This document shows, in pieces, positions 1 to 64,000 of a stretch of 64,000 nt of DNA. This DNA comes from Thermosediminibacter litoriperuensis (GTDB taxonomy: Bacteria; Bacillota; Thermosediminibacteria; Thermosediminibacterales; Thermosediminibacteraceae). Both the position numbers and the translations under genes were made by a program. The number at the start of each line of letters is the position of its first letter. Within the stretch, counting starts at the first letter, position 1. The notes beneath the pieces are model-generated. The model searched no databases and had not been told where the DNA came from. It saw only the letters and a list, made by a program, of their open reading frames with translations. Location of the stretch: positions 1-64,000 of the forward strand of contig NZ_VNHO01000005.1 in assembly GCF_008124715.1 (NCBI RefSeq). Direction: 5' to 3'.

Positions 1-296
1 TTGTGGACGTCCTCCTTTACCGTCCCCAACACTATCTTTCCAACCTTTTGCACATCCTGCTGTTTTATCTTGGGCAATGTGAATTCCATTATGCCTTTGA
101 AAATTTCTCCGCCAAGGATAAGTTCAGAAAGGAAGTATTCCCCTTTTTCAAACCTGCTGCCTATTTCTCCCATCGCGTCCCTGCATACTTCCAACAACTT
201 CTGGGCGTCCCCTCCACCTTCCAAATACTCCTTCGCCTTTTTTACCGCCTCTTCTTCTTCCATTTCTACTATTTTTTGAAAAATTTCGTCTAACAT
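1..296 (-). CDS. Corrinoid (methyltransferase cobalamin-binding) protein, N-terminal part, cut by window edge
   Basis: About 98 codons are visible, from an ATG at 294-296 with a GGAGG ribosome site at 306-310. The sequence begins MLDEIFQKIVEMEEEEAVKK and is the helical cap (B12-binding 2) domain of MtbC/MttC-like corrinoid proteins. It includes the family-typical stretches RFEKGEYFLSELILGGEIF and KIVLGTVKEDVH. The last residues start the DxHxxG cobalamin-binding motif, and the Rossmann half lies beyond the left edge. Such proteins carry a methyl group on cobalamin between a substrate methyltransferase and a tetrahydrofolate or thiol acceptor. It is one of three such proteins within 7 kb, so it is probably part of the same C1 island. 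Confidence 0.9.
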   Translation of the reverse strand, partial: MLDEIFQKIVEMEEEEAVKKAKEYLEGGGDAQKLLEVCRDAMGEIGSRFEKGEYFLSELILGGEIFKGIMEFTLPKIKQQDVQKVGKIVLGTVKEDVH

Positions 297-498
297 TTTT
301 TTAGGCCTCCTTTTTATTTTTAATTACAATTTTATAGAAAATTATACTTTTTATTAATTTTATCAACAATAATATTGCGTCCCGTTCTCCTTTTATTAAT
401 AATATTTATTTGTAAAATTATTCTTTTTATTTTTTCCGCCATTATTCTGATTTTTTAAAAAATAGTACTTTGAGGAAAGGACTTCAACCTTTAAGCAT

Positions 499-1302
499 TT
501 ATCCCTTTATGCTTACCTTATAATCCTTTCTCCCCTCAGCAAAGTAAGCACGGGAATACATAAAAGGTATAACAACAGCTCCGCCGACTATATTCCCCAA
601 AGTAACGGGAATAAGATTGTTTAAGAAAATCTGTGCCCAGCTTATATCCATTCCTCCGAATTTAGCTAAGGGCATGAAAAACATATTGGCGACACTGTGT
701 TCGTAACCCGACAGTACGAAGAGCATTATAGGAAACCAGCAGGAGAATATTTTTGAAATTATATCCAAAGATGCCGTTGCCATCAACACCGCTAAAACCA
801 CTAATATATTGCAGAGTATCCCTCTTATGAAAGGCACCACGGGATCTTGGAAAATTTTATTTTGGGCAATTGAAAAAGTTAAATTTAACACATCACCTTG
901 CAGCAGACCGCTTTTAGAAACTAAAAAAGCAAGAGTCACCGATCCCAAAAAATTAGCAAAATACACGGTACCCCAATTTCTCAAAAGAGCACTTACCGTA
1001 ATTTCTCTTTTCAGCACCGCAAACACCATCAAGTTGTTGCCCGTAAAAAGTTCCGCGCCGCAAATTATAACAAGCATTAGTCCTACGGGGAATACCATTG
1101 CTCCAACAAATTTCATTAACCCTGCATCAATGTTTTTGATGGTCTGCATAATTGTAATGCTGGCAAATCCCCCAAATCCTATATAAACTCCTGCAAAAAT
1201 ACCTAAAAACAGCATCTGTTCAAAAGATAATCCTGCTTTTTTAACCCCATTGGATATGGTTAGATCGATAGTTTCTTGTGGTGATAAAAATCTTTTCTCC
1301 AC
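499..1302 (-). CDS. Formate/nitrite transporter (FNT) family channel
   Basis: About 267 residues with six hydrophobic segments and an FNT-like pattern: a glycine-rich GVYIGFGGFASI in the first segment, CGAELFTGNN near residue 80, and GYEHSVANMFFMP in the loop before the fifth segment. The chosen GTG start (1300-1302) sits 8 nt after AAAGAAAGGG; the reading frame stays open 75 nt further upstream but without a better site. FNT pores pass formate, nitrite or hydrosulfide across the cytoplasmic membrane. Formate is the likely substrate here, because a formate dehydrogenase and CO dehydrogenase are nearby, but this is inference. It has its own promoter with a GTATATAC palindrome just after the transcription start. 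Confidence 0.88.
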   Translation of the reverse strand: MEKRFLSPQETIDLTISNGVKKAGLSFEQMLFLGIFAGVYIGFGGFASITIMQTIKNIDAGLMKFVGAMVFPVGLMLVIICGAELFTGNNLMVFAVLKREITVSALLRNWGTVYFANFLGSVTLAFLVSKSGLLQGDVLNLTFSIAQNKIFQDPVVPFIRGILCNILVVLAVLMATASLDIISKIFSCWFPIMLFVLSGYEHSVANMFFMPLAKFGGMDISWAQIFLNNLIPVTLGNIVGGAVVIPFMYSRAYFAEGRKDYKVSIKG

Positions 1303-1326
1303 ACTCAAAACCCTTTCTTTAATAAC

Positions 1327-1338
1327 ATGTATATACAT
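1327..1338. promoter_or_regulatory. Palindromic operator (GTATATAC core), FNT gene
   Basis: ATGTATATACAT is a perfect 12-bp palindrome. It lies about 5-15 nt downstream of the expected transcription start of the FNT gene, a repressor-like position. The GTATATAC core fits the GT-N-TA-N-AC pattern known for HutC-subfamily GntR regulators, and a HutC-type gene lies at 2062-2808. The regulator-site pairing is inferred. Confidence 0.6.
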
Positions 1339-1348
1339 CTTATTTTGT

Positions 1349-1377
1349 AATATACTATACTTCCCGTTATTTGTCAA
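1349..1377 (-). promoter_or_regulatory. Sigma-A promoter of the FNT gene
   Basis: On the minus strand a perfect TTGACA (1372-1377) is followed after 17 nt by TATATT (1349-1354). The expected start of transcription is near 1342, leaving a leader of about 40 nt before the GTG start. Confidence 0.8.
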
Positions 1378-1489
1378 TATTTTTCAATAATTATGAGCAG
1401 GAAAACGGTCGTTTTGTCAAGGCGGAATTAACTTGTATCTATATCTAAAACCAGTTCTGGTTGCCAAATTACTACCAGCCAGGCGGCTC

Positions 1490-2040
1490 TCCCCCTCCTC
1501 CTTGGAAACAAAGACAGAATACTCGCCGCCTCAACGGCAGCAGGACCGGCTCTAGAAGGAGCCGGTATACGGTTTGGTATGCGAGGAGCCACCGAGGCCG
1601 TAAAAAGGGCAACTCTTCAAAACGGAAACGTCACCGTTAAAGTAATAGAGGCGGGAAACCGCTCGGTATGTGGTTCCGGATTGATCGACGCCGTAGCGGA
1701 AATGCTGAGAGTGGGTATTATCAGAGAGAATGGAAAACTGCTGAATAAAGAAGAATATCTTCACACGTGCCCTGCGGAATACAGAGGACTGGTAGACCGG
1801 TTAGAAACAAAAAACGATATGAATTGCTTCGTTCTCGTTCCTGAAGAACAGTCTCAAAACGGTCAAAAGATATATATGTAGCAGGGGCTGGAGTTCAGCT
1901 TTTCATGTTGTCAAAAGAAATTCGTAACCGGCGATCTTCGAAGAAAAGTAACGCATATAGAGTTAGCTTCAAATCCACATTTCCAAAATGAGTACCTTAA
2001 AAATTTGAATTTCTCAAAGTGTAATAATTTATATCGTTAG
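1490..2040 (+). pseudogene. Remnant of a corrinoid-activating ASKHA protein (RACo/RamA type, DUF4445)
   Basis: Three pieces of one ancestral protein lie in order in different frames. The first (about 1495-1880) reads LGNKDRILAASTAAGPALEG, then VCGSGLIDAVAEML and CFVLVPEEQS, typical of the ATPase domain of reductive activators of corrinoid proteins. The second (1878-1945, frame 3) reads VAGAGVQLFMLSKEIRN. The third (1948-2040, frame 1) reads VTHIELASNPHFQNEY and ends with TAG. The N-terminal ferredoxin and linker domains are missing. About 70 residues between the first and second pieces are deleted, and two frame changes are present. In working systems this protein reduces Co(II) corrinoid with ATP, so its loss bears on whether the local corrinoid proteins are active or served from elsewhere. 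Confidence 0.85.
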
Positions 2041-2061
2041 AACTATCTTTCACCCGGTTTG

Positions 2062-2808
2062 TCAAGTTTCGGCCTCGTTTTTGTATTTTTCACATATTTT
2101 ACTATCTGAAAAATAAGATTCGGCATACAGCTTGCAGTAATCCCCTCTAAAATACGTTATTCCCATTCCGATCGGCTTTCCTTCTCTATTATAGAGTTTC
2201 TGTTCTACCACCATTAAAGGCAACTCGTTATATATATTGAGATACTTTTTCGTTTCCTCGTCAGGCATTTGAGTATAAATTATCAGCTCTTTTTTTATCG
2301 CAAAAAGGGAAGTGCTTTTTGCAACCATCTCCGGAAAAGTAGCATACCGTATCTCTTTTTCGACAATCGGCATTCCCTTACAATAAGGCAGGTATTTTAC
2401 GTCATAGGCTACAGGTTCTCCCCCGGTAAAAAAGAGCCTCCGGATTACAATTACCTTCCTATTCCTGGTGATCTGCAAACTATTTATTAATTTATAGTTG
2501 GGCAAAATTATATTGACTTCCAAAAGTTTTGTTTTGTCCACACTGTTGATAAAATTTTTCATTTCATTGTAATACAGTGTATATGTATCATTATCCGGCT
2601 CCCGAACAAAGTTTCCTTTCCCGGGGATAGAATATATATAACCTTCATTGGCAAGCAATGCCAACCCTCTCCTGACCGTCATACGGCTGGCTTTATATGC
2701 CCTGCATAAAGCATTTTCGGAATAGATAGCATCTCCCGGCTTAAGTTCGCCTTTATTTATTTTTTCTTTAATATCTTCGGCAATTCTAAGATAGATAGGC
2801 AATCGCAT
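2062..2808 (-). CDS. GntR/HutC-family transcriptional regulator with UTRA ligand domain
   Basis: About 248 residues. Residues 1-70 form the GntR winged helix (PIYLRIAEDIKEKI, then SRMTVRRGLALLANEGYIY and the wing PGKGNFV). The C-terminal 160 residues are a UTRA domain, the small-molecule sensor of the HutC subfamily. The start is placed at ATG 2806-2808, seven or so nt after GGTGGG; an upstream ATG at 2830-2832 overlaps the stop of the previous gene (ATGA) but has no ribosome site. It directly follows a corrinoid protein gene, so it probably controls the methyltransferase island in response to a C1 substrate. The GTATATAC sites at 1329, 7044 and 7066 are its best operator candidates. Confidence 0.88.
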   Translation of the reverse strand: MRLPIYLRIAEDIKEKINKGELKPGDAIYSENALCRAYKASRMTVRRGLALLANEGYIYSIPGKGNFVREPDNDTYTLYYNEMKNFINSVDKTKLLEVNIILPNYKLINSLQITRNRKVIVIRRLFFTGGEPVAYDVKYLPYCKGMPIVEKEIRYATFPEMVAKSTSLFAIKKELIIYTQMPDEETKKYLNIYNELPLMVVEQKLYNREGKPIGMGITYFRGDYCKLYAESYFSDSKICEKYKNEAET

Positions 2809-2828
2809 ATTTATCCCACCGTACTCCA

Positions 2829-3482
2829 TCATATTTTGCCAAGCATTTGTTTACACAATTTGACACCAGCAGAAGCATCATTGGCGTAACAATCAGCACC
2901 TATATAATCGCAGGCTTCCTTCGTTAAATGACTTCCACCTAAAATAATCTTAACATCGTTTCTTACTCCCGCATCAACCAATGTATCAACAATCTCCTTC
3001 ATCGAGTCTATTGTAGACGTTAGAACACCGCTTAATCCTACAATGTCGGGTTTATATTTAATGACGCCTTGTGCGAACACCTCTTTTGATACATCGACCC
3101 CGAGGTCGACGGCCTCAAAACCGTTCACCTCCATCAAGCCTTTAAAGATGTCTTTCCCAATATCGTGCAAATCGCCCTTAACCGTTCCCACTATCACCCT
3201 TCCCAATATTTTACTATTCCTTCTACGAAATTGTACTTTCATTTCTTCCAATTCCAAAACCTCTTTGAAAATAAGACCGGCCATGATTAAATCAGCTATA
3301 AAATATTTTTGATCTTCATATAATTTCCCTACCCTTTTTACGCCTTCTTTTATCAAATCCAGCAAAAACAGCGGCTCCATTCCTGCCTTCAGCGCTTTGC
3401 TTGCCAATCGAATTACTTTCTCTTCATCCAATTCTTCTACAGACTTTATTATCAGGTCTTCTACAGTTATAAGATTCTTCAT
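2829..3482 (-). CDS. Corrinoid (methyltransferase cobalamin-binding) protein
   Basis: About 217 residues, the usual length. An N-terminal four-helix cap domain (to about residue 90) contains DQKYFIADLIMAGLIFKEVL. The B12-binding Rossmann domain starts at GRVIVGTVKGDLHDIGK, whose DLHDIG supplies the histidine that ligates cobalt, followed by GLSGVLTSTIDSMKE and KIILGGSHLTKEACDYIGAD. The ATG at 3480-3482 follows AAGGAGGGGGC. It shuttles methyl groups between methyltransferases. It is followed by the HutC regulator and preceded by a broken MFS gene. It differs clearly from the corrinoid protein at 6234-6872, so they are paralogues and not a recent duplication. Confidence 0.92.
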   Translation of the reverse strand: MKNLITVEDLIIKSVEELDEEKVIRLASKALKAGMEPLFLLDLIKEGVKRVGKLYEDQKYFIADLIMAGLIFKEVLELEEMKVQFRRRNSKILGRVIVGTVKGDLHDIGKDIFKGLMEVNGFEAVDLGVDVSKEVFAQGVIKYKPDIVGLSGVLTSTIDSMKEIVDTLVDAGVRNDVKIILGGSHLTKEACDYIGADCYANDASAGVKLCKQMLGKI

Positions 3483-3586
3483 TAAGCCCCCTCCTTGTAT
3501 AATTATATACTTTAAATTTACGTTCTTCAATTCCGGCGCAGAATTAAGTGCGTATAATTGTGCAAAAAGAAAATTTTAAAAAGATT

Positions 3587-3644
3587 GAGCCACTCCCCGC
3601 CCTCTGACAAAACTAGACCTAACTGGAGGGATGAGAAATGGCTC
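3587..3644 (-). terminator. Hairpin with U-run between the MFS pseudogene and the corrinoid gene
   Basis: On the minus strand GAGCCATTTCTC..CCCTCC and GGCGGGGAGTGGCTC form a stem around a loop containing TTTTGT, followed by AATCTTTTT. It could be the intrinsic terminator of the MFS transcript or an attenuator in the leader of the corrinoid gene that starts 105 nt downstream. A second copy with the same order of blocks lies at 7271-7320. Confidence 0.55.
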
Positions 3645-3657
3645 TCTATATATATAC

Positions 3658-4657
3658 TTAAGCAGTGTGAAAAGAGTCGGCAGCGTTTTTGGAACGGGCC
3701 TTCACGCCAAGTTCAGGGAGGAACAAAAATACAACTGCAGCCAATAAAAAGCACACAGCAGCTAAACCAAACATAAGATTAAAATTTGTACCCGCCAAAG
3801 GGGTGATGACAAATGTTGGGATGCAAAAAGCTCCAATTAGCTGCATGGTGGCAATGAGTCCACCGGCGCTGCCGGCATAGACTGGACCTACTTCGGGAAG
3901 CAGCATGGGGAAGGGACGCCAAAAAACCGGCCTTAACGGGATCTATACCCCTCACTGCATATAGCGCATTGGGGAGAAAACCGGAAAAGGCCATCATTGC
4001 ACCCATTATGAACATCATTGCTAAACCCACCAGCCATATACTTCTGCTTCTGGCAGCAACACCTAAGTAATTGATCACCGGCATGGCCTGCAAATCCGGT
4101 GCACCTTCGGGCTTATCCTTCATGAATAATATCCAGAGGGCGGCGATTACCGCACACATTACACCCGCGGTGATGAATGCGCTCTTCATGGAGGGGAACA
4201 TCGCCGATGTAGCTGTACCGACGGTCATGGCAATAGTAGCGGAAGCCAAGACTACTCCCATGGCGCTACCGATTTTCTCCGGAGGAAACCATGCTCCCAG
4301 CAGTTTGGAGATATTGGCATTCAGGAAAGCCGAGCTGCAACCTGCCATGGCCATCAGGATTAACATCTGCCAAAAGTTTTTTGCTGTAAAACGAAAGGTG
4401 ATCCCCACTATCGCAAAGAGGAAACCTACGGCAACGACCTTTTTCACTCCGAAGCGGTCTGCCATTGCCCCGGCTGCAATACTGAAGAAAATAGCCGGCA
4501 GCATAGGCGCTGATAGGATACTGGCATACTGGGAAGGTGTTAAATTGAGGGCGGGGATTAGTTTATATGCAAGCGATGGGATCTGAAACTGCGCATAGCA
4601 TCCGATAAATATCGCCAAACACGTAATAGTCAGAATAACCCAACGGTACGAAGTCAT
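3658..4657 (-). pseudogene. MFS transporter, internally deleted and frameshifted
   Basis: The upstream part (4657 to about 3906) encodes MTSYRWVILTITCLAIFI and continues through about seven membrane segments to GIDPVKAGFLASLP. The sequence then changes frame at about 3900-3908 into LLPEVGPVYAGSAGGLIA and runs to a stop at 3658. A normal member has 400-420 residues. Here the two parts sum to about 330, and segments 8-10 with their cytoplasmic loop are absent. A simple frameshift therefore does not explain it; a deletion of roughly 80 codons joined the halves out of frame. The ribosome site AAGGAGG nine nt before ATG 4655-4657 is intact. It was probably a uptake or efflux partner of the neighbouring methyltransferases. 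Confidence 0.85.
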
Positions 4658-4692
4658 CAATCGCATCCTCCTTTCCAAACTGAAAGGAAAAT

Positions 4693-4785
4693 GCCATCAC
4701 GCTTCTCGGTATTTACCTTTAAAATGGAGGGTGGTTTTTCCCGGGAAATAGCCGCCCGCGGTGTTTCCGCACTGAGCGTGATGGC
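4693..4785. other. Long stem-loop region upstream of the MFS pseudogene
   Basis: GCCATCACGCT (4693-4703) pairs perfectly with AGCGTGATGGC (4775-4785), enclosing about 70 nt with GC-rich inner segments (CCGCGGGCGG, TTTCCCGGGAAA). On the plus strand it is followed by eight T residues (4792-4799), as in a terminator, but no plus-strand gene precedes it. On the minus strand it lies in the leader of the MFS gene. It may be a structured regulatory leader; I could not match it to a known riboswitch. Confidence 0.45.
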
Positions 4786-4871
4786 AACTCGTTTTTTTTA
4801 TTATCGGGTATGTATTTTTCTTTTTTAAGATGCAAAATACCGCCACATAAGATCATTAGTCTAAATTGTTT

Positions 4872-6233
4872 TTACACAAGAAGGAACATTAAATAATGGA
4901 AAATAGTTTCTTCCAGGTTCTGAAGTTTCGGTCTGCCAAAATCCGAAACTTCGGGATTCAATGCCTTGTATTGCTCCCAGGTCTTATAGTATTTGCTTTC
5001 AAGATTCCTTGAAGGTTCCACTTTATAATCTGCTTTATTAAATACCATGCCGGCAGTTTCACCCGCATTGCTGTAAACGGCGTAATCCCTTACGGTTTCG
5101 GCCACCGCACACAGGCATTCTAATTTAATATCGCTAAATAAAAGAGGACTTTTATCGAAGTTAAATATATATTTGCCGCCCGGAGCAAGAATATCGATGT
5201 ACCTTTTGACTTCTTCCACACATTGTTCTTTAGTTTTAGTCTTAAGATTCATTACCGGATAAAGGCCCGTAATTATGTGCTTCTTGCCCAGCTTTTCCTT
5301 TATGAGCTTCGGATCACCGTATTCGAACCATAAAGTCGTATCAGTCGGAAGTTCATAGAGATAATCAAGGTATCTCGTCCAATCGTGCTCACAGAATATG
5401 GTGCAGTGAATACCCATTGATGCGTATTCATCCAGCAGCCTCTTGAAACTCGGCCAATAAAGTTTGGCAAAATCCTTTTCCCTCATGAACGGCGGCATGT
5501 GCAAGGGGATAAATACCTGGGTATAATTTGAAATTATCGGCGGCAAGCCCATTTTGAATACTATCGGATAGAGGGCGTCGCAGGCAGCCGCAACTTTTTC
5601 GGGCATTCTTCTTATATCCATGCTTATTCCCTTGAAACCCCTCAATTGATCTGACAAAAAATCAAACGGAGCTTCCGTAAAGCCGCCCGAAAGCAAGCCT
5701 CCTGGATAATACCCGTATTTTTCTTCCATTTTATTTATGATCATTCCCGATTGCATAAAATCGTTGTTGAACGCCAATATGCTTTTGGCAAAATTAATGG
5801 CACAATTTATTGGATCATCCGGATTAAACGCTTTGTACTGTCTCGGAATAACTCTTTCAAGTAGACAGTCATAAGGCTTTTCGATGAGATAGTCATAGTC
5901 TTCCGGAAGCATGCCCGTTACTTCTGGATGCTGAATAAATCCGTTCGAAGCCATTTGAAAGGACTGGGACTTGAGTATTTGATAGAAAGAAGGATATCTG
6001 AACGATCCCATAAAGACGCATACGTCTGAGTATACCGTCTGGCATATTTTGTCAACGGCTTCTTCTATAATGGCCGGATTCCACTGGGCTTCACACAAGT
6101 CCAGACCGCCAAACTGGGCTATAACCTCAAAGGGAAGGCTTATATTTACAGGCACTCTTTTCGGAATTTTATCGTCGTAGACATCGTGATATATGCTTAT
6201 CCTTTCCTGCTGCAGCGCCTTTACATCCGTCAT
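4872..6233 (-). CDS. Uroporphyrinogen decarboxylase-like (UroD/MtaA/CmuA family) methyltransferase
   Basis: 453 residues, with the fold and pattern of UroD-type corrinoid methyltransferases and not of haem-pathway HemE. Recognisable points are RVPVNISLPFEVIAQFGGLD near the N terminus, CTIFCEHDWTRYLDYLYELP (about 277-296), LWFEYGDPKLIKEKLG and HIITGLYPVMNLK near 320-340. The HxC-type zinc site of MtaA/MtbA is not obvious; the CEHDW segment may contribute. The start ATG abuts the TAA of the corrinoid gene at 6234, so the two are translationally coupled and very probably partners. Substrate is unknown; methoxylated or quaternary amine compounds are possibilities for the wider family. Confidence 0.85.
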   Translation of the reverse strand: MTDVKALQQERISIYHDVYDDKIPKRVPVNISLPFEVIAQFGGLDLCEAQWNPAIIEEAVDKICQTVYSDVCVFMGSFRYPSFYQILKSQSFQMASNGFIQHPEVTGMLPEDYDYLIEKPYDCLLERVIPRQYKAFNPDDPINCAINFAKSILAFNNDFMQSGMIINKMEEKYGYYPGGLLSGGFTEAPFDFLSDQLRGFKGISMDIRRMPEKVAAACDALYPIVFKMGLPPIISNYTQVFIPLHMPPFMREKDFAKLYWPSFKRLLDEYASMGIHCTIFCEHDWTRYLDYLYELPTDTTLWFEYGDPKLIKEKLGKKHIITGLYPVMNLKTKTKEQCVEEVKRYIDILAPGGKYIFNFDKSPLLFSDIKLECLCAVAETVRDYAVYSNAGETAGMVFNKADYKVEPSRNLESKYYKTWEQYKALNPEVSDFGRPKLQNLEETIFHYLMFLLV

Positions 6234-6872
6234 TTATTTCACCCACCCCTGGCATATTTTCACGCCTTCCGCGGCGTTGGTCGTAAATGCATCAGCTCCC
6301 ACATATTCGCATGCTTCTTTTGTTACGGGATTACCGCCGATTATGATTTTAATCTTATCTCTCAATCCGGCTTGTTTTAGTCCTTCCACCGTGGCCTTCA
6401 TGGATTCTATGGCGAGCGTCAGAACGCCACTCATTCCCACTATATCTGGTTTGACTTCTTTTACTTTTTCCACAAAGGCACTCACCGGCTGGTCGATCCC
6501 CAAATCGTACACCTCAAACCCGGCAGCCTCGGCCATACTGCGGAATATATTTTTTCCGATGTCATGCAAGTCTCCGTGAACCGTGCCCAGTACTATCGTC
6601 CCTACCTTCGAAGCACTTTTACCGCCTATGACAGGTTTTAGGGTATTGATGGCTTCCGTCAGCAGTTCACCAGCGAAAATAAGGTCGCCCACAAAGTATT
6701 CGCCTTTTTCGAATAAATCTCCGACTATTCCCATCCCTTCCTGACATGCGTTAACTATTTTCTGTGCTTCCTCTTCGGTGGGATTTGAATCAACGAACTC
6801 CGTAAGTATTTGTATTACCTTTTCCTCATCCAATTCACCTATTGCCTTTTTTAACTCGTCTAAATTTATCAT
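6234..6872 (-). CDS. Corrinoid (methyltransferase cobalamin-binding) protein
   Basis: 212 residues, full length. Cap domain with MGIVGDLFEKGEYFVGDLIF (about 49-68), then GTIVLGTVHGDLHDIGKNIF carrying the DLHDIG cobalt-histidine motif, GMSGVLTLAIESMKATV and KIIIGGNPVTKEACEYVGAD. ATG 6870-6872 follows GGGGAGG. It is first in a two-gene unit with the UroD-type methyltransferase immediately downstream. It has its own strong promoter at 7065-7093 with two GTATATAC sites. Confidence 0.93.
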   Translation of the reverse strand: MINLDELKKAIGELDEEKVIQILTEFVDSNPTEEEAQKIVNACQEGMGIVGDLFEKGEYFVGDLIFAGELLTEAINTLKPVIGGKSASKVGTIVLGTVHGDLHDIGKNIFRSMAEAAGFEVYDLGIDQPVSAFVEKVKEVKPDIVGMSGVLTLAIESMKATVEGLKQAGLRDKIKIIIGGNPVTKEACEYVGADAFTTNAAEGVKICQGWVK

Positions 6873-7043
6873 GATTTATTCCTCCCCGTTAATATTGCAT
6901 AATGCTAATTTCACAATTTACTGTATTTTTTCTGCTCATAATTACGATAGCCCTTCATGACTTTATATTCGCGTTTACCGCTCCTATGTACCACTATCGC
7001 CCCCCTTTGCGGAGCCCTTTCTTTAAACTTCAAGATATAAGTT

Positions 7044-7051
7044 GTATATAC
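7044..7051. promoter_or_regulatory. GTATATAC operator candidate, proximal
   Basis: GTATATAC lies roughly 7-14 nt after the expected start of the corrinoid gene transcript, inside TTGTATATACATG. This is the same placement as the site in front of the FNT gene. Confidence 0.55.
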
Positions 7052-7064
7052 ATGTTTTAAAACA

Positions 7065-7093
7065 AGTATATACTAGTTCGACTGAATTGTCAA
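7065..7093 (-). promoter_or_regulatory. Sigma-A promoter of the corrinoid/UroD unit with overlapping operator
   Basis: On the minus strand TTGACA (7088-7093), a 17-nt spacer and TATACT (7065-7070) form a near-consensus promoter. A second GTATATAC palindrome (7066-7073) overlaps the -10 element and is centred 22 bp from the proximal site, two helical turns. The leader before ATG 6872 is about 185 nt. Repression by the HutC-type regulator is a reasonable inference. Confidence 0.75.
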
Positions 7094-7228
7094 GTGTTTT
7101 TAGAATTTAATTTATCATTATTTTAAATTGAAGAATACAAAAATACCTATTATGGATAGCGTCAAAAAATATATGCATCTAACATATTTATTAAACATAT
7201 TTATTTCTTGAATTTTTATATTTCTTAC

Positions 7229-7255
7229 TTGATAATATTATTAGGAGTGTATAAT
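7229..7255 (+). promoter_or_regulatory. Possible promoter of the DUF1638 gene
   Basis: TTGATA (7229-7234) and TATAAT (7250-7255) are separated by 15 nt, shorter than ideal. Transcription would start near 7262 and put the hairpin at 7271-7320 in the leader. The rest of the 470-bp gap between 6873 and 7343 is AT-rich, with nothing else recognisable. Confidence 0.4.
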
Positions 7256-7270
7256 GTTTAAAAAAAATTT

Positions 7271-7320
7271 ACGAGCCACTCTCCCCACAAAATCTTACAC
7301 GCAGGGAGAACATGGCTCGT
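7271..7320. other. Stem-loop, second copy of the 3587-3644 element
   Basis: ACGAGCCACTCTCCC pairs with GGGAGAACATGGCTCGT. Read on the minus strand it has the blocks GAGCCAT, TCTCCCT, TTTTGT and GGGGAGAGTGGCTC in the same order as the hairpin at 3587-3644, again followed by a U-run (AAATTTTTTTT). On the plus strand it is in the presumed leader of the DUF1638 gene, 24 nt before its start. Confidence 0.5.
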
Positions 7321-7343
7321 TACCGCGGGAGTGAGAAAACCTG

Positions 7344-8039
7344 ATGAAAAATATCGTCATTGCTTGTCAGACGATATACGATGAATTGAACTTGGCAATT
7401 AATGAAACGCGTAGTGAATATCCCGTCATCTGGGTAGATTCGGAATACCACTCAGACCCCGATCGTTTAAGATTAAAGCTCCAGCAGGAAATAGATTCTC
7501 AAAAAAACGTCGACAATATAATATTGGCATATGGATTTTGCGGCAATGCCATATTAGGATTGACAGCTTCTACTGCAAATTTGATTTTCCCTAAAACCGA
7601 TGATTGCATTTCCATGCTATTGAGTAAACCGGGAGAAAAGTCTCAACGTGTAAAAGATGCTTATTATCTGACCAGAGGCTGGATAAAAAGTCCCAGAAGC
7701 TTGATGATGGAATATAAAAATGCTTTGAAGCGTTATGGTGAAGAAAAGACGAAAAGGATATTCCAACGCATGTTAAAGAATTATAATAAATTAATGCTTA
7801 TAGACACAGGGGCTTACAACGTAGCAGATTGTTGGAATGAAGCTCAAAAAATTGCTGGAACTATCGGGTTAGAGCTGGTCACAGAAAAAGGTGATTTATG
7901 GCTGTTGAAAAAAATGTTAACAGGCCCTTATGATGATAATTTTAGCATAATTAATAAAAGGGAAAAAGTAAATATCGCTCACCTGGGATATAATTTCAAT
8001 GAGCAAACCAACTACCAAACATTAAAGCTCTCTCTTTAA
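7344..8039 (+). CDS. DUF1638 family protein
   Basis: 231 residues. The N terminus (MKNIVIACQTIYDELNLAI) and the central segments NIILAYGFCGNAILGLTAS and DCISMLLSKP fit the DUF1638 family, cytoplasmic proteins of unknown function often encoded beside corrinoid methyltransferases. Conserved cysteines (in IACQT, GFCGN, DDCI) could bind a metal, which is a guess. RBS GGGAGTGAG precedes ATG 7344. It is the only plus-strand gene in the methyltransferase island and is divergent from the corrinoid/UroD unit, so it may share its control region. Confidence 0.75.
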   Translation: MKNIVIACQTIYDELNLAINETRSEYPVIWVDSEYHSDPDRLRLKLQQEIDSQKNVDNIILAYGFCGNAILGLTASTANLIFPKTDDCISMLLSKPGEKSQRVKDAYYLTRGWIKSPRSLMMEYKNALKRYGEEKTKRIFQRMLKNYNKLMLIDTGAYNVADCWNEAQKIAGTIGLELVTEKGDLWLLKKMLTGPYDDNFSIINKREKVNIAHLGYNFNEQTNYQTLKLSL

Positions 8040-8063
8040 GCGCGGAATGGGTCCACCGGGTAT

Positions 8064-8126
8064 GGTCCATCTGGCCCCGAGCCGCTTCAAATCTATAGAT
8101 AATTTTTCGCCTCGGGGCTGAAGACC
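8064..8126. other. Strong hairpin between convergent genes
   Basis: GGTC and GGCCCCGAG on the left pair with CTCGGGGC and GACC on the right, enclosing a 25-nt AT-rich loop. It lies between the DUF1638 stop (8039) and the folT stop (8150). No T-run follows on either strand, so it is an unusual terminator at best. Confidence 0.4.
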
Positions 8127-8149
8127 AAAATTATCAATCATTATTCTAC

Positions 8150-8682
8150 TTAATTTTTTGAAAGCACTGGCTTAAGGTTGACCCTTTTTAAAAGCAGCCT
8201 GGTAAATACGGTATATATAGGTACATTAAAAGCCTGGACCAGAAAAGCCGTGGACATTTTGTAGACCAGCGGAACACCGAACAGTTTATAAAGAAAATAT
8301 GGGACGAGCAGAACCGATGTTATTATCTGCCCCACTGCAATAGCTAAAAACAGCTGCCAAAGAGCGGGTTGTTCATTTTTAAAAATTCGCATCACAAGCC
8401 CTGGTATTATACCGGTTAAGGCTGCTGTCACCGTAAAATGAGGCATATAAGGCCCCATGGGATTTATCCAGTAACCGATCAAATCCCCCACAGCACCCAC
8501 GACACCCCCCCCGCTACCGGCCCCATTGCCATGCCTGCCAGTATAATAGGAAATCCTCCAAATCCGAGCCTTATAATCTCAACTCCTCCAATGCCTATCC
8601 GTATACTGGCTACTCTGGTAAGCACTATGTTAAGTACGATGAACATGGCAATATAGGTGATTTTTCTCGAGTTAAAATTCAT
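8150..8682 (-). pseudogene. folT: Folate ECF transporter S component (FolT), frameshifted at a G8 tract
   Basis: The first part (8682 to about 8512) encodes TRVASIRIGIGGVEIIRLGF and PIILAGMAMGPVAGG. The remainder, in another frame, continues exactly where the family continues: VGAVGDLIGYWINPMGPYMP, HFTVTAALTGIIPGL. This is the FolT signature, and the joined length of about 175 residues is normal. The frames meet at eight consecutive G on the minus strand (8505-8512); one extra or two fewer G restore a continuous protein. It is either a recent mutation, a sequencing error, or a slippage-controlled gene. ATG 8682 follows AAGGAGG. It is the last gene of the formate/hydrogen operon, 20 nt after the hydrogenase. 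FolT binds folate in the membrane and uses shared ECF energising subunits. Confidence 0.85.
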
Positions 8683-8702
8683 TATACATCCTCCTTCTGG
8701 TA

Positions 8703-9983
8703 TTATCTATTATCAGAATGTACCACATGCAGGAGCTCATGGGACTTCTCTGAAAGGGGACTGCCCAAAAATTCCACGTATACAGCTTTTATGGAGGGGT
8801 TATCCCCGGCCTCTATCTTAGGTAAGCCCAGTTCATAGTAGTATAACGCCTCTTTTCTTTTTCTCACCGTCTTTTGCCTCAAAGACCTTTTTGGAATTCG
8901 CGGCTGGCCTCCTCCCCCGATACAACCGTCCGAGCATGTCATTACTTCTATAAAATGATAATCCGAATTTCCTTTTTTAATCTCTTCCAGCACCGGTATT
9001 ATATTCTTAAGGCCGTGGACTACTGCGGTTTTTATCTTCCTGTTCCCGATATATATTACGGCTTCTCTGAACCCTTCGCTTTTCCTTAACAGCTCAAAGG
9101 CACTGCTTTTCAAGGGTTTCCCGGCGAGTTTCTTTGCCACGGTCCTCAGTGCTGCTTCCATCACGCCTCCACTGGCTCCAAACAGGGCTCCGGCACCGGT
9201 GTACTCTCCAAAGGGAATGTCAAAATCCTCCTCCGGCAAGTCAGCCAGCTCCAACTGCCTGTCTTTGATCAATTGCGCCAGCTCTCTCGTCGTCAATACA
9301 GCATCCACGTCTCTCGCTCCGGACAAATTCATCTCGGGCCTTGCCGCCTCGAATTTTTTTGCAGTACACGGCATAGCCGAAAGCATAAAGATCCTCGCCG
9401 GATCTATACCCTCTTTTTCCGCCATATAAGCCTTTACCAGGGCTCCAAACATCTGCTGGGGCGATTTGCAGGAAGAGAGGTGATCCAGAAGATCGGGATA
9501 GTATTTTTCCATAAAAAGCATCCAAGCCGGGCAGCACGATGTAAACATGGGAAAAGGTCCGCCTTTTTCCATTCGTTCCAGAAATTCATGCCCCTCTTCC
9601 ATAACGGTGAGGTCTGCAGCAAAGCACGTATCGTACACCCTGTCAAAACCCATCTTCCTGAAGGCTGAAGCCATCCGGCCCGGAACTATCGTACCGGGTT
9701 CCATGCCGAACTCTTCCCCCAGGCTCACTCTCAAAGCGGGAGCGCTCTGGACGACTTTAATTATACTGTCATCCTCCAGGACTTCTTTAACCCTTTCCAG
9801 ATCTGACCGATCTTTTGCTGCGCCTGCAGGGCAGGTTACTACACACTGACCGCAGTTAACGCAGCAGCGTTCGTCAATCCCATGCGGTATTAATGGTTCG
9901 CCGGAACAGGCCTCCACGCCGCAAACCTGGGAACATAACGTACATCCTTTGCAAAGTTCCTGATTTATTTCAATTATCGCCAT
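8703..9983 (-). CDS. [FeFe] hydrogenase catalytic subunit (HydA2-like)
   Basis: About 426 residues. Two N-terminal [4Fe-4S] motifs (CKGCTLCSQVCGVEAC, then CVNCGQCVVTC) precede a complete H-cluster domain. L1 is FTSCCPAW, including the second Cys used in proton transfer; L2 is MPCTAKKFE; L3 is CSDGCIGGGGQP with the upstream EVMTC. All four cluster ligands are present, so an active hydrogenase is expected. Start ATG 9981-9983 follows GGGGGTG; the gene overlaps the formate dehydrogenase stop by 14 nt. Fused order and overlap with a Sec formate dehydrogenase suggest a hydrogen-dependent CO2 reductase (formate from H2 and CO2) or a formate hydrogenlyase working in reverse. It has no signal peptide or membrane anchor, so it should be cytoplasmic. 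Confidence 0.92.
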   Translation of the reverse strand: MAIIEINQELCKGCTLCSQVCGVEACSGEPLIPHGIDERCCVNCGQCVVTCPAGAAKDRSDLERVKEVLEDDSIIKVVQSAPALRVSLGEEFGMEPGTIVPGRMASAFRKMGFDRVYDTCFAADLTVMEEGHEFLERMEKGGPFPMFTSCCPAWMLFMEKYYPDLLDHLSSCKSPQQMFGALVKAYMAEKEGIDPARIFMLSAMPCTAKKFEAARPEMNLSGARDVDAVLTTRELAQLIKDRQLELADLPEEDFDIPFGEYTGAGALFGASGGVMEAALRTVAKKLAGKPLKSSAFELLRKSEGFREAVIYIGNRKIKTAVVHGLKNIIPVLEEIKKGNSDYHFIEVMTCSDGCIGGGGQPRIPKRSLRQKTVRKRKEALYYYELGLPKIEAGDNPSIKAVYVEFLGSPLSEKSHELLHVVHSDNR

Positions 9984-12024
9984 GCTTTTCACCCCCGGCG
10001 GAGATATTCACAGCACAAGCCTTTAATTGAGGTGTCTTGGCCACCGGATCCAGGACATCAATAGTCAAATAATTGGCTGCCGCTTCAGCAAAGTGAAACG
10101 GTACAAATACAACGCCCTGTTTTATTTTTTCAGTAACCCTGGCGGGGGCCTTTATTTCTCCTCTTCTCGACTTAATGTAAACTACATCACCGTTAGAAAT
10201 CCCAAACTTTTGCGCATCCACAGGATTTATCTCAACAAAAGGCCCGGGACATTTTTTATTGAGAAAATCGATTTTTCTCGTCATAGTGCCCGTATGATAG
10301 TGATAAAGCACTCGCCCGGTTGTAAGTACGAGCGGATATTCTTCATCGGTCTTTTCGGCGGGAGGCGTGTACTTTACCGGGATGAATTTCCCCTTACCCC
10401 TTGCAAAGGAGTCCTTATGAAGATAAGGTGTCCCCGGATGGTCCTTATGAGGACATGGCACCTGAATACCCGGACCCTCCAACCTGTCATAGGATATTCC
10501 TCCGTAAGACGGAGTAAGGCTTGCAATCTCATCCATTATTTCGGAAGGATGTTTGTAAGTCATGTTATAACCCATGCGTGCAGCGAGTTCTACTATGATC
10601 TGCCAGTCCGGTTTGGAATTTCCCAAAGGTTCAACGGCCTTTCGCAGTCTCTGGACCCTGCGATCGGTCGTTGTGAAAGTTCCATCCTTTTCTGCAAAGG
10701 AACAGGCCGGAAGCACCACATCGGCAAATCTTGCAGTTTCCGTTAAGAATATGTCCTGAACCACCAGGAATTCAAGTCCTGCGAGTGCCTTTTCGACATG
10801 AGATAGATGGGATTCACTAACCGCAGGATTTTCGCCTATTATATACATAGCCTTAATTATTCCTTCTTCTGCGGCTTTAAACATTTCAGGCACAGTCAAT
10901 CCTGGAGTATCCGGAATTTCAGCACCCCAGGCTCTCAAAAATTTTTCGCGGACATTCGGATCTGTCACTTTCTGGTAACCGGTAAGGACATCGGGAAGCG
11001 CACCCATATCGCAGGCCCCCTGGACATTATTCTGGCCTCTTAACGGGCAAAGACCCGTCCCGGGCCTTCCCACATTTCCTGTGAGCATCACCAGATTTGA
11101 CAGGGCGATTACGTTGTCGGTGCTGCAGTTATGCTGTGTTATGCCCATGCAGTAGAGAATCATAGCCCTTTCCGCCCCGGCGTAAATGCGAGCGGCCCGC
11201 CGTATATCTTCCGCTTTTACCCCCGTTATCCTTTCCGCCCTTTCGGGCGTCCACTGGAGGACGTCTTGTTTCAGGACTTCAAAGCCTTCGGTGCGTTTTT
11301 CAATGAAATTTTCATCAAAAAGCCCGTCTTCTATTATCACATTTATCATGGCATTTATCAGAACCACATCGGTACCGGGCGAAAGACAAAGGTGGATATA
11401 GGCCCTCTCCGCAAGGTAGGTCCTCCTTGGATCTGCCACGATCAACTTTGCCCCGTTCTTTACGGCCTCAATTACCCTGGAGCCTATTAAAGGATGCTGT
11501 TCGGTAGTATTCGACCCTATCACGAATAAAACCTGGCTTTCGGTTATCTCTTCTATCGAGTTGGTCATCGCTCCGGCACCCATTGTCTTGGCCAGACCGG
11601 CCACAGTGGGGGCGTGTCAGAGGCGGGCGCAGTGGTCTATGTTGTTCGTAGCCAGAACGGCCCTGGCTAATTTTGACATAAGATAATTCTCTTCACATGC
11701 GGCTCTTGCCGAGCTTAAAACGCCAAAAGCGGCACCGCCGCTTTCTTCCTTTATCTTGCGGAATCTATCGGCGACAATGCCCAGGGCTTCATCCCAGGTG
11801 GCCTCTCTAAAAACTCCGTTTTCTTTGATAAGCGGTGTTTTCAACCTTTCAGGGGAATGAACGAATTCATGGGCCAGCATTCCCTTAATACAAAGCGTCC
11901 CCTTGTTTATTGAATCTTTGACCGCCGGAGATGTCCGGACAGTCCTCCCGTTTTTCACGTGAAGGTTTATCGAGCAACCGCATCCGCAGTAGGGACAAAC
12001 CGTTTTAACATAATGAGTCAACAC
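9970..12024 (-). CDS. fdhF: Formate dehydrogenase H-type catalytic subunit, selenocysteine-containing
   Basis: 684 residues when the in-frame TGA at 11617-11619 is read as Sec. N-terminal [4Fe-4S] motif CPYCGCGC with GTLCIKG, then the active-site segment NIDHCARL-U-HAPTVAGLAK, where U aligns with Sec/Cys of FdhF, followed by the molybdopterin domains (SNTTEQHPLIGSRVIEA, CMGITQHNCSTDN, PLRGQNNVQGACDMG) and the C-terminal cap (LTTGRVLYHYHTGTMTRK). The GTG at 12022-12024 lies eight nt after AAAGG; a GTG six nt upstream is too close. It overlaps the ferredoxin gene upstream and the hydrogenase downstream. It interconverts formate and CO2 at a bis-MGD tungsten or molybdenum site; the metal cannot be told from sequence. 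Confidence 0.95.
11578..11619 (-). promoter_or_regulatory. Bacterial SECIS element and Sec UGA codon of fdhF
   Basis: The UGA at 11617-11619 is followed by a stem-loop whose tip is GGCC-GGTCT-GGCC (11590-11602 on the plus strand reads GGCCAGACCGGCC). The apical GGUCU matches the SelB-binding loop of the E. coli fdhF SECIS, at a similar distance from the UGA. The lower stem is formed by the CCCCCAC and GTGGG-type segments on either side. Confidence 0.85.
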
Positions 12025-12229
12025 CGCCACCGCCTTTCAAATTAACTTCTTTCCAATTTATCGCTCTAAGCGGGCAGGCTTTAAAGCACAGCGAACACTC
12101 CATGCACATCTCTTCGGTGATCTCATATACCCCATTTTCTCCGAACCCCGTTTCCCCTATTGCATCGAAGGGGCACAGATTGTAACACGTACCGCACCCG
12201 ATGCATCCGGCCTTATCTATCACGAACAA
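12005..12229 (-). CDS. Small 2[4Fe-4S] ferredoxin (HycB-like electron-transfer subunit)
   Basis: 74 residues with two complete cluster motifs, CIGCGTCYNLC and CMECSLCFKAC, each followed by the expected Cys-Pro. TTG (12227-12229) is the likely start, nine nt after GGGGG. It overlaps fdhF by 20 nt. In known hydrogen-dependent CO2 reductases the link between formate dehydrogenase and hydrogenase is made by larger HycB subunits with four clusters; here a two-cluster protein takes that place. It could also serve as a free ferredoxin. The position first in the operon and the overlapping genes support a subunit role. Confidence 0.85.
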   Translation of the reverse strand: MFVIDKAGCIGCGTCYNLCPFDAIGETGFGENGVYEITEEMCMECSLCFKACPLRAINWKEVNLKGGGGVDSLC

Positions 12230-12268
12230 TGCCCCGACCCCCTATTAAACTTTGTTATTACATTCACA

Positions 12269-12297
12269 ATTTTATCCCTTCGTTATTTTATTGTCAA
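12269..12297 (-). promoter_or_regulatory. Sigma-A promoter of the ferredoxin-fdhF-hydrogenase-folT operon
   Basis: TTGACA (12292-12297), 17-nt spacer and TAAAAT (12269-12274) on the minus strand. Transcription should start near 12262, giving a leader of about 33 nt. Confidence 0.8.
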
Positions 12298-12353
12298 GCA
12301 ACATTATTTGAATTGTAGTAATTTTTGTCAAAAATATTTGCCAAAAATGTAAA

Positions 12354-12380
12354 GCGGCATGAAGTAAAACCTCATGCCGC
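12354..12380 (-). terminator. Intrinsic terminator after the DUF421 gene
   Basis: GCGGCATGA and TCATGCCGC form a nine-pair stem with a nine-nt loop, followed on the minus strand by TTTACATTTTTG. It separates the DUF421 unit from the formate operon promoter. Confidence 0.75.
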
Positions 12381-12400
12381 AGATTAAAAGCCAAAACCCG

Positions 12401-13342
12401 CTATACGGGCAGGTCTTTTTTGTAATAAAGGCCTATTTCGCTGCCCACGGCGCCCAGGCGTTCCCTTAGCTCTTTCACCTTTTTGAGCTCGTAACCCAGC
12501 AGCTTCGATATTTCCTCATCTCTCAACCCCAGAGAAACAGCGTCGAGGAATAAGTAAGGGTCAATGCCGAACTCCCTTTTTATTTCATCGGTGCTGATGC
12601 CCAGTTTGCTGTAAAACCCGTCGTGCTTTCTTACCCTTCTACTATGACCTTGGCCGAACCTGTCGATTTCGAGCTTTCCCTCTTCGTCGATCCAGGCCGC
12701 CTTAATTTCTGACAGGCGGTTGACTCCCTTTTTTCTCAATTCCACCAGCAGCCGGTCTATCCCCACACCGAGGGTATCCAGGTTGTTTTGTGCAACCCGC
12801 CCCTGATGGACCACCATTGTGGGGAATATACCCTGGGACGGCTTTAGCCCCAGGTATTTCGGGGTAACGGGCTCGCTGTCCTTTTTCTTCAATATGCTCA
12901 GCTTGCCGTTGGGCTCAATTGTGGCTTCCTGGACTTCATTTATGTCGGTCACATTTTTTTCGCGCAGCAGAATCAGCAGGTCAGCGATGGTTATGCGCTC
13001 TTTTTTAAGATTTTGTACTATGACTTCTCCGTCCTTGACAAGTACGGTGGATGTTCCCTGAAGTACGTTTTCCAATTTCCTGTTTTTCATTATAAGTATT
13101 GCCAAAAGATAATTCAATATGGATATCACGATTACAGGTATGATGCCGAAACTCAAAGGAATACTAAAATCCTCAAGAGGTATAGCAATAGCGGAGCCCA
13201 TTATGATTATGAGTATGAGATCAAAAGGAGAAAGCTGGGCTATGGTCCTTTTGCCCATGATTCTGACGAGCACAAGGCTGATAGTAAAAAGTATTACCGA
13301 GCGGTAAGCAAGCAGCAGAAATTCCTTCAGCAAAGCATTCAC
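12401..13342 (-). CDS. DUF421 (YetF/YdfS-like) membrane protein with extra C-terminal helical domain
   Basis: 313 residues. Three N-terminal membrane segments (within residues 1-85) contain LVRIMGKRTIAQLSPFDLIL, the DUF421 signature, followed by the cytoplasmic domain with VLVKDGEVIVQNLKKERITI and DLLILLREKNV. Such proteins are common in spore formers and some affect spore resistance, but their chemistry is unknown. The last 70 residues, beginning GFYSKLGISTDEIKREFGID, are an addition to the usual length and look like two small helical, HTH-like units. GTG start; GTGA overlap with the gene upstream indicates coupling. Confidence 0.8.
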   Translation of the reverse strand: MNALLKEFLLLAYRSVILFTISLVLVRIMGKRTIAQLSPFDLILIIIMGSAIAIPLEDFSIPLSFGIIPVIVISILNYLLAILIMKNRKLENVLQGTSTVLVKDGEVIVQNLKKERITIADLLILLREKNVTDINEVQEATIEPNGKLSILKKKDSEPVTPKYLGLKPSQGIFPTMVVHQGRVAQNNLDTLGVGIDRLLVELRKKGVNRLSEIKAAWIDEEGKLEIDRFGQGHSRRVRKHDGFYSKLGISTDEIKREFGIDPYLFLDAVSLGLRDEEISKLLGYELKKVKELRERLGAVGSEIGLYYKKDLPV

Positions 13343-13755
13343 TCCCGCATCGTCCTTTCCAGTACTTCTAGATTTTTAAGAAAAGCACCGAATTTATCGA
13401 TCATCAAAAGGCCGTTTCCGGCATCACTAAGGGCTTCCACCGCCTTTAACATGCTCTTTTGAACCTGGAAGATCAAAAGCCCTGTGCTCTCGTAAACCCT
13501 CTGCCTTAAAGCCCTTACCAGATTTTTTACCCTTTCCCCATCCTCATCCTTGCCGTATTCCTTTAGGAATTCCGCTATCAATTCTATCTCGCCGAGTTTT
13601 TTGCTCAGTTCGATATGACCGGAGGATTTAACCAGCAGCTGCTGCAGGGCTTCGTCGAGGTCCGTTTCAATAGCCTTCAAGTCGTTTAACAGTTTATCCA
13701 CCTGGGCTTGGAAGTTCATGATAGCACCCGCGGTTTTGACGGCCGTCCTTCCCAT
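13339..13755 (-). CDS. Hypothetical helical protein upstream of DUF421
   Basis: 138 residues, almost entirely predicted alpha-helical (QVDKLLNDLKAIETDLDEAL, VKNLVRALRQRVYESTGLLI), with no signal peptide or cysteines. ATG 13753-13755 follows GGAGGG at a good distance. It ends in the GTGA start of the DUF421 gene, so the two probably work together. Small helical partners of this kind (DUF1657-like) accompany DUF421 proteins in spore formers; the family assignment is tentative. Confidence 0.65.
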   Translation of the reverse strand: MGRTAVKTAGAIMNFQAQVDKLLNDLKAIETDLDEALQQLLVKSSGHIELSKKLGEIELIAEFLKEYGKDEDGERVKNLVRALRQRVYESTGLLIFQVQKSMLKAVEALSDAGNGLLMIDKFGAFLKNLEVLERTMRE

Positions 13756-13840
13756 AACACGCCCTCCGAATAATTTACTGCTTGTTTTATTTTTCAGGAT
13801 TTCAACGTTTTTTATTCAGGGCATTGGTCGCCCCCGGGCT

Positions 13841-13868
13841 TTGCTTTTCCCACTATTTTTGCTATACT
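13841..13868 (+). promoter_or_regulatory. Promoter of the carboxypeptidase gene
   Basis: TTGCTT (13841-13846), 16-nt spacer and TATACT (13863-13868), with GAGAGGTG as ribosome site before ATG 13906. Confidence 0.6.
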
Positions 13869-13905
13869 AAAAAAGGTTGAAAATTTCGGGGCCGAGAGGT
13901 GTAAG

Positions 13906-15141
13906 ATGAAACGGTTAATATGTTGTAAACTAATCCTTATCCTAAGTTTGTTAATAGCTGCAACCGGCAAAGCCGCCGCAGCGCCTTCCCCACCCTCTAT
14001 TGTGGGTACTGCCGGGATACTCATGGACGTCAAAACCGGCAAGGTGCTCTATGAGAAAAACGCCCACCTCATGCTGGAACCCGCCAGCACCACCAAGATA
14101 ATGACCGCCGTTATCGCTCTTGAAAAGGGTAAACTCTCCGATAATGTTGTTACCGGCAGAGAACCAACTCTGGCCGATGGAACCCGTATATACCTGGAGG
14201 AAGGGGAAAAACTCACCCTGGAACAGATGCTCTATGGCATGATGTTAAACTCCGGCAACGACGCTGCAGTAGCCATAGCCGAGCATATAGCAGGTAGCGT
14301 CCCCGAATTTGCAAGGTTAATGAACGAAAAGGCCAAAATACTGGGCGCCAAAAACACCAATTTTGTAAACCCCAGCGGTCTCCCCGACGAAAACCATTAC
14401 ACGACGGCCTACGACCTGGCTATCATAGCGCGATACGCCCTGCTGAATCACCCTGAATTCAGGAAAATAGTATCCACCAAAACCTTCAAAATACCCTGGC
14501 AGGGCAAGGAATGGGATAGGCTCCTGATAAATCACAATAAATTGTTGTGGAACTTTGAGGGAGCCGACGGGGTAAAAACCGGCTATACCCGTTCAGCCGG
14601 GCAGACTATTGTAGCCTCGGCAACCAGAAACGGGTGGCAGCTTCTAGCCGTGGTGCTTAAATCCCAGGGCAGAAATATATACAGCGACGCTCAAGCCCTG
14701 CTGGAGTATGGGTTTGACAACTTCGAAAAGAGGGATATTATAAATAAAGGTCAGGTCGTCGATAAGGTCAATGTAAAATACGGTACTCCGGTGGACTTGG
14801 TAACTGCGTCGGATTTTTCCACGGTTGTGGAAAAAGGAAGCGGTCCCATAGATATTAAGAAAAATATATTTGCCGGCGTAAAGGCTCCTGTTGTAAAAGA
14901 TCAGGTTCTTGGAAATCTAGATTTTTATCAGGACGGCTTCAAAATCGGAAGTGTGCCCCTTGCCGCCGTCGCCGATATTCCCCGTAAGATTTACACCAGG
15001 TGGTGGTTCTGGCCGTCGGCCCTGATAACGCTAGTCTACGTTCCTTTCAGGATATCCGTCGGGATCAGGAGGTACAAGAGGCGCCTGCGAAGACCTAATT
15101 ATCTTTACTATTACAAAAGTGAAAGAAAGAAAAGGTGGTAA
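13906..15141 (+). CDS. D-alanyl-D-alanine carboxypeptidase (PBP5/DacF type)
   Basis: 411 residues. A signal peptide covers residues 1-27 (LILSLLIAATGKAAAA). The penicillin-binding motifs are all present: ASTTKIM (SxxK, catalytic Ser near residue 64), SGNDAA (SxN, about 120) and GVKTGYT (KTG, about 225). A beta-rich PBP5 C-terminal domain follows, then a membrane anchor (WWFWPSALITLVYVPF) and a basic tail. It trims the terminal D-Ala from peptidoglycan stem peptides at the outer face of the membrane. Length and anchor fit DacF/DacB-type enzymes of spore formers. It is monocistronic between its own promoter and a bidirectional terminator. Confidence 0.93.
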   Translation: MKRLICCKLILILSLLIAATGKAAAAPSPPSIVGTAGILMDVKTGKVLYEKNAHLMLEPASTTKIMTAVIALEKGKLSDNVVTGREPTLADGTRIYLEEGEKLTLEQMLYGMMLNSGNDAAVAIAEHIAGSVPEFARLMNEKAKILGAKNTNFVNPSGLPDENHYTTAYDLAIIARYALLNHPEFRKIVSTKTFKIPWQGKEWDRLLINHNKLLWNFEGADGVKTGYTRSAGQTIVASATRNGWQLLAVVLKSQGRNIYSDAQALLEYGFDNFEKRDIINKGQVVDKVNVKYGTPVDLVTASDFSTVVEKGSGPIDIKKNIFAGVKAPVVKDQVLGNLDFYQDGFKIGSVPLAAVADIPRKIYTRWWFWPSALITLVYVPFRISVGIRRYKRRLRRPNYLYYYKSERKKRW

Positions 15142-15146
15142 TGAAA

Positions 15147-15189
15147 AATAGGGGCTGTCCCGTAATTGAATCCGGGATAGCCCCTATTT
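15147..15189. terminator. Bidirectional intrinsic terminator
   Basis: AATAGGGGCTGTCCCG and CGGGATAGCCCCTATT form a long stem flanked by A-run and T-run on the two sides, so it can end both the carboxypeptidase transcript and the 3D-domain gene transcript coming from the right. Confidence 0.88.
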
Positions 15190-15192
15190 TTT

Positions 15193-16152
15193 CTACTTTT
15201 TCAAGATATATACGGTCACCCAGCGCCTTCCGAACCGGCGGGCTAAGGATTCGGTTTCAACGAAGAGATCGATTCTATTGCCCTTTATAGATCCGCCGGT
15301 GTCTTCAGCCCTGGCAAAGCCGTAGCCTTCCACGTAGAGCTCGGTTCCCAGAGGTATAACTCCCGGGTCAACGGCGACGACGCCTACCCGGGGCATCGTG
15401 CCCGTCGCAGTGCGGTTGCCGGTATGAGTATAAGCCGTAGCCAGCATTTTCAGCTTTTTCGTATAGGCAAATTCAACCCCGCCGCGGGAAGCGAGCATCA
15501 ACCCACCTTTTAACACTATCTCCGGTTTGGCCGGTTTCAACGTCACCCTCTCGGTGGTCTTTTCGACCACCTTTCCGTCTTCTAACCTAATCCTGGTTAT
15601 GAGCTTTTCCTGGCCTTCTTCACCTTTCTGGACCAGCTTTGTTTGCCCCATGGGAAGGTTATTGTCCACCTTTGTAACCGTTTTAAAGGGAATCTTTTTG
15701 ACCTCTTCTACAACCTTTTCTTCAACCCTGATAACCTTAATATCCGCCGGTCCTTCTATGTATGCCGTCCTGGAAGGTTCAACTTTGTCTTTATCTTTAA
15801 GTTCTATACCGGCCTTTTTTACAATGTTTTCTGCGGTATCCGGCTGCGTCTTTACATCGACTTCTCTTCCGCCGGCGATTATTTTTACGTCAAAAGCACG
15901 CTTTATATGTATTATACTGCCGTCACTAAGCTTAGATGAAATATCCGGTGTTACCACGTCTTGTGCTGAAACGGATATATTTTTCTCATCTAAAAGATCT
16001 TTTACTGTGGCGCTGAAGGTCTTAACTTCGATCTTTTTTCCACCATCTATTATAGTTACACTTTTCTCTCTGTAATAGTATCCCCAGAGGGCTGCCGCAA
16101 TTCCTGCTGTGACTACCAGGATCAGTATAGCCCGTGGAGACCTTTTCAGCAA
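15193..16152 (-). CDS. YabE-like protein: DUF348 repeats, G5 domain, 3D (RlpA-like) domain
   Basis: 319 residues. An N-terminal membrane anchor or signal (ILILVVTAGIAAALWGYYY) is followed by two DUF348 repeats (KTFSATVKDLLDEKNISV and DVKTQPDTAENIVKKAGIEL), a G5 domain (about 150-220, EKVVEEVKKIPFKTVTK) and the C-terminal 3D domain with MLATAYTHTGNRTATG and GNRIDLFVET, which carries the three conserved Asp residues of the beta-barrel lytic transglycosylase-like fold. Proteins of this build act on cell-wall glycan during growth or germination. TTG start after GGAGGAG. Confidence 0.9.
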   Translation of the reverse strand: MLKRSPRAILILVVTAGIAAALWGYYYREKSVTIIDGGKKIEVKTFSATVKDLLDEKNISVSAQDVVTPDISSKLSDGSIIHIKRAFDVKIIAGGREVDVKTQPDTAENIVKKAGIELKDKDKVEPSRTAYIEGPADIKVIRVEEKVVEEVKKIPFKTVTKVDNNLPMGQTKLVQKGEEGQEKLITRIRLEDGKVVEKTTERVTLKPAKPEIVLKGGLMLASRGGVEFAYTKKLKMLATAYTHTGNRTATGTMPRVGVVAVDPGVIPLGTELYVEGYGFARAEDTGGSIKGNRIDLFVETESLARRFGRRWVTVYILKK

Positions 16153-16257
16153 TAAAACTCCTCCTTTAAAATGTAATTTTTAAAAAACCCTGTTATAAGC
16201 TTACATTATTATTATATAATATGTGTCAAGCCATCATATATATACAATTTTGTGAAA

Positions 16258-17613
16258 TCACATCTTAATTCGTTTCCAGTAGCCCTTTTTAAACCTGTAC
16301 ACCATTAAAAGCGCCTCAATGAAATACTGTATAACCGTTGCCGCCCAGACGTATTCAAGTCCCGCCTTCAATACAAACACAACGGTAAAAATCAGGGGAA
16401 GTCTCACCAGCCATAAGGTAACAAGGGTGACTCCAAACGGGCTCTTCGTATCACCGGCTCCCCTCAAGGCTCCGGATAGAGTCATCGCCACCGCTATGGT
16501 AGCCTGCTCAAAGGCGCCGATCCTCAAGCAGCGGGCCGCGAGATCTCCAACCTCCGGTATATTTGTAAAAAGGCCTGTGATTCGCCCTGGTACGAGAAAA
16601 AACGCCGCCCCTACAGCGCTCATGAGCATAACGGAGAGTCTAGTGGCTTCCCAGGCTGCCGTTTCCGCCGCTTTCTCATCCTTCGCCCCGAGGCTCTGCC
16701 CCACCACTGTGGAGGCAGCCACAGAGAAACCGTATCCCGGCATGAAAGACATGGATTCAGCAGTCACCGCCACCTGATGGGCCGCAAAAGCCGCGGTACC
16801 CAGGCGGTTGATCCAAATGGAGGAAATCAGCCGGCTGGCGCTGTAAGAAAGTTCTTCCATTGAAGCCGGTACGCTCAAGGAGATAATGCGGCCCATCAAT
16901 TTTAAATCGATGCGGGACAGTTTTTTTATGTCGAGTTTTATGCAGCCGAATCCTGAGGTTACATAGCCGAAAGTGACAGCCGCTGCGGCGATCTGCGCGA
17001 AGGCCGTTGCGATGGCCGCTCCCTTTACTTCAAGCCTCGGGAACCCCAGATTTCCGAATATCAGGGCGTAATCCCCTATAATGTTCAGTATATTCCCCAT
17101 CGCCGCCGAAATCATGGGAATGGCTGTGTTTCCCGCCCCCCTCAGAGCTGAATTCATAACAAGGGTGGGCACCATAAACGCCACACCTACAGCCACAATT
17201 TTCAGATAATCGGCGCCGAGGGAAGCTACCAGTGGATCCCGAGTAATGGTACGGAAAATTGAAACTGCCCCCAAATTACACAATAACCCCAGTATTGCGC
17301 CCAGAATCAATGATACCAACACAGCCTGCCCCGCAATGTAACCGGCTCGCTCGTTTTCTCCCGCCCCGATGTACCTGGCCACCATAGCCGAAGTTCCTAC
17401 CCCCAGGGCGCCGAAGACGAAAGTAACGGTAAACGCCAGCTGACCTCCCAAACCCACTGCACTAAGGGCTCCGGCGCTCAAACGCCCGATCATGGCTGTA
17501 TCGACAGTCCAGACGATCGTGCCCGATATCATCTCCAGGATAGCGGGCCATGCAAGGCTCATGATCTGCCTGCGCAGCAAATAGCGATATTCGGCTTTAG
17601 ATGCCATCCTCAT
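16258..17613 (-). CDS. MATE family multidrug/cation antiporter
   Basis: 451 residues with twelve hydrophobic segments in two similar halves. Typical segments are RQIMSLAWPAILEMISGTIV at the N terminus, DTAMIGRLSAGALSAVGLGG, and in the second half SVPASMEELSYSASRLI with VVGQSLGAKDEKAAE. MATE proteins of the NorM/DinF type export organic cations or other compounds using a sodium or proton gradient. Substrate cannot be inferred. ATG 17611-17613 follows CGGAGG. No partner genes adjoin it. Confidence 0.92.
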   Translation of the reverse strand: MRMASKAEYRYLLRRQIMSLAWPAILEMISGTIVWTVDTAMIGRLSAGALSAVGLGGQLAFTVTFVFGALGVGTSAMVARYIGAGENERAGYIAGQAVLVSLILGAILGLLCNLGAVSIFRTITRDPLVASLGADYLKIVAVGVAFMVPTLVMNSALRGAGNTAIPMISAAMGNILNIIGDYALIFGNLGFPRLEVKGAAIATAFAQIAAAAVTFGYVTSGFGCIKLDIKKLSRIDLKLMGRIISLSVPASMEELSYSASRLISSIWINRLGTAAFAAHQVAVTAESMSFMPGYGFSVAASTVVGQSLGAKDEKAAETAAWEATRLSVMLMSAVGAAFFLVPGRITGLFTNIPEVGDLAARCLRIGAFEQATIAVAMTLSGALRGAGDTKSPFGVTLVTLWLVRLPLIFTVVFVLKAGLEYVWAATVIQYFIEALLMVYRFKKGYWKRIKM

Positions 17614-17693
17614 AATAAGCCTCCGGAAAGGTTTTTAACGACAACTGACTAATATTATACCCTTTCTATCATATTTTGCCAACAAGAAGCAAC

Positions 17694-17722
17694 AGAAAAA
17701 GACCCACCGAAATTCGTGGGTC
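17694..17722 (-). terminator. Intrinsic terminator after the aminotransferase gene
   Basis: GACCCACGAATTTCGGTGGGTC on the minus strand is a nine-pair hairpin followed by TTTTTCTG. Confidence 0.85.
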
Positions 17723-17783
17723 TCTTTTGCCGGCAGGGCCTTCCGCCGGCCGCCATTAATAAAGTTTCTCCTAAAAGTATCGT

Positions 17784-19118
17784 TTATCTTTGAGAGGTCA
17801 TCTTCACCAGCACGTTTCTCATTTTCTTATAGCCCTCGTTCAGGTCCTCTTCGGTCACCGTCAGTACCGGCCTCAACCTGATTCCTTTAGTTCCGGTGGG
17901 AAGCACCAGCATTTTCTCCTCATAGCATAATTTCTGGAATTCTGCCCTCAACGCCGCATCGGGTAAGTCGAAAGCGGCCATTAAGCCCTTATACCTCACA
18001 TTGCTGATAAGATTGGGGAATTCGTCCTGCAGGGCGTGCAGGTGCCTGTGAAGCACTTTAGATACGCTGTTGACGTGGTCGAGTACCTTATCTTCAATCA
18101 TGATTTCCAGGATTCTGGTAGCCCTCACCATATCGACTATATTTCCGCCCCAGGTAGAGTTGATCCGGCTACTCTCAACAAAACAGTTCTTTTCCACTTC
18201 GTCGACCCGCCGGTTGGCCAGAATGCCGCATACCTGGGACTTTTTGCCGAAGGCGAAAATATCCGGTTCAACGCCGTAATGCTGGAAAGCCCACATCTTC
18301 CCGGTGATACCCATGCCGCACTGCACTTCATCGAAGATAAGCATTATTTCGTTTTCGTCGCAGATTTGCCTCAGGCTCCTCAGGAATTCAGGCCTGAAGT
18401 GGTTGTCACCGCCTTCGCCCTGGATTGTTTCTATAATAATTGCGCAGATGTCGTTGGGATTTTCGGCTATTGCCTGTCTTATCTGGCGCAGGGCTTCCTC
18501 TTCGGCTCTTTTAACCTCTTCAAGGTGTTCTTCAAGAGGCCATATAATTTTCGGGTTTAAAATCCTGGGCCATTCGTTAAATTTAGTAAAATACATGTAC
18601 TTCCTGGGGTCTGCCGTGTTTGTAAGCGAAAGGGTATAGCCGCTGCGGCCGTGGAAGGCTTCTTTAAAATGAATCACCTTGGTGCCCTTTTCGGCGCTTC
18701 CGGTATACCCGCGAGCCAGGTTCTTGCGCACCTTCCAGTCCATTGCCACCTTCAGGGCGTTTTCGACGGCCAGGGTGCCGTAATCTATCAGGAAAAGATG
18801 GACGTACCCTTCCGGTGCCGCAAATTCCATGAAAGTCTTGACGAATTGTGCCATCTCCACTGTATAAATATCCGAATTGGCAACCTTGTTGACGGCTGCC
18901 CTGAAGACGCGTTCTTTAAACTCCTCGTTGGCCAGCTTCGGGTGGTTTAACCCCAGGGGCGACGAAGCAAAGAAGGTGTAAAAGTCCAGGTAATCGGTGC
19001 CATCCCGGGCATCGACGATGTGACTTCCGTGCGATTTTTCCAGATCGATAACGATAGGGAAACCGTCGACCAGGATGTACTTCTCAAGGGTTGAAAGGAC
19101 CTCGTCAGGTTTTACCAT
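17784..19118 (-). CDS. lat: L-lysine 6-transaminase (class III PLP aminotransferase)
   Basis: 444 residues. Class III aminotransferase with the PLP features HFKEAFHGRSGYTLSLTN (about 160-177), IIIETIQGEGGDNHF, LIFDEVQCGMGITGKMWAF with the PLP-contacting Asp, and FAFGKKSQVCGI, whose Lys forms the Schiff base. The DEVQCG and KKSQVCG patterns and the N-terminal LEKYILVDGFPIVIDLEKS are characteristic of lysine epsilon-aminotransferases, and not of ornithine or GABA enzymes. It would give alpha-aminoadipate semialdehyde (piperideine carboxylate) from lysine, for catabolism or osmolyte/antibiotic precursors. ATG 19116-19118 follows GGAGGTGG. No pathway partners adjoin it. Confidence 0.8.
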   Translation of the reverse strand: MVKPDEVLSTLEKYILVDGFPIVIDLEKSHGSHIVDARDGTDYLDFYTFFASSPLGLNHPKLANEEFKERVFRAAVNKVANSDIYTVEMAQFVKTFMEFAAPEGYVHLFLIDYGTLAVENALKVAMDWKVRKNLARGYTGSAEKGTKVIHFKEAFHGRSGYTLSLTNTADPRKYMYFTKFNEWPRILNPKIIWPLEEHLEEVKRAEEEALRQIRQAIAENPNDICAIIIETIQGEGGDNHFRPEFLRSLRQICDENEIMLIFDEVQCGMGITGKMWAFQHYGVEPDIFAFGKKSQVCGILANRRVDEVEKNCFVESSRINSTWGGNIVDMVRATRILEIMIEDKVLDHVNSVSKVLHRHLHALQDEFPNLISNVRYKGLMAAFDLPDAALRAEFQKLCYEEKMLVLPTGTKGIRLRPVLTVTEEDLNEGYKKMRNVLVKMTSQR

Positions 19119-19325
19119 AATGACCACCTCCATTATTTTAATATTTCTAAAGTTTATAATGGAAAACACTTTCGGTATATAAATATACTTTGCAATTTTC
19201 GTGCCACAATCGAAGCGCCTTTTCCCGGCACTTTTAATAATTTACTTCGCCGAAAACATTGCATTATTGTGCAAAATTTACGGCACTTCCCGGCACTGCT
19301 TTGAGAAAGTCAGACATCAAGTTAT

Positions 19326-19356
19326 AAAAAAAGGCTTTCAGCTTAACCTGAAAGCC
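19326..19356 (-). terminator. Intrinsic terminator after tRNA-Sec
   Basis: GGCTTTCAG and CTGAAAGCC form a nine-pair stem with a six-nt loop, followed on the minus strand by seven T. Confidence 0.9.
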
Positions 19357-19370
19357 CTCGATTCGTTAAC

Positions 19371-19465
19371 TGGCGGGAGTATGTGGGAATCGAACCCACC
19401 TCGGAGGTTTTGCCCCCGATGCTGGTTTTGAAGACCAGAAGGCCCACCAGGACCTATCTACTCCC
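19371..19465 (-). tRNA. selC: tRNA-Sec (anticodon UCA)
   Basis: 95 nt including an encoded CCA. The 5' end GGGAGTAG and the 3' end ending in CTCCCG-CCA give the elongated acceptor stem of selenocysteine tRNA. The anticodon arm is CTGGTCTTCAAAACCAG with UCA. A long variable arm (around ATCGGGGGCAAAACCTCCGA) and the T arm GTGGGTTCGATTCCCAC follow. It decodes the UGA in fdhF at 11617. It lies directly downstream of selB on the same strand, with its own promoter and terminator. Confidence 0.97.
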
Positions 19466-19477
19466 GTACATAAAATT

Positions 19478-19506
19478 ATGATAGCAGAAAATAATACTTT
19501 TTTCAA
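19478..19506 (-). promoter_or_regulatory. Promoter of tRNA-Sec
   Basis: TTGAAA (19501-19506), 17-nt spacer and TATCAT (19478-19483) on the minus strand, placing the start about 6-8 nt before the mature 5' end. Confidence 0.7.
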
Positions 19507-19571
19507 TAGTGATTGTCAGATGATCGACAATCAGCATGTTATGCAGCGGCTGTATTTTTGTATGATCTGTT

Positions 19572-21491
19572 TTATTCATATAATCTAATGCCGGCGGCCC
19601 GGGTATCCTTTAAGCGCCTTGTGACCTTTATCCCGTCCATATATTCCAGCAGGGGCAGCGCGTACTTGCGGGTAGTCCCCAGCATATCCCTGAACTGGGC
19701 CACCGTAAGCTCGCTGTTCTCCGCAAAAAACTTCTGCAGAAGGTGACGGGCCTTCTCGACCCATTCCCTGGCCATATAGATTTCCTCGTTAATTTTTATT
19801 ATATCTCCCCTGGAAACGAGCCAGTTTAATACCTCTTTCACGTCCTTAGCTTCCTCCGAAAAGGACGCCGTCAGCTCATTGAAGGTTGGGGGAGTCCATC
19901 CTTTTTCCCTAAACACCCGGAGCAACTTATCAATGATCTCCTCCTGCTTTTCGCTTACCTTTACGATAAACCCCTTCAGGTTAACGGTTTTGCCCCTGCT
20001 TTCCAGCAGTCCCTCGGTCACCCACCTGTCCAGCACGGCTTCAAAAACTTTCCCGTCCAGATTGAGGCGGCTTCGCAACTCCTCTTTTGCCATTCCTTCG
20101 CTCAGCGGGAACTTCCTGTGGTAGTTTTCAAGTATATCCCTTACTTCGGCACTCTTATCCTCGTAAAACCTTTTGTCAAACACCTCGTCTTCGGGCCCTA
20201 CCCGTAGCACCAGGGCTTCTCCTCCAGCAGAAAGGCATTCGGCAGCGGCCCTGATCTTTTCAAGGCACCTACCCGTATACGGAACAAGACTCTTTAGGGG
20301 AATATGGGACCTGCCGAAAACCGACACAAATCCTAGGATATACTCGCTCAGATCCCCTTCTTCGGCTCTTCGCAGAGCGTCCAACACCCTATCCCTCATG
20401 CTGCGCTTGAATCTGGAAGGATTTACGAAGAGAATCTGTCCACCGCCTATGGTGGTTATGGGGGAATAGCTTCTCACCACGTAATAGTCCTTATATGAAA
20501 CGGCCACGGGTTCTTCAAAATCCAGACTCACAAATGCCTCCTCACCCGGCAGGAGTTCATCCACATCGATTAGATTTACCCTGGCCATCACTTCTCCGGT
20601 GCCGGCATGAAACCTAACCCTGTCCCGGTTTTTGAGAGTCCTTGGCGCGTCCTTCAGGAGTCTGAATGAACCAAGGGCCCTGCTCACCGGAAGCATGGCC
20701 CCTGCCCGGGAGACCACGTCACCCCTGGATATATCTTCAGGCTTTACATCGCTGAGGTTTATCGCCGTCCTCTGACCCGCCTGGGCCGACTGCCTGCTTT
20801 CTCCGTGGATTTCGATGGACCTCACCTTGCATATTAGGCCTTTGGGGAAGATTTCTACATTTTCCCCAACGCTTACCGAGCCGCAGAGAAGACTTCCGGT
20901 CACAACGGTGCCTATACCCGGGAGGGAAAACACCCTGTCGATGGGGAGGCGAAAAGGCGAGTCCAGGTCCCTCTCAAAGGCTTCTTCCGTCATTCGGTCT
21001 ATAATTTCAATCAGTTCTTTTATTCCTTCCCCGGTAACGGATGATACGGGTATGACCGGCGATTTTTCCAGAAAGGTGCCGTTTAGCTCTTCGCCGATAT
21101 CCTCCTTTACCATCTCCAACCATTCTTCGTCTACCAGGTCTTTTTTGGTTATAACGACGATGCCCTTTTTTACGTTAAGCAGCTGGAGGATATTCAGATG
21201 TTCCCTTGTTTGGGGCATTATACCCTCGTCGGCGGCTACCACCAGCAGCACCAAATCTATACCGCCGGCCCCAGCCAGCATATTTTTTACGAATTTCTCA
21301 TGCCCGGGTACATCGACTATGCCCACCCTGCGGCCGCTGGGGAGTAAAAGATAGGCAAAACCGAGGTCAATGGTGATGCCCCGTTCCTGTTCCTCTTTCA
21401 GCCTGTCGGTATTTATGCCTGTCAGGGCCTTTATCAGAGTGGTTTTCCCGTGATCTATATGACCTGCGGTACCTACGATTACGTTGCTCAT
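19572..21491 (-). CDS. selB: Selenocysteine-specific translation elongation factor SelB
   Basis: 639 residues, full length. EF-Tu-like GTPase domain with [13 protein letters not shown] (G1), [12 protein letters not shown] (G2), [12 protein letters not shown] (G3) and TKKD (G4), then beta-barrel domains 2 and 3, and four C-terminal winged helices (from about residue 370) that bind the SECIS. It delivers Sec-tRNA to UGA codons marked by a SECIS. Start ATG overlaps the selA stop by four nt (ATGA), indicating coupled translation. The order selA-selB-tRNA-Sec makes a compact Sec-decoding locus; selD is not in the window. Confidence 0.97.
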
Positions 21492-22894
21492 AACACGCTC
21501 CCCACCATTTCTACAGCGGTCTTCAGGTCTTCCTCCGACATTGTCCTGACGTCCAGCAGGAATCTATCCTTCTTTACCCTGCCTATGACGGGAATCCGGG
21601 CCTTTCTCAACCTTTCGGCCAGCTCTTCCGGTCCCATTTCTCGAAGGCTCAGGGCTACGGCTTTCGTTGGGAGTTCCACGCCCGGGAGTGATCCTCCGCC
21701 TACCTGGGATACATCGTCTATAATTTCCACCGTTCCGCGTTCCCGGATCACTTTTTGGAGTCCCGCTGTAAGCTGCCGTGCATCCTTTTCCATGTCTTCC
21801 GGAGACTTTGAAAGCATTTTTATCACCGGAATCCTGTCCAGACTGTCGTCCCTATAAAGCCGAAGAACAGCTTCGAGGGCGCTCAGAGTGAGTTTATCTA
21901 TGCGGAGGGCCCGGGTGAGAGGATGACGCTTGATGTTTTCGAGAAGCTCTTTCCTTCCCACTATTATACCCGCCTGAGGACCACCCAGCAGTTTGTCCCC
22001 GCTGAAAGTAACAATATCAGCCCCTGCCCGAATCGATTCCTGCACTGTGGGCTCCGGGGGAAGCCCAAATTTCCTTAGATCTACCAGGACTCCGCTGCCC
22101 AGATCTTCCATAACGGGTATGCCGTATTTTAACCCGAGGGACTTGAGCTGGCCAACTCCCACTTCCGCCCAGAATCCTACGAACCTGAAATTGCTGGTGT
22201 GAACTTTCAGTAACAGGGCGGTATCCTGGCTTATAGCCCTCTCGTAATCGCCGATATTAGTTTTGTTGGTGGTGCCCACCTCCACCAGCCTGGCACCGCT
22301 CTGGGCCATGACATCGGGTACCCTGAAGCTGCCGCCTATCTCCACCAGCTGGCCTCTGGAGATTATCACTTCCTTGCCGGAAGCCAGGGCCGAGAGTACC
22401 AGTAAAACCGCTCCGGCGTTGTTGTTGACAACAATGGCGTCTTCGGCACCGGTTATCTCGCATAAAAGTTCTCTTATGTGGGAGTAGCGCTCACCCCTGG
22501 AACCTTCTCTCATGTCGTATTCAAGATTGGAGTAACCCGAAGCCACATCCAGCAAATTTTTCAAAGCCTCTTCCGGAAGCGGTGCCCTACCGAGATTTGT
22601 ATGCAGCACTACTCCGGTGGCGTTGATAACCTTTTTTAGATTATAGGACCGGTACTCGTCGACAAGCCTGATCGCCCGCTCCACCGCTGCTATTTTCAGG
22701 CCCTCTTCATCTACGGCATCGACAAAGCCCCTTTCCATGGACTCTTCCAGCGAGCGCCTGATTTCATCGATACTCTGCCTCACGGCATTTACCACGGCCC
22801 ACTTGCCGTACTTTTCCATCAAATCTTTGACAGGGGTTTCACCCAGGAGATCACCAACCTTGGGCAGTTTTCTCAGAACCTGATTTTTCTCCAA
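21488..22894 (-). CDS. selA: L-seryl-tRNA(Sec) selenium transferase SelA
   Basis: 468 residues. PLP enzyme of the SelA family: N-terminal RKLPKVGDLL, ATGVVLHTNLGRAPLP (about 90-105), YDMREGSRGERYSH, and FSGDKLLGGPQAGIIVG with the PLP lysine. It converts Ser-tRNA(Sec) to Sec-tRNA(Sec) with selenophosphate and forms a decamer in characterised species. Start is TTG with an AAGGAGG site. It is first of the pair with selB. Confidence 0.97.
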   Translation of the reverse strand: MEKNQVLRKLPKVGDLLGETPVKDLMEKYGKWAVVNAVRQSIDEIRRSLEESMERGFVDAVDEEGLKIAAVERAIRLVDEYRSYNLKKVINATGVVLHTNLGRAPLPEEALKNLLDVASGYSNLEYDMREGSRGERYSHIRELLCEITGAEDAIVVNNNAGAVLLVLSALASGKEVIISRGQLVEIGGSFRVPDVMAQSGARLVEVGTTNKTNIGDYERAISQDTALLLKVHTSNFRFVGFWAEVGVGQLKSLGLKYGIPVMEDLGSGVLVDLRKFGLPPEPTVQESIRAGADIVTFSGDKLLGGPQAGIIVGRKELLENIKRHPLTRALRIDKLTLSALEAVLRLYRDDSLDRIPVIKMLSKSPEDMEKDARQLTAGLQKVIRERGTVEIIDDVSQVGGGSLPGVELPTKAVALSLREMGPEELAERLRKARIPVIGRVKKDRFLLDVRTMSEEDLKTAVEMVGSVL

Positions 22895-22913
22895 AAAGGA
22901 AACCTCCTTAAAA

Positions 22914-23549
22914 CTAATTTACCTTTACGAGATTTTTCAGTTCCTCAAATCTCTTTTCTCCTATTCCTGAGACGCTTTTAAGCTCCTCGACGGATTTAAA
23001 AGGCCCGTGCTGGTTCCTGTAATCGATGATCCTCTGAGCCAGAGCGGGACCGATTCCCGGCAGTTTGTCCAGTTCTTCAAGCCCGGCCGTGTTTATATTT
23101 ATCCTCCCGTCCGTTATAGAACTTACTCCAGCATTCCCCCCGTTCGAACCGGCGTTGCCGGTAACGGGAGACTCTCCGATCTGGGGAACGTAAAGCTTGT
23201 CTTCATCCCGCAGCTTCCTGGCCAGATTGAGACTCGCCAGGTCAGCTTCGGAAAGACATCCTCCGGCGGCTTCTATGGCATCGATCACCCTCCGGCCTTC
23301 TTCCAGCACATAAACTCCTGGTCTTTCCACCGCTCCGGCCACGTGCACGACGATTTTTGCGGGCTGGGCCGAATCCTGTGCCGTATCCCCGGTGGGCTGA
23401 AAAACTGTCACCGCCGGCCCGTTCTCCAGCCTGAAGGCCACATCGGGGCTTTTCTCAAAAAGAGCGTAATAGCCGGACACGGCGGCTAAAATGCTCACCG
23501 CTGCCAGCAGTAAAAGGAGTATCTTTTCTCTTTTTGTAAATTCAGGCAT
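22914..23549 (-). CDS. comEA: ComEA-like DNA-binding competence protein
   Basis: 211 residues. One N-terminal membrane segment (ILLLLLAAVSILAAVSGYYA), an SLBB domain (VHVAGAVERPGVYVLEEGRR, about 68-87), a Gly/Asn-rich linker, and a C-terminal helix-hairpin-helix pair (INTAGLEELDKLPGIGPALA, SVEELKSVSGIGEKRF). ComEA is the membrane-bound receptor that holds double-stranded DNA for uptake. ComEC is not next to it in the window. ATG start after GGGAGAGGG. Confidence 0.93.
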   Translation of the reverse strand: MPEFTKREKILLLLLAAVSILAAVSGYYALFEKSPDVAFRLENGPAVTVFQPTGDTAQDSAQPAKIVVHVAGAVERPGVYVLEEGRRVIDAIEAAGGCLSEADLASLNLARKLRDEDKLYVPQIGESPVTGNAGSNGGNAGVSSITDGRININTAGLEELDKLPGIGPALAQRIIDYRNQHGPFKSVEELKSVSGIGEKRFEELKNLVKVN

Positions 23550-23649
23550 ACATTCCCTCTCCCCGTTGTCGGGTCCTGGGGCCTCTTTTGGTAAAGTCCC
23601 GCCGGCCCCACAACTTCTCGATCCACATCTATTTTATCTTAAATTCCAG

Positions 23650-23683
23650 AAAAAATAAACGGTCACGGGGACCGTTTATTTTA
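23650..23683 (-). terminator. Intrinsic terminator of leuS
   Basis: AAAATAAACGGTC and GACCGTTTATTTT form a stem around CCCGT, followed by TTTTTCTGG on the minus strand. The leuS stop codon lies inside the stem. Confidence 0.85.
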
Positions 23684-26129
23684 CAACTATATTTACGAGT
23701 TTTTGGGGCACCGTTACCACTTTAACTACGTTTTTCCCTTCTAGAAGCGGTAAAACTCTGTCATGCCTTAAAGCGGCCTCTTTCATTTCCTCTTCGCTTA
23801 TGCCGGCGGGCAACGTGATCTTCCCTCTCACCTTGCCGTTGACCTGTATGACCACTTCTACCACTTCTTCGGCCATAGCCTCTTCATCAGCCTCGGGCCA
23901 GGACATCAGGTGAATGCTTTGCTCGTGACCCAGCCGCTCCCAGAGCTCTTCGGCAATATGGGGCGCAAAGGGAGCCAGCATCACAAGCAGGTTTTCAAGA
24001 GCTTCTTTTATCACAGGCCCGGAAATCGATTCTTCTTTGCGGGAATTGAGGCCGTTTACCATCTCCATGATAGCGCTTATAGCGGTATTGAAGTTGAATC
24101 TCTCTTCGATGTCGTCGGTTACTTTTTTAATGGTCTTATGCACCAGGCGCCTTACTTCCCTGTCCAGCCTTTCGTCGGCGGTGGGGTCTTTTACCCTGGG
24201 CGCCAGCTCCTCCACAAGCCTCCACACCCTCTGGAGGAACCTGTAACATCCCTCGACTCCCTGGTCGCTCCACTCCAGGTCTTTTTCCGGCGGTGAGGCG
24301 AACAGGATGAAGAGCCTGGCCGTATCGGCGCCGTACTTTTCGACGATCTCTTCCGGACTGACTATGTTACCGAGGGATTTGGACATCTTGGCGCCTTCCT
24401 TCAGCACCATGCCCTGGGTCAGCAGGTTGGTAAAGGGCTCATCTACGTGAACAAGACCCGCATCCCTCATGACCTTGTTAAAGAACCGCGAGTACATCAG
24501 GTGAAGAATAGCGTGCTCCACGCCGCCTATATACTGGTCTACGGGCATCCAGTATTCCAGCTTTTCCCTGTCGAAGGGCTTATCGTCGTTTCTCGGATCG
24601 GTATACCTGTAGTAATACCAGGAGGAGCACATGAAGGTATCCATGGTGTCGGTCTCGCGCCGTGCGGGCCCGCCGCATATCGGGCAGGTGGTGTTCAAAA
24701 ATTCCTCGCAATCAAGCAGCGGAGAAGTGCCCTTCGGATTGAATTCCACGTCGTCGGGCAGCATAACCGGCAGCTGGTCTTCAGGCACCGGCACAATGCC
24801 GCATTTTTGGCAGTAAACTATCGGAATTGGGGCGCCCCAGTAGCGCTGTCTCGATATGAGCCAGTCCCTGAGCTTATAATTTACCTTGATTTTCCCTATT
24901 CCCTTTTCTTCCATATACCTGCCTATGGCCTTAATGGCATCCATGCTGTTCATACCGTCAAACATACCGGAGTTTACGAGGATGCCCTCTTCCACGTAAG
25001 CCTGAGTTATATGTTCGGGACAAAGCGACTCTCCCGGCGGGTTTATTACCACCTTCAACGGCAGCCCGTACTTTCTTGCAAACTCAAAATCCCTCTGATC
25101 ATGGGCCGGAACTCCCATCACGGCGCCGGTGCCGTAATCCAGGAGCACGTAATTTGCAATCCATATGGGAATCCTCTCGTTGTTCACGGGGTTTACGGCA
25201 TAGGCCCCGATAAAGACGCCTTCTTTTTCCGTTTCCGTTGAAGTGCGCGTTATTTCGTTCAGTTTCTCCATTTTTTTCTGAAATTCCCTGACTTCATTCT
25301 CGTAAGGCGTGCCGGAAGCGAGTTCGTTGACCATGGGGTGTTCCGGTGCCAGAACCAAATAGGTTACCCCGTAAATCGTATCCGGCCTCGTAGTAAACAC
25401 CGGAATTTTCTCTCCGGTTTTTTCCGCAGTAAAATAGACTTCTACCCCTTCGCTGCGCCCTATCCAGTTTTCCTGCATCACCTTTACCTTCTCGGGCCAG
25501 CCCGGCAGCTTTTTTAGATCCTCCAGGAGCTGGTCGGCGTATTCGGTTATTTTAAAAAACCACTGCTCCAGGTTTTTCTTGCCTATTTCGGCCCCGCAGC
25601 GCTCGCAGCGTCCATCGACCACCTGCTCGTTGGCCAGCACCGTGGCGCAGGACGGGCACCAGTTGACGAAGGATTTTTTGCGGTACGCCAGCCCTCTCTC
25701 GTACAGCTTTAAGAAAAACCACTGGGTCCACCTGTAATAACCGGGATGACATGTGGCGATTTCCCTGTCCCAGTCGTAACTTATACCAAGCTGTTTGAGC
25801 TGGTTCCTCATGTTGGTGATATTGTCCCATGTCCACTTGGCCGGGTGAATACCGTGCTTTATGGCCGCGTTTTCCGCAGGAAGGCCGAAAGCGTCCCAGC
25901 CCATTGGATGAAGCACGTTGTACCCCTTCATCCTCTTGAAACGGGCCACCACGTCGCCTATGGAATAATTCCTAACGTGGCCCATGTGTAGTTTCCCTGA
26001 AGGATATGGGAACATCTCAAGGCAGTAGTACTTAGGCTTTTTGTCGTCTTCATCGACCTTATAAAGCTTCTGTTCTTCCCACCTTTTCTGCCATTTGGGT
26101 TCTATCGTCTTGAAATCGTAATGAGTCAC
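23676..26129 (-). CDS. leuS: Leucyl-tRNA synthetase
   Basis: 817 residues, the usual bacterial length. Class I motifs are [19 protein letters not shown] (HIGH, about 40-58) and KMSKSLGN (KMSKS, about 575). A zinc-binding segment ([21 protein letters not shown]) and the CP1 editing domain ([19 protein letters not shown]) are present, with the C-terminal anticodon and tail domains. The GTG at 26127-26129 is seven nt from GGAGG and is preferred to a TTG only two nt away. Regulated by a leucyl T-box leader. Confidence 0.97.
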
Positions 26130-26149
26130 GCCCAATGCCTCCTTTCAAC

Positions 26150-26365
26150 TAGATTAGAAAAATTAAAGGCCTCTCGTCGGTTTAGGGACGAGAAGCCTCT
26201 TTCTCGCGGTACCACCCTAATTGGCAGAATGCCCGCTTTTCGCATTTTAACGCCTGCCGGCAAGGTTACCAAGGCGAGTTCGAGGTTTCGTCCTCCGGAT
26301 TCCCACCAAACCTCCGGTCTCTGAAAGGACTGACACCCCTACTACTCCTTGACGCCCTCTATGAA
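26150..26365 (-). promoter_or_regulatory. T-box riboswitch (leucine-type) upstream of leuS
   Basis: The minus strand carries AGGGTGGTACCGCG (around 26203-26217), the invariant T-box sequence that pairs with the tRNA acceptor end. Downstream is a terminator hairpin (GAGGCTTCTCGTCC / CGACGAGAGGCC then TTTAATTTTTC). Upstream is a stem I with GGTGGGAATCC and a specifier-loop segment GAACTCGCC, in which CUC (Leu) fits the downstream gene. Uncharged tRNA-Leu would favour antitermination. Confidence 0.93.
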
Positions 26366-26366
26366 T

Positions 26367-26744
26367 TTACTGTTTATTATACGCAAAATCCATATCACTG
26401 TCAATATCCACCTTTACGGCGTCGGCCCAGAGCCTTTCAAGGTCGTAATACTCTCTTCCCGCTTCATCGAAAATGTGCACGATCACATCGGCGAAGTCGA
26501 GCAAAACCCACCTGGCTTCCTCGTAACCTTCTTTGCCTATTATTTTGCATCCGTTTTCAGAGAGCTTTTCTTCCACTTCATCGGCCAGAGCCCTGACGTG
26601 AATTGAAGATCTTCCCGTGGCTATTACAAAGTAATCGGCAAAAATAGAAATCGAACTAATATCGAGCACCACCAAGTCTTCAGCCTTTTTATCGGAAAGA
26701 ATTTTTGCTGCAATTAAAGCCACATTCCTGGGGTTTTTTATCAT
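26367..26744 (-). CDS. rsfS: Ribosome silencing factor RsfS (YbeB/Iojap family)
   Basis: About 125 residues. Family pattern: VLDISSISIFADYFVIATGR near residues 28-47, HVRALADEVEEKL, and WVLLDFADVIVHIFDEAGRE, YYDLERLWADA near the end. It binds L14 on the large subunit and blocks subunit joining under starvation. The ATG at 26742-26744 is seven nt after GGAGGGG; an earlier ATG at 26757-26759 overlaps the stop of the LCP gene but has no site of its own. Confidence 0.93.
   Translation of the reverse strand: MIKNPRNVALIAAKILSDKKAEDLVVLDISSISIFADYFVIATGRSSIHVRALADEVEEKLSENGCKIIGKEGYEEARWVLLDFADVIVHIFDEAGREYYDLERLWADAVKVDIDSDMDFAYNKQ
26376..26404 (-). promoter_or_regulatory. Consensus sigma-A promoter of the leuS T-box, inside the 3' end of rsfS
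   Basis: TTGACA (26399-26404), 17-nt spacer and TATAAT (26376-26381): both hexamers are perfect. It overlaps the last codons of rsfS, which makes the coding constraint of that C terminus interesting. Confidence 0.88.
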
Positions 26745-26758
26745 CCATTTCCCCTCCA

Positions 26759-27937
26759 TTAATCACCTTGGGCATCCTTACCCACAATTATTGTGGTGAG
26801 ATTTTCTTCCGGGGATTCCTCCTCCTTCATCCGGGCGTTGGCGAAAACTTTTGCGATTTTTTCTGCATCCTCGCGCTTTTCCCTGGGGTATATAATTGTA
26901 GTGGTATCGTAATCGAAGCTGTCAGCGTTGGCCACCCTGACTACGGTAAATCCCATTTCTTCCAGCTTTTGCGCCACTTTTCGGGCGATGCCCGCATAAC
27001 CGCTGCCGTTCAACACCGCCACCTTTACATTCGCGTTTTCGCCGTGAAACACCTCTTTTACGACTTTGGCCATCTCGGATTTATAGGGTATGAAATAGCT
27101 GACGCCGCCTATATATTGGCCCTCACCCGGAAGGATGTACATCTTAACGTTGTCATACTGTATCTGCCGGGCTATATTGGCCAGTTTCATCATCTGGATA
27201 GGTTCTATATCGGTACTGACGCTTTCCTGGACTGCCTGCACTATCTGCGGGAGTCTCAGCAGCGTGGAAGGCTTCAGGAGGGTCTTAAGAGCCGCCTCCA
27301 TAAACTTTTGCTGGGCCTTCACCCTACCCAGATCACCTTCAGGATACTGGCGAAATCTAACAAACTGCTCGGCCTTTTCGCCGTCCAGCACCTGAAGGCC
27401 CGGCTGCAGGTCTATATGAAGCCCGCCGGCGTTGTCGTGGTATTCCCTCCTCTTTTCTATGTTTATCTCGATGCCGCCCATGGCGTCGACTATCTTGCGA
27501 AATCCACTGTAATTAACGGTTACATAATGGTGTATTGGAACACCGAGAAAATTCTTTACGGTCTTGACGGCAAGCTCCGGCCCTCCGTAAGCCGTGGCGG
27601 CGTTTATTTTCTGATAACCAACTCCCGGAATCCTGACCCTGGTGTCTCTGGGAATCGAAAGCACGTTAACCTTTTTCTCCTTGGGGTCTACGCTGAAGAC
27701 CATCATCGTGTCAGACCTGTGGCGGTTGTGCTCTTCATCGGCACCTATAGTGCCGGCATCCAGTCCCAGCACCAAAATGTTCAGCCGCCCTTCCAGATAC
27801 TCGTCAGTTCCGGAACTATCTCGCGGTGAAATGTCGCTGCCGTTATTCAGGCTGCGCAGGGTAAAATAAAAACCGCTTCCAAAAGCCAAGACCACGAAAA
27901 GTATGGCAAAAACCGCATATTTAATTACTCTTCTCAT
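26759..27937 (-). CDS. LytR-CpsA-Psr (LCP) family cell-wall polymer ligase with LytR_C domain
   Basis: 392 residues. One N-terminal membrane segment (VIKYAVFAILFVVLAFGSGF). The LCP catalytic domain has LNILVLGLDAG, RSDTMMVFSVDPKEKKVN, VLSIPRDTRVRIPGVG and YGGPELAVKTV, including the Arg and Asp residues that hold the polyprenyl pyrophosphate. A C-terminal LytR_C domain follows (VKVAVLNGSGYAGIARKVAQ, about 290-370). It attaches anionic polymers to peptidoglycan outside the membrane. It overlaps yqeK by 17 nt, in the Firmicutes nadD-yqeK-LCP-rsfS order. Confidence 0.93.
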   Translation of the reverse strand: MRRVIKYAVFAILFVVLAFGSGFYFTLRSLNNGSDISPRDSSGTDEYLEGRLNILVLGLDAGTIGADEEHNRHRSDTMMVFSVDPKEKKVNVLSIPRDTRVRIPGVGYQKINAATAYGGPELAVKTVKNFLGVPIHHYVTVNYSGFRKIVDAMGGIEINIEKRREYHDNAGGLHIDLQPGLQVLDGEKAEQFVRFRQYPEGDLGRVKAQQKFMEAALKTLLKPSTLLRLPQIVQAVQESVSTDIEPIQMMKLANIARQIQYDNVKMYILPGEGQYIGGVSYFIPYKSEMAKVVKEVFHGENANVKVAVLNGSGYAGIARKVAQKLEEMGFTVVRVANADSFDYDTTTIIYPREKREDAEKIAKVFANARMKEEESPEENLTTIIVGKDAQGD

Positions 27938-28520
27938 CGACCTCTCCCCTTTTCCCCCTCTGCAGGAGAAGATGATTTCTCGCGTCGACCGTCCTCGGAT
28001 GCAGTAACCCTCTTTTACCCAGCACGTACCTGATGGTCGAATCGAAGGCCATGATCACAGCCTCGTCCAGATCCTCAAAGGACGCCTTGCGCAGTTTTTC
28101 AACACCGGGAAAATCCCTGCCCGGCTCTATATAATCCGCCAGGAAAATTACCTTGTCCAGCGCGCTCATCTTTATGTCTCCCGTGGTGTGAATGCTTACG
28201 GCCTTCAGTATCTCCGGGTCCTCCACGCTGTATTTTTTTCTCGCCAGCGCCGCCCCCAGCGGGCCGTGAATCAGTGCTGTCTCTACCCTGGAAATTTCAT
28301 CTAAAAGTATACCAAACTCCAGGGCTAAATTCAACTGCCGGGCTACCGGGATGTCCTTGGCGCAGTCATGGATCAGGCCGGCAAGCTCGGCTTTTTGCTC
28401 ATCTACCCCGTACCTTCTCGCGAGGGCGACCGCCGTCTCCATCACCCCCAGAGAATGAAGAAACCTCTTGTGCGTCATGTTTTTCTTCAAATCTTCCAGT
28501 ATTAATCTTTTAGAAATCAC
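27921..28520 (-). CDS. yqeK: YqeK-type HD phosphohydrolase (diadenosine tetraphosphatase)
   Basis: 199 residues. HD-domain signature: KRFLHSLGVMETAVALARRY (His at about 21), AGLIHDCAKD (HD pair), IHGPLGAALARKKY and ISIHTTGD-like VSIHTTGDIKMSALDKVIFL, then DYIEPGRDFPGVEKLR. This matches the YqeK family, which symmetrically hydrolyses Ap4A in characterised members. Start is GTG. It sits between nadD and the LCP gene. Confidence 0.92.
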   Translation of the reverse strand: MISKRLILEDLKKNMTHKRFLHSLGVMETAVALARRYGVDEQKAELAGLIHDCAKDIPVARQLNLALEFGILLDEISRVETALIHGPLGAALARKKYSVEDPEILKAVSIHTTGDIKMSALDKVIFLADYIEPGRDFPGVEKLRKASFEDLDEAVIMAFDSTIRYVLGKRGLLHPRTVDARNHLLLQRGKRGEVDEKSN

Positions 28521-28526
28521 GCGGGA

Positions 28527-29141
28527 TCACCTGTAAAGGCCGTTTTTTATAATATACGCTTCCACGCTCTCGGGAATGAGGTATTTAATTGAAAGCCCTT
28601 CCCTGATGCGCCTTCTTATTTCCGTCGACGATATGGCCATTGCCGTCACTTCGAGAAGATAAACATCCTTGCCGTAAAGCTCCTTTATTTCCGCCAGTTT
28701 CTTTTTAAGCCGGTCTACCGGATACCCGGGCCTTGTGGCAGCGATAAAGTTACAGTAGCTGAGCACATCCTTTACATCCTTCCACGTCAGGATGTCCAGC
28801 ACCGCGTCCGCACCCGAAATAAAAAATAAGGAAGTGTCCCGGCCGTAAATGTCGGCAAACTGGCGCAGTGTGTCCACCGTATAGGTGTAGCCCGATCTTT
28901 CTATTTCAATCCTCGAAACTTCAAAATGCGGGTTGCTGTTTGTTGCAAGGGCGGTCATCAGATACCTGTGCTCGACGTCGCTAACTTTATAGTCCTTTTT
29001 ATGGGGAGGATTTCCCGCGGGGACGAAGACCACCCTGTCCAATTTAAAGTTAATCCTGGCCTCCTCCGCTGTTATCAGGTGGCCGAAATGAATAGGATCG
29101 AAAGTTCCCCCCATTATCCCCACCCTGTTCAGCTTCTCCAA
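28527..29141 (-). CDS. nadD: Nicotinate-nucleotide adenylyltransferase
   Basis: 204 residues. Nucleotidyltransferase motif [20 protein letters not shown] (residues about 8-27) and the downstream [20 protein letters not shown] (ISSTxIR). TTG 29139-29141 lies just after GGAGGGGAG and gives the family-typical [12 protein letters not shown] start; longer in-frame versions lack a site. It makes deamido-NAD from nicotinate mononucleotide and ATP. Confidence 0.95.
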
Positions 29142-29201
29142 TATTTCTCCCCTCCACCCTTTAATGGTTTGATTATACCATTTGACGGTGTTGTTTTTCA
29201 A

Positions 29202-30470
29202 TTATTCGGTATAGTAAAACTCCGCATCGCCGATCCTTACCGTATCCCCTTCTTTGATTCCCTTTTCTTTGAGAAGTTCGTCGACGCCGAGACGCTTGAA
29301 AGCCCGCTGCAGCCTATTCACCGCCGATTCATTATCTAGGTCGGTCATCGCCACCAGGCGCTCCACGACCTTCCCCTTTACCTGGAAAACTTCACCGACC
29401 CGCTCAACCCTGATTTCATCCTCATCCTTAACGGTATATTTTTTCACCCCGACTGTTTCGGGCAAGGCGTCCCCTATTCTGTCCAGATACTGGATTATCC
29501 TGTATATCAAATCCTTCACGCCCTCCCCTGTGGCCCCCGATATAGGGACCACTTCATAGCCCTGAGATTCCAGGTGGGATTTGATCCTATCCAGGTTTTC
29601 CCTGGCCTGTGGAAGGTCCATCTTATTGGCCGCCACAATCTGGGGTTTTTGAGCGAGCTTCCCGCTGAAGGCCTCCAGCTCCTTGTTTATAGTATAAAAT
29701 CCCTCTACCGGATCGTTCTCCAGGCCTGCCGCATCTATTATGTGAACAAGCACCTTGGTTCTCTCCACATGCCTTAGAAATTCATGCCCCAGCCCCAATC
29801 CTTCGTGGGCCCCCTCTATAAGACCGGGTATATCGGCCACCACGAAGCTCCTGCCTGTAGGACCCGTATCCACGACCCCAAGGTTAGGCGTGATGGTGGT
29901 AAAGGGGTAGTCGGCTATTTTGGGCCTCGCCGCCGTCATCCGGGAAAGAAGGGTGGACTTACCCACGTTCGGAAAACCTATGAGGCCCACATCAGCCAGT
30001 AGCTTTAGTTCCAGCAGTATCCAGCGTTCCTCTCCCGGTTCTCCCTTCTCGGCAAAATCGGGAGCCTGGTTTACCGCCGAAGCGAAGCGCGCATTCCCCC
30101 TGCCTCCCCTTCCTCCCCTGGCCGCAATGAAGGTCTGTCCGGGTTCAACCAGGTCTGCCAGTATTTCCCCGGTTCCAGCATCCTTTACCACTGTTCCGGG
30201 AGGCACTTTTATAACCAGGTCCTCGCCGCTCTTACCTATTTTATTGGAGCCCTGGCCATTCTGCCCGCGTTGGGCTTTGTAGTGCACCCTGTATTTGAAA
30301 TCCTGCAGGGTGGAAAGATTGGGGTCGACCATGAGCACCACATCTCCGCCCTTGCCGCCGTCACCCCCGCTCGGACCACCCCGGGGCACGTATTTTTCTC
30401 TTCTAAAGGCAACAACGCCGTTGCCTCCGTCGCCTGCTTTAACGTATATTTTAGCCCTGTCCACAAACAT
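29202..30470 (-). CDS. obg: GTPase Obg (CgtA)
   Basis: 422 residues. Glycine-rich Obg fold (residues 1-158; KAGDGGNGVVAFRREKYVP), GTPase domain with GFPNVGKSTLLSRMT, DIPGLIEGAHEGLGLGHEFL and NKMDLP, and a C-terminal OCT domain (about 340-422). It acts in large-subunit assembly and in stress and sporulation signalling in Firmicutes. It is downstream of the Spo0B-like gene, as in Bacillus. Confidence 0.97.
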   Translation of the reverse strand: MFVDRAKIYVKAGDGGNGVVAFRREKYVPRGGPSGGDGGKGGDVVLMVDPNLSTLQDFKYRVHYKAQRGQNGQGSNKIGKSGEDLVIKVPPGTVVKDAGTGEILADLVEPGQTFIAARGGRGGRGNARFASAVNQAPDFAEKGEPGEERWILLELKLLADVGLIGFPNVGKSTLLSRMTAARPKIADYPFTTITPNLGVVDTGPTGRSFVVADIPGLIEGAHEGLGLGHEFLRHVERTKVLVHIIDAAGLENDPVEGFYTINKELEAFSGKLAQKPQIVAANKMDLPQARENLDRIKSHLESQGYEVVPISGATGEGVKDLIYRIIQYLDRIGDALPETVGVKKYTVKDEDEIRVERVGEVFQVKGKVVERLVAMTDLDNESAVNRLQRAFKRLGVDELLKEKGIKEGDTVRIGDAEFYYTE

Positions 30471-30531
30471 ACTCCATCACCTTTTTTTTAAGGATTCCCT
30501 TTTAAGTTAAATTATATCAATTTCATGCGGT

Positions 30532-31185
30532 TTAAATAATGATAGTCCTGCCTTCAAGGGCATTTGAAGATATTTTCACCTTATCCGGCTCCGTATAGCT
30601 TATATTCAAATCCCGCTCTCCGGGAACGCTCTTCAGTTCCGCCATAAGGGCCCGAACCTGTTCTCTCAATGATTTGATGGTACTTTGACTTATTTTTTCC
30701 GGGTTAAAATCGTCGGGTATATCGAGGAATATACTGATTCCCTCCTGTCTTGCGGAGAGGATGATGTCAGAAACCTCACTTATAATCCGCGGATTTTCCA
30801 GCCTGCATATGGTGGAAAACACCTCATTTTCCCTTTTTATAGTATTTATGTACTCCAGCGCTTTTTCAGATTTACCCAGCTGAATCATGGTGTAGATAAT
30901 CTGCAGGTGGTTGTTGAAGTCGTGCCGCTGAAGTCTCCAGCAGAGGAAGATGCTGTCCCAGTCCTCTTTCGCCACGATTTCAGACGAACCGCGTACAAGG
31001 AAAACAGCCCCTAAAAAAAGCGCCACGCAAAGGACCGCTGATAAAATGCCTATCCCCGCGTTATATCCTTCTCTAATCAGAATCCCCGATAGAAAAAGGC
31101 ACACAGCCAGCTGGCCGCCGGCGGTCAAACATATCAACCAGCGCCCTCTCAATGCCATCATACCTTTCCCTATATTTGACACCAT
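30532..31185 (-). CDS. Spo0B-like phosphotransferase / sensor domain with membrane segments
   Basis: About 217 residues. Two N-terminal hydrophobic segments (WLICLTAGGQLAVCLFLSGI and AVLCVALFLGAVFLV) precede a Spo0B-type alpha-helical domain with the phospho-acceptor pattern QRHDFNNHLQIIYTMIQLGK (His at about residue 87). The C-terminal third is poorly conserved and has no clear ATP-binding N or G boxes, as in Spo0B. Bacillus Spo0B is soluble and shorter. Position between rpmA and obg matches spo0B exactly. It is probably a phosphorelay phosphotransferase, here membrane-anchored. ATG 31183-31185 has GGTGGAG upstream; a longer start at 31218 is possible. Confidence 0.78.
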   Translation of the reverse strand: MVSNIGKGMMALRGRWLICLTAGGQLAVCLFLSGILIREGYNAGIGILSAVLCVALFLGAVFLVRGSSEIVAKEDWDSIFLCWRLQRHDFNNHLQIIYTMIQLGKSEKALEYINTIKRENEVFSTICRLENPRIISEVSDIILSARQEGISIFLDIPDDFNPEKISQSTIKSLREQVRALMAELKSVPGERDLNISYTEPDKVKISSNALEGRTIII

Positions 31186-31222
31186 TAATATTCTCCACCA
31201 GCGCCTGATTTCCTTCATCAGT

Positions 31223-31250
31223 AAAAAAGCTCCTCGCTTATCCGAGGAGC
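31223..31250 (-). terminator. Hairpin terminator after rpmA
   Basis: GCTCCTCGGATAAGCGAGGAGC then TTTTTTAC on the minus strand. It overlaps the end of rpmA and precedes the Spo0B-like gene, so it would separate or attenuate the ribosomal and sporulation/obg parts of the operon. Confidence 0.8.
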
Positions 31251-31522
31251 TGCATTTCGGGGTAAACGCTTACTAATTTTTTATCCTTACCCTTCTGCTC
31301 GAACTTTACAAAACCGTCGATCTTGGCAAAAAGGGTATGATCCACTCCCATTCCTACGTTCTTTCCCGGGTAGATCCTGGTGCCCCTCTGGCGCACGAGG
31401 ATGCTTCCGGCGCTTACAAACTGACCGTCAAACCTCTTGACTCCGAGACGCTTCGATTCGCTGTCCCTGCCGTTCCTGGTGCTGCCTACTCCTTTTTTGT
31501 GGGCAAAAAGCTGAAGATTCAC
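31238..31522 (-). CDS. rpmA: 50S ribosomal protein L27
   Basis: 94 residues from GTG 31520-31522 (eight nt after GGAGG), giving the N terminus [20 protein letters not shown]. The NLQLFA extension before HKKG is the Firmicutes motif that is removed by Prp to expose the functional N terminus near the peptidyl transferase centre. The rest ([19 protein letters not shown]) is typical. prp lies immediately upstream. Confidence 0.97.
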
Positions 31523-31523
31523 C

Positions 31524-31862
31524 TCAAACACCTCCTCTTTTCGTTTCGACTTTTATATGCGACGGGTAAGTCCTCGCGATATCTTTCAGACCTAAAACTA
31601 TGGTATCAATTATGATACCGGCCTTGGATAGTTTTTCTTCGCTATCATCTTGGGGAACTGTTAAATGAAAATACCCTTCCCTCTTTACCAGTGAAGCATT
31701 TACCCCGGCAACTTCTTCAATGCCGATAACCGCGGTCTCGGCCAAGGCCGAAACCGCCGCGCATACTATATCCTTGCCGTATTCGGCATATCCCGCATGT
31801 CCTCTGATCAAAAGTTCCCGTATTTTTCCGCGGGCATCCAGGACAACGGTAACCTTTATCAT
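31524..31862 (-). CDS. prp: Ribosomal-processing cysteine protease Prp
   Basis: 112 residues. The catalytic segment is [20 protein letters not shown] with His near residue 21 and Cys near 34, separated by 12 residues as in Staphylococcus Prp. It cleaves the N-terminal extension of L27. It overlaps rplU by four nt (ATGA) and precedes rpmA by one nt, the standard rplU-prp-rpmA order. Confidence 0.95.
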
Positions 31863-32173
31863 GACAGCGCGATATTTTCAATTCTTATCTCAGTATAGGG
31901 CTGGCGGTGTCCCCTCTTCCTGCGGTAGTTCTTCTTGGGCTTGTACTTAAAAACGATGATTTTCTTGCCCTTGCCGTGCTTCAGTACCGTTGCGGTAACC
32001 TTCGCATTTTCCAGCACCGGCTGTCCAACCAGCAACTTGTCGCCATTGGATACGGCCAGCACCCGATCGAGCTCGATCGTCTCACCTTCGGCAGCGTTCA
32101 ATTTCTCGACGCGAATCACATCGCCTTGAGAAACCCTATACTGTTTTCCGCCGGTCTCTATCACAGCATACAT
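31859..32173 (-). CDS. rplU: 50S ribosomal protein L21
   Basis: 104 residues: [20 protein letters not shown] at the start and [19 protein letters not shown] near the end are L21 hallmarks. ATG 32171-32173 lies nine nt after GGAGG; an ATG directly beside the site at 32180-32182 is too close. First gene of the operon. Confidence 0.97.
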
Positions 32174-32256
32174 CTCTATCATCCTCCTTACGTCTCGCCG
32201 GAATCCAGGTAATAATTTTTAAACCCGTCCCGTGCGGTGGCCGGCGCAAAACCACG
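32174..32256 (-). promoter_or_regulatory. Leader of rplU, candidate L21 autoregulatory element
   Basis: About 80 nt of GC-rich leader between the promoter and rplU, with possible pairing of CGTGGTTTTGCGCCGGCC and neighbouring CGCACGGGACGGG. L21 leaders of this kind are known in Firmicutes. I cannot confirm the fold by eye. Confidence 0.45.
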
Positions 32257-32262
32257 TAGTTT

Positions 32263-32292
32263 ATTTTAGCACAAACTCCGGGGCTCTGTCAA
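32263..32292 (-). promoter_or_regulatory. Sigma-A promoter of the rplU-prp-rpmA operon
   Basis: TTGACA (32287-32292), 18-nt spacer and TAAAAT (32263-32268) on the minus strand. The -10 overlaps the stop of the ATPase remnant just upstream. Confidence 0.8.
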
Positions 32293-32475
32293 CTTTCTTA
32301 AAGCCTCGGCAGCCGGTCCGGAAGAATATTCAACCGGCGGAACACCTTTTGATATGGCTTTTACGACTTCTTCGTCAAACGGGATCTTGCCTATGACCTC
32401 GATGCCTTTATCAATACAGTATTGTTCGATCTCCTCACTTTTCTCTTCTTCAAGGTCGAATTTGTTGGCCCACAT
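32266..32475 (-). pseudogene. C-terminal remnant of a ParA/MinD-superfamily ATPase
   Basis: The readable part encodes ANKFDLEEEKSEEIEQYC and continues VIGKIPFDEEVVKAISKG to PAAEALRKLTEPRSLC. This is the end of a MinD-like P-loop ATPase of the type linked to NifX/DUF134 genes. The P-loop, switch regions and any ferredoxin insertion are missing, and there is no start with a ribosome site. It is joined out of frame to the NifX-like fragment at about 32467-32473. Confidence 0.8.
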
Positions 32476-32683
32476 TCCCCGTTATAAGGGCGGAAATCCC
32501 ATTATCTATTATGAACTGGGCCACCTGGACGCCCGTGCCGTGGGCGCCGCTCATACACTCATTTTCCACTGCTTCAAATTCTTTTGTTTCGGGGTCAATA
32601 AAAATAAAATACTTGCAGCGCCCGAATCTCTCATCCAAAATGGAATCCAAATCACTACCCGTAGAAGTAACCGCAACTTTCAT
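32450..32683 (-). pseudogene. NifX/NafY-like (dinitrogenase cofactor-type) domain, C-terminally truncated
   Basis: From ATG 32681-32683 after GGGGATTGG it encodes MKVAVTSTGSDLDSILDERF, GRCKYFIFIDPETKEFEAVE and GVQVAQFIIDNGISALITGN, about 72 residues of a domain that normally has 105-120. After ITGNVG the sequence runs into the ATPase remnant and stops after QQIRP. The family binds iron-sulfur or Fe-Mo cofactor precursors, but members like this are common in organisms without nitrogenase and their role is unknown. Confidence 0.8.
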
Positions 32684-32838
32684 TTCCAATCCCCTTCTAG
32701 ATTTGTTTTTAGAAAAGAATTCGATATTCTCTTGATAATATGGTATAATATTTTCATATCATAATACTGATAACCTGTTTAACTTTAAAGGTCTGGCAGG
32801 GGAGGGCGGCTACCCGCCCCTGCCGGTAAGTCCATTTC

Positions 32839-33252
32839 CTATTCCCGGCCTTTTTCTTCATCAAGGCCTTCTTTTTTTGACTTTCTGAGCTGTTCCAGTC
32901 TCTCTTCTATTACTTTTAGCTGTTCCTTTAACAGCCTGGCCTCCTGGGCGAGGATTTTCGCCTCATACTTTCGTTCATTCTCGGTGGCAGGCTCCGCATC
33001 ATCGGGATAAAGCGTTGCAGGATCATAATGATAGGAACCTACTGCCCAGAAAGGCAGCCCCGTGGCATAGTAACGCCACCTCCATCCGTGACCGAACCCG
33101 AAGGCACCCAGCCCTGGTCCGAAAGTCCTGCGCCAGAACCTCCTTCCCACGGGGTTCATGAAGCCCGGCACGGGAAAGCCTGCGCAGAAGCCTGCAGCTC
33201 TACCGGTCATGAGGCCAAACCCCAGGGGGCCCGTTCCATCAACTCTCGGCAT
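32839..33252 (-). CDS. DUF5320 family protein
   Basis: 137 residues. N terminus MPRVDGTGPLGFGLMTGRAA is the DUF5320 signature (MPRGDGTGPxGxGPMTGRxxG), followed by an aromatic/Gly-rich segment (RRTFGPGLGAFGFGHGWRWR) and a charged coiled-coil tail (EAKILAQEARLLKEQLKVIE). GGAGGTG precedes ATG 33250-33252. The family is of unknown function and usually occurs beside NifX-like and MinD-like genes, as here. Confidence 0.85.
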   Translation of the reverse strand: MPRVDGTGPLGFGLMTGRAAGFCAGFPVPGFMNPVGRRFWRRTFGPGLGAFGFGHGWRWRYYATGLPFWAVGSYHYDPATLYPDDAEPATENERKYEAKILAQEARLLKEQLKVIEERLEQLRKSKKEGLDEEKGRE

Positions 33253-33396
33253 ATTTTCACCTCCTTTCGGTAAAATTAACCCCGCTGCTTTCAATGGCTG
33301 AAATAATGGCCCGGCGCTGACGTGTCCATCGAAACCCTTTCATATTCATATTTTCGGCAGCAGTTGATTTCATCGCAATCTTCCACCACCTTGGGG

Positions 33397-33858
33397 CTAA
33401 TCCAAACAATCTAACGGTCCTCTTCGCCTCTGGCCATGACACCATCCCCTGTGATTTCCTGTTGGGACCCATTCCCTACTGTGACATTCCGGGCATTCGG
33501 CGTCCTGGATATTATTTTTTTGGGTTTCTTCCCAAACATGGCCGCACTTTAAACATTTTACATGCCGCGAAAATTGAAAATTTCCCCCTTCGATTCTAAT
33601 TGCTTTACCCTTTACCAGCGCATCAGCTACTTTGCTGCGGGCCGAGTTTATTATCCTGAAAAATGTGGGCCGGGAGATGCCCATTTTATCGGCACATTCT
33701 TCCTGCTCCAGACCCTCCAGATCCTTCAATCGAACGGCCTCTAGCTCTTCCACCGTCAGTACAACTTCTTCCAGTTGTCTAAGCGGCACTCCCGCAGGCT
33801 TAAAATATGTTACATCGGGCAAAAACTCCACTCTACGCCATTTCGGTGGTCTCGGCAC
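33397..33858 (-). CDS. DUF134 family DNA-binding protein with zinc-ribbon tail
   Basis: 153 residues. N-terminal [20 protein letters not shown] and the HTH region [40 protein letters not shown] identify DUF134 (sigma-70 region 4-like). The C-terminal part has two Cys pairs, CLKCGH and CPECHS, likely a zinc ribbon. GTG start. It is probably the regulator of the adjacent NifX/ATPase/DUF5320 group and possibly of itself, given an inverted repeat in its promoter. Confidence 0.88.
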
Positions 33859-33887
33859 CCTTTCTCTCCCCTCTCGTTATGGTCATT

Positions 33888-33939
33888 TGTTCATAATTCT
33901 GTTATTTATTATTTTATACATATTATGAACATATGTCAA
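33888..33939 (-). promoter_or_regulatory. Promoter and inverted-repeat operator of the DUF134 gene
   Basis: TTGACA (33934-33939), 17-nt spacer and TAAAAT (33911-33916) on the minus strand. TGTTCATAA (33888-33896) and its exact inverse TTATGAACA (33923-33931) flank the -10 region. Autoregulation is a plausible reading. Confidence 0.65.
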
Positions 33940-34015
33940 TAAAAATATGTGCACTTTCAGTAGAAAACCAGAGTTTCGTTTACCCTACTTTTTAAAGTAA
34001 AAAATACATTGCAAA

Positions 34016-34081
34016 GGGTGGGTATCCCCGGGGTCTTATGGATATGTAGCAACAAAAACCCCAAAAATAGGGAACCCACCC
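34016..34081. repeat. 66-bp imperfect palindrome in the gap between DUF134 and cooS
   Basis: GGGTGGGT (34016-34023) and ACCCACCC (34074-34081) are exact inverse copies; inner segments ATCCCCGGGGT and AACCCC/GGGAA extend the pairing. There is no T-run. It could be a terminal hairpin of a lost insertion sequence or a small palindromic repeat. The rest of the 33.94-34.27 kb gap is AT-rich, with nothing else recognised. Confidence 0.5.
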
Positions 34082-34274
34082 AATGACATTATGCCAAAAA
34101 TTTAAAGTATTTTGCTGCTTTATCATCCTGCAAGTGATTCTATGCTCTTAGTTATTGGTTTCCAATTACGCTTCCTTGCTTTTTGACATTTCTTCTGGGA
34201 TAACCTACACAGAAATAAAAAGCTATTTAACGAAACTATGGTACATTACACTCAACTACAGTTTGCTAAGCTTA

Positions 34275-36188
34275 TCATTTCAGGCCTAGGGCTTTTCTCT
34301 TTCTTAAAATGTGGGATTCAATTTTATCGGCTGCTTCTTTCGGGTCATCCCCAAGGGCTACCTTACCGCCGGTAAGTTCCTCCAGATCCTCCGTAAGCAG
34401 TTTTACAAGCCTTTCGGCTCCCGATATAAACGGCACCGGGGAAATGTGGGTAAGAGCACCGTATGCCAGCGCAAAAACCCCATCGATAGTGGCTTTCTGC
34501 TCCATCCACTCGGGAGCAGTAATCGCAATGGGAAGGTCGGGTATATCCAGGTCCATATGGTCCGCCAGGGCGGTCACCAGCATCGATATTCTTCCCGTAT
34601 CGGTACAGGTGCCGAAGCTCAGGACCGGAGGTATATTAAGTGACCTGCACACTTCTTTTAGGCCGTCTCCGGCCATCTCAACGGCATCCATGTTGCAAAG
34701 GCCTGCTACTTCCAGGCCGTGGTTGCCGCATCCAGCGCTTACTACCAGGATATCCTTTCTGATAAGTTCCTTCGTTAAGTTGACCGTCATCCAGTCCTGC
34801 GGGCCATTTCTCAGAGTAGAGCAGCTCGCCAGAGCCACAATGCCCTTTATCTTCCCGTCGGCTATCACCCGGACCAATGAATCCAGAATGTTTCCAAGCG
34901 CTTCCAGAACAGCCTCAGTGGAAAAACCGGCAATCGCCTTCGTTTTAATAAGCGGAACCTTCGGCGTTACTTTGCCCCTTCTCTTTTTGAAGTTCTCTAT
35001 ACCGAGCTCGATTAATTTGTCGGCGATGAAGCTCGCCTCGGGCGGCTTGTAGTCGAAAATGTAATGTAAATCCGGCAGCCGCACAATATCATTGATACTG
35101 ACCAGAGTCACCTGATACTTATCGGCATAAGGTCCCAGAGCCGGAGGAGAGCAGTTTTCTTCCATCGCAAACACATCGACGGTCCCGGTGGCTAAAAGCG
35201 GTTCTATAGCGAGCCAGTTTCCGGTTAATCCTACAAAGACATCATCTATGTTAAATCTCTGTATAAGCTCCTGCCCTGTTTCGATACAACCCACAACCCG
35301 CAGCCCTTTGGCACCTGCGGCTTTTGCCTTTTGCTGGACCTCCGGAGTCCTGGCTTTTAAAAGGGTTGCCACACCGACCCAAGGCTGGTGGCCGTTAAAT
35401 ACGATATTTACGTAGTCCGGATCCATAATGCCGAGATCCACATCGACCTCGTGGGGTTTCGGTGTCCCGTACAATATGTCCTGGACCATTTCAAGGCCTA
35501 TTTGGGCGGTGTAAATTGTCGCAAGCCCGAGTCTCAGAGCTTTCTTTGCCAGTGAAATGTAATCGCCGTCCACGTTGGTAAGGCAGCTTGCAACGGCATC
35601 CCTTATTTCGCTGGTCACCCCTGTCGGGTAAATGCCCAGTTTTCTCCAGACTTCCTTCCTTTTCATTGGAGCAAAGGTTTCTACCATAACGCTGGGATTT
35701 TCATCATCTCTGTCCATCTCCGCCTGCAAAAAATCAGCCAGTTGAACAGCCAGGTTATTGACATCCTGATTGGTGTTTATGCCTACTTTTTCACACATCC
35801 ACTTTAACTTATTGACATCGGTGAAGGTAAAAGGCGTTTTCCCCTCTCCTGTAGCTTTGAAGGTTTTGTATGCCTGATAGGCATGATGGCTGTAAGTGGC
35901 GGCTCCCATGGCATTTTGAAGCAAAAACTTCCTTATGGCCATGGCATCGGCATCAATGCCGCAGACGCCGCGGGTCATCCTGATTTTGTCGTTGATGCGG
36001 CAGGGCCCCTGAGAACACAGTTGACAGCTCAGTCCCTGAAGGCAGAATTTACACCTGGCCTTTTCCTGCACAGCCCAGCGGTCGAAGACATTTGTAAGGC
36101 CGTCTTCCCTAATCCGCTTTAACATTTCTTCAACCGAATCGTGGTAGCTTACGCGCCCTTCGGATTTTTCCATGACGGTTTCAACCAT
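34275..36188 (-). CDS. cooS: Ni-dependent carbon monoxide dehydrogenase catalytic subunit (CooS), divergent
   Basis: 637 residues, normal length. N-terminal iron-sulfur motif with Cys 46, 49, 55, 58, 63 and 76 (RCKFCLQG, SCQLCSQGPCRI, RGVCG). Of the C-cluster ligands, His267 (NGHQP), Cys346 (EENCSPP), Cys456 (ASC), Cys487 (AGCGNHG) and Cys528 (GTCTDTGR) and the catalytic Lys565 are present. However the usual GICCTG-type segment is replaced by VVGCIETG (300-305), and the position of the second N-terminal CC cysteine is Ser54. It oxidises CO or reduces CO2 with ferredoxin-type partners. It stands alone, with no acetyl-CoA synthase, CooF or CooC beside it. AAGGAGG precedes ATG 36186-36188. Confidence 0.92.
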   Translation of the reverse strand: MVETVMEKSEGRVSYHDSVEEMLKRIREDGLTNVFDRWAVQEKARCKFCLQGLSCQLCSQGPCRINDKIRMTRGVCGIDADAMAIRKFLLQNAMGAATYSHHAYQAYKTFKATGEGKTPFTFTDVNKLKWMCEKVGINTNQDVNNLAVQLADFLQAEMDRDDENPSVMVETFAPMKRKEVWRKLGIYPTGVTSEIRDAVASCLTNVDGDYISLAKKALRLGLATIYTAQIGLEMVQDILYGTPKPHEVDVDLGIMDPDYVNIVFNGHQPWVGVATLLKARTPEVQQKAKAAGAKGLRVVGCIETGQELIQRFNIDDVFVGLTGNWLAIEPLLATGTVDVFAMEENCSPPALGPYADKYQVTLVSINDIVRLPDLHYIFDYKPPEASFIADKLIELGIENFKKRRGKVTPKVPLIKTKAIAGFSTEAVLEALGNILDSLVRVIADGKIKGIVALASCSTLRNGPQDWMTVNLTKELIRKDILVVSAGCGNHGLEVAGLCNMDAVEMAGDGLKEVCRSLNIPPVLSFGTCTDTGRISMLVTALADHMDLDIPDLPIAITAPEWMEQKATIDGVFALAYGALTHISPVPFISGAERLVKLLTEDLEELTGGKVALGDDPKEAADKIESHILRKRKALGLK

Positions 36189-36227
36189 GGGCTAACCTCC
36201 TTAATTCCAGATATGCTATATCAAGTA

Positions 36228-36237
36228 TGTTCATAAA
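36228..36237. promoter_or_regulatory. TGTTCATAA motif upstream of cooS
   Basis: ATGTTCATAA occurs 40 nt before the cooS start, and the same ten bases occur in the DUF134 promoter palindrome. No convincing -35/-10 pair was found for cooS. A shared regulator is possible but rests on a single half-site. Confidence 0.35.
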
Positions 36238-36287
36238 TTTCGGTTTATATGCGAAAGGCACCGGATAATTGTTTTCGTAAATATCGT

Positions 36288-36345
36288 TTAAAAACAGTGC
36301 AGGGCTAGGGGGTAGAACCCATGACGGAAAGAAGGACTGCGCCCG
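36288..36345. other. GC-rich structured segment between cooS and the DUF3786 gene
   Basis: In otherwise AT-rich DNA, GTGCAG (36297-36302) can pair with CTGCGC, and GGGGGTAGAACCC makes an inner hairpin. It lies about 110-165 nt before the DUF3786 start on the plus strand and 100-155 nt before cooS on the minus strand, so it could be a leader RNA for either. No known riboswitch class was recognised. Confidence 0.35.
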
Positions 36346-36455
36346 CTACATATCGAATATATATACACTTCTTTATGTACTACTGCTTTTTGTGGTGGTA
36401 AGGTTTTTTTCACCCAGGCCGGAATTATAGGCTTTGACCGGAGGGATATATTTTT

Positions 36456-37133
36456 ATGGACAATAAAAAAAACGAAGGAGCATATTTTTCCGCTTTCTCA
36501 AAAAGCAGGAAAAATCTTGCGCGCCTTACACCTCAAGATATTGCAAGATCGGCTCTTTGCGAATACGATGGTCCCAGGATGTGTTTCTATTTGAAAAGCT
36601 TTAACCACAGCTTTCAGATATCATACCCCGAGGGTAAAATTTCCTTTTTGGACTCAAACAATAAACCGCCGTTAGAATGGGGGCTGATACTGCTCAATTA
36701 CCTTTCCGGTGCGAAAGATATACCTCTCGCCGGAAAATGGGTCAGCTACAGGGAACTGCCCGATGGGAACGTATTTTTCCCCTCGATTAAAACCCATGTT
36801 TTGGATGTCCTAAGCAAGTATTACACTACCTGTAATAAAGATTTACTTCGTGAGAGATTGGTGCATTTAGGTTTCAACCCTGAAAAAAATAAAGCCGATT
36901 TATCGGCAGAAGGCCTTTTTACCCCCAGGATACCAATTAAAATACAATTCTGGGAGGGTGAAGACGTTATACCTCCATCATGCCAGATTCTTTTTGATTC
37001 CAGTATATCCTGTCACATGCACATAGAAGACATTGCGGCACTGTGCAGCGTAATCAGGGATTTGCTTATTAACGCTGACTTTAGCTTGTCCGGAAGAAAA
37101 TGCGTTCATTTGGAAGATGATGAAGGCAGATAA
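36456..37133 (+). CDS. DUF3786 domain protein
   Basis: 225 residues. The pattern FQISYPEGKISFLDSNNKPP, LLNYLSGAKDIPLAGKWVSY, RELPDGNVFFPSI and FWEGEDVIPPSCQILFDSSI fits DUF3786, a family of unknown function found mainly in acetogens and sulfate reducers, often near corrinoid or CODH genes. No signal peptide or membrane segments. GGAGGGATATA precedes ATG 36456. It is divergent from cooS, with 267 bp between. Its end overlaps the convergent AIM24-type gene by 28 nt. Confidence 0.8.
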   Translation: MDNKKNEGAYFSAFSKSRKNLARLTPQDIARSALCEYDGPRMCFYLKSFNHSFQISYPEGKISFLDSNNKPPLEWGLILLNYLSGAKDIPLAGKWVSYRELPDGNVFFPSIKTHVLDVLSKYYTTCNKDLLRERLVHLGFNPEKNKADLSAEGLFTPRIPIKIQFWEGEDVIPPSCQILFDSSISCHMHIEDIAALCSVIRDLLINADFSLSGRKCVHLEDDEGR

Positions 37134-37792
37134 GGTATCAACCTTCCGGCCAAGTTTTGTACAGGCATGGATTGAAGCCAAATCCTGCCGGGCCCTCTTA
37201 GAGTAGATAAAAATAAGCCCTCGCCGCCAAAAAATATATTTGTAAACCCCTTTATCATTTCTATGTCAAAATCCACCGTGGGTTCAAACATAGCTACATG
37301 TCCGGTGTCAACCTTCATAACCGCTCCAGGTTCCAGGTCGTATTCCACCACTTCTCCGTCCATTTCAATGAAACAAAGCCCCGGCCCTGTTACTTTTTCC
37401 AGAATGAAGCCTTCACCGCCGAAGAGGCCGGCCCCCAGTTTCTTTCTGAAGAAAACCTCCAGTTTTACAGTCCTCTCGGCACATAGAAACGCCTTTTTTT
37501 GGCAAATGATGGACTGCCCTGCGGCAAGCTGCAGCGGGATTATCTTCCCCGGAAAGGACGATGCGAAAGCGATAGCGCCCCGCTGCTTTTTGCAGGTATA
37601 AGTGGTCATAAAAATTGTCTCCCCCGCCAGTTTCCTGGCGATACCTCCAAAAAGTCCCCCTTCCATATTGGTCTTCATTTCGAATCCATCAGTCATCCAG
37701 GCCATACCGCCGGATTCGGTAAAGACGCTCTCCCCTTCTTCCATAGTCAGGATAACCACCGGCAATGTCTCTCCTCGGATTTCATACTTCAC
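37106..37792 (-). CDS. AIM24 / TIGR00266 family protein
   Basis: 228 residues from GTG 37790-37792 (after GGGGGAGG). The family pattern is visible: ESVFTESGGMAWMTDGFEMK, GGLFGGIARKLAGETIFMTT, and the late GFTNIFFGGEGLFLSTLRGP and GRIWLQSMP. The double beta-helix AIM24 fold occurs in bacteria with unknown function, sometimes near stress or sporulation genes. No partner genes are apparent. Confidence 0.88.
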   Translation of the reverse strand: MKYEIRGETLPVVILTMEEGESVFTESGGMAWMTDGFEMKTNMEGGLFGGIARKLAGETIFMTTYTCKKQRGAIAFASSFPGKIIPLQLAAGQSIICQKKAFLCAERTVKLEVFFRKKLGAGLFGGEGFILEKVTGPGLCFIEMDGEVVEYDLEPGAVMKVDTGHVAMFEPTVDFDIEMIKGFTNIFFGGEGLFLSTLRGPGRIWLQSMPVQNLAGRLIPYLPSSSSK

Positions 37793-38015
37793 AAAACTTC
37801 CTCCCCCGTTTGTTTTCGTTCCCCAGCCCTTGCTTATGGTTCCAATAATTCTGCACTTATACCCCAGTCCCGCCACTTTAACTCTAATAGTATCTCTATT
37901 ATATCATTAGTTATATAATCGCTAAATCTTTTTCTGATTAACTTGCGATTATTTTATGATAATGTCACCTTTGTTTCGTATTGCCGGACTTGAGGACAAT
38001 ATACTATAAATGAAT

Positions 38016-38375
38016 TCAATTAGCAGGGAAGCGCCACACCAGCGGTTTCGACCGGACTTTTTCCAGATCTATCACTTTGTCTTTTTGGGACTGCTCGACC
38101 GGCTGTTCCCGGACGGGCACTTCGACACCGCCGTGGGCTGCAGCCGCCTGGGCTTTTTCTATAGGTTCTTCCAGAAACCGTTCAACCGGAGGACTGTTCG
38201 AAGGAGCGGGATTTTCCCTTTCCCCGGCGTTAATCATGACCGGATCGGATTTTGAACTTACATCCCCGGAAAGAAAAACCGCAAGGCTCAATGCGTTCGC
38301 CATAAGTAAAAGATAGACGAGAGAATATTTATCCTGCCGGTATATGCCGTCGACGAGGTCCCGGGTAAAAGACAC
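38016..38375 (-). CDS. Hypothetical single-pass membrane protein
   Basis: 119 residues. One hydrophobic segment (YLLLMANALSLAVFLSG, about 21-37), then a Pro/Glu-rich, low-complexity outer or cytoplasmic part (PAPSNSPPVERFLEEP, VPVREQPVEQSQKDK). GTG start after GGAGGG. I do not recognise a family. It lies next to germination genes (ypeB, sleB) and may be sporulation-related by context only. Confidence 0.6.
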   Translation of the reverse strand: MSFTRDLVDGIYRQDKYSLVYLLLMANALSLAVFLSGDVSSKSDPVMINAGERENPAPSNSPPVERFLEEPIEKAQAAAAHGGVEVPVREQPVEQSQKDKVIDLEKVRSKPLVWRFPAN

Positions 38376-38456
38376 AGAGATCCCTCCAAAAAAGTTTATC
38401 TTTTAATATAATATTCAATCCCGCCTGCTTATGTGCTTTTATAAAAACAAAATTTA

Positions 38457-38476
38457 AAGCGGGGAGTACCCCGCTT
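38457..38476 (-). terminator. Terminator after the 25-residue peptide gene
   Basis: AAGCGGGGTACTCCCCGCTT on the minus strand followed by TAAATTTTG; it overlaps the stop codon of the small gene. Confidence 0.65.
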
Positions 38477-38552
38477 AATTTGCCAGGAGCAGCAGTATCA
38501 ATACCAGAAAAACTATAAAAACATCCCGTTTTGTCTCGACCGACAGAACCAA
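38475..38552 (-). CDS. 25-residue single-transmembrane peptide
   Basis: TTG 38550-38552 lies seven nt after GGAGGGGG and opens a reading frame for MVLSVETKRDVFIVFLVLIL followed by LLLAN and a stop. It is a short charged head and one membrane helix, like the tiny YjcZ/SscA-type sporulation peptides of Firmicutes in build, though not in exact sequence. It is followed at once by a terminator, which supports a real short transcript. Confidence 0.6.
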   Translation of the reverse strand: MVLSVETKRDVFIVFLVLILLLLAN

Positions 38553-38629
38553 AAAAGACCCCCTCCTTCCACCCGTTAAGTTTCTAATAATAGGCTATTC
38601 ATGTCAAATACAATTTGTTCTTCTACAGG

Positions 38630-39982
38630 CTACATAGTCATGGTCCCGCTGTCGGTCTCCACTACTTTCAGTACCTGCTCCTCTCTGCCGTTCTGGGCGT
38701 TGATGTAGATGAGATAGCGTTCGTCGTCCAGATTCGCGTCTACTTCGTAGCAGAACCTTTCCTTCATAGCCGGATCGGGGATAATCACCTTGCGAATTCT
38801 CCTGACCTCTAACCTTTTGTTCAGGCCGTCCCGAACTTGTCTCTCGCTTATACCGGTTGAGGGAATTTTCCTCGTCGTATGGTGCGTAAGATAGCCCATG
38901 GCATCGAAACCGACTACCTGCCCGTCGTCGAGAGCCACTTCCACTTTTACAAAATCGGGGTACACCAAGACGTCTCCCTGTTTATAGGCAAAGGTGACGG
39001 TAACGGTATTGTCTTCCCTCAGAGAACCGGTCGGCTCCATATTTCTATAACCCCTGGACTCCAGAAATTTATGAGCTTTATCGACGGCTGTCTCGATGTC
39101 AATTTTCTGCTCTCCGATATCCCTGGTATTTAAGAACCAGATGACATGGCCTCCCTGACGGCTTACGTCCATCACGATCTCCGCACCCTCTGCTCCGGGC
39201 TTGGCAAACTTCAGGGAATAAGCGTTTACCATCCCCCGGGTGCGGCCGTAAACCGAAACATCGTAGCGCACATTTGCCGGGTTATCTATGAATTTCCTGC
39301 CTTTTTCGATGGCCTCTTGTTCATCGATGGGGGAACCGGTAATCGCTTTCGGCGTTATCTCCTCCACATGGTCCGAGAAAGGCCCGTCATAGGTGATTGT
39401 CGGGGCTTCTTCCTTGAGCCTCTGGTCGATGGCGGCGAATCTGTCCGCCATGACCTGCTGAACCCTACCGCCGAGACCTGGAGCAAAAGAACCCCTTTCC
39501 CACCTTATCCTGCCTTTAACCACGTTGTCCTGCAGCTCCCTCAAACTCCTGTTGAGATTCTGGGTATTCTTTTTGAACTGCTCGATAATATTCCATTCCT
39601 TATCGGAAATCTGCTCGCCCAGAGAAACTTTTTTAGCCAGGCTGTGGGAAAAATCCCCCATCTGGGCGAAAAATTTCTGCAGGTTGGTCATGTCCCTGCT
39701 GCCCAGCGGCAGGGATGCCAGGCTGGACCTGGCGTTTTCGGCTTCATGCCATATGCTGGTCAGAATCATTATCCGCTGACTGTCCGATGATGTCACAAGA
39801 CTCTTGGACAGAAGTATGTTAAGCGTGTTCACGTCGTCGACCAGGTTGTAAAAACCCTTCTGGTAGCTGGCTTCCAGAAGGTTTTCTGCAGAATACGCCC
39901 TGCTGCTCATCGACCATAAAGCCAGAGCGATTACGACTATAGTGAGTATACCCAAACCCCATATGACATATCTATTCTTCAA
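38630..39982 (-). CDS. ypeB: Germination protein YpeB
   Basis: About 450 residues. One N-terminal membrane segment (VIWGLGILTIVVIALALW), an alpha-helical region with SAENLLEASYQKGFYNLVDD, and PepSY-type repeats in the C-terminal half (EAIEKGRKFIDNPANVRYDV, TAVDKAHKFLESRGYRNMEP). YpeB is required for the placement or stability of SleB in the spore. The TTG at 39980-39982 is seven nt after GGAGGG; an ATG two codons upstream abuts the site. The sleB gene is 19 nt upstream, the usual pair. Confidence 0.95.
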   Translation of the reverse strand: MKNRYVIWGLGILTIVVIALALWSMSSRAYSAENLLEASYQKGFYNLVDDVNTLNILLSKSLVTSSDSQRIMILTSIWHEAENARSSLASLPLGSRDMTNLQKFFAQMGDFSHSLAKKVSLGEQISDKEWNIIEQFKKNTQNLNRSLRELQDNVVKGRIRWERGSFAPGLGGRVQQVMADRFAAIDQRLKEEAPTITYDGPFSDHVEEITPKAITGSPIDEQEAIEKGRKFIDNPANVRYDVSVYGRTRGMVNAYSLKFAKPGAEGAEIVMDVSRQGGHVIWFLNTRDIGEQKIDIETAVDKAHKFLESRGYRNMEPTGSLREDNTVTVTFAYKQGDVLVYPDFVKVEVALDDGQVVGFDAMGYLTHHTTRKIPSTGISERQVRDGLNKRLEVRRIRKVIIPDPAMKERFCYEVDANLDDERYLIYINAQNGREEQVLKVVETDSGTMTM

Positions 39983-40001
39983 GAACATCCCTCCTTTTCA
40001 A

Positions 40002-40496
40002 TCACTTGCCGAATACATGGTCACCGATCTGAGTAATTATCCTGCGGGTCCATATCCAGGGACTTACCCTTTTATAAGGATTCCAGAAGAAAAGGCTGCC
40101 GTAAGTAGGGTCCCACCCGTTCAGTGCATCCCGGGCAGCCTTGTAATTGGTCCTGCTGGGATTGCGGGCCCATATCTGTCCGTTGCTTACCGATTCAAAG
40201 GCTCCGGGCTGATAAATGACCTCGGGCACCGTATTGGGAAATTTTGAACTTTTTACCCGGTTTAAAACCACCGCCGCGACGGCCACCTGGCCGATATAGG
40301 GTTCTCCGGTTGCCTCGCCAGATACAAGCCGGGCCAGCAGGACGTAGTCACCACTTCGCACCGAAACGGCATAATTCCCCGCCTCCGCACGGGCTTCTGT
40401 CGCACGGTCCTGCCGGCTCAAAACGATTCCGGCAGTAAGGATTAATATCAGTACCAGAGCCGTTACCAGCCGTATTTTTATAACAAACCTGTCCAT
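40002..40496 (-). CDS. sleB: Spore cortex-lytic enzyme SleB-like (cell wall hydrolase, Hydrolase_2)
   Basis: 164 residues. N-terminal signal or anchor (RLVTALVLILILTAGIVLS), then the Hydrolase_2 domain with ARLVSGEATGEPYIGQVAVA (catalytic Glu near residue 62), VVLNRVKSSKFPNTVPEVIY and FFWNPYKR. The N-terminal peptidoglycan-binding repeat of Bacillus SleB is absent, so this is the short form, probably relying on YpeB for localisation. GGGTGGTG precedes the ATG. Confidence 0.92.
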   Translation of the reverse strand: MDRFVIKIRLVTALVLILILTAGIVLSRQDRATEARAEAGNYAVSVRSGDYVLLARLVSGEATGEPYIGQVAVAAVVLNRVKSSKFPNTVPEVIYQPGAFESVSNGQIWARNPSRTNYKAARDALNGWDPTYGSLFFWNPYKRVSPWIWTRRIITQIGDHVFGK

Positions 40497-40626
40497 AACA
40501 CCACCCTCTTTTACAGATTAATCATTTTTAGTTTTGCTGATTTTCGTACCCCTTATTCCTTCACTCCCTGAACAAAAAAATCATATAATAATCTAGAAAA
40601 AATTTATGAAAAGCGGGTGTTGAACA

Positions 40627-40791
40627 ATGGCCGGCAATAGTGAAGACAAAAAAAGTGAAGACAAAAAAAATGAAAACAAAAAAAAATCCTTTAACCCCTA
40701 TACGCTTTTCCTTATATTGATTCTGCTCATTAAGTCCTCTGAAGTGTCGGGACTATTTAAAAAAAACAGCGACAGGAGGGAGGTACTTTGA
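40627..40791 (+). CDS. 54-residue protein with Lys/Glu-rich head and one membrane helix
   Basis: ATG 40627 opens MAGNSEDKKSEDKKNENKKK, a repeated charged head, then the hydrophobic TLFLILILLIKSSEVSGLF and a basic end. The stop overlaps the TTG start of the next gene (TTGA), so it is translated and coupled. The repeated SEDKK/NENKK units come from a short A-rich DNA repeat. No known family; it resembles small sporulation-associated membrane proteins only in style. Confidence 0.65.
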   Translation: MAGNSEDKKSEDKKNENKKKSFNPYTLFLILILLIKSSEVSGLFKKNSDRREVL

Positions 40792-41105
40792 AACTACTTT
40801 CGGTATCGGATGACGATTTAAAGCTGTTGAACGCACTAAAGCCTTTCTTGAGCCCTAGAGGACAGGAAGTATTAGAAATTTTCTCCACTGTCATCAACGT
40901 GTTTCGCCCATCGGATCCGGAACAAAAAATTAACATCGAAGCGCTGAGCACGCTGCTTTCAATAGTCGCCGAGCCCTCAGAGAAGGAAAACAATGAAAAT
41001 GAAAAGGATGAAATCGAACTGGCCAACGGCTCAACGAAACCTGAGAAGTCTCAGGAGCTGGAAACTCTTTTGAACATACTGGCCGAAAAAGAAAAACGCG
41101 CGTAA
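40788..41105 (+). CDS. Hypothetical acidic small protein
   Basis: 105 residues from TTG 40788 after AGGAGGGAGG. Leu-rich helices (LLNALKPFLSPRGQEVLEIF, NIEALSTLLSIVAEPSE) and an acidic, low-complexity stretch (KENNENEKDEIELANG), ending ETLLNILAEKEKRA. The repeated LSTLLSIVAE / LETLLNILAE pattern suggests an internal duplication. Coupled to the upstream 54-residue gene and followed by a terminator. Function unknown. Confidence 0.65.
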   Translation: MKLLSVSDDDLKLLNALKPFLSPRGQEVLEIFSTVINVFRPSDPEQKINIEALSTLLSIVAEPSEKENNENEKDEIELANGSTKPEKSQELETLLNILAEKEKRA

Positions 41106-41126
41106 AGAGAGCCGTCCAATGAGCAA

Positions 41127-41150
41127 CGGGGCTTAGAAGCCCTGTTTTTT
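41127..41150 (+). terminator. Intrinsic terminator
   Basis: GGGGCTTAGAAGCCCTG hairpin followed by TTTTTTATTCTTTTTT. Confidence 0.85.
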
Positions 41151-41219
41151 ATTCTTTTTTACTTCTTACGAGCATATATTAAATTAACAGAACAGGCTCG
41201 CACAAAGGGGTGGTTAAAA

Positions 41220-41594
41220 TTGTCTGACGGAAACAACAGCAGGTCTGACTTTGGTTTGCTGGAAATGGTAACGGATGTGATTCAGGGGAAGCGGGGCAAT
41301 AATATCAACGAACTCATCAGCCTCCTCGCTTTGAGTAATATCCTGGGGATAATAACGTACCTGAATTCTCAGGAATTAAGAACCGGAATAAAAGGCTCTT
41401 CCTCCTCAAAATCTGGGTCTTCAGACATTAAAGAACTGGCATCAACCCTCCTGGGAGTACTTGGAAGCTCCTCGGATAAGAAGATAAATCCCACAGCGCT
41501 GGTGAATTTGGTTAAAACCCTTTCTTCCAGCGAAGGTTCATCTTCTGAAAGTAAAGGCGGTAAAAGCGGTGAAGAAAAGGTAAAACAGACGTGA
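41220..41594 (+). CDS. Hypothetical Ser-rich small protein
   Basis: 124 residues from TTG 41220, eight or so nt after AAAGGGGTGG. Helical N-terminal half (LLEMVTDVIQGKRG, LISLLALSNILGIITYLNSQ) and a Ser/Gly/Lys-rich second half (SSSSKSGSSDIKELAS, SSSEGSSSESKGGKSGE). The segment KINPTALVNLVKTLSS parallels KINIEALSTLLSIVAE of the preceding gene, so the two are probably distant paralogues. It has no recognised family and ends in a terminator. Confidence 0.65.
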   Translation: MSDGNNSRSDFGLLEMVTDVIQGKRGNNINELISLLALSNILGIITYLNSQELRTGIKGSSSSKSGSSDIKELASTLLGVLGSSSDKKINPTALVNLVKTLSSSEGSSSESKGGKSGEEKVKQT

Positions 41595-41620
41595 AGCCGT
41601 GCTCTTTTGCACGGCTTTTA
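41594..41620. terminator. Terminator between convergent genes
   Basis: AAGCCGTG and CACGGCTT form an eight-pair stem with loop CTCTTTTG, followed by TTATAT on the plus strand. It can also act on the minus-strand rng transcript. Confidence 0.75.
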
Positions 41621-43309
41621 TATTAGGCGGGCTTTTGCATAAGTGCGGTGGGTTTTATATACCTGGACCTTAACCTTTTCGCCAAGCAGCTTGGCCGCAT
41701 TCTCTATATCTATAACGTATCCATCGATCCGCGCTATTCCGTGGCCAGGTAAAGCGGCATGGGCTTCCTCTATTACGACTTCTATAACCTGTCCCTCCCT
41801 TACTGGCACCGCTAGATTTTCAAGTTTGGCCTTGCTGCCGACGGCTCTTACCTTTATTTCTTCCGGGTGAAGGGTGGCATTGCCCTTTATGAAAATATAC
41901 TTTTCGTACCGCTGCTCCAGCTGTGCAAGCCTGCTGCCTCCCGCTCCTATAACCGACGATGCCACCGACGGGTGGACCTCCATCAGCACCGCCTCTCCCC
42001 GGCTGTTTCTGAAAATCCGCGAAAGCTCCCGTTCCACTCTCTTGGCCATGGCTTCTTCAGATAGGATCCTACCCTTGCCTTCACAGTAGGGGCATACCTT
42101 TTCCAAAACTTCGTCCAGGCTTTGCCTGACCTTTTTTCTGGTCATCTCCACAAGGCCGAGGGAAGTTATACCCAGTATATGAGCTCTGGTCCTGTCCTTT
42201 TTCAGTTCGGCTTCGAGCGCGTCGAGCACCATTTTCCTGTGTTCCGGGGAGTTCATATCTATAAAATCGATAATTATGATTCCGCCGATATCCCTCAACC
42301 TCACCTGTCTCGCTATTTCCCTGGCCGCTTCCAGGTTGGTTCTCAAAACCGTGTCCTCCAGATCTATACTGCCCACAAATTTACCTGTATTTACATCGAT
42401 CGCGGTCAGGGCTTCGGTGCGGTCGATTACGATGTAGCCTCCTGACTTGAGCCATACCTTTCGGCGCAGGGCCCTTTCTATTTCCGGTTCAATGTTAAAG
42501 TACTCGAAAATTTCTTCCTGTCCTCTGTAAAGACTTATCCTGTCTTTTAAAGAAGGGGATATCATAGATACGAGTTCCAGTACTTTCTCATAACCCGAGG
42601 GGCTGTTGATGTAAAACCGGCTAACTTCGGGAGTGAATATGTCCCTTACTATCCTGGCCAGGAGGTTCATATCCTTGTATATGAGCCTGGGGGCATTGCC
42701 TCCCGTCTGCCTGAGCTGGATGTCCTCCCAGAGCTTTTTAAGGTAATCGATATCCGCTTTAAGTTCCTCTTTTCCCCTCCCTTCAGCTGCTGTGCGCACT
42801 ATCACTCCCACGTGAGGCGGGCGCAATTCTTCGGCGAGGGCCCTCAGGCGATTCCTCTCTTCTTCCTTTTCAATCCTCCGCGAGATTCCCACATAATCAA
42901 CCCGGGGCATAAGCACCAGGTACCTGCCGGGCAGGGTTATATTGGTAGAAACTCGTGCACCTTTGGACCCCATGGGTTCCTTAACTACCTGGACCAGCAC
43001 ATCTTGACCGACCCTTAAAATATCCTTAATCGAAAGTTTTCTCAAACCCTCTAGGAGGTCCTTATCCTCCGGACCTAGTGAGTCAAAATTTATATCCCCC
43101 ACGTACAAAAAAGCATTTTTCTCAAGGCCAATGTCCACAAAGGCGGCCTGCATCCCGGGAAGTACGTTGGTCACCCTGCCCTTATAAATATTTCCCGCCA
43201 CCCGCTCTTCAAAACTCTTTTCAACAAAAAATTCCACGAGCTCCCTGTCTTCTAAAATTCCCACTCTTATTTGATCTCTTCCTACGTCGGCTATAATTTC
43301 TTTTGACAT
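41618..43309 (-). CDS. rng: Ribonuclease G/E family protein
   Basis: 563 residues from ATG 43307-43309 (GGGAG upstream). S1 domain at the N terminus (RVAGNIYKGRVTNVLPGMQA, AFVDIGLEKNAFLYVGD), RNase H-like and catalytic DNase I-like parts with GGIIIIDFIDM (Asp pair for Mg), and the zinc-link VCPYCEGKG. A C-terminal TRAM-like domain (about 500-563) is added. It cleaves single-stranded RNA in mRNA decay and 16S rRNA maturation. In related genomes rng precedes rplU; here about 9 kb lies between. Confidence 0.93.
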   Translation of the reverse strand: MSKEIIADVGRDQIRVGILEDRELVEFFVEKSFEERVAGNIYKGRVTNVLPGMQAAFVDIGLEKNAFLYVGDINFDSLGPEDKDLLEGLRKLSIKDILRVGQDVLVQVVKEPMGSKGARVSTNITLPGRYLVLMPRVDYVGISRRIEKEEERNRLRALAEELRPPHVGVIVRTAAEGRGKEELKADIDYLKKLWEDIQLRQTGGNAPRLIYKDMNLLARIVRDIFTPEVSRFYINSPSGYEKVLELVSMISPSLKDRISLYRGQEEIFEYFNIEPEIERALRRKVWLKSGGYIVIDRTEALTAIDVNTGKFVGSIDLEDTVLRTNLEAAREIARQVRLRDIGGIIIIDFIDMNSPEHRKMVLDALEAELKKDRTRAHILGITSLGLVEMTRKKVRQSLDEVLEKVCPYCEGKGRILSEEAMAKRVERELSRIFRNSRGEAVLMEVHPSVASSVIGAGGSRLAQLEQRYEKYIFIKGNATLHPEEIKVRAVGSKAKLENLAVPVREGQVIEVVIEEAHAALPGHGIARIDGYVIDIENAAKLLGEKVKVQVYKTHRTYAKARLI

Positions 43310-43334
43310 TAATATTCCAGCTCCCTTAAAACCG

Positions 43335-44009
43335 TTAAATAGGATCGTTCCTCTTTCCCTCGCGAACCAGGAAAAGTTCATCCCGGTTCATGCGGCACAC
43401 GGTGATAGTCGGGATGTACTCCAGGAGAGCCTTTATAACCACCGGCGGCGTAACATTCCCCTCCTGCCCGGCGGCAAGTTCCATCCTGAGCTCGGCCCGG
43501 CTGCCCTCGACGCGTGTTATTTTTATGCTGTAAATCAGCGGCGAGATATTGATATTTTTAACCTTACCCTTGGACGTCTTTGTGACCGTTATCTCCGGGC
43601 GAGCCAGCAATTCAGCTATAGCCTTGTCCAGGAGTTCCGGCGTTGCATCGCCTCCGGCATCAACCACCACAGTATATATAGCCCTGTTAACCGATGAAAG
43701 GGGAATCTTGCCTTCAGCAGTGTCTGCCTTCAATACGGAAATTCCCGGGGGAAGGCAGGAGTTTAACCGGGCAAGAATCCGGTCCAGCGGCAACTCTCCC
43801 GCGAATTCCACGTCCATGTATTCGGCGTCACTGGTCATTCCCACTGGAAGCGCGGGGGTAAAGGATATCCTGGGGCGGGGATTGAAGCCCTCGGTAAATT
43901 TAACGGGCAGTTCGGCTCTCCTTATGGCCCGCTCTAGCGCCCTCATCAAATCGAGCTGGGAAATAAATTTAACTTCTTCTCCTTTTCTAATCTTCATTCT
44001 TACTCTCAC
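43335..44009 (-). CDS. TIGR03936 family (DUF2344) radical-SAM-associated protein
   Basis: 224 residues. Start GTG after GGCGGG; MKIRKGEEVKFISQLDLMRA, LERAIRRAELPVKFTEGFNP and ALPVGMTSDAEYMDVEF are family features. In other species this domain is fused or adjacent to the TIGR03960 radical SAM protein; here it is a separate gene overlapping it by 23 nt. The pair is thought to modify RNA or a ribosomal component, but this is not established. Confidence 0.88.
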   Translation of the reverse strand: MRVRMKIRKGEEVKFISQLDLMRALERAIRRAELPVKFTEGFNPRPRISFTPALPVGMTSDAEYMDVEFAGELPLDRILARLNSCLPPGISVLKADTAEGKIPLSSVNRAIYTVVVDAGGDATPELLDKAIAELLARPEITVTKTSKGKVKNINISPLIYSIKITRVEGSRAELRMELAAGQEGNVTPPVVIKALLEYIPTITVCRMNRDELFLVREGKRNDPI

Positions 44010-45843
44010 AAAAGATCCCGCCTTTTAACTTCATAATTCCGCAGCCATGACATCTATCGAAACGGCAGTCGGGGGTGGGTTTAGCCTCCCTGGCTTTTTT
44101 CAGTTCCCTTAAAAGAAAACTCCTCTCAACCCCGGGGTCGATTACCTCCCACGGAAAAACCTCGTCCTCATGTCGGGAACGGTTGGCGTAAAACTCGGGG
44201 TTAACCCCTGCCTCTCTAAAGGCTTCCATCCATTTGGAGAAAGAAAACATGTCGCTCCATCCGTCGAACCTGCATCCTTTCTCGCGGGCTTTTTTGAGCA
44301 CCAAATTAAGTCTCCTGTCGCCCCTTGAAAACACCGCTTCCAGGAAGCTCAACTTCCCGTCGTGCCAGTTATATGAGATGTTTGGGCCTTTGAGCTTTTT
44401 CTTCAGAAACCGCTGGCGCTCTTCTATCTCATCAAGAGGGATCTGGGCTTCCCACTGAAAGGGGGTAAAGGGCTTTGGCACGAAAGTGGACGTGCTAACC
44501 GTAACTTTTAAGCCTTTTGTATTGCCTCTTACTTCCCTGTACGCATCGACCACCCTGTACGCCAGCCGTGCAATTCCCTCCAGGTCTACGTAGGTTTCCG
44601 CCGGCAGACCTATCATAAAATAAAGTTTTACCGTATTCCACCCGGCCTCAAAAGCTCCCTTAACCGAATTCAGGAGGTCCTCCTCCGTAACCCCTTTGTT
44701 TATCACGTCCCGGAGCCTCTGGGTGCCCGCTTCGGGAGCAAAGGTGAGACCGCTCTTTTTTATCTCCTGGATCTTACGGGCCAGATCCAGCGTGAAGGAA
44801 TCGATCCTGAGCGACGGAAGCGAAAGACCCACCATGCACTGCCTGAACTCGCCGATCAGGATCTCTACAAGCTGCTTTAAGGCCGAATAATCGCTGGTAC
44901 TGAGCGAAGCTAGGGATATTTCTTCATACCCGGTCGACTTTATCATTTCCCGGGCAATGTTTGTCAACTTGTCCACCGATTTTTCCCGCACCGGCCTGTA
45001 GATCATGCCCGCCTGACAGAAGCGGCACCCTCTGGTGCAGCCCCTGAATATCTCCAGCACAGCCCTATCATGAACTATGTCCATATAAGGAACTATAAGT
45101 TTTGTGGGATAATAGGCCCTGTCGAGATCTTTTATAATTCGCTTTTGAACCCTTTCGGGTATACCCGGTTTTGTGGGAAGTATTTCCTTTACAGTGCCGT
45201 CCTCATTGTAATTTACCCGGTAATAGGCCGGCACGTAGATACCCGGTATTCCGGCTGCTTTTTCCAGGAAATCCATTCTGCTCTTTGAGCTTTTTTTGTG
45301 GTCCAGATAAAGATCTATCAGTTCCAGGATTACCTCTTCAGCCTCTCCTATGACGAAAAGGTCGATAATTTCCGCCAGGGGCTCCGGATTATACGCACAC
45401 GGACCGCCGGCTATCAAAATGGGATGCCGGTCAGTGCGATCTCTGGAAAAAAGCGGTATTCCGGCCAGTTCCAGCATGTTCGTCACATTGCTGTAGCTCA
45501 TCTCGTACTGCAGGGAAAAACCTACAAAATCAAATTCAGAAAGGGGGGTCTTGCTCTCCAGGCTGAAGAGCGGTATCCCCCTCTTGCGCATTACATCCTC
45601 AAAATCAACCCACGGTGCAAACACTCTCTCGGCGTAGACGTCTTCGCGCTCGTTCAAGAGGTGGTAGAGTATTTTTATCCCCAGGTGGGACATTCCAACC
45701 TCGTATACATCGGGAAAAGCCAGAGCGATATGAACTTTGACTTTTTGCTTATCCTTCTGTACGCTGTTTAGCTCATTGCCCGTATAACGCGTCGGTTTCG
45801 AGACTTCCGGTAGAACTTCATCCAGGACTTTTTTTATTTCCAA
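43987..45843 (-). CDS. TIGR03960 family B12-binding-domain radical SAM protein
   Basis: 618 residues. N-terminal B12-binding-like Rossmann part (LAFPDVYEVGMSHLGIKILY), then the radical SAM core with FRGCTRGCRFCQAGMIYRPV (CxxxCxxC at about 272-279), SLSTSDYSALKQLVEIL and FAPEAGTQRLRDVINKG. A C-terminal segment ends with the Cys-rich CRFDRCHGCG. TTG start after GGGAGG. It directly precedes TIGR03936, as is usual in Clostridia, upstream of rng. Confidence 0.93.
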   Translation of the reverse strand: MEIKKVLDEVLPEVSKPTRYTGNELNSVQKDKQKVKVHIALAFPDVYEVGMSHLGIKILYHLLNEREDVYAERVFAPWVDFEDVMRKRGIPLFSLESKTPLSEFDFVGFSLQYEMSYSNVTNMLELAGIPLFSRDRTDRHPILIAGGPCAYNPEPLAEIIDLFVIGEAEEVILELIDLYLDHKKSSKSRMDFLEKAAGIPGIYVPAYYRVNYNEDGTVKEILPTKPGIPERVQKRIIKDLDRAYYPTKLIVPYMDIVHDRAVLEIFRGCTRGCRFCQAGMIYRPVREKSVDKLTNIAREMIKSTGYEEISLASLSTSDYSALKQLVEILIGEFRQCMVGLSLPSLRIDSFTLDLARKIQEIKKSGLTFAPEAGTQRLRDVINKGVTEEDLLNSVKGAFEAGWNTVKLYFMIGLPAETYVDLEGIARLAYRVVDAYREVRGNTKGLKVTVSTSTFVPKPFTPFQWEAQIPLDEIEERQRFLKKKLKGPNISYNWHDGKLSFLEAVFSRGDRRLNLVLKKAREKGCRFDGWSDMFSFSKWMEAFREAGVNPEFYANRSRHEDEVFPWEVIDPGVERSFLLRELKKAREAKPTPDCRFDRCHGCGIMKLKGGIFCESKNED

Positions 45844-45880
45844 GTCTTTTTGCCTCCCTGTTTTTCTTATGCCCTTTATA

Positions 45881-46747
45881 TTATAACAGGTCCTCCACCT
45901 TAATATCCAACCCCTTGTCTATAATAGTGTCAAATATTTCCGTTTCGGTCAAGCATTTTTTTAGTTTCCACCCTTTGTCTAATACATATACGAGATAAAA
46001 ATTCTGCGGGTTGAAGCGGTACAGGATCTGCTTTACCGGCACTCCCGCCAGCGTTACTAGAGCCTGAATAGGCAGTATGCCTCTTTTCAGCAAATTCTCC
46101 CTCTTCCGGGCCATATGGCTGATAAATATCATGGGAGCTTGCTTTTCTTCCCCAGCGGCGGAGAAAAAAAGAAAAATTCCGGCGACCAGGAAACTCACAT
46201 TGTACCTGGCTTTAAAGGCGGTTGCAGCAAATAACGCCAACAAAAAAAACGCCAGCACTTTACCCGCTCTGGCTGCAATCCTCACAGCTGAAATAAAGCT
46301 CACCATCTGGCTGAGCCAGAGCATGAATATCCTTCCACCGTCCAGCGGCAGGGCGGGGAGTAAGTTAAAAAGCCCCAGAGCCAGCTGATATTTGATAAAC
46401 AGGTATCCCGTTTCCCAGGGGATAAAGTTCTGATAGATCAGGGACATGAACATAGCCGCCAAGGCCAGGTTGCCCATGGGACCTGCGAGGATGATCATTA
46501 TTTCTTCCTCGCAGGTGGAATAGTAAAGATCTTTCAACCTCATCCGGCCGCCAAAAGGCAGCAATTCCAGCTCTTCTACGGCGATACCGAGCATGCGAGC
46601 GACAAAGATGTGAGAAGCCTCGTGTACCGCCAAGGCCAGGATGGCAGCTGCAACTTCCACAAGAAAACCCGCCAGGAGACCCGCTGTTAAAACCATGAGA
46701 AATAAAAAATGCAATTTTACTTTAATCCCCCAAATTAAAAAGGCCAT
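45881..46747 (-). CDS. spoIVFB: Site-2 protease family metalloprotease, SpoIVFB-like
   Basis: 288 residues with about six membrane segments. Zinc site ALAVHEASHIFVARMLG (HExxH at about 42-46) and the distal NLLPALPLDGGRIF (NPDG-like). The soluble C-terminal domain of about 90 residues (VTLAGVPVKQILYRFNPQNF) stands where CBS domains occur in other members. SpoIVFB cleaves pro-sigma-K in the mother cell. The gene follows a SpoIVFA-type M23 protein, which strengthens the call. Confidence 0.9.
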   Translation of the reverse strand: MAFLIWGIKVKLHFLFLMVLTAGLLAGFLVEVAAAILALAVHEASHIFVARMLGIAVEELELLPFGGRMRLKDLYYSTCEEEIMIILAGPMGNLALAAMFMSLIYQNFIPWETGYLFIKYQLALGLFNLLPALPLDGGRIFMLWLSQMVSFISAVRIAARAGKVLAFFLLALFAATAFKARYNVSFLVAGIFLFFSAAGEEKQAPMIFISHMARKRENLLKRGILPIQALVTLAGVPVKQILYRFNPQNFYLVYVLDKGWKLKKCLTETEIFDTIIDKGLDIKVEDLL

Positions 46748-46757
46748 AGGTCTCCCC

Positions 46758-47468
46758 CTAGGGCTTCTCAGGAATTTTTATCCAGAGCTCGGGGTCTATC
46801 GCTGTTCCCTTTTCCCAAATCTCAAAATGGAGGTGCGGAGTTTCCGCGAGGCCGGTTTTTCCAACTGTGCCGATAATCTGCCCCTGCCTGACCTTATCGC
46901 CTGCTTTTACGTAGACGTCTTTGAGGTGGGCATACAGCGTGACCAGGTCACCGTCATGCCTTATCTTGATCAACCGGCCCATCTCCGCGTCTTCCGCCGC
47001 CAGCATCACCGTACCGTCCCCTGCAGCTTTTACCGGACTGCCCTCCACCTGTTCTATATCTATGCCGTTATGCATCCGCTCTACCTTCAGGAGGGGGTGG
47101 AACCTTCGTCCAAATCCCGAGGTCACCCTGCCGTAAATAGGAGCAATCAAAGCTCCGGAAGTGGCCGGGGGAGATTCCTCTTCCCTAAGAAAATTCTTAA
47201 AAACCGGGACCTGCTGATTCAAAAAAGAGAGGTTTTTCAGGCCGTCCCCCAGTTTGTTGAAATCCCACTCGTAAGATATGGCTTGATTTACTCTGGAAAG
47301 TGCCGTAGCAGCCATGGGAAAATTGACCTTTTTCATCAAAAGTACCACACATAGTATTATTAGCGAAATTAATACCTTCTTCAGGCTTACAAAACGGCTC
47401 CAGTCCCTTTCAGAGGAACCTGTATAATACGGGTAGTAGGGATCCGCATCCTGTCTCTGCCACCACAT
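46758..47468 (-). CDS. spoIVFA: M23 family metallopeptidase-like protein, SpoIVFA-like
   Basis: 236 residues. One membrane segment (VLISLIILCVVLLMKKV, about 31-47), then a LytM/M23 domain with RMHNGIDIEQVEGSPVKAAG, LVTLYAHLKDVYVKAGD and TPHLHFEIWEKG. The zinc ligands are mostly retained (HNGID, HLHFE), which is more than in Bacillus SpoIVFA, so hydrolytic activity is possible. Location 10 nt before spoIVFB fits the SpoIVFA role of holding and inhibiting the protease. Confidence 0.85.
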   Translation of the reverse strand: MWWQRQDADPYYPYYTGSSERDWSRFVSLKKVLISLIILCVVLLMKKVNFPMAATALSRVNQAISYEWDFNKLGDGLKNLSFLNQQVPVFKNFLREEESPPATSGALIAPIYGRVTSGFGRRFHPLLKVERMHNGIDIEQVEGSPVKAAGDGTVMLAAEDAEMGRLIKIRHDGDLVTLYAHLKDVYVKAGDKVRQGQIIGTVGKTGLAETPHLHFEIWEKGTAIDPELWIKIPEKP

Positions 47469-47551
47469 GAATGACCCCTCCCGAAAAAATCCTTGATATA
47501 TATCTATTTCAGGGAGGGCTCGTTTATTCCATAATATATGACCATATAAAT

Positions 47552-47588
47552 AAATAGCCAGGGGCCGGTATTGGACCTTTGCCCCTGG
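47552..47588 (-). terminator. Terminator after the rodA-type gene
   Basis: CCAGGGGC and GCCCCTGG form an eight-pair stem, then CTATTTATTTATAT on the minus strand. Confidence 0.7.
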
Positions 47589-47593
47589 TAGAA

Positions 47594-48691
47594 TTAGAAC
47601 AGTATTTTTTGCCTTCGCATCCCTATATTCAGTACCAGGCCAACGGCCATCATGTTCATTAGAAACGAGCTACCCCCATAGCTCATGAACGGCAGGGGGA
47701 TACCCGTAACCGGCATAAGCCCCATGGTCATGCCTACGTTGACCAGCACCTGAAAGACCCACATCGACGCAACCCCAGCAGCCATATAAGAGCCCAGGAT
47801 GTCCCGTGACCTGAAGGCTATCCGAATAGTGCGGTATAATAGAGTGAAGAAGAGCATCAGCAGAACCATACCCCCGATAAATCCCAGCTCTTCGCCCAAT
47901 ACGGCAAATATAAAATCGGTCTGCTGCTCGGGAATAAAATCCAACTGGTTCTGGGTGCCCTGGAAAAGGCCCTTTCCCAGGAACCTGCCGGAACCGATGG
48001 CAATTTTGGACTGGATCACGTGATAACCGAACCCAAGCGGATCAAGATTGGGATTCAAAAATATAAGAATCCTCATCCTCTGATAATCGTGAAGAAACTG
48101 CCACAATACCGGCAGGGCCGCCACTCCGGCCGCAACAGTGCCCAATAGCAGCTTTAAGCTTGTTCCTGCTACAAAAATCATGCCGAACATTATGGCTAGC
48201 AATACCAGGGATGTACCCAAGTCCGGCTGTTTCATGATCAGCACCATGGGGATTCCCACGTGGACAAACACCAGTATCAGGTCCTTCAAATTGTTAATCG
48301 TCTTCTTCTTATCCAGGTGCTTCGCCAGGGTTATGATAACGGCAAGTTTGCTGAATTCCGAAGGCTGAAAGCTAAAGGGCCCTATAGGGATCCAGCGCTG
48401 CGCTCCCATTGTGGTTTTGCCCATGAATAAGACCACTAAGAGCAGGACCAGATTGGCGATGTATATAGCGTTAGAAAGCATGCCGATAGTATGGTAGTCT
48501 ATCATCAGGACTACCGCCATCGCCACCAGGCCCAGGAGAAACCAGATCAACTGCATTTTGGTATAATGGAAACTTCCTCCGGGGGCGGTAGCATGGGTGG
48601 CGCTGGTTATGGTCAGTATGCTCAGAGCTGTTATCAGGAGAATTACGATTATAATTTGGTATTCAAGATTTTTTAAAAGCTTCGGATCCAT
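47594..48691 (-). CDS. rodA: RodA/FtsW family peptidoglycan glycosyltransferase
   Basis: 365 residues, ten membrane segments. SEDS signatures: WIPIGPFSFQPSEFSKLAVI (about 110-130), KQPDLGTSLVLLAIMFGMIF, and the C-terminal PVTGIPLPFMSYGGSSFLMN. ATG 48689-48691 follows GGGAGG, shorter than the open frame by 32 codons. It polymerises glycan strands for elongation with the PBP2 at 52404, though the two are separated by min genes and an FtsA-like gene. Confidence 0.93.
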   Translation of the reverse strand: MDPKLLKNLEYQIIIVILLITALSILTITSATHATAPGGSFHYTKMQLIWFLLGLVAMAVVLMIDYHTIGMLSNAIYIANLVLLLVVLFMGKTTMGAQRWIPIGPFSFQPSEFSKLAVIITLAKHLDKKKTINNLKDLILVFVHVGIPMVLIMKQPDLGTSLVLLAIMFGMIFVAGTSLKLLLGTVAAGVAALPVLWQFLHDYQRMRILIFLNPNLDPLGFGYHVIQSKIAIGSGRFLGKGLFQGTQNQLDFIPEQQTDFIFAVLGEELGFIGGMVLLMLFFTLLYRTIRIAFRSRDILGSYMAAGVASMWVFQVLVNVGMTMGLMPVTGIPLPFMSYGGSSFLMNMMAVGLVLNIGMRRQKILF

Positions 48692-48765
48692 AAAAAAGCC
48701 TCCCGAAAATCCGTTAACCATTATACCATACTTTGACGGCGTCCATAAGGCCTTTTTTAAGGAGG

Positions 48766-50529
48766 TTACACAGGAACATTTTCCCAAAAAATCTCTACCG
48801 CGTCACCGTTGCTCAGCGGGGTCGTAAAAGTTGCGGGTCTTTTATTTACCTTTATGACCAGACAGCCCGACACCCCCCGCAAATCGAAATCAATGATGTT
48901 AAATATATCGCTTACAATGAGTTCCCGCTTCCTTATAACCACCGATGAATCACCGGTAATTTCGTCCTGGGGCCCGGCTTCCCTGTCGTTAATCTCCACC
49001 AGCGGTTCTACCGGTATCTCACGGCCGTTGATGTAGATTAAAACCCTGTGTTCGTCGTTTATGAAATCCCGGACTCTGGCCCGGCCAGGGTCTCCGGGTC
49101 TGGCTTCTTCAATCATAATTCTCGCGCCTTCCTTCACCGGATCATCGAGTCCAGCCTGCAGCCCGTCCACGGTTATAACGGCAGGCTTCCCCAGGCTGCC
49201 CGGAACAACTTTGAGTTCGCCGTTGAGCCTGAAGGTGAGGGCCGGCCCGGGAAGACCGAATATCCGGGCGGAAGAAAAACCGGCGTGGATCAGGGCCTGA
49301 AATACGGTGGGTTTATCCCTCCCCAGGATATGGACGGCGCCGTCGTTTACGTACACCTTTATGAAGGACAGTGTGGTACCCTCCAGGGCATTGGCCCCTA
49401 TTCCCACCGGTGTTACGGCAAAGGGCCCTGATAAACCACTGCCGCAGCCCTTTACAAACTGAATTGACTCCAGAGTTTTTACCCCAACCCTGTCCTTCGG
49501 AATTTCCAGGTTTGCCGCTATGGCTTCCTGTAAACCGGGCAGTAAACTGCCTCCGCCGACGCAGAGCACCGCCGCCGGAGGCCTGCCGTTGAGTTCCAGT
49601 ATCCTCCCCGCTATCCGCGCAGAAAGGTCCCATACCGCCTCTTTTACGGTTTCCATAATTTCCCGCGATTCCAGTTGCCTACAAAGCCCCAGAATATCGG
49701 TAAACTCTATCCTGTCCCGGGTTAAAAGTTCTCTCTTGACCCTCTCTCCCTCGGCAAAATCCAGGAGGAATGCTTCACATATTTTCTCGGTTATCTCATC
49801 GCCCGCCATGGGAACCATTCCGTAGGCAAAGATACTCCCATCTCTGGACAGTGCTATATCCGAAGTGCCGGCGCCTATATCCACCAGGGCTAGGTTTAAC
49901 CTTCTCATGCCGGGAGGAACTGCCAGAAAGCTGGCAGCAATCGGCTCCAGGGTAATACTGTCCAGCTCCAGGCCGCACCTTCTTAAAACCGCAATAAGAC
50001 TTTCCACTACCGAGCGGGGAAGAAATGTGGCCACTATATCCACCGAAATGTTCCTGCCCTTTTGTCCCAGCAGATTCTCTATAGGCTCTCCTTCAAGGTA
50101 CCACCTGATCACGCTGTACCCTACGCAGTGATAATCCAGGAAAGCCTCCTGGGTATTTTTACCCGAAATGGACTTTATTGCCTTTCCCAACGCATCAGCT
50201 TCCAGACTCCTGATATCGTTGCCGTCGATTTCCTTAAAAGGGGAAATCGTTTTTTCCGCTCTTGCTTCGACGGTAACCAGAGCTCGTCCTGCGGCGGCCA
50301 CCGCCGCCTTCTTCAGCTCATACCCCAGCCTTTTCTCCAGGTTTTCCTTGACGCGGCGTACGCTTTCGGCTACCACTTCCACATCGTGGATCTGGCCGTC
50401 GTACATCGCCCTGCTTTCGTGCTCCAAAACTTCGTAGTCCTTTATTATAAATTCTCTGCCTTCTTTGTATAAAACTACGCCCACAACGGTTCTAGTGCCG
50501 ATATCGAGGGCAAACACTTCGCGGTCCAT
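48766..50529 (-). CDS. FtsA-like actin-family ATPase with long C-terminal extension
   Basis: 587 residues from ATG 50527-50529. The actin-type motifs are FALDIGTRTVVGVVLYKEGR (phosphate 1), LALVDIGAGTSDIALSRDGS (phosphate 2) and AVLCVGGGSLLPGLQEAIA (adenosine), with an SHS2-like insertion after residue 80. Typical FtsA has about 410-430 residues and a membrane helix at the end. Here an extra 180 residues (from about 400) continue to a small beta-rich end, VNKRPATFTTPLSNGDAVEI, resembling a ubiquitin/MoaD-like fold. It lies between minE and rodA, so it probably links the Min/elongation machinery to the membrane. No ftsZ is nearby. A TTG start 36 nt upstream is an alternative. Confidence 0.82.
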   Translation of the reverse strand: MDREVFALDIGTRTVVGVVLYKEGREFIIKDYEVLEHESRAMYDGQIHDVEVVAESVRRVKENLEKRLGYELKKAAVAAAGRALVTVEARAEKTISPFKEIDGNDIRSLEADALGKAIKSISGKNTQEAFLDYHCVGYSVIRWYLEGEPIENLLGQKGRNISVDIVATFLPRSVVESLIAVLRRCGLELDSITLEPIAASFLAVPPGMRRLNLALVDIGAGTSDIALSRDGSIFAYGMVPMAGDEITEKICEAFLLDFAEGERVKRELLTRDRIEFTDILGLCRQLESREIMETVKEAVWDLSARIAGRILELNGRPPAAVLCVGGGSLLPGLQEAIAANLEIPKDRVGVKTLESIQFVKGCGSGLSGPFAVTPVGIGANALEGTTLSFIKVYVNDGAVHILGRDKPTVFQALIHAGFSSARIFGLPGPALTFRLNGELKVVPGSLGKPAVITVDGLQAGLDDPVKEGARIMIEEARPGDPGRARVRDFINDEHRVLIYINGREIPVEPLVEINDREAGPQDEITGDSSVVIRKRELIVSDIFNIIDFDLRGVSGCLVIKVNKRPATFTTPLSNGDAVEIFWENVPV

Positions 50530-50551
50530 TGCCCCAAAATTTTCCTCCTTT

Positions 50552-50833
50552 TTATGCCCGAGCAACGTGCTTGATCCTTTTAATCGGTATATTGGCCACC
50601 AGAGCCGGCACCGTTATTTCTTCGTCTTTTTTCATCCTGGTAAGTTTTACTTCTAGCCCCTCTTCTTCTATATCCACGTAGTCGGAAATTATATTTATTA
50701 TCTGGCTCTTTATCATTTCGAGAAACTGCGGGGAAACGTTGGCCCTGTCATGGACGAGAATGAGCCTCAGCCTCTCTTTGGCTATATCCTTACTGGATAC
50801 ATCTTCCCTGCCGAAAAGTTTCAGAAAATCCAT
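50552..50833 (-). CDS. minE: Cell division topological specificity factor MinE
   Basis: 93 residues: membrane-targeting N terminus MDFLKLFGRED, the MinD-binding stretch KERLRLILVHDRANVSPQFL and the dimer domain to ITVPALVANIPIKRI. It drives MinD off the membrane. In order minC-minD-minE, 15 nt after minD. Confidence 0.95.
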   Translation of the reverse strand: MDFLKLFGREDVSSKDIAKERLRLILVHDRANVSPQFLEMIKSQIINIISDYVDIEEEGLEVKLTRMKKDEEITVPALVANIPIKRIKHVARA

Positions 50834-50848
50834 TTACCAATGCCCCCC

Positions 50849-51655
50849 TTACTTTCTAGGTTTTAATCCGAACAACATCCTGAGCCTTTCCATCAGGGTC
50901 GGCTCCACGTCCAGGGACATTATGGGCACATCTTCTCCCTCTATTCTGCGAGTCACGTTTCGGTAAGCCTGCCCTGCTTTTGAATTTTCATCGGCCACCG
51001 CCGGTTCTCCCCTGTTGGTGGATATTACTATCCTCTCATCTTCGGGTATGACGCCCAACAGGTCGACAGCCAGTATATCTATAATATCGTCTATATCCAT
51101 CATATCGCCGCGCTTGACCATGTCGGGCCTTATCCTGTTTATTATGAGCTTGGGCTCTTCGAACCCGGCGGCTTCCAGCAGGCCTATCACCCTGTCGGCA
51201 TCCCGGACGGCAGAAACCTCGGGTGTCGATACGATGATCGCTTTATCGGCGCCGGCTATGGCGTTTTTGAATCCCTGCTCTATACCGGCCGGGCAGTCTA
51301 CCAGCACGTAATCAAACTCCTCTCTAAGCTGGTCGCATAAGTCCTTCATCTGTTCGGGAGATACCGCAGTCTTGTCCTTGGTCTGGGCTGCCGGCAAAAG
51401 GTACAGATTTTCAAAACGCTTGTCCCTTATCAGGGCCTGTTTGAGCCTGCATACACCCTGAACCACGTCCACCAGATCGTACACGATGCGGTTTTCCAGG
51501 CCCATCACCACATCGAGATTTCTAAGGCCGATATCGGCATCTATCATGACTACCTTCCTGTGCTTTAAAAGAGCAAGACCAGTTCCGATGTTGGCGGTAG
51601 TGGTGGTTTTCCCCACTCCGCCCTTTCCGGAAGTAATAACGATTACCTGACCCAT
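50849..51655 (-). CDS. minD: Septum site-determining ATPase MinD
   Basis: 268 residues. Deviant Walker A VITSGKGGVGKTTTTANIG, VVMIDADIGLRNLDVVMGLE (switch I), VLVDCPAGIEQGFKNAIAG (switch II), and the C-terminal amphipathic helix MERLRMLFGLKPRK for membrane binding. Full-length. Confidence 0.97.
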   Translation of the reverse strand: MGQVIVITSGKGGVGKTTTTANIGTGLALLKHRKVVMIDADIGLRNLDVVMGLENRIVYDLVDVVQGVCRLKQALIRDKRFENLYLLPAAQTKDKTAVSPEQMKDLCDQLREEFDYVLVDCPAGIEQGFKNAIAGADKAIIVSTPEVSAVRDADRVIGLLEAAGFEEPKLIINRIRPDMVKRGDMMDIDDIIDILAVDLLGVIPEDERIVISTNRGEPAVADENSKAGQAYRNVTRRIEGEDVPIMSLDVEPTLMERLRMLFGLKPRK

Positions 51656-51688
51656 TGGTTCCCCTCCTGTCCTCTTTTTATACCGTCG

Positions 51689-52297
51689 TTAAATTAAGTA
51701 GTAAGGTTCGATAATTATGATTCCATCTTTCAATCGAGCCACTTCCGGGCCCTGGGGCATGTCGCTTTTTTCTTCGGGAGGCCTCGATATAACATGGGCT
51801 ATTCTGAGCTGGATCGGTTGCAGTCTGTAGGCTGCCACTATCGAATTCCCGTCGCCCTCGGCTCCTGCATGGGCCATACCCCGTAAAGTCCCAAAAACCA
51901 GTATATCTCCTTTTGCTATTATTTCGCTCCCCGGATTGGCATCACCCACGATTACTACATTGCCCCTATAAGCGATCCTCTGTCCAGAACGCAGCGTCTT
52001 CTTCAGAATCAGGGTATCCGGTTGTGGTGAACCGGGGAAGGTGATTGTGCGCAGCGGTTTATCCTTTCTGAGGTGCAAACCGAAATCCCGCAGCATTGTT
52101 TCCAGCTGCTCTAATTCGTCCTGGCTTACGTATCCCTCCTTGACCAGCAGGCGTGCCTGGCCACCCTTAAAAAATTCTCCGCCCCTCTGGAGTTTTTCGA
52201 AGATCTTGTTTTTTATCGTATCAAAGTCCGATTGGTGGCGTAAAATTATAGAAATTCCATCTCTTGTCCCTTTTATTACCACCGGTTCCTGATTCAT
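51689..52297 (-). CDS. minC: Septum formation inhibitor MinC
   Basis: 202 residues. N-terminal domain (VVIKGTRDGISIILRHQSDF) and the beta-helix C-terminal domain with LRSGQRIAYRGNVVIVGDAN, PGSEIIAKGDILVFGTLRG and AHAGAEGDGNSIVAAYRLQP. It blocks FtsZ assembly with MinD. First of the min genes. Confidence 0.96.
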   Translation of the reverse strand: MNQEPVVIKGTRDGISIILRHQSDFDTIKNKIFEKLQRGGEFFKGGQARLLVKEGYVSQDELEQLETMLRDFGLHLRKDKPLRTITFPGSPQPDTLILKKTLRSGQRIAYRGNVVIVGDANPGSEIIAKGDILVFGTLRGMAHAGAEGDGNSIVAAYRLQPIQLRIAHVISRPPEEKSDMPQGPEVARLKDGIIIIEPYYLI

Positions 52298-52368
52298 CTA
52301 TGCTCCCTCCGCAGCCTCGTCTTCTATCAATATTCTTCAAAAAATAGCCAATTCCTTCTTACGATAAC

Positions 52369-52398
52369 AAAAAAACCAGAATCTGTAAGATTCTGGTT
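52369..52398 (-). terminator. Intrinsic terminator between mrdA and minC
   Basis: AACCAGAATCTTACAGATTCTGGTT followed by TTTTTGTT on the minus strand. It would end the mre/mrdA transcript, so minC probably has its own promoter or depends on readthrough. Confidence 0.85.
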
Positions 52399-52403
52399 CA
52401 TGG

Positions 52404-54491
52404 TCAATCGGAAATTTCAAGGGAGCTTTGATTTGACTGTTCAGTATTTTCGTCCAGGCCAAAGTAAGCGTTCAGGATTGCTTTGGCCACAGGCCCGCCG
52501 GTGGCTCCTCCGGATCCGGCCTGCTCTATGAACACCACTACAGCTACTTCCGGATCTTCAAAAGGGGCAAAGGCTACAAACCAGCCGTGAGGCGTTTTTT
52601 TTACGTCCCACTGAGCCGTACCGGTTTTGGCCCCCAGGGAAACCGGGAAATCAGAAAAAACCGAGTGAGCGGTACCTCCCGGGAGCACAACCCCCCTCAT
52701 GCCTTCTTTTATAATCTCGAAGGTTTTTTTAGAGACTTGGACCTCGCCGGCGACTTCGGGTTTTCTTTCAAAAATCACATGTCCATCGGCATCTACAATA
52801 CTTTTTACAAGATACGGTTTCATCCAGCGGCCTTCATTGGCTATGGCGGAAATATAAGTCGCGATCTGCAGCGGGGTATACTGGTGGTAACCCTGTCCGA
52901 TGGCCGCATCGAGAGTTTCCGCCGGGTACCATATCTTGTCCTGCGCCTTCTTGAAAACTCTGGCCTTGTATTCCCTGCTTGCCACATTACCTGCTTTTTC
53001 TCCGGGCAGCTCGATCCCGGTAATATTTCCGAGGCCGTACATGCGGGCGTATTTTTCAATAGTATCGATCCCGAGGCGCCTTCCCATTTCATAAAAAAAT
53101 ATATTGCATGACTCCGCTATGGCCTTTACCACATCGACAATGCCGTGACCGCCGGGCTTCCAGTCCTTTTTCGGGGCTATGGTCCAGTATACCCCTGGGT
53201 CGCGAATTTTCTCCCTTTCGTCGGTGACCTTTTCTTCAAGGGCAGCCGTGGCCGTGACCATTTTAAACACCGAACCGGGCGGATATACTTCCGATACGGC
53301 TATATTGACCATCGGTTTCAGCGGGTTATTTACCAGGCTTTCCCATTCCGCCTGGGTAATCCCCCGGGCAAACATATTGGGGTCGAAACCGGGAACGCTT
53401 GCCATGGCCAGCACTTCTCCAGTCTTGACGTTGAGCGCCACCACAGCTCCTCGCTTGGCATTGGGAAAAGGGTTTTTCCTGTCGGTCTGCAGCTTTATGA
53501 GCTGTTCCTGGAGGGCCTCCTCTGCCACCTGCTGCAGTTCTGCGTCGATAGTCAGACTTACCGTAGCCCCCGGTACCGCCGGCTTTTCTCCCAGGGTCCT
53601 GATGGGCTTGCCCGTAGCGGTAACCTCCACCTGTTTACCGCCGTCTTTACCCTTCAGGTAGGTTTCCAGCACCTTTTCCAGGCCCATCTTACCCACCAGG
53701 TCCCCCGGCCGGTACCCTTTTTCCCTAAGGATTTCGAGCTCCTGCTGATTTATCTCGCCCACGTACCCGAATATGTGGGATCCCATGCTGCCGTATATGT
53801 AATTCCTTATGGGCTCAACCTCGATATATACACCCGGAAGGCGGCGCTCTTCGATTTTAGCCACCGTCTCCATATCCACATTGGTCTTCAACCTGACAGG
53901 CATGTATTTTTTATATCCCTGGTCCCTAATCTTATTTCGAAAGGTGTGAAATGCATAGGATACGAGAACCGGCGTATCAGCGGGAGCATCTGCTACAATT
54001 TTCCCATTGGTAACGTCAACAGTTTTTACTTCAATCCTTTTTCCGGTCTTTTCATCGATTACCTGGATATCACTGGTGTCCACTTTTCCATCGCCGTTCA
54101 CGTCGTATAGCGGCAGCTTTTCCAGGAACACCTCGCCCTTTTCATTTACCGTGTACCTTTCCTTAACCACATGGGTTACTTCGGGCATGTTCAGGATCTG
54201 GCTCAAAGTCCGGAAGACCTCTTCCTGCTCTTCAAGAGACGAGTTCACGTTCATGTAGGAAACTGTATAACTCGGCTTGCTGTTCACCAGTTCCTTTCCA
54301 TTCCTGTCTTTAAAAACACCCCGGGGAGCCGTCACCGGCACAATCCTTATTCGATTTTCCTGGGCAAGCTTTTCGTATTCAGCGCCGCTGACTATCTGGA
54401 GCATAAAAAGCCCTATACTTAGAAAAAGAAATATGCCCACCGTTATCCACGTATAGATATGGAGTCTTCTTTCCATTTTCTTGGCATCCAC
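52404..54491 (-). CDS. mrdA: Penicillin-binding protein 2 (elongation transpeptidase) with an EF-hand/dockerin-like loop
   Basis: 695 residues. Membrane anchor (about 12-33, TWITVGIFLFLSIGLFML). The pedestal begins VTAPRGVFKDRNGKELVN. The transpeptidase domain has all motifs: SVFK (Ser407, Lys410), SCN (461-463) and KTG (621-623). The pedestal contains LYDVNGDGKVDTSDIQVIDE; residues 130-141 (DVNGDGKVDTSD) match the calcium-binding DxNxDGxxxxxD loop of EF-hand and dockerin repeats. GTG start after AGAGGAG. It cross-links side-wall peptidoglycan with RodA and MreBCD, whose genes are next upstream. Confidence 0.94.
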   Translation of the reverse strand: MDAKKMERRLHIYTWITVGIFLFLSIGLFMLQIVSGAEYEKLAQENRIRIVPVTAPRGVFKDRNGKELVNSKPSYTVSYMNVNSSLEEQEEVFRTLSQILNMPEVTHVVKERYTVNEKGEVFLEKLPLYDVNGDGKVDTSDIQVIDEKTGKRIEVKTVDVTNGKIVADAPADTPVLVSYAFHTFRNKIRDQGYKKYMPVRLKTNVDMETVAKIEERRLPGVYIEVEPIRNYIYGSMGSHIFGYVGEINQQELEILREKGYRPGDLVGKMGLEKVLETYLKGKDGGKQVEVTATGKPIRTLGEKPAVPGATVSLTIDAELQQVAEEALQEQLIKLQTDRKNPFPNAKRGAVVALNVKTGEVLAMASVPGFDPNMFARGITQAEWESLVNNPLKPMVNIAVSEVYPPGSVFKMVTATAALEEKVTDEREKIRDPGVYWTIAPKKDWKPGGHGIVDVVKAIAESCNIFFYEMGRRLGIDTIEKYARMYGLGNITGIELPGEKAGNVASREYKARVFKKAQDKIWYPAETLDAAIGQGYHQYTPLQIATYISAIANEGRWMKPYLVKSIVDADGHVIFERKPEVAGEVQVSKKTFEIIKEGMRGVVLPGGTAHSVFSDFPVSLGAKTGTAQWDVKKTPHGWFVAFAPFEDPEVAVVVFIEQAGSGGATGGPVAKAILNAYFGLDENTEQSNQSSLEISD

Positions 54492-54509
54492 GGGTATTCT
54501 CCTCTGGAC

Positions 54510-55010
54510 TTAATATTTGGTGACAAAATAATAATTCAGCAATTTTTCCAGCCTCAAAATAGCGCTGTACATCACAGGGCCTATAACGGCGTTGTAAAGC
54601 GCTGAATATACCACTACAGGCATAAAAAGGCCGATCTTGTATTCGGGAGTTAACAGTAGAGCGGCCAGAAAAAATATGAGGTTATATAGCAACGTTCCCA
54701 TGAAAACAAAGCCCATGGTAAACACAACGGGACCCTTGAATAAGTCCCTAGTCCCGTAACCTACGAAATATCCGGTGAGGAGCTTTACCAGTGCGCTGAA
54801 TCCCAGAAATTTACCGTAAACTATATCCTCAATAAGCCCGCTTATCAAACCGTAGGCGGCTCCCGAATTCTCGCCTTTTATCAATGCCATACACAGTACA
54901 AACGCCAGTACAAAATCGGGCTTTACGCTCCCTATTTTAAAAAGCACTCCCAGGGTGGACTGCGCGATGATCAATAAAATAACGATCATCAAATAGAATA
55001 ACCACCTCAA
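54510..55010 (-). CDS. mreD: Rod shape-determining protein MreD
   Basis: 166 residues, five membrane segments; SVKPDFVLAFVLCMALIKGE and YGLISGLIEDIVYGKFLGF are typical MreD segments. TTG start after GGAGGG. It lies between mreC and mrdA. Confidence 0.92.
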   Translation of the reverse strand: MRWLFYLMIVILLIIAQSTLGVLFKIGSVKPDFVLAFVLCMALIKGENSGAAYGLISGLIEDIVYGKFLGFSALVKLLTGYFVGYGTRDLFKGPVVFTMGFVFMGTLLYNLIFFLAALLLTPEYKIGLFMPVVVYSALYNAVIGPVMYSAILRLEKLLNYYFVTKY

Positions 55011-55013
55011 AGA

Positions 55014-55862
55014 CTATTCCCTCCCCGGGTCAGTGTTTGCGTTTTTGATGACGAAAACTTCTTCCAGTTTTTGAAAATCCACCGCCGGCTTTACTATCGC
55101 GTACTGGGTCAGGTTATCCGATTCCTTTTTCACTTCGACTACCTCGCCTATGATTATCCCTTTGGGAACTATACCACCCAGCCCGGAAGATATCACCACG
55201 TCTCCCTTGACTATAGAAGCATCAGCCGGCAAAAATACCATTTTAGCGTGGCCCGGCGGTGCCGGAGCTATATTCCCCTTAAGAATGCCGTTATCCCGGG
55301 TCCTCTGTATCATGGCGCTTACCGACATCCTGTTATCCAGGAGCATAAGCACCTTCGCCCAGTTGTTTCCTACATCTATAGTATAGCCCACCAATCCCCT
55401 TTCGGTGATGACTGCCATATCCTCCCGGATGCCGCTGCTCTTTCCCTTGTTTATTATTATCACGTTAAACCAATTGCCCGGGTCTCTGCCAATCACTTCA
55501 GCGGCCACCATGTCGTACTGGGGATTTTTTTCCTCAAAATCCAGCATTCGTCGAAGCCTGGCGTTTTCATCCCTGTATTCTAGAAATCGGTGCTTGTATT
55601 CCATGAGCTCCGCCAGCTGTTTTTTCAAGGCCTCATTTTCCCTTTTCAGGTAAAACACTTGGGAAACCGATTCAAGACCGCCCCTCACTCCGTGGGATAT
55701 CCAGGAAAAAACCTCCTGGGCGGGTTTCATCAATGAGATGGCAGGGCTTTCTATTTTGTTAAACAATAGGCCGTTCCGTGCCGTGATATTTACGGTAAAG
55801 CTCAGAGCAGCTACCAGCAACATTAACAAAAAACCTTTTTTATAACGCCCAAGGCGTAACAA
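55014..55862 (-). CDS. mreC: Rod shape-determining protein MreC
   Basis: 282 residues. N-terminal membrane segment (GFLLMLLVAALSFTVNI), a coiled coil (VFYLKRENEALKKQLAELME, about 70-100) and the beta domain with VAAEVIGRDPGNWFNVIIIN and LVGYTIDVGNNWAKVLMLLD. It bridges MreB-RodA-PBP2 on the outer side. TTG start. Confidence 0.95.
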   Translation of the reverse strand: MLRLGRYKKGFLLMLLVAALSFTVNITARNGLLFNKIESPAISLMKPAQEVFSWISHGVRGGLESVSQVFYLKRENEALKKQLAELMEYKHRFLEYRDENARLRRMLDFEEKNPQYDMVAAEVIGRDPGNWFNVIIINKGKSSGIREDMAVITERGLVGYTIDVGNNWAKVLMLLDNRMSVSAMIQRTRDNGILKGNIAPAPPGHAKMVFLPADASIVKGDVVISSGLGGIVPKGIIIGEVVEVKKESDNLTQYAIVKPAVDFQKLEEVFVIKNANTDPGRE

Positions 55863-55877
55863 AAATCACCACGTCCT

Positions 55878-56912
55878 TTAAACGACTTTTTTGGATGACA
55901 CCTGCACGCGCTTCAAGAGATCCAGTTCCTCGAGGGCTTTACCGGTCCCAAGCGCAACGCAGTCTAATGGGTTCTCGGCTATATGGACCGGCATTCCCGT
56001 CTCGTGGTTGACTAGTTTATCAAGCCCGTATAGTAGCGAGCCGCCACCGCTCATGACGATACCCCGGTCCATTATATCAGCGGCAAGCTCTGGAGGAGTC
56101 TTTTCCAGCGTAACCTTTATCGCATCTAATATGCTGTTCACCGGTTCCATGAGCGCTTCCCTTATCTCCTCGGAAGTCACCTTTATGGTCTTCGGCAGGC
56201 CCGTTACCAGGTCCCTACCCCTTACATCCATTGTCTCCTCTTTGGGTTTAGGAAAAGCAGAGCCGATGGCGATCTTGATTTCTTCCGCCGTACGTTCGCC
56301 AATCATGAGATTGTACTCTTTTTTAATGTAGTTTACTATTGCCTCATCCATCTCGTCGCCGCCCACGCGGATGGATTTGCTTGTCACTATTCCTCCGAGA
56401 GAAATAATAGCCACTTCGGTGGTACCGCCGCCTATATCCACGACCATATTGCCGGTAGGTTCCTGCACTTCAAGCCCCGCGCCGATGGCCGCCGCCATGG
56501 GCTCCTCTATGAGGTAGGCTTCCCTAGCTCCGGCCTGAAGGGTGGCATCTATAACCGCCCTTTTTTCCACTTCGGTGACACCCGAAGGGATACCGACGAC
56601 AACGCGAGGCTTTACAAAACTCCGGCTCTTTAACGCTTTTGATATGAAGTGTTTGAGCATCGTCTGGGTTACGTCAAAATCGGCGATTACCCCGTCTTTC
56701 AGCGGTCTAATGGCCACTATGTTCCCCGGGGTGCGGCCTATCATGTGTTTGGCCTCTTCCCCTACGGCGAGAATCGCCCCCGTGTCCCTCTGGATAGCCA
56801 CAACCGAAGGTTCCCTAAGTACTATTCCCTTGCCCTTAACGTGCACAAGCGTGTTTGCCGTACCCAAATCTATTCCTATATCTTTCGACAGCGCCCTGAA
56901 AAGCCCAAACAT
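55878..56912 (-). CDS. mreB: Rod shape-determining protein MreB
   Basis: 344 residues. Actin-like motifs [40 protein letters not shown] and [20 protein letters not shown] 56912 after AAAGGAG. Cytoplasmic filament that guides elongation. Confidence 0.97.
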
Positions 56913-56952
56913 GAAAGTTACTCCTTTCCATTTCTTGTTGAATTTTCCTGTT

Positions 56953-57645
56953 TCATAGCAGTCCTTTTTCTTTGAAGCTTACGTAAGACGGGTTTCCGAT
57001 AATTACGTGATCAAGGACATCTATCCCGAGGATCCTGCCTGCTTCCACCAGTCTCCGGGTGATTTCTATATCCTCCCTGCTCGGCGTCGGATCGCCGCTC
57101 GGGTGGTTATGCACCAGTATTATTGCTGCACTGCTCCTTTTGATGGCAGGTTTAAAGACCTCCCTCGGGTGGACGATAGAAGAGTTGAGGCTACCGATGG
57201 AAATTTCCTCGATGGATATGACCCGATTTTTTACGTTGAGCAGGATAACCTTGAAGTGCTCCTTTTCCAGAAATCGCATTTCTTCCATTAATAATTTTTT
57301 CACATCGACCGGCGACGATATTACGATGTCATCACTCCTGCAAAAGGCGGAAATCCGGCGACCGAGCTCAACAGCCGCCTTGATCTGTACCGCTTTTGCC
57401 GGACCGATGCCCTTTATTTTTGACAGCTCTTCGATGCCGGCCCGTGCCACAAATTCCAGCCCCGTTTTGCCGCCATCGCCCTTCAGGACCCTGTGAGCCA
57501 GCACCAGGGCTGATTCGGAAACGGTGCCGGTCCTTATTAAAAGGGCCAGGAGTTCAGCGTCGCTGAGCACTTCGGCTCCGTACCGCTGGAGGCGCTCCCT
57601 GGGCCTTTCTTCCCTGGGCAAATCCTTAATCGTCAAAGATGACAC
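56953..57645 (-). CDS. radC: RadC/JAMM (MPN+) domain protein
   Basis: 230 residues. HhH segment ([20 protein letters not shown]) and the JAMM metal site: [29 protein letters not shown] (HxHx7-8D). Despite its name the family has no proven repair role. GTG start after GGGAGGA. In the maf-radC-mreB order seen in many Firmicutes. Confidence 0.95.
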
Positions 57646-57661
57646 CGCAATATCCTCCCGA

Positions 57662-58240
57662 TCACAGGATTTCGACGCCGAAATGCGAAAGCATAAAACC
57701 TAGTTTGAACAGGGGTAACCCCACAATATTATAATAACATCCTTCTATTCTCTCTACAAGCAAAGCCCCTTTGCCCTGTATGCCGTAACCGCCGGCTTTA
57801 TCCATGGGCTCTCCTGTTTTTAAATAGTTTTCAATTTCACGCGGAGAGAGCTTTTTAAACTTCACCCGGCTTTCCTCGTAATCCGAAATTTTTCGCCCCG
57901 AAGCAGTATCTATAACGGCAATACCGGTATAAACACTATGCCACCTGCCACTCAACCGGGTGAGCATCTCCCTCGCGTTGTTTTCGTCCTCCGGTTTTCC
58001 CAGTATAATGTCGTCCACCACGACTATGGTGTCGGCCCCTATAACAATGCCTTCGCCTGCGCGCAGAGCCACATCCGCCGCCTTCTGATCGGCAAGGCGG
58101 ACAGCCGCAAGTTCCGGTGGGCCTGAAGGTAGGAAGGCCTCGTCGATGCCGCTGGGAATCACTTTAAAATCAAGCCCCAACTGCGCCAGGAGTTCCCGCC
58201 GCCTTGGTGAAGCCGAGGCCAGGATTAACTTTTGAGCCAT
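57662..58240 (-). CDS. maf: Maf-type nucleoside triphosphate pyrophosphatase
   Basis: 192 residues. KLILASASPRRRELLAQLGL at the N terminus, GADTIVVVDDIILGKPED and GYGIQGKGALLVERIEGCYY are Maf motifs. It hydrolyses modified or non-canonical nucleotides such as dTTP/UTP analogues. Upstream of radC. Confidence 0.96.
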   Translation of the reverse strand: MAQKLILASASPRRRELLAQLGLDFKVIPSGIDEAFLPSGPPELAAVRLADQKAADVALRAGEGIVIGADTIVVVDDIILGKPEDENNAREMLTRLSGRWHSVYTGIAVIDTASGRKISDYEESRVKFKKLSPREIENYLKTGEPMDKAGGYGIQGKGALLVERIEGCYYNIVGLPLFKLGFMLSHFGVEIL

Positions 58241-58252
58241 CTTTATCCCCCA

Positions 58253-58501
58253 TTACATCCTCTGGTATAAAAGGGCTCCGAGTAATACCCCAAGGGCTCC
58301 CGCCAGGTTAAGGTTCAAATAAAAGCCGAAGGAAAAGCCGGCTATACCCATGTCGAAACTGGACATATTCAAGCCCAGCTTCGGACCGTATGAAAGAAGG
58401 GGAACCACGTTTTTCAGGGCCTCGCCCACGGCGCTCCCCACAATCGCCCCGGCAAACAACAGTGTGATCAGCAGCGCCGTACTGCGGGTGCGCTTCTTCA
58501 T
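58253..58501 (-). CDS. DUF4321 small membrane protein
   Basis: 82 residues with two hydrophobic segments (ALLITLLFAGAIVGSAVGEA and LNLNLAGALGVLLGALLY). It fits DUF4321, small membrane proteins encoded next to maf in Clostridia; function unknown. Its start overlaps the upstream gene stop by four nt. Confidence 0.85.
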   Translation of the reverse strand: MKKRTRSTALLITLLFAGAIVGSAVGEALKNVVPLLSYGPKLGLNMSSFDMGIAGFSFGFYLNLNLAGALGVLLGALLYQRM

Positions 58502-59037
58502 GGCTTCATCTCCTTTTTCCCGGTAGTTTCCAGCCGGCTTAGGTTGACCGCCAGGTTATCCCTGGTAAAAACGGCCGCGAATCCGGTAAAAATACCGGTC
58601 AGCAGGCCGACCACCATAAGGAAAGGCAGGTAGGAATACAGCCCGAAAGTAGAGAGAACCAAACTCGCTACCGTCACCTGGGCGATGTTGTGAGTTACTC
58701 CTCCGATGATACTAATCCCAACGAGGCTGAAAATGTTTTTAAAATACCTGTAAGCCATCCCCATCATGAGGGTGCTGGAAACAGCTCCCGACAGGCTGTA
58801 AAGCAGGCTTGACATGGAGCCGCCCATCAGGGCGCCTATAAGGCACCGCAGGATGTTTACCTGCAGGCCTTCTTTCGTGCCGTAAAGGGCTATCGCCAGA
58901 AGAGATATGATGTTGGCAAGGCCCAGCTTGGCCCCGGGAACGGGAAAAGGCACAGGTATCAGGTTCTCCACCAGGTGAAGAGCTACGCCGCAGGCCACAA
59001 GCAGCGACATATATATCATTTTCCTGTTTCCAGCCAT
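58498..59037 (-). CDS. Gx transporter family protein (heptaprenyl diphosphate synthase component I-like)
   Basis: 179 residues, five or six membrane segments. ENLIPVPFPVPGAKLGLANI and LRCLIGALMGGSMSSLLYSL are signatures of the Gx transporter/HepS-I family, which resembles ECF S components. The old synthase name is probably misleading; a transport role is more likely. It is usually followed by maf-region genes and preceded by a NusG-domain-II gene, as here. Confidence 0.88.
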   Translation of the reverse strand: MAGNRKMIYMSLLVACGVALHLVENLIPVPFPVPGAKLGLANIISLLAIALYGTKEGLQVNILRCLIGALMGGSMSSLLYSLSGAVSSTLMMGMAYRYFKNIFSLVGISIIGGVTHNIAQVTVASLVLSTFGLYSYLPFLMVVGLLTGIFTGFAAVFTRDNLAVNLSRLETTGKKEMKP

Positions 59038-59065
59038 AGCACATCATCCTCAATAAAAGCCGTCC

Positions 59066-59449
59066 TCAGAAGCTCACCCCATCCAGTTCGCCCGACGACC
59101 TGTCGCTTTCTATCTTAACCACAACCCGGTTCGGAAGGCATACAAGCATCTGCCCGGGGCGGGACGCCCATCCCTGCCTTACGCAGTCCTTATCGGGACA
59201 GTCGGCGGAGACAACCCTGACCCTGTCCCTATCAATTTCTAAGATGAGTTCTCCCTGCACTCCCGGCACCTTCAGCTGAAGTTTCGGTCCATCGCTGCCT
59301 AGGGAGATCTTCTGATACTGCCTGCCGTCTACCTCTATCACAGCATAAGTCCTGCCGCCGCTGAACCCGTAAATCTGAAAACCGGTAAAAATCGCGACGG
59401 CAAACAGCAGTATTGATGCAATTAAAATTTTGTCCCCTCTTTTTAGCAT
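59066..59449 (-). CDS. NusG domain II (NGN-less) protein
   Basis: 127 residues. N-terminal membrane segment or signal (ILIASILLFAVAIFTGFQIY), then a NusG_II-type beta domain with GELILEIDRDRVRVVSADCP, DKDCVRQGWASRPGQMLVCL and PNRVVVKIE. Two conserved Cys in CPDKDC. The extracellular domain has no known activity; the gene is regularly coupled to the Gx transporter gene, and both may serve one transport or redox task. Confidence 0.9.
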   Translation of the reverse strand: MLKRGDKILIASILLFAVAIFTGFQIYGFSGGRTYAVIEVDGRQYQKISLGSDGPKLQLKVPGVQGELILEIDRDRVRVVSADCPDKDCVRQGWASRPGQMLVCLPNRVVVKIESDRSSGELDGVSF

Positions 59450-59471
59450 AAAAATCGCCTTCCCCTAACAT

Positions 59472-59500
59472 TATTTAGTGTACCATTTTATTTGGGTCAA
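59472..59500 (-). promoter_or_regulatory. Promoter upstream of the NusG_II-maf-mre block
   Basis: TTGACC (59495-59500), 17-nt spacer and TAAATA (59472-59477) on the minus strand, about 15 nt before the transcribed leader. It could drive the long minus-strand block that runs down to mrdA. Confidence 0.65.
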
Positions 59501-59531
59501 GACAAGTGGAAAATCCCTCTACCCAGAAGAC

Positions 59532-59585
59532 AAAAAAAAGATTTTATGGGGCCTCTTTCAGACCGAGGCCGGCATAAAATCTTTT
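59532..59585 (-). terminator. Intrinsic terminator of copZ
   Basis: AAAAGATTTTATG and CATAAAATCTTTT with inner GGCCTC/GAGGCC pairing, followed by TTTTGTC on the minus strand. Confidence 0.9.
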
Positions 59586-59613
59586 AAGCATGGATTGAAA
59601 AAATATTTTTTAC

Positions 59614-59853
59614 CTACCTCTGCACCTCGTAACCGGCATCTTCAATAGCTCCGGTGATCTGTTCAAGCGACACTTTAGAGGGGTCGAAGGACACATCCAC
59701 CTTGCCTTCCTCAACCCTTACATCCACCTTCTCAATGCCCGGCAGGGCCTTTACAGCGGATTCTACCGAGTACTTGCAGTGCGAACACGACATGCCCGAT
59801 ACCTTTAGTGTAATATCCGATCTCCCCGGCCCGCGATTGCAGCAGCGAGGCAT
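59614..59853 (-). CDS. copZ: Heavy-metal-associated (CopZ-like) metallochaperone
   Basis: 79 residues from ATG 59851-59853, six nt after GGAGGG. HMA domain with VSGMSCSHCKYSVESAVKAL (MxCxxC) and the family end YEVQR. An extra Cys-Cys at the N terminus (MPRCCNRG) is unusual and may add a metal site. No copper ATPase or CsoR adjoins it. Single-gene unit with its own promoter and terminator. Confidence 0.88.
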   Translation of the reverse strand: MPRCCNRGPGRSDITLKVSGMSCSHCKYSVESAVKALPGIEKVDVRVEEGKVDVSFDPSKVSLEQITGAIEDAGYEVQR

Positions 59854-59912
59854 CTTCATCCCTCCGAATAAATATAGTTTTCATAAACTGAACTTCTTTT
59901 TTATTCTACCTT

Positions 59913-59941
59913 ATTCTATCTTATTTTATAAAGCCAGTCAA
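59913..59941 (-). promoter_or_regulatory. Promoter of copZ
   Basis: TTGACT (59936-59941), 17-nt spacer, TAGAAT (59913-59918) on the minus strand. TAGAATAAGGTAGAATAA nearby is a short direct repeat. Confidence 0.75.
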
Positions 59942-59957
59942 GAAAAACGCGCGGGCT

Positions 59958-59988
59958 TTGTTAACTTCTATCATTTTATGGTTGACAT
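59958..59988. promoter_or_regulatory. BirA (biotin repressor) operator upstream of bioY
   Basis: TTGTTAAC (59958-59965) and GTTGACAT (59981-59988) are inverted half-sites separated by 15 nt, matching the TTGTTAACC-N14/16-GGTTAACAA pattern of Firmicutes BirA sites with two mismatches in the second half. The second half overlaps the bioY -35 element, so repression by biotin is expected. Confidence 0.75.
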
Positions 59989-60010
59989 TTCGCCCTGGTT
60001 GCCTTAAAAT
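59982..60010 (+). promoter_or_regulatory. Sigma-A promoter of bioY
   Basis: TTGACA (59982-59987), 17-nt spacer and TAAAAT (60005-60010). Confidence 0.82.
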
Positions 60011-60048
60011 AGCACTTAACAATATTCAACTGTGAAAGGAGTCAGTTT

Positions 60049-60609
60049 ATGAAGAAAAACCTCGCCGTCAGAGAAATGGCTTTCACAGCGCTATTTGCTT
60101 CGATAACAGCTCTTTTCAGCTACATAAGGATTCCTCTACCCTTTAGCCCCGTACCCATCACTTTGCAGACCCTTGCAGTCATGCTGGCGGGAAGTGTATT
60201 AACACCCAGGGCCGCATTTTCGAGCATGGCGGTGTTTCTCTTTATGGGAGCCATAGGATTACCCGTATTCGGCGGCGGTACCAGCGGCCCGGGAGTGCTA
60301 TTCGGACCCACGGGAGGCTATCTCATGAGCTGGCCCGTAGCTGCTTATGTAATAGCTTTGATCCTAAAAAAAGTGAATCCCAATCTAACCACACTTATAC
60401 TGGTCAATATCCTGGGTGGTGTAGTCATTGTATATGCTATAGGCGTTTCCTATCTGGCATATGTAACCAATATGACCTTAACCACCGCGATAACTGCCGG
60501 AGCGCTACCGTTCATACCGGGTGACCTTCTGAAAGCAATCGTCTCCTCGCTGCTGGCACTGTCGCTTAGAAAGGCCCTTCAGTGGAAAATATCCTATCCT
60601 GGCGCATAA
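60049..60609 (+). CDS. bioY: Biotin transporter S component BioY
   Basis: 186 residues, six membrane segments. FSYIRIPLPFSPVPITLQTL, AVMLAGSVLTPRAAFSSMAV and LPVFGGGTSGPGVLFGPTGG are BioY signatures. It binds biotin in the membrane and can work alone or with the shared ECF energising module, which is not in the window. GAAAGGAG precedes ATG 60049. Controlled by a BirA site. Confidence 0.96.
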   Translation: MKKNLAVREMAFTALFASITALFSYIRIPLPFSPVPITLQTLAVMLAGSVLTPRAAFSSMAVFLFMGAIGLPVFGGGTSGPGVLFGPTGGYLMSWPVAAYVIALILKKVNPNLTTLILVNILGGVVIVYAIGVSYLAYVTNMTLTTAITAGALPFIPGDLLKAIVSSLLALSLRKALQWKISYPGA

Positions 60610-60620
60610 AATCCAGTACA

Positions 60621-60660
60621 GCCCCTTTAAACGTAGAACCCTGTAAGGGGTTTTATTTTT
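60621..60660 (+). terminator. Terminator after bioY
   Basis: CCCCTT (60622-60627) pairs with AAGGGG (60645-60650), with an overlapping shorter ACCC/GGGGT hairpin, then TTTTATTTTTT. Confidence 0.75.
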
Positions 60661-60664
60661 TAAA

Positions 60665-60693
60665 TTGACACAGTCGGTTTCGAGGTGTAAAAT
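60665..60693 (+). promoter_or_regulatory. Sigma-A promoter of the ThiF-CysK unit
   Basis: TTGACA (60665-60670), 17-nt spacer and TAAAAT (60688-60693). The transcript would start near 60700, with a leader of about 55 nt. Confidence 0.82.
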
Positions 60694-60754
60694 AATTAAA
60701 GTAGTAAAATCTTATCTGTATACAAGGGATTAAAACCTAGAGGAGGGGATTCCG

Positions 60755-62152
60755 TTGATCCTGCCCAAAGAACAGGTATACAGGTATCTCAGGCATATAA
60801 TAATGCCCGAAATCAGCGGACCCGGCCAGAAAAAACTCATCGAATCCACAGGTCTTGTGGTTTCCTCGTCTCTGGAAAACGCTTCACCCCTGCTTTACTA
60901 CCTCACGGCTTCGGGAATAGGGCGTATTTACGTTACTGCGGAAAAATTTAATCAAGGATTTTTGAGTTTAAAGGAGAACCTTGAGGATTTAAACCCGGAC
61001 ATAAAAATAGAGTTTTTAAATGATACAACCGCCTTACCAACCGGAGAAAAAATCGACTTCGCAGTTTTTATCAACAATTTTAAAGCCGTTAAACACTTAA
61101 AAGAAATTCCTGCGATTTTGGCGGCGACGCGGCCCTGGAAGGGGTATATAAGGACGGTAAAAAGGGCGGGCCTCCTTGACGACCCATTACCCGGAACGAT
61201 GGAGGGCGAGTCAGAGCGCGGTTCGGCGGGAGTCGTCTTTTCCCGCTGCTTCGCCGGAACAATTTGCGCCATCGAAGCTGTAAAGCTGTGCCTGAATATA
61301 GGCCGTCTGCTCGAAGCTCCCCTTTACTTTGACCTTTACAGTATGGAGTTTAAAACCGGCGAATTTATAAACGAGTTCGCGAAAGATGATACCCGGGAAG
61401 ATCCAGCGGAAAGAGAAAGGCTCTCACGCTCCAAAGTACTTATAGTCGGCACCGGAGGTCTCGGGTCTCCGGCGGCATTGGCTCTTACCCTGGCTGGGGT
61501 GGGAACCATAGGGCTCGTAGACAGCGACGCCGTGGAAATAAGCAATTTAAACAGGCAGATTCTTCATTCCACTTCCCGGGTCGGCATGCTCAAAGTTGAA
61601 TCAGCAGAAGCATTTTTGAAAAAAATAAACCCTGAAGTGAACGTCGTAAAATACCCCACCCGATTCGACAGGGAAAACGCTCTGGAAATAATCAGAGACT
61701 ACGACGTGATTATAGACGGCGTAGACAACCTTCCTACCCGCTATCTTTTAAACGACGCATGCGTCCTGGCCGGAAAACCGCTGGCCGAAGCCGGTGTGCT
61801 CCGGTTCGAAGGCCTGGGCATGACCGTCGTCCCCGGCGAAGGTCCCTGTTACCGCTGTGTTTTCCCCAAAATGCCCCCGCCAGGCAGCATCCCCTCCTGC
61901 TCCGAAACGGGCGTTCTCGGCCCAGTCCCCGGAGTTATGGGGTCCATAGAGGCGGCCGAAGCGGCCAAAATTCTGACCGGACACGGTAAACTTTTGAGCG
62001 GAAGACTTTTAATCTTTGATTCAATGGAACTGGATTTCAAGCTGCCCGACTTAAAAAGGGATCCGGGCTGTCCCGTGTGCGGCCGGAATCCATCAATAAG
62101 AGACCTCAGCGGTGAATACGAATTTATCTGCGAAAAAACCGAAAAGGATTGA
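60755..62152 (+). CDS. Tandem E1-like (ThiF/MoeB) protein: degenerate N-terminal half plus active C-terminal half
   Basis: 465 residues, about twice a ThiF. Residues 1-205 follow the E1 fold from [20 protein letters not shown] to a late helix [18 protein letters not shown], but the ATP loop is lost ([13 protein letters not shown] in place of GxGGLG) and the middle is shortened. Residues 222-465 are a complete adenylating domain: [20 protein letters not shown] (ATP loop 232-237), [30 protein letters not shown] (321-330), Cys365/Cys368 and Cys439/Cys442 for zinc, and Cys382 in [11 protein letters not shown]. The N half retains the RYLRH arginines that act across the dimer in MoeB. So one chain probably makes a pseudo-dimer with one active site. 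TTG start after GGAGGGG; four nt before cysteine synthase. Confidence 0.87.
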
Positions 62153-62156
62153 TGTT

Positions 62157-63098
62157 ATGGAAAACAAAATCCCTCGTATAAAAGATTCCATTCTCGATCT
62201 GGTAGGTATGACCCCAATGGTCCAGCTGTCCAGGCTGTCACCCGAAGGCGGCGCCGTCATTGCGGCAAAGCTCGAGTTTTTTAATCCCGGAGGCAGCGTA
62301 AAGGACCGCATCGCCTACAACATGATCCTGGACGCCGAAAAGAAAGGGATCCTGAAGCCGGGTTCCACTATAGTGGAACCCACCAGCGGAAACACCGGCA
62401 TAGGCCTTGCCATAGTATGTGCCGTAAAAGGGTACCGGCTGATACTGGTCATGCCGGCTTCAATGAGCGTGGAGCGGCGGAAACTTTTAAAAGCTTACGG
62501 AGCCGAATTCGTGCTGACTCCGCCGGAATTGGGCATGAGGGGTGCCGTTGAAAAAGCTCTCGAGCTCGTGAAGGAAAATGAGGACTACTTCATGCCCCAG
62601 CAGTTTGAAAATCCGGCCAATCCGGAAATTCACGAAAAAACCACGGCTGTTGAAATACTGGAGCAGACCGGAGGCAAACTCGACGCCTTTGTGGCCGGGG
62701 TCGGCACCGGCGGAACGATAACCGGAGTCGCCAGGGTATTGAAGAAGGAAATGCCTCACGTCAAAATAGTGGCCGTGGAGCCGGCAGCGTCCCCCGTGCT
62801 GTCCGGCGGTAAGCCGGGTCTTCATAAAATCCAGGGTATCGGTGCCGGCTTTATACCAAGAGTGCTGGACCTCAATTTGATAGATGAAATAATAACAGTA
62901 AGCAACGACGACGCTTATTCTACAGCACGAGAACTTTCCACAAAAGAGGGAATCCTCGCCGGGATATCTTCCGGAGCCGCGGTTTTCGCCGCCCGGAAGG
63001 TGGCAAGAACCTTAAAACCCGGCAACCTGGTGGTAACGGTGCTCCCGGATACGGGAGAGCGTTACTTGAGTGTGGAGGGATTGTTCCCTTCAGAATGA
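62157..63098 (+). CDS. cysK: Cysteine synthase (CysK/CysM-family PLP enzyme)
   Basis: 313 residues from ATG 62157 (AAGGA eight nt upstream). [20 protein letters not shown] contains the PLP lysine; [40 protein letters not shown] and [17 protein letters not shown] are the remaining active-site loops. It adds sulfide, or a sulfur donor, to O-acetylserine or a related acceptor. The four-nt spacing to the tandem ThiF gene suggests a thiocarboxylate carrier protein as possible sulfur donor, as in CysM-CysO systems, but the carrier is not encoded beside them. Confidence 0.93.
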
Positions 63099-63110
63099 AA
63101 ATTGTTCAGC

Positions 63111-63143
63111 AAAAAAAGAGGGTTTATCCCTCTTTTTTTTTTT
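63111..63143. terminator. Bidirectional terminator between cysK and the MFS gene
   Basis: AAAAAAAGAGGG and CCCTCTTTTTTTT with loop TTTAT; A-run and T-run on both sides, so it serves both convergent genes. Confidence 0.9.
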
Positions 63144-64000
63144 AATTTTTTTGCTCCGAAAGTATTTGCCCGGGCACCAGGAGGAACACGGAAATAATAA
63201 GAGCGATCAGGCTCAGCGAGCCCGCTGCCAGCACCACCGTTAAAATGCCGTATCTTTCGGAAAACGCGTAAACGGGAGGGCCTACCGCCACTCCAAAAAA
63301 CCTGAGGCTGCCGTAAAGGCATGTAATTATACCCCTTCGCTTAACACTGCACGAACCCGTTACCAGTGCATTTACGGGAGTCATTATAAGGCCGACGCCG
63401 GCCCCCAGAATTAAGACCGACAGAAAAAGCGGCCAGAACTCCTTGACCAGCGCAAACATGACGTGCCCGGATACTATCAATATAAGCCCCACCAGTATAA
63501 ATGTCTTTAAACCTTTGTTTTTCCGCTTTTCAAGCAGTATACCCAGCGCAAAGGAAAGCGAAGCCATTACGAGCACCGGACCCGAAATTATCAGACCTTT
63601 TTTAAAACCTACCGCGTCAAAATTCGTTTCGAGTATATCCGAGTAAAGTGAAAGAATCCCAAAAAGCGAGAATAAAGCCGCCATCCCGGCAAAAAAACTG
63701 GTCAGCAGCCCGGCAGCTTTTTTCTCAAAGATGGCCTTCAGCGAATTTGTGTAGTTTTCGAGGGATTGCTTTTTGAATTCAGTTTTTTCCTTAACAAAAA
63801 TATAAAGGATAATACCGGCCGGTATGGCCAGGATACCGTAGGCAAAAAAGGGAAAGTACCAGATAATCAGTGCAAGGCTGGCCCCGAGTATGGGACTTAC
63901 CACCTTGCCCAGCCCGTTGGACGCTTCCAGCAGGCCGAGAGCCTTGCTCCGCTCTTCAGAACTGAAGGTATCACCGACTATGGCCATGGCCAACTGGTAG
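63142..64000 (-). CDS. MFS transporter, C-terminal part, cut by window edge
   Basis: About 286 codons are visible; the frame stays open to the right edge (YQLAMAIVGDTFSSEERSKA), so the first three or so membrane segments are outside. Visible features: EERSKALGLLEASNGLGKVV, PILGASLALIIWYFPFFAYG, a central cytoplasmic loop with KEKTEFKKQSLENY, and seven to eight hydrophobic segments ending FLLVPGQILSEQKN. It resembles drug or sugar efflux MFS proteins (DHA1-like). Substrate unknown. Confidence 0.88.
   Translation of the reverse strand, partial: YQLAMAIVGDTFSSEERSKALGLLEASNGLGKVVSPILGASLALIIWYFPFFAYGILAIPAGIILYIFVKEKTEFKKQSLENYTNSLKAIFEKKAAGLLTSFFAGMAALFSLFGILSLYSDILETNFDAVGFKKGLIISGPVLVMASLSFALGILLEKRKNKGLKTFILVGLILIVSGHVMFALVKEFWPLFLSVLILGAGVGLIMTPVNALVTGSCSVKRRGIITCLYGSLRFFGVAVGPPVYAFSERYGILTVVLAAGSLSLIALIISVFLLVPGQILSEQKN

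Follow-up and report, generated by a model that had tools for sequence, protein, structure and literature searches.

The gene and its surroundings

The window (the whole stretch of 64,000 nucleotides of Thermosediminibacter litoriperuensis analysed here) carries, on its reverse strand, an uninterrupted open reading frame with an ATG start codon and a strong Shine-Dalgarno sequence (AAGGAGG), whose product belongs to the CO dehydrogenase (CODH) family; its position and that of the features discussed below are collected in Table 1. The NCBIfam model of the CODH catalytic subunit (TIGR01702) recognises the protein with 878 bits, the cut-off being 478, and the Pfam Prismane/CODH family with 497 bits; the HCP family model (TIGR01703) reaches 52.7 bits, under its cut-off of 360.8. 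The top match in the PDB is 7b7q (E 8e-266), which is CooS-V (CODH-V) of Carboxydothermus hydrogenoformans, with the canonical CODHs far behind (the next at 1e-128). The sequence peculiarities named in the original prediction are all present in the reading frame, namely VVGCIETG (residues 298-305) where GICCTG is usual, and an N-terminal cysteine segment consisting of Cys46-X2-Cys49, Ser54 in place of the first cysteine of the usual CC pair, and Cys55.

Downstream of the cooS gene lie genes for DUF134 and DUF5320 proteins, while AIM24, YpeB and a cell-wall hydrolase are found among the further neighbours. As had been predicted, no gene for CooF, CooC or acetyl-CoA synthase (ACS) occurs within about 6 kb.

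Table 1: Features of the cooS region, in positions of the window.
Feature	Position	Strand	Basis
cooS-V-type gene, clade D structural group D-1, 637 aa	34275..36188	(-)	7b7q identity, TIGR01702, tree
Cys46-X2-Cys49, motif of the D-cluster (subunit-bridging [2Fe-2S])	36042..36053	(-)	7b7q Cys38/Cys41; 80/80 homologues
Glu303 codon, replaces CODH-II Cys295 (= CooS-V Glu295)	35280..35282	(-)	7b7q mapping; Glu in 80/80
Cys301 codon, lineage-specific Ser to Cys change, no predicted ligand	35286..35288	(-)	7b7q Ser293; homologue counts
Conserved bipartite promoter-like element TCGCATATAAACCGAAATTTATGAACATACTTGA	36221..36254	(-)	66 bases upstream of start codon; de novo motif
DUF134 helix-turn-helix gene, C-terminal zinc-ribbon-like part, adjoins DUF5320 gene	32839-33858	(-)	
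DUF3786 gene, upstream, divergent from cooS	36456-37133	(+)	

Metal ligands and structural group

The structure-guided alignment of the ligands for which the original prediction had called was carried out against 7b7q, with which the protein shares 61% identity across 625 residues in a residue-by-residue mapping; the two agree at every cluster ligand given for CooS-V. At the D-cluster, Cys38 and Cys41 of CooS-V correspond to Cys46 and Cys49; at the B-cluster, Cys47, Cys50, Cys55 and Cys68 correspond to Cys55, Cys58, Cys63 and Cys76; at the hybrid cluster, His259, Glu295, Cys338, Cys449, Cys480, Cys521 and Glu556 correspond to His267, Glu303, Cys346, Cys456, Cys487, Cys528 and Glu563, and Asn337 is also kept, as Asn345. 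The C-cluster ligand missing from the protein of the window is therefore the equivalent of CODH-II Cys295, so that of the two readings proposed for this cysteine, moved or lost, the second is correct: Cys301, two residues before Glu303, pairs with a non-ligand residue of CooS-V, Ser293, and is incidental. Cys301 was thus not found to be a normal ligand, nor the segment to be common in active enzymes.

The catalytic lysine is conserved, as had been stated (Lys565), but the original prediction overlooked the acid-base histidine, whose position is taken by Tyr99. The set typical of canonical Ni,Fe-CODHs (five Cys and one His, with an acid-base His and Lys) is accordingly interrupted at Glu303 and at Tyr99. 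The D-cluster segment is indeed altered, though not degraded; since Cys49 is the equivalent of the D-cluster ligand Cys41 of CooS-V, the cluster retains two cysteines per subunit, in a CX2C motif of the [2Fe-2S] type also found in the CODH of D. vulgaris, where the Gly to Cys change which gives rise to a [2Fe-2S] D-cluster arose independently (Jeoung et al. 2022; PMC9311411).

Structural group D-1 has been defined by a type III D-cluster, a glutamate at the first C-cluster cysteine and a tyrosine at the acid-base histidine, the lysine being kept (Inoue et al. 2019; PMC6344411). The corresponding marks are all present in the protein of the window, that is Glu303, the C-X2-C-X5-C motif (Cys46, Cys49, Cys55), Tyr99 and Lys565.

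Homologues and phylogeny

A scan of genome contigs yielded 80 homologous loci whose products are 70 to 94% identical to the protein of the window. Glu303, Cys46, Cys49, Tyr99, Glu563, Lys565 and the remaining ligands are invariant in all 80; position 54 is occupied by Ser in 70 and Thr in 10, and position 301 by Ser in 76, Asn in two and Cys in two, the latter being the nearest relatives of the window genome (L005 and L006). The phylogenetic placement suggested by the original prediction was also obtained: CooS-V, the protein of the window and its homologues form a clade of 22 rows, split at 100/100 from four canonical CODHs, three with a solved structure and one from the same genome. Monophyly with CooS-V is thus judged against these four outgroup sequences, the other groups of clade D lying outside the sample, and the order of depth in the tree is unsure, several long branches coming together at the split and within the canonical set; the same grouping is, however, independently given by the ligand residues.

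One of the homologous loci belongs to a record named as a Calditrichales bacterium (L057, JAJGRE010000002.1), which has a D-1 gene of clostridial affinity; as this genome also encodes SpoIIR, SpoIVA and GPR, the name of the record may be wrong.

Genomic context

Throughout the examined flanks of the 80 loci no conserved gene neighbour of the D-1 genes was found; the commonest shared neighbour family, which resembles response regulators, occurs at 22 of 82 loci. Neither DUF134 nor DUF5320 recurs beside the D-1 genes; in L005, a close relative, a different gene occupies the next listed reading frame. A solitary setting such as that of the window gene is typical for clade D, where 64% of the genes are without operon partners (Bohm and Land 2026; PMC13056359). 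According to the same genomic-context survey, clade D co-occurs with active CODHs, and its co-occurrence with HCP is the highest. The host of the window gene matches this pattern, because it has both. An HCP-like gene is present on contig C34, and a canonical CODH of 628 residues with the full ligand set (L001) is encoded on contig C8, where it adjoins a 4Fe-4S protein and a CooC-like gene (L085; G000:C8:1-20000); formyl-THF synthetase and further genes of the Wood-Ljungdahl pathway come next, these neighbours having been identified by reading their sequences, without a library scan.

A promoter-like element upstream of the D-1 genes

In front of the D-1 genes stands a common bipartite element whose distance from the start codon hardly varies (60 to 80 bases in most cases); its consensus is TACATAtt-...-tGaGaAAaCTt and its general shape RYATA, 15 bases, GRRMAAACT. 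It was recovered from 69 non-redundant upstream regions by expectation maximisation with anchored starts, with a log-likelihood of 435 compared to 99-112 in six shuffled sets. Scored with a two-box matrix, 55 of the 69 genes lie above the 95th percentile of a background of 561 further upstream regions from these loci, a figure which measures consistency and provides no independent proof, the matrix having been trained on the same genes; likewise, the copy in the window, itself one of the training sequences, scores above all 561 background regions. In a pattern search of the genomes nearly all the matches to the element belonged to the CooS genes, and the single other match examined, inside or beside a metabolic gene, looks like chance.

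The element is likely to be the promoter of an alternative sigma factor, judging from its sequence. The consensus of sigma-F is GYWTA, 15 to 16 bases, GGNRANAHT. A scan of the D-1 upstream regions with a sigma-F matrix gave an enrichment (p 8e-15), the weights having been partly set after the motif had been seen; the strict consensus, in a scan of eight sigma models whose p-values should be read with that number in mind, placed eight of the 69 genes over threshold (rank test, p 5e-4), whereas the sigma-A consensus was not enriched in these regions (p 0.98) and that of sigma-E gave a rank shift (p 0.0016) but only one gene of 69 over threshold. By the strict consensus of sigma-F, the element of the window (GCATA-N15-GAACATACT) ranks no higher than the top 19% of the background regions. 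Among control genes of the same genomes, the spoIIR promoters (sigma-F) gave nine of 30 over the strict sigma-F threshold and scored above background with the CooS matrix (p 0.003), while those of spoIVA (sigma-E) responded to the sigma-E consensus and failed with the CooS matrix; the upstream regions of gpr and of the SASP genes matched neither the sigma-F consensus nor the CooS matrix. De novo motifs from the upstream regions of spoIIR, gpr, SASP and spoIVA were mostly ribosome-binding sites. Sigma-F is consequently the best, if unproven, candidate for the element, the resemblance not being conclusive. Sites for the stress regulators HcpR, FNR/CRP, NsrR, Rex, PerR and CcpA were not enriched upstream of the D-1 genes.

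Proposed function

The protein of the window is very probably a CooS-V-type protein of clade D, structural group D-1, with a Ni-free hybrid cluster. Its fold family, ligand set and clade follow directly from the data described above; the type of cluster, the absence of Ni and the absence of CO turnover are expected by analogy with the crystallised homologue, 61% identical. In CooS-V (7b7q, 7b7t, 7b95, 7b97 and 7b9a) the cluster, without Ni, is a [4Fe-3S] when reduced and a [4Fe-2S-S*-2O-2(H2O)] when oxidised, and the protein, with its Ni-free [4Fe-3S-nO] cluster, carries out neither CO oxidation nor CO2 reduction (Jeoung et al. 2022; PMC9311411). Given the Cys to Glu change, the active site of the window protein is likewise expected to be a Ni-free Fe-S-O cluster which does not oxidise CO. 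The suggestion that the clade differs in its metal content and serves a purpose other than CO oxidation thus agrees with what has been described for CooS-V (PMC9311411) and for group D-1 (PMC6344411), and is not new: the gene is a normal representative of a described and crystallised group, whose metal content and role have already been discussed for the type protein.

A mechanism may be outlined along these lines. In a homodimer of the CooS-V type (clade D, structural group D-1), the active site of the CODH fold would bind a Ni-free [4Fe-3S-nO] cluster through His267, Glu303, Cys346, Cys456, Cys487, Cys528 and Glu563, and electrons would arrive through the [2Fe-2S] cluster at the interface (Cys46, Cys49) and the [4Fe-4S] cluster (Cys55, Cys58, Cys63, Cys76). 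The most likely activity of the protein would be the low-potential reduction of some small oxidised compound, such as hydroxylamine, NO or another reactive species, serving stress protection instead of CO oxidation. To this combination of a reductase activity and a protective role, where both the physiological substrate and the protection are putative, we would give roughly even chances. The midpoint potentials of CooS-V are about 300 mV lower than those of HCP, and its hydroxylamine reduction is slow (kcat 0.13 per s), NO reduction not having been detected (PMC9311411). The very low hydroxylamine activity weighs against the proposal, as do the lack of an upstream stress-regulator site and of a conserved gene neighbour which could serve as a hint.

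A more specific setting, compatible with the hybrid-cluster reductase and adding to it, is that of the forespore: in spore-forming Clostridia, CooS-V-type proteins may be developmental, a sigma-F-type promoter of their own driving their synthesis in the forespore, where the reductase would protect the developing spore. We consider this possible, though rather less probable than the reductase role itself. The conservation of the bipartite element and of its distance from the start codon, the enrichment of sigma-F and not of sigma-A in the scans, and the response of the spoIIR and not of the spoIVA promoters point in this direction, as do SpoIVA in 36 of 36 and SpoIIR in 35 of 36 host genomes tested, two counts which lend weak support to a link with sporulation, the homologues having been picked as the closest and being nearly all from Clostridia. 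The few genes over the strict sigma-F threshold, the silence of the gpr and SASP regions and a pattern which hardly matches anything besides CooS genes weigh on the other side; a search of the literature for a link between sporulation and the expression of D-1-type CODHs returned nothing direct and no published expression data, and the class-level co-occurrence (D-1 in 4 of 17 genomes, spoIIR in 16 of 17) is uninformative. The shared promoter-like element is possibly the one new point of this analysis; if it is a sporulation promoter, the question of the function of CooS-V becomes simply testable, and the forespore would be the first physiological setting for the group, whose proteins would shield or condition spores against oxidised species of nitrogen or oxygen.

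A role as redox sensor or regulator instead of enzyme, with a cluster that rearranges with the redox state and passes a signal on to other proteins, appears somewhat less probable again. In CooS-V both the cluster and the gas channel respond to the redox state, the channel being open in the reduced state only (PMC9311411), and redox sensing has been suggested for the mostly solitary genes of clade D (PMC13056359); no partner or regulator gene is, however, conserved next to the 80 loci, and the accessibility of the reduced cluster through the gas channel suggests a reductase rather than a sensor. A Ni-dependent CODH retaining CO oxidation, with the nearby Cys301 as replacement ligand, is very improbable, since the 7b7q mapping and the homologue counts speak against this residue as a shifted ligand, the acid-base histidine is replaced by Tyr99, and the exchange C295E leaves CODH-II Ni-deficient and without activity towards CO (PMC9311411).

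Comparison with known systems

The family models still name the D-1 genes as CO dehydrogenases, as the high score of TIGR01702 illustrates; a reading of the genome based on annotation only would therefore credit it, through this gene, with a CO oxidation which the protein probably lacks. The closest known system is CooS-V of C. hydrogenoformans, with which the protein of the window shares the cluster ligands, the CX2C motif of the D-cluster, the acid-base tyrosine and the equivalent of Glu556, as well as its length, the solitary gene and a host with further CODHs; the two differ in 39% of their residues, and CooS-V has Ser293 where Cys301 is found here. With respect to structural group D-1 (Inoue et al. 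2019) no group-defining trait differs. The CODH of D. vulgaris (PDB 6b6v, structural group E-2) has the same CX2C motif and [2Fe-2S] D-cluster, but it still has the canonical Cys ligand and oxidises CO, and falls in another clade of the tree. The HCPs (e.g., PDB 1e1d and 8cnr) would share the Fe-S-O chemistry of the hybrid cluster, to judge from the CooS-V homologue; Glu563 is the counterpart of CooS-V Glu556, a residue that has been equated with Glu494 of HCP (PMC9311411). The similarity to HCPs in sequence is weak and limited to the C-terminal part, whereas the protein of the window has the architecture of a CODH, with its D-cluster.
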